Shown here in pieces: positions 1 through 7,197 of a DNA stretch of 7,197 nt (its first letter is position 1; each line of letters starts with the position of its first letter). Source of the stretch: Actinomycetota bacterium (GTDB lineage Bacteria > Actinomycetota > Thermoleophilia > Solirubrobacterales > Solirubrobacteraceae); assembly GCA_019348575.1 (NCBI GenBank), contig JAHWJE010000075.1, forward strand, positions 1-7,197, in the 5' to 3' direction. Made by a program: the position numbers and the translations under genes. The notes under the pieces were generated by a model. It saw only the letters and a program-made list of their open reading frames with translations. It did no database searches and was not told where the DNA came from.

Positions 1-2
1 GC

Positions 3-266
3 GGCGACGTCAAGCAGCTCTACATGGACTGGCTGCGGTCCTACCGGCCCGATCTCGTGCCGCTCTACGAGAGGCTCTACGCGCGCGGCGCGTACGCCGC
101 GCCCGAGGAGCGCAAGCGGCTCGCGGCGCTGCTCCGGCGGCCCGGCATGCCGCCGCCGAGCCGCTTTCGCGTGCGCGACCGCGAGGAGATCGACGCCGAA
201 GCACAGCGGCAGCCAGAGCCGCCGGCGCAACGGCGATCGGCGGAGGTGCAGACGACGCTCTTCTGA
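3..266 (+). CDS. Radical SAM protein, Rv2578c/SPL-like family, C-terminal fragment
   Basis: This is the 3' end of a gene that starts outside the window; the frame is open from base 3, giving 87 residues before TGA at 264-266. The visible part has the pattern D-V-K-x-x-Y-M-x-W-L, then P-D-L-V-P-x-Y-E-R-L-Y, then a G-A-Y segment and a basic helix. I recognise this as the tail that follows the TIM barrel in Rv2578c-type radical SAM proteins, which are related to spore photoproduct lyase (DNA repair chemistry using a 4Fe-4S cluster and SAM). The CxxxCxxC cluster motif would lie upstream, so the catalytic domain cannot be checked. After about residue 50 the chain becomes a low-complexity Arg/Glu/Gln/Pro tail, probably disordered, ending in Q-T-T-L-F. 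It converges with the SDR gene after a 4-base gap, so no separate terminator fits between them. The family call rests on tail similarity alone. Confidence 0.6.
   Translation, partial: GDVKQLYMDWLRSYRPDLVPLYERLYARGAYAAPEERKRLAALLRRPGMPPPSRFRVRDREEIDAEAQRQPEPPAQRRSAEVQTTLF
249..263 (+). other. C-terminal QTTLF, candidate beta-clamp-binding pentapeptide
   Basis: The last five codons of the radical SAM fragment encode Q-T-T-L-F, directly before the stop and after a Pro/Gln/Arg-rich linker. Bacterial proteins that bind the DNA polymerase sliding clamp (DnaN) typically use a pentapeptide close to QL[S/D]LF, often at a flexible terminus. The match keeps Gln1, Leu4 and Phe5, the hydrophobic anchors, but lacks the usual Leu2. 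Such short motifs occur by chance, so this is a suggestion only. Confidence 0.35.
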
Positions 267-270
267 ACCT

Positions 271-1062
271 TCAGCGCTTGCCGAGCTGGCCGGTCTCGAA
301 CTGCTGCGCGAGGGCGTCTCCGCCGGACCTGCGTGTGACACGGGCCGCGGTCTCGGGAGCGACGCCGCCGAAGAGCGAGCCGAGCTTCAGACCGATCGGC
401 GCCACGTCGATCTCACCGCGATTGCGCTCGATCGCGCGTAGGGTCGCCTCGGCGACCTCCTCGGGCGACTTCGTCCCGACACCGAACGGCAGCTTGACGC
501 CGGCGTCGGCGAACATCCCGGCGTCGCGGATGAAGCCGGGGAAGATCGTCGAGACGCCGACGCCCGTGCCGTGCAGCTCGGCGCGCATCGCGCCGCCGAA
601 GCCGCGCAGGCCGTACTTCGTCGCGTTGTACAGCGAGCTGCCCGCGGTCGCGGTCTTGCCCGAGAGCGACGACATGAAGACGATGTGGCCGCAGCCGCGC
701 TCGACCATGTGCGGGGCGAGCGCGTGCGTGAGGATGATCGGCGCGTGCAGGTTCACGCGCAGCGCGCGTTCGATCTGCTCGTCGTCGTAGGTCTGCAGCC
801 GCCCGGACGCCGGGACGCCGGCGTTGGCCACGAGGATGTCGACGTCGGTGTGCGCCGCCGCCAGCTCGCGCACGGCATCGCGATCGGACAGGTCCGCCGG
901 CGCGACCTCGGCGCCGATCTCGCTCGCCAGCGCGGCGAGCACGTCGCCGCGGCGACCGGACAGCACGAGGCGCGCGCCCGCGGCTGCGAGGCGGCGGGCG
1001 ATCGCGTGGCCGAGACCACCCGTCGCCCCGGTGAGCAGGACCGTCCGTGCGCCGACGTTCAT
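271..1062 (-). CDS. Short-chain dehydrogenase/reductase (classical SDR)
   Basis: The product is 263 residues, normal for a classical SDR, and should be a soluble NAD(P)-dependent oxidoreductase with a Rossmann fold. All hallmark motifs are present: the cofactor glycine motif T11-G-A-T-G-G-L-G18, N80-A-G82, and the catalytic set Asn104, Ser132, Tyr145 and Lys149 (Y-N-A-T-K). Arg37-Arg38 after the second strand suggest preference for NADP(H) over NAD(H). Pro-Gly after strand six is followed by I-R-D-A-G-M-F, the flexible substrate-binding lid. The ATG at 1060-1062 places the glycine motif at the usual distance from the N-terminus. The gene follows the FIST gene by only 10 bases, so the two are probably co-transcribed; no good Shine-Dalgarno sequence is visible before the start. 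The substrate cannot be predicted, because the family covers fatty acyl, steroid, sugar and polyketide substrates. Confidence 0.93.
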   Translation of the reverse strand: MNVGARTVLLTGATGGLGHAIARRLAAAGARLVLSGRRGDVLAALASEIGAEVAPADLSDRDAVRELAAAHTDVDILVANAGVPASGRLQTYDDEQIERALRVNLHAPIILTHALAPHMVERGCGHIVFMSSLSGKTATAGSSLYNATKYGLRGFGGAMRAELHGTGVGVSTIFPGFIRDAGMFADAGVKLPFGVGTKSPEEVAEATLRAIERNRGEIDVAPIGLKLGSLFGGVAPETAARVTRRSGGDALAQQFETGQLGKR

Positions 1063-1072
1063 GGCGCGAAGC

Positions 1073-2236
1073 CTACGACGCGAAGACGGCGACGGTCGCC
1101 GTGAAGCCGTGCAGGAAGTTCTCGCCGCCGACCGGCCCGATCTCGCCCGCCGCGAAGAAGCCGGCCGTCGGGACGTTGCCGAGCGACCCGGCCAGCGCCG
1201 TCGCGTCGTGGTCGGGGACGCCGAACATCCCGCGCCCGCGGCCGTTGCAGGTGAACATCAGCGCCCCCGCGGGCGCGTCGGAGCCCAGCGCCTGGCGGCG
1301 CAGCGCGAGCGCCTCGTGCAGGTCGCGATCGGCCGACCTGGCATCGCGCGCGTGCACCCGAACGACCTGGCCCTCCTCGATCGTCGCGCCGACCGCGATC
1401 GTCCCGGTGTCGGGATCCCCGCCGAGCACGCTGCGCACGAGGAAGTCGCCGTGCTGGTGATCGCTCTGGCCACGCTCGACGACGATCCCCAGCAGCATCC
1501 CCTCCGCGAGCATCTCGCGCTCGGCGGCGTCGAGGCGGTCGAGCACCGCGCGCAGCGCGCCCAGCGCGGGCCGTCCGGCGAGCTCCTTGATCAGCCGCCC
1601 CTCGCCGGCGGTGATCGTCAGCTCCGGCCCGATCGGCGTCGCGCCCTGCGAGACGCAGGGCAGCAGCTCGACGCCGTCGAAGCGCACGCCCACGGCGCCG
1701 CCGGGAACGACGCGCTCGCCCAGGAACAGCGCCGCCTGGCCGCGCAGCGTCCGCACGCTCGAGATGCCGCCCAGGACCGGCACGCCCGGCGAGCGCTCGG
1801 CGAGCTCCGACAGGACCGCGTCGGTCGGAAACGAGTAGGGGTCGGGCAGCAGGATCGCACCGCCCGCGCCCTGCAGGTCCGGCACGCCCGTGATCGCGAC
1901 ACCGTCTTCGACCTCCGTCACCTCGGCGTGGAACGGCGACGCGATCCCGTTCTCGAACGCGGCGGCCCAGACGGCGACGGCGGTGCCGCCCTCGATCTCG
2001 CGCCCGTCGCCGACGACGCCGCCCGCGCCGCAGCCGACCAGCACGTCCGGCTGCAGCGCGTCGTGGACGCCCTCGAGCGTCGCCTCGGGCGCGGCGAGAT
2101 GCGCTCCGCACGCGAACACGGCCGCAAGGTCGATGCTCCTGCCGCGCAGCTCCGCGGCGACCTTCGCCGCGGCCTGCGCCGCACCGGCGCGCGGATCCGC
2201 TGCGGTCGAGAGCCCAGACGCGATGCGCACGCTCAT
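1073..2236 (-). CDS. Stand-alone FIST domain protein (FIST_N + FIST_C)
   Basis: The product is 387 residues with no signal peptide or membrane segment, so it is likely cytoplasmic. The N-terminal half (about 30-190) has the FIST_N pattern, including L-V-G-C-G-A-G-G-V at 66-74 and V-L-G-G-I-S-S at 154-160. The C-terminal half (about 200-380) has FIST_C features: P-I-G-P-E-L-T-I-T at 201-209, F-T-C-N-G-R-G at 328-334, H343-D-A, and a closing G-E-I-G-P segment at 364-368. FIST is known as a predicted small-ligand sensory domain, often fused to kinases, cyclases or methyl-accepting proteins. Here no output domain is attached, so the protein is either a free ligand-binding subunit or has an enzymatic role not yet assigned. 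It starts at ATG 2234-2236, reads away from miaA, and leads the downstream SDR. Shine-Dalgarno-like bases near the start are badly spaced (GAAGG 2 bases, AGGAG 15 bases). Confidence 0.85.
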   Translation of the reverse strand: MSVRIASGLSTAADPRAGAAQAAAKVAAELRGRSIDLAAVFACGAHLAAPEATLEGVHDALQPDVLVGCGAGGVVGDGREIEGGTAVAVWAAAFENGIASPFHAEVTEVEDGVAITGVPDLQGAGGAILLPDPYSFPTDAVLSELAERSPGVPVLGGISSVRTLRGQAALFLGERVVPGGAVGVRFDGVELLPCVSQGATPIGPELTITAGEGRLIKELAGRPALGALRAVLDRLDAAEREMLAEGMLLGIVVERGQSDHQHGDFLVRSVLGGDPDTGTIAVGATIEEGQVVRVHARDARSADRDLHEALALRRQALGSDAPAGALMFTCNGRGRGMFGVPDHDATALAGSLGNVPTAGFFAAGEIGPVGGENFLHGFTATVAVFAS

Positions 2237-2281
2237 GGCCTTCGGAAGATACTCCTCGGGGCTGCGCCCATACTGGCGTTC
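2237..2281. promoter_or_regulatory. Divergent intergenic region between FIST gene and miaA
   Basis: These 45 bases separate two divergently transcribed units, so promoters for both must lie here or inside the opposing gene. The region is less GC-rich than its surroundings around two TA steps (GATACT at 2248-2253 and CATACT at 2269-2274). On the minus strand TATCTT (complement of 2245-2250) fits a loose TANNNT -10 element and lies 8 bases before the FIST ATG. No convincing -35 box is visible for either direction. That this region drives both units is inference from gene arrangement. Confidence 0.45.
2269..2274 (+). promoter_or_regulatory. Candidate -10 element for leaderless miaA transcript
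   Basis: CATACT lies 7 bases before the GTG start of miaA, the distance expected of a -10 hexamer if transcription begins at the G of the start codon. No Shine-Dalgarno sequence precedes this GTG, which agrees with a leaderless message, a common arrangement in Actinomycetota. No matching -35 is evident. It is a short AT-containing hexamer and could be coincidence. Confidence 0.3.
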
Positions 2282-3184
2282 GTGTCGTCAAACGTGCTCG
2301 CGCTCTTCGGTCCGACGGGCGTCGGCAAGACCGACGTCGCGCTCGCCCTGGCCGACCGGATCCGCGCTCGCGGCGGGCGACCGGTCGCCGTCGCCGCCGA
2401 CGCGCTGCAGGTCTATCGAGGCCTGGAGATCCTGACCGGCGTTCCCGACGAGGCGCAGCGCGCGCGGCTCGAGCACCGCCTCGTCTCCTTCCTGCCGATC
2501 GGCGCGCGCTTCTCGGTCGGCGACTACGCGCAGCTCGCGCACGCCGAGATCGACGGGCTGCTCGCCGAGCAGGCGACGCCGATCGTCGTCGGCGGCACGG
2601 GCCTGTATCTGCGCGCGGCGCTCGGCGAGCTCGCGCTGCGCCCGCCCCCGCCGCCGGGCCTGCGGGAGCACTGGCAGGCCGAGCTGCGCGCGCGCGGGCC
2701 GCAGGCCCTGCACGCCGAGCTCGCACGCGCGGCGCCGTGGGCGGCGCAGGCGATCGACCCGCGCGACCGCCAGCGGATCGTCCGCGCGCTCGAGCTGCAC
2801 GCCCAGGGCGCGCTCGAGCCCCCTTCGAAGACCAGCCAGCTGTGGACGAGCGACACGCGTCACCCGACGCGGCTCGTCGGCCTCGTCCGTGACCGGGAGG
2901 AGCTCTATGCGCGCATCGAAGAGCGCGTCGACGCGATGGTCGCGGCGGGTGCGATCGAGGAGGTGCGCCGCGCGCACGCGGCGGGCGCCTCGCCGACCGC
3001 CCGCGTCGCGCTCGGATTCGAGGAGCTGCTGGCGGGCGACATCGATGCGATGAAGCGCCGCACGCGCAACTACGCTCGCCGCCAGCTCACATGGATGCGC
3101 AAGCTGCCCGACATCGAGATCGTCGACACGACCAGCCAGGATCCGGAGCGCGTCGCGGCCCTCATAGACTCCCCGCCCGCATGA
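2282..3184 (+). CDS. miaA: tRNA dimethylallyltransferase (tRNA A37 isopentenyltransferase) MiaA
   Basis: MiaA transfers a dimethylallyl group from DMAPP to N6 of adenosine 37, next to the anticodon of tRNAs reading codons that begin with U. The product is 300 residues, normal for the family. Visible motifs are the P-loop G10-P-T-G-V-G-K-T17, the catalytic-base region A-A-D40 followed by Q43-V-Y-R-G47, G-G-T106-G-L-Y-L, the D162-R-Q-R-I-V-R-A-L-E segment, and the C-terminal R-Q268-L-T-W-M-R-K. The usual D-I-G-T-A-K-P after Y-R-G is E-I-L-T-G-V-P here, a local divergence. I chose GTG 2282-2284 because the P-loop then starts at residue 10, as is typical; the open frame runs upstream to 824, but only antisense to the FIST and SDR genes. 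No Shine-Dalgarno is seen. The TGA stop overlaps the dapF ATG, so miaA opens the miaA-dapF-dapL operon. Confidence 0.95.
   Translation: MSSNVLALFGPTGVGKTDVALALADRIRARGGRPVAVAADALQVYRGLEILTGVPDEAQRARLEHRLVSFLPIGARFSVGDYAQLAHAEIDGLLAEQATPIVVGGTGLYLRAALGELALRPPPPPGLREHWQAELRARGPQALHAELARAAPWAAQAIDPRDRQRIVRALELHAQGALEPPSKTSQLWTSDTRHPTRLVGLVRDREELYARIEERVDAMVAAGAIEEVRRAHAAGASPTARVALGFEELLAGDIDAMKRRTRNYARRQLTWMRKLPDIEIVDTTSQDPERVAALIDSPPA
3181..3184 (+). promoter_or_regulatory. ATGA stop/start overlap, miaA to dapF
   Basis: The dapF ATG (3181-3183) overlaps the miaA TGA (3182-3184). The preceding 15 bases are C-rich with no Shine-Dalgarno, so dapF translation probably depends on ribosomes terminating on miaA and reinitiating. 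This would fix the DapF/MiaA ratio. Confidence 0.75.
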
Positions 3185-4038
3185 CCGCGATCGCCTTCGA
3201 GAAGTGGCAGGCGCTCGGCAACGACTACCTCATCTTCGAGGAGCGCTCGCTGCCGTACGCCCTCACACCGGCGCGCATCCAGCGCATCTGCGACGTCCAC
3301 AGCGGCGTCGGATCGGACGGCGTCCTGCTGCTGTCCGAACCCGACGAGGCCGGCTTCGTCGCACGGCTGCGGATCTTCAACCCCGACGGCTCGGAGGCCG
3401 GGCTGTCGGGCAACGGGGCACGCGAGGCCGTCATGTTCCTGCGGCGCAACGGCTGGACCGACAGCGATCGCTTCTCGATCCAGACCGGCGCGGGCGAGAT
3501 CCGCCCGTACATCACCGGGCCGGACACGTGCACGCTGGACATGGGCCGAGCGCGCACCTCGTCGGAGGACTTTCCCTCGGGCGACGCCGACGGCACGGGC
3601 GAGCTCGTCGCGGACGGGCGCACGTGGCGCTTCCAGCACGTCCAGGTCGGAAACCCGCAGTGCGCGATCCACCACCCCGACCTCGCCGAGCTCGAGCAGC
3701 TCGACCTCGGCGCGATCGGCCCGGCGATCGAGCGCCACGCGCTCTTTCCCAACCGCACGAACGTCTCCTGGCACGCCGAGCTCGAGCCCGGCGTCATTCG
3801 CGCGCGGATCTTCGAGCGGGGCGGGGGGGAGACGATGTCCTCCGGGACCGGTGCCTGCGGCGCCGCGGTCGCCTACGTCCTTCGCGGCGGCGACTCGCCC
3901 GTGACCGTCCGCCTCGACGGCGGCGAGCTGACGGTCGACGTCGCCGAGGACCTGCACTTCGACCTGACCGGATGGGCGCGTCCCGTCTACCGCGGCGAGC
4001 TCGCCGCCGACTTCTGCACCGAACTGGAGAACCTGTGA
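3181..4038 (+). CDS. dapF: Diaminopimelate epimerase DapF with both catalytic Cys replaced by Ser
   Basis: DapF normally interconverts LL- and meso-diaminopimelate with no cofactor, using two cysteines as acid/base pair; meso-DAP feeds lysine and peptidoglycan synthesis. The product is 285 residues, typical, with the two-lobed family layout. Conserved elements include G13-N-D-Y16, G-V-G-S-D-G, F-N-P-D-G-S-E-A, G-N-G-A-R at 77-81, G-N158-P-Q-C, F-P-N-R-T-N194, and E212-R-G-G-G-E217-T. The residue before G-N-G-A-R (Cys73 of E. coli/H. influenzae) is Ser76, codon TCG at 3406-3408. The residue before G-T-G-A-C (Cys217) is Ser221, codon TCC at 3841-3843. A cysteine survives at 226, after the second motif, but not at the catalytic site. 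The start is fixed by the ATGA overlap with miaA and the usual distance to G-N-D. Function is inferred from family and from dapL next door; activity with a Ser/Ser pair is uncertain, and a different epimerase/isomerase substrate in the same fold cannot be excluded. Confidence 0.9.
   Translation: MTAIAFEKWQALGNDYLIFEERSLPYALTPARIQRICDVHSGVGSDGVLLLSEPDEAGFVARLRIFNPDGSEAGLSGNGAREAVMFLRRNGWTDSDRFSIQTGAGEIRPYITGPDTCTLDMGRARTSSEDFPSGDADGTGELVADGRTWRFQHVQVGNPQCAIHHPDLAELEQLDLGAIGPAIERHALFPNRTNVSWHAELEPGVIRARIFERGGGETMSSGTGACGAAVAYVLRGGDSPVTVRLDGGELTVDVAEDLHFDLTGWARPVYRGELAADFCTELENL
4026..4029 (+). promoter_or_regulatory. Ribosome binding site deciding the dapL GTG start
   Basis: GGAG inside the last codons of dapF lies 5 bases before GTG 4035-4037, a good Shine-Dalgarno spacing. 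It supports this GTG, which overlaps the dapF TGA as GTGA (4035-4038), over any later in-frame start. It also suggests dapL can recruit ribosomes itself as well as by coupling. Confidence 0.65.
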
Positions 4039-5201
4039 AGCCCAGCAAGCGCCTGGACCTGATCCCGCCCTACCTGTTCGCCGAGCTCGAGCGCAAGATC
4101 GCCGCCAAGCGAGCGGCCGGCGTCGACGTCATCTCGCTCGGGATCGGTGATCCCGACCGGCCGACACCGGCGCTGATCGTCGACGCGATGCGCGAGGCCG
4201 TCACCGAGCGCGAGACGCACCGCTACCCGTCCAACCGCGGGCGACAGGACTTCCGCGAGGCCGTCGCGGACTTCTACATGCGTCGCTTCGGCGTCGAGCT
4301 CGATCCCGCGACGCAGATCATGCCCGCGATCGGCGCCAAGGAGTGCATCTTCAACCTCAACCTCGCGTTCCTCGACGCGGGCGACGCGGCGCTCAGCGCC
4401 GACCCCGGCTATCCGGTCTACACGGGGGGGCCGCTGCTGGCGGGCGGCGATCCGGTGCTCATGCCGCTGCTGCCCGAGCACAGCTTCATGCCGAACCTCA
4501 CGTCGATCTCCGACGCCGACCGCGCCCGCGCGAAGCTCATGTTCTTCAACTACCCCAACAACCCGACCGGCGCGGTCGTGCGGCCGGGGTTCTTCGAGGA
4601 GGTCGTCGACTACGTCGGCGGCACCGACATCCTCGCCGTGCACGACAACGCGTACTCGGAGACGACGTACGACGGCTATCGCGCGCCGTCGTTTCTTGCG
4701 ACGCCCGGCGCCAAGGACGTCGGCGTCGAGGTCTTCTCGTGGTCCAAGGGCTACAACATGACCGGCTGGCGCTGCGCGGCGATCGTCGGCAACGGCGAGG
4801 CGATCGAGCACTACTGGCGCCTGAAGACGAACGTCGACTCGGGCCTCTTCGAGGCCGTCCAGCTGGCCGGGATCGCCGCGCTCAGCCCGGACGGCGACGG
4901 CGACGTCAGGGAGATGAACGCGCTCTACGCGCGCCGGCGCGACCTCGTCGTCGACGCGCTGCGCGCGATCGGCGTCGACGTCAGGCCGCCGAAGGGCACG
5001 ATCTACATCTGGGCGCCCGTGCCCGCCGGCTTCGAGACCGCCGCGGGATACTGCGAGCACGTGCTCGAGGAGGCCGGCGTGGCGATCTCGCCGGGCGGCG
5101 CGTACGGCCCCAACGGCGAGGGCTTCTTTCGCATCTCGCTGACGACGCCCGACGCCAGGCTGCTGGAGGCCGTCGAGCGGCTGGGCCGGCTCGCAGGCTG
5201 A
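4035..5201 (+). CDS. dapL: LL-diaminopimelate aminotransferase DapL
   Basis: DapL is a PLP-dependent class I/II (fold type I) aminotransferase that makes LL-diaminopimelate from tetrahydrodipicolinate and glutamate in one step, bypassing the acylated intermediates of the DapD/DapC/DapE route. The 388-residue product has the opening R-L-D-L-I-P-P-Y-L-F and then G-I-G-D-P-D, typical of LL-DAP aminotransferases. PLP-site residues are visible: N-Y-P-N-N176-P-T-G, D204 with Y207 (H-D-N-A-Y), the Schiff-base Lys238 in S-W-S-K-G-Y, N-M-T-G-W-R after it, and the carboxylate-binding Arg366 in F-F-R-I-S-L. The GTG start overlaps the dapF stop. Its position right behind dapF, whose substrate is the DapL product, favours DapL over aspartate or other aminotransferases of similar sequence. 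No sign of truncation or frameshift. Confidence 0.92.
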   Translation: MKPSKRLDLIPPYLFAELERKIAAKRAAGVDVISLGIGDPDRPTPALIVDAMREAVTERETHRYPSNRGRQDFREAVADFYMRRFGVELDPATQIMPAIGAKECIFNLNLAFLDAGDAALSADPGYPVYTGGPLLAGGDPVLMPLLPEHSFMPNLTSISDADRARAKLMFFNYPNNPTGAVVRPGFFEEVVDYVGGTDILAVHDNAYSETTYDGYRAPSFLATPGAKDVGVEVFSWSKGYNMTGWRCAAIVGNGEAIEHYWRLKTNVDSGLFEAVQLAGIAALSPDGDGDVREMNALYARRRDLVVDALRAIGVDVRPPKGTIYIWAPVPAGFETAAGYCEHVLEEAGVAISPGGAYGPNGEGFFRISLTTPDARLLEAVERLGRLAG

Positions 5202-5225
5202 GGCGGAGCGCGCGCGGGTCGCATC

Positions 5226-6026
5226 ATGCGCTACTGCGGCGTCGACGTCTCGGGGAATCCCGGCAACCAGCAGCTCTGCACGCTGCACGAGCGGCGCGGA
5301 AGCGAAGGATCGGGGATCGAGCTCGTCGCGACGTTCTACGTGCCCGGCAGCGTCGAGTCCGTCGCGCGGACCGTGCTCGGCTTCGGCGGCGAGGCGGTCG
5401 CGGCCGTCGACGCACCCTCGGGACACCGCCTCGACCTGCTGGCGCCCGGCGCTCCGCTGCGTGAGGAGCTCGGCCTGCCCGACGGGCGCTACGAGCGCCA
5501 CCGCGTCTGCGATGCGCTGCTCTTTCGCCGCCGGCTGCCGCTGTACCCGGTTCCGTCGGCCAGCCAGGCGCTCGCCAACTGGGAGCGCTGGATCGGCGTC
5601 GGCTTCGAGCTGTTCGCCGCGCTCGCACCGCTCGGGCTCTACCGGCCGGACGCAGGCGGCGCCCTCGAGGGCACGATCGACCACGGCGCGCTGCGCTTCG
5701 GGCGCCTCTGCGAGACCTATCCCGACGCCGTCTTCTGCTCGATGATCGGCCACCGGCCCTCCCCGAAGCGAACGCCGTGGGGGCTGCAGCAGCGGATCGC
5801 GGCGCTGCGGCTGCGCGGCGTCGTCGACGCCGACGGCGGGCTCTGGCACCGCACGCTCGACGAGCTCGACGCCTGCGCCGCGGCGTACGCCGCCTACGCG
5901 CTCGCGGCCGGCGGCTGGGGAACGTGGGTCGGTGACCCGCGCGAGGGGGTCATCGTGCTGCCCGTCGCCGAGCTGCTGCCGCGCTATGACCCGCTGCCGC
6001 CACCGGCACGCGCGCCGCTGGCCTGA
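5226..6026 (+). CDS. DUF429 family protein (predicted RNase H-like nuclease fold)
   Basis: The product is 266 residues with no signal peptide or membrane segment. The pattern matches DUF429: G-V-D7-V-S-G at the N-terminus, A-V-D62-A-P-S-G, R-x-C-D96 followed by an Arg-rich stretch, a W-x-x-x-G-F-E-L-F helix near 122-130, E163-T-Y-P, P-K-R-T-P-x-G-L-Q-Q-R-I at 180-191, G-G-L-W, and D212-E-L-D215-A-x-A-A-A-Y. The spaced acidic residues Asp7, Asp62, Glu163 and Asp212/Asp215 resemble the metal-binding carboxylates of RNase H-like folds, the basis for predictions that the family is a nuclease; I know of no settled function. It starts 24 bases after dapL, in the same frame, with no alternative start between the stops. 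The nearest Shine-Dalgarno-like GGAG (5205-5208) is 17 bases away, too far for good use. Probably the last gene of the miaA operon. Confidence 0.82.
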   Translation: MRYCGVDVSGNPGNQQLCTLHERRGSEGSGIELVATFYVPGSVESVARTVLGFGGEAVAAVDAPSGHRLDLLAPGAPLREELGLPDGRYERHRVCDALLFRRRLPLYPVPSASQALANWERWIGVGFELFAALAPLGLYRPDAGGALEGTIDHGALRFGRLCETYPDAVFCSMIGHRPSPKRTPWGLQQRIAALRLRGVVDADGGLWHRTLDELDACAAAYAAYALAAGGWGTWVGDPREGVIVLPVAELLPRYDPLPPPARAPLA

Positions 6027-6082
6027 GACGGGTCATGACGAGGCCGGATCGCAGCCCGCGCGGGATCGGGGCAGCGCGCCGC

Positions 6083-7195
6083 TCAAGGGGTGAGCCGGTA
6101 GAAGCGGTAGAAGTCGTGTTCGATCGGCAGGACCTCGACGTTGCCGAATCCGGCCTCCTCGGCGTACTGGCGAAGGGTTCCGGCGCGCATCACCGTGCCG
6201 GTCCCCGCGGCACCTTCCCCGATCATCCCGACGGGAAGGCAGTGAAGGATGCTGAAGCCGTAGTAGAGGCGCTCGATCTCGTCGCACGGCGGGTCGAACT
6301 CGTCGGGCACGCGCTCGTCGCCGACGATCACCACGCCTCCGTCGGCGAGCAGCGCGCGGCACGCCTGCAGGACCCGCACGGGGTAGGACATGTCGTGCAG
6401 AGCCTCGTGGATGTAGACGAGGTCATAGCGCCCGGCCAGCTCCTCGTCGGCGGCGTCGCGCAGGTGGAAGGCGACCCGGTCCCCGAGCCCGCTCTCGGCC
6501 AGGTGGCGCCGCGCCGCCTCGATCGAGGCCGCGTCCATGTCGATCCCGTCGACGCGGACCTTCGGATACCCGCGCGCGATCGCGAGGCTCGAGCGCCCCT
6601 CGCCGCAGGCGACGTCCGCGACGCGCGCCGGCGGGTCGGCCAGCAGCCGCTCGTGCACGTCCGGGACCGCCTTCAGCCACTCCCCGACCAGCAGCTTGTC
6701 GAACATCGGCCGCGTGAACCGGGCCTGTCCCTCGTGCAGGTCGCTGCCGTAGCGCGCGTACGGCACGCCGTCACCGCTGCGAAAGGCGTCCAGCACCGCG
6801 TCGATCGGCTTGACGCATGCGACGACGAGCTGGCTGATCGGCGTCATGTAGTTGAGGCTCGTCTCGTCGAGCAGTGCCTCGTCGTGGCCAGCGGGCAGGT
6901 GGTAGCGGCGCTCCGTGGCGCCCACGCCGGAATCGTCGACCACGAGGATCCCGCCGGCCGCCTGCTGTTCGAGCCACTCGCGCACGTAGCGCTCGTGCGT
7001 CTCGGTGATCTCGGCGAGCTCCTTCGAGGAGAGCGCTCCGCGATCCGACAGTGCCCTATAGAGGCCGAGCCGGTCACCGAGGTAGACACCGAGCACCTCC
7101 ATGGCTCCGAGCGCCGACTGGAACAGACGCTCGACGAGCGCTTCGCGCCTGGACGCCGCTGCCTCCGTGGCCGGCTCGGGGATAGTCGGGCTCAT
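6083..7195 (-). CDS. Class I SAM-dependent methyltransferase with N-terminal winged-helix-like region (Rv2258c-like)
   Basis: The product is 370 residues if translation begins at ATG 7193-7195. Residues about 20-105 look like the winged-helix dimerisation region of O-methyltransferase-like proteins: G-x-Y-L-G-D-R-L-G-L-Y, then T-x-E-R-Y-V-R-E-W-L-E. A helical linker (about 110-180) carries Y-M-x-P-I and R-F-T-R-P-M-F-D. The Rossmann methyltransferase domain follows: motif I V-A-D194-V-A-C-G198-E-G, an acidic residue for the SAM ribose at D219 (G-I-D-M-D), D-A-A-D around 247-250, and D-L-V-Y-I-H-E-A-L-H-D at 258-268. This arrangement matches Rv2258c-type methyltransferases, whose substrate is not established. 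A possible extension beyond the window cannot be excluded, since the upstream frame is not closed by a stop in the two visible bases. It converges on the DUF429 gene, so it belongs to a separate transcript. It could act on a small-molecule hydroxyl or amine; the sequence does not say which. Confidence 0.88.
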   Translation of the reverse strand: MSPTIPEPATEAAASRREALVERLFQSALGAMEVLGVYLGDRLGLYRALSDRGALSSKELAEITETHERYVREWLEQQAAGGILVVDDSGVGATERRYHLPAGHDEALLDETSLNYMTPISQLVVACVKPIDAVLDAFRSGDGVPYARYGSDLHEGQARFTRPMFDKLLVGEWLKAVPDVHERLLADPPARVADVACGEGRSSLAIARGYPKVRVDGIDMDAASIEAARRHLAESGLGDRVAFHLRDAADEELAGRYDLVYIHEALHDMSYPVRVLQACRALLADGGVVIVGDERVPDEFDPPCDEIERLYYGFSILHCLPVGMIGEGAAGTGTVMRAGTLRQYAEEAGFGNVEVLPIEHDFYRFYRLTP

Positions 7196-7197
7196 AA

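What the first reader, a model, noticed from the sequence alone, without database searches (positions are those of the whole stretch)
3181..4038. DapF with a Ser/Ser pair in place of the catalytic Cys/Cys pair
By motif alignment with E. coli DapF, the residue preceding GNGAR (Cys73) is Ser76 (TCG, 3406-3408) and the residue preceding the second G-x-G-A-C motif (Cys217) is Ser221 (TCC, 3841-3843). Everything around them is conserved: GND, FNPDGSE, GNP, the FPxRxN Asn, and ERGxGET. The gene sits in an intact operon with dapL, so this does not look like decay. TCG cannot arise from a Cys codon (TGC/TGT) by one substitution, and both sites changed, so sequencing error is unlikely. In DapF, Cys-to-Ser substitutions are known to impair epimerisation severely. 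In the wider DapF/proline racemase superfamily, however, Cys/Thr and Ser/Cys pairs are known in enzymes with altered reactions. Possibilities are a Ser/Ser epimerase with shifted chemistry, a DapF with another substrate, or an inactive paralogue with LL-DAP used in the wall.
Basis: partly seen in the sequence, partly recalled or inferred. Interest (0 to 1): 0.75.

Follow-up and report, generated by a model that had tools for sequence, protein, structure and literature searches.

The report
Serine-paired diaminopimelate epimerase across Thermoleophilia
A cell-wall and lysine enzyme that textbooks say works with two cysteines carries two serines instead in most sampled genomes of one class of soil bacteria, often as the only copy found, so two serines probably can do a job thought to need two cysteines.

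Summary
The window's DapF (3181-4038, +) has Ser76 (TCG) and Ser221 (TCC) where DapF has its catalytic Cys pair. It is no isolated oddity: of 299 genomes of the same class, 280 have a DapF; those read gave 181 Ser/Ser, 88 Cys/Cys, 5 Ser/Cys. Cys/Ser and Ser/Cys occur in further genomes of the phylum. Serine is kept with mixed TCN and AGY codons. DAP-binding residues are invariant in the clade. In 20 of 20 chosen Ser/Ser genomes there is one DapF, plus LysA and MurE; DAP dehydrogenase is over cut-off in 2 of 299. Conexibacter woesei, with a published meso-DAP wall, has only the Ser/Ser form. Best reading: a working LL-DAP/meso-DAP epimerase with a Ser/Ser acid-base pair. Activity is inferred, not measured. 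Against it: Cys-to-Ser mutants of a related racemase are crippled, and the window's clade also replaced a catalytic His by Gln. Ser/Cys and Ser/Thr pairs are published in the proline racemase superfamily; my searches found no report of a Ser/Ser DapF. New variant of a known kind.

The parts
3181..4038 (+). dapF, Ser/Ser form, 285 aa
   Evidence: TIGR00652 185.6 bits, cut-off 114.65; PF01678; translation
3406..3408 (+). Ser76 codon TCG, at the place of H. influenzae Cys73
   Evidence: raw sequence; alignment to solved DapFs
3841..3843 (+). Ser221 codon TCC, at the place of H. influenzae Cys217
   Evidence: raw sequence; alignment to solved DapFs
3658..3660 (+). Gln160 codon, at the place of the GNPH histidine (H. 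influenzae His159); Gln in 110 of 110 sequences of the window's Ser/Ser group, His in 46 of 46 Cys/Cys
   Evidence: His159 named catalytic in PMC3581254 (passages)
2300..3184 (+). miaA, tRNA dimethylallyltransferase, directly upstream (start not settled)
   Evidence: TIGR00174 167.2 bits, cut-off 148.65
4035..5201 (+). dapL, LL-diaminopimelate aminotransferase; GTG start overlaps the dapF stop (GTGA)
   Evidence: NF006756 518.3 bits, cut-off 507; TIGR03540 493.0 bits is below its cut-off of 593.25 (scanned from 4038); overlap read

Best explanation
The gene is the organism's own DapF, mostly kept in the miaA-dapF-dapL order, and it most likely interconverts LL-DAP and meso-DAP with Ser76 and Ser221 as the two acid/base groups on opposite faces of the alpha carbon. 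Shown: both residues are serine and are kept as serine; the residues that hold DAP are unchanged; in the chosen Ser/Ser genomes it is the only DapF-family protein over cut-off; DAP dehydrogenase is nearly absent; LysA and MurE are present; the walls of the order are reported to hold meso-DAP. Inferred: that the enzyme is active, and how. [quoted passage not shown] A slower, one-sided or solvent-assisted variant cannot be told apart from this by sequence.
For: Class census: DapF in 280 of 299 genomes; states read: Ser/Ser 181, Cys/Cys 88, Ser/Cys 5, Cys/Cys plus Ser/Ser 1, five incomplete. Serine kept with mixed codons in 111 Ser/Ser sequences: site 76 TCN 107, AGY 4; site 221 TCN 86, AGY 25. 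Asn14, Asn67, Asn78, Asn158, Asn194, Glu212, Arg213, Thr223 identical in 110 of 110; the eight corresponding residues almost abolish C. glutamicum DapF activity when changed to Ala (PMC5296763, passages). One PF01678 protein over cut-off in 22 of 22 chosen Ser/Ser genomes, 20 of them without any other match. TIGR01921 DAP dehydrogenase over cut-off in 2 of 299. LysA over cut-off in 20 of 20, MurE in 20 of 20, DNPR motif in 20 of 20. G206 is Conexibacter woesei by a 100% identical protein of that name on a 6,359,369-base contig; its peptidoglycan is A1-gamma with meso-DAP, stated as diagnostic for all Solirubrobacterales (PMC3035278, passage); Solirubrobacter deserti also meso-DAP (PMC10722151, passages). 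Gene order, loci with at least 600 bases of room: miaA upstream in 86 of 104 and dapL downstream in 72 of 106 Ser/Ser loci, against 38 of 44 and 41 of 43 for Cys/Cys. Mixed pairs exist in this phylum, Ser/Cys and Cys/Ser, so each site seems to tolerate Ser on its own. In the same fold a natural Ser/Cys pair epimerises hydroxyproline and a Ser/Thr pair dehydrates it (PMC4113996, passages). Rough dN/dS 0.19-0.32 to L001-L005.
Against: No activity has been measured. Cys-to-Ser mutants of a DapF-like histidine racemase have greatly reduced turnover (PMC11602996, passages), and Cys-to-Ser mutation is a usual way to hinder catalysis for crystals of DapF and its kin (PMC12039745, passage; DapF examples 2q9h and 2q9j). 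Cys is said to be favoured over Ser for pKa and desolvation (PMC8142540, section 7). The window's clade has also replaced the catalytic His by Gln, which could mean loss or change of activity. In 34 of 106 Ser/Ser loci with room, dapL was not found on the same strand within 500 bases downstream, against 2 of 43 Cys/Cys. An unrelated epimerase cannot be ruled out by family searches; C. woesei (G206) has three weak matches to the DAP dehydrogenase model, all far below cut-off (22 to 23 vs 180.6 bits), not looked at further. Completeness of the genomes is not told and nearly all are unnamed, so the meso-DAP link rests on one identified species and general statements.
Confidence: 0.66

Rival explanations
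1. The Ser/Ser protein no longer epimerises DAP at a useful rate; it is kept for another role (another amino acid, a dehydration, or a non-catalytic role), and an unrecognised enzyme makes meso-DAP.
For: Cys-to-Ser mutants of a relative have greatly reduced turnover (PMC11602996, passages); in the window's clade His160 is Gln and Glu196 is Ser as well; a Ser/Thr member of the wider fold is a dehydratase (PMC4113996, passages).
Against: The eight DAP-binding residues are invariant in 110 of 110; dapL is next door in 72 of 106 loci with room; single DapF in 20 of 20; LysA, which is recalled to need meso-DAP, in 20 of 20; DAP dehydrogenase over cut-off in 2 of 299.
Confidence: 0.22
2. An epimerase of altered chemistry: DAP is still the substrate, but the enzyme works one way or slowly (as described for a Cys/Thr aspartate/glutamate racemase), relying on draw-off by LysA and MurE.
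For: A Cys/Thr racemase is irreversible (PMC8142540 section 7); His-to-Gln change in the window's clade.
Against: The Ser/Ser pair is symmetric, unlike Cys/Thr; no kinetic evidence either way.
Confidence: 0.1
3. Sequencing error, pseudogene or misalignment.
For: The window carries Gly215 where 107 of 110 relatives have Val, in a G-rich run.
Against: 121 of 121, 120 of 120 and 120 of 120 in two further hit lists, 181 class genomes; solved-structure alignments and model agree.
Confidence: 0.01

Closest known systems
Diaminopimelate epimerase DapF (TIGR00652, PF01678; H. influenzae, E. coli, C. glutamicum, Anabaena)
   Different: Ser/Ser in place of Cys/Cys; in the window's clade Gln in place of the GNPH His, and Ser at position 196 in place of the Glu seen in 46 of 46 Cys/Cys class sequences
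Ser/Cys 4-hydroxyproline 2-epimerase and Ser/Thr trans-3-hydroxyproline dehydratase of the proline racemase superfamily (PMC4113996, passages)
   Same: Same superfold, a natural catalytic Ser at the first site
   Different: Other substrate, not DapF; second site Cys or Thr, not Ser
Cys/Thr aspartate/glutamate racemases (PMC8142540 section 7)
   Same: A hydroxyl residue replaces one Cys base in a cofactor-independent amino-acid racemase
   Different: Only one of two replaced; another fold (recalled)
DapF C73S and C217S laboratory mutants (2q9h, 2q9j; titles)
   Same: Same substitutions, one at a time
   Different: Single, engineered; H. influenzae background (recalled from the numbering and 1bwz)

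Membership tests
Diaminopimelate epimerase (DapF) | Whole-protein match to the curated DapF model over cut-off | tested here: met
   TIGR00652 185.6 vs 114.65 bits; PF01678 130.3 vs 34.7
Diaminopimelate epimerase (DapF) | DapF fold of two mirrored alpha/beta halves | tested here: met
   Model pLDDT 93.2; best PDB matches are DapFs and O-ureidoserine racemase
Diaminopimelate epimerase (DapF) | DAP-binding residues (five Asn, Glu, Arg, Thr) | tested here: met
   Asn14, 67, 78, 158, 194, Glu212, Arg213, Thr223, each 110 of 110
Diaminopimelate epimerase (DapF) | Catalytic Cys/Cys pair | tested here: not met
   Ser76/Ser221; so it is filed as a DapF-family protein of variant active site, not as a classical Cys/Cys DapF
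Diaminopimelate epimerase (DapF) | GNPH histidine named catalytic in H. influenzae (His159) | tested here: not met
   Gln160; Gln in 110 of 110, His in 46 of 46 Cys/Cys
Diaminopimelate epimerase (DapF) | LL-DAP/meso-DAP epimerase activity | not testable with these tools
   No assay; inferred from genome content and wall chemistry
O-ureidoserine racemase (DcsC) | Cycloserine gene cluster around the gene | tested here: not met
   In the window the neighbours are an SDR, a FIST protein, miaA, dapL, DUF429 and a methyltransferase; that DcsC belongs to such a cluster is recalled
Proline racemase superfamily (ProR, 4HypE, t3HypD) | Match to the proline racemase family rather than DapF | tested here: not met
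   Pfam scan at E 0.001 gives PF01678 only

The most novel reading that the evidence does not exclude
A class of bacteria runs its essential DAP epimerisation on a Ser/Ser pair: alcohols doing two-base alpha-proton transfer (C-H pKa about 29) without cofactor, with no thiol at the catalytic sites and so insensitive to the disulfide inactivation and thiol-directed inhibitors that affect Cys/Cys DapF. All four pairings (Cys/Cys, Cys/Ser, Ser/Cys, Ser/Ser) exist as living steps in one phylum.
Probability: 0.55. Interest if true: 0.85.

Novelty: new variant of a known kind. Interest (0 to 1): 0.72.

Why it matters
DapF is a model for cofactor-independent thiol-thiolate racemisation and a drug target. 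If a lineage-wide Ser/Ser form is active, the thiol pair is not required, which bears on how enzymes remove a very weakly acidic proton. It also gives a natural series (Cys/Cys, Cys/Ser, Ser/Cys, Ser/Ser) for testing that question directly, predicts natural resistance to thiol-directed DapF inhibitors and to oxidation, and means that a missing Cys pair should not be used to call a DapF dead in genome annotation.

Tried and rejected
Rejected: sequencing error, pseudogene, misalignment. Rejected as the general source of meso-DAP: DAP dehydrogenase, any match in 27 of 299 class genomes but over cut-off in 2, one Ser/Ser (G262) and one Cys/Cys (G042, L288). Separate origins of Ser/Ser: the first tree (115 chosen sequences, catalytic columns masked) put 69 of 70 Ser/Ser rows in one branch, SH-aLRT 100, the odd one being L201, with the four Ser/Cys rows apart. 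The wider tree (71 chosen sequences) needed more changes, but a test without L326, L013 and L183 did not reject one Ser/Ser clade (p 0.322; without the P0244 type 0.358). So several origins are possible, not shown. dN/dS is rough: 0.19-0.32 to L001-L005, rising to 0.62 against C. woesei in GC-rich DNA.

Limits of the census: states were read from one or a few fetched genes per genome, and the 19 class genomes without a match were not followed up. G061 holds a second DapF (C122, listed) that I did not fetch; only its divergent Ser/Ser gene (C119, L201) was read, and it is counted among the 181. G142 has one Cys/Cys gene and one divergent Ser/Ser-like gene (L326). Of the first 12 genomes, G009 has Ser/Ser plus a Cys/Cys gene (L013), and G006 and G007 have two Ser/Ser genes each. 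In the phylum search (266 of 296 genomes with a match) only 32 loci were read: 26 Cys/Cys, 5 Cys/Ser, 1 Ser/Cys; two of them (L369, L370) lie in genomes already in the class draw, so 30 genomes were new (24, 5, 1). Their class is not told, so some may belong to the same class. The 20 Ser/Ser genomes were chosen by me for size or long contigs and are not all complete; G244 and G280 were added because of a third match, which proved weak and below cut-off and was not fetched. Side-chain distances in the model were not measured. No genome is held for the window itself.

Literature: ten searches of the held open-access library (two searches were about cell walls). None listed a paper that reports a Ser/Ser DapF, judged by titles, starts of abstracts and the passages I read; two searches listed only 20 of 754 and 10 of 15 papers, and subscription papers are not covered.

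Full report
What was claimed and what is there. The frame translates to 285 aa, passes the curated DapF cut-off and has Ser76 (TCG, 3406-3408) and Ser221 (TCC, 3841-3843) at the two catalytic positions. The gene lies between miaA and an LL-DAP aminotransferase gene, and its stop overlaps the dapL start.

It is a lineage trait. The 120 listed homologues (of 8000 hits; one is the window's own protein) and the query are Ser/Ser by motif. So are the 120 listed hits of the C. woesei protein and the 120 listed hits of a divergent protein from G061 (names in the last list include Thermoleophilia and Verrucomicrobia). All 12 named loci of genome contigs, MAGs titled Solirubrobacteraceae, Solirubrobacterales or Actinomycetota/Actinobacteria, carry it (second site of L012). 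In an even draw of 299 genomes of the class of G001 (G001 is the genome of L001, a Solirubrobacteraceae MAG), 280 have a DapF. A state was read for all 280: Ser/Ser 181, Cys/Cys 88, Ser/Cys 5, both Cys/Cys and Ser/Ser 1, incomplete 5. The Ser/Ser genes fall into at least two sorts by position 160: Gln (101 genomes, the window's sort) and His (80), with Phe in one divergent gene. In the phylum draw, 30 further genomes, class not told, gave 24 Cys/Cys, 5 Cys/Ser and 1 Ser/Cys.

Serine itself is kept. Among 111 Ser/Ser sequences, site 76 uses TCN in 107 and AGY in 4, site 221 TCN in 86 and AGY in 25. On the tree the window's branch holds Ser/Ser rows only, 69 of 69. The eight residues that hold DAP are identical in 110 of 110; each of their C. 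glutamicum counterparts nearly abolishes activity when changed to Ala, as do both cysteines (PMC5296763, passages).

Concerted changes in the window's clade. Comparing 110 Ser/Ser with 46 Cys/Cys class sequences, these positions besides the two cysteines are nearly fixed to different residues: His to Gln 160 (110 vs 46), Ala to Gly 227 (110 vs 46), Val to Ile 210 (110 vs 46), Glu to Ser 196 (109 vs 46), Gly to Ala 11 (109 vs 43), Trp to Phe 211 (103 vs 45). His159 of H. influenzae is listed as catalytic along with Cys73, Glu208 and Cys217 (PMC3581254, passages). Thus three of four named catalytic residues differ here and the Glu is kept. Of the 80 Ser/Ser sequences read later, 79 keep the His. 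I read this as a remodelled active site in the window's clade; it could equally signal altered chemistry.

Is it the cell's only source of meso-DAP? In 22 chosen Ser/Ser genomes each has one PF01678 protein over cut-off; 20 have no other match, two (G244, G280) have one more weak match under the cut-off. DAP dehydrogenase is over cut-off in 2 of 299; G206 has three weak matches at 22 to 23 bits against a cut-off of 180.6. LysA is over cut-off in 20 of 20 and MurE in 20 of 20, with the DNPR motif in 20 of 20 (that the motif marks DAP-adding MurE is recalled, and it does not tell LL from meso). G206 is Conexibacter woesei: its protein is 100% identical to one so named, on a contig of 6,359,369 bases, and the published genome is 6.36 Mb (PMC6113628, passage). 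Its wall is A1-gamma with meso-DAP, stated as diagnostic for all Solirubrobacterales (PMC3035278, passage). For the second Ser/Ser sort I have no wall data.

Gene order. With at least 600 bases of room, miaA lies upstream on the same strand within 500 bases in 86 of 104 Ser/Ser loci and 38 of 44 Cys/Cys loci, dapL downstream in 72 of 106 and 41 of 43; the five Ser/Cys loci have both. In 34 of 106 Ser/Ser loci dapL was not so placed; 87 of the 106 have some dapL-like match on the locus, so 15 of the 34 have one in another place or on the other strand. The Ser/Ser gene is therefore mostly the positional counterpart of the Cys/Cys gene, with more rearrangement.

Could two serines do it? Precedents in the wider superfold: a natural Ser/Cys pair catalyses two-base 4-hydroxyproline epimerisation, and a Ser/Thr pair dehydrates 3-hydroxyproline with Ser as catalyst; the same paper says that some clusters of that superfamily lack one or both cysteines (PMC4113996, passages). 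Against: Cys-to-Ser mutants of a histidine racemase are greatly reduced (PMC11602996, passages), and a review explains why Cys is preferred and names no Ser/Ser pair in its section on active-site bases (PMC8142540, section 7). A protein evolved with Ser may differ from a Cys protein mutated to Ser; the natural Ser/Cys and Cys/Ser DapFs suggest that each step is tolerated in living lineages.

Origin. On a tree with the catalytic columns masked, the window's clade is one branch (SH-aLRT 100) and the Ser/Cys rows are a separate branch (98) among Cys/Cys rows. With the second Ser/Ser sort added, several gains are the best fit, but a single Ser/Ser clade is not rejected.

Verdict. A real variant of DapF, the commonest form in the class sample, most likely an active Ser/Ser DAP epimerase (0.66). 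What is missing is one enzyme assay. A tempting adaptive reading, untested: Cys/Cys DapF of C. glutamicum is proposed to be switched off by oxidation through a disulfide between the catalytic cysteines (PMC5296763, passages), which a Ser/Ser enzyme cannot form, and Solirubrobacter is abundant in deserts and high-UV soils (PMC10722151, start of abstract in listing).

Noticed in passing
window 3823-3825 (Gly215): The window has ERGGGET where 107 of 110 clade members have Val at this place; the codon sits in a G-rich run, so it may be a polymorphism or an assembly error.
   Followed up: no
L387, L388, L394, L395, L396 (phylum genomes G485, G356, G331, G465, G377): DapF with the reverse mixed pair Cys/Ser (CGNG ... 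ASGSG/ASGTG), in 5 of 30 extra phylum genomes read; hosts unnamed.
   Followed up: partly
L047, L049, L061, L063, L070 (class) and L397 (phylum): DapF with Ser/Cys; the five class loci lie between miaA and dapL, and the four of them used in the tree form one branch among Cys/Cys relatives.
   Followed up: partly
L201 (G061:C119) and P0242-P0361: A further, divergent Ser/Ser DapF-like family (EKSGNGLRI ... GAGYTLASGSSS), 120 of 120 listed hits Ser/Ser, with names from Verrucomicrobia and Thermoleophilia; whether its hosts have another DapF is unknown, except G061, which has one.
   Followed up: partly
L326 (G142:C252): A very divergent DapF-like protein (SANGA ... SSGTG) beside a Cys/Cys DapF in the same genome, with Phe at position 160; likely a paralogue of other function.
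   Followed up: no
window 1073-2236 (-): FIST N plus FIST C domain protein, next to an SDR oxidoreductase at 271-1062 (-).
   Followed up: no
window 5226-6026 (+) and 6083-7195 (-): DUF429 protein and a methyltransferase with a Rv2258c-like winged helix domain.
   Followed up: no
L203 (G262:C1): A Ser/Ser genome that also has a clear DAP dehydrogenase (444 bits) and two LysA genes over cut-off plus two weaker matches; a natural case for testing whether its DapF is dispensable.
   Followed up: no
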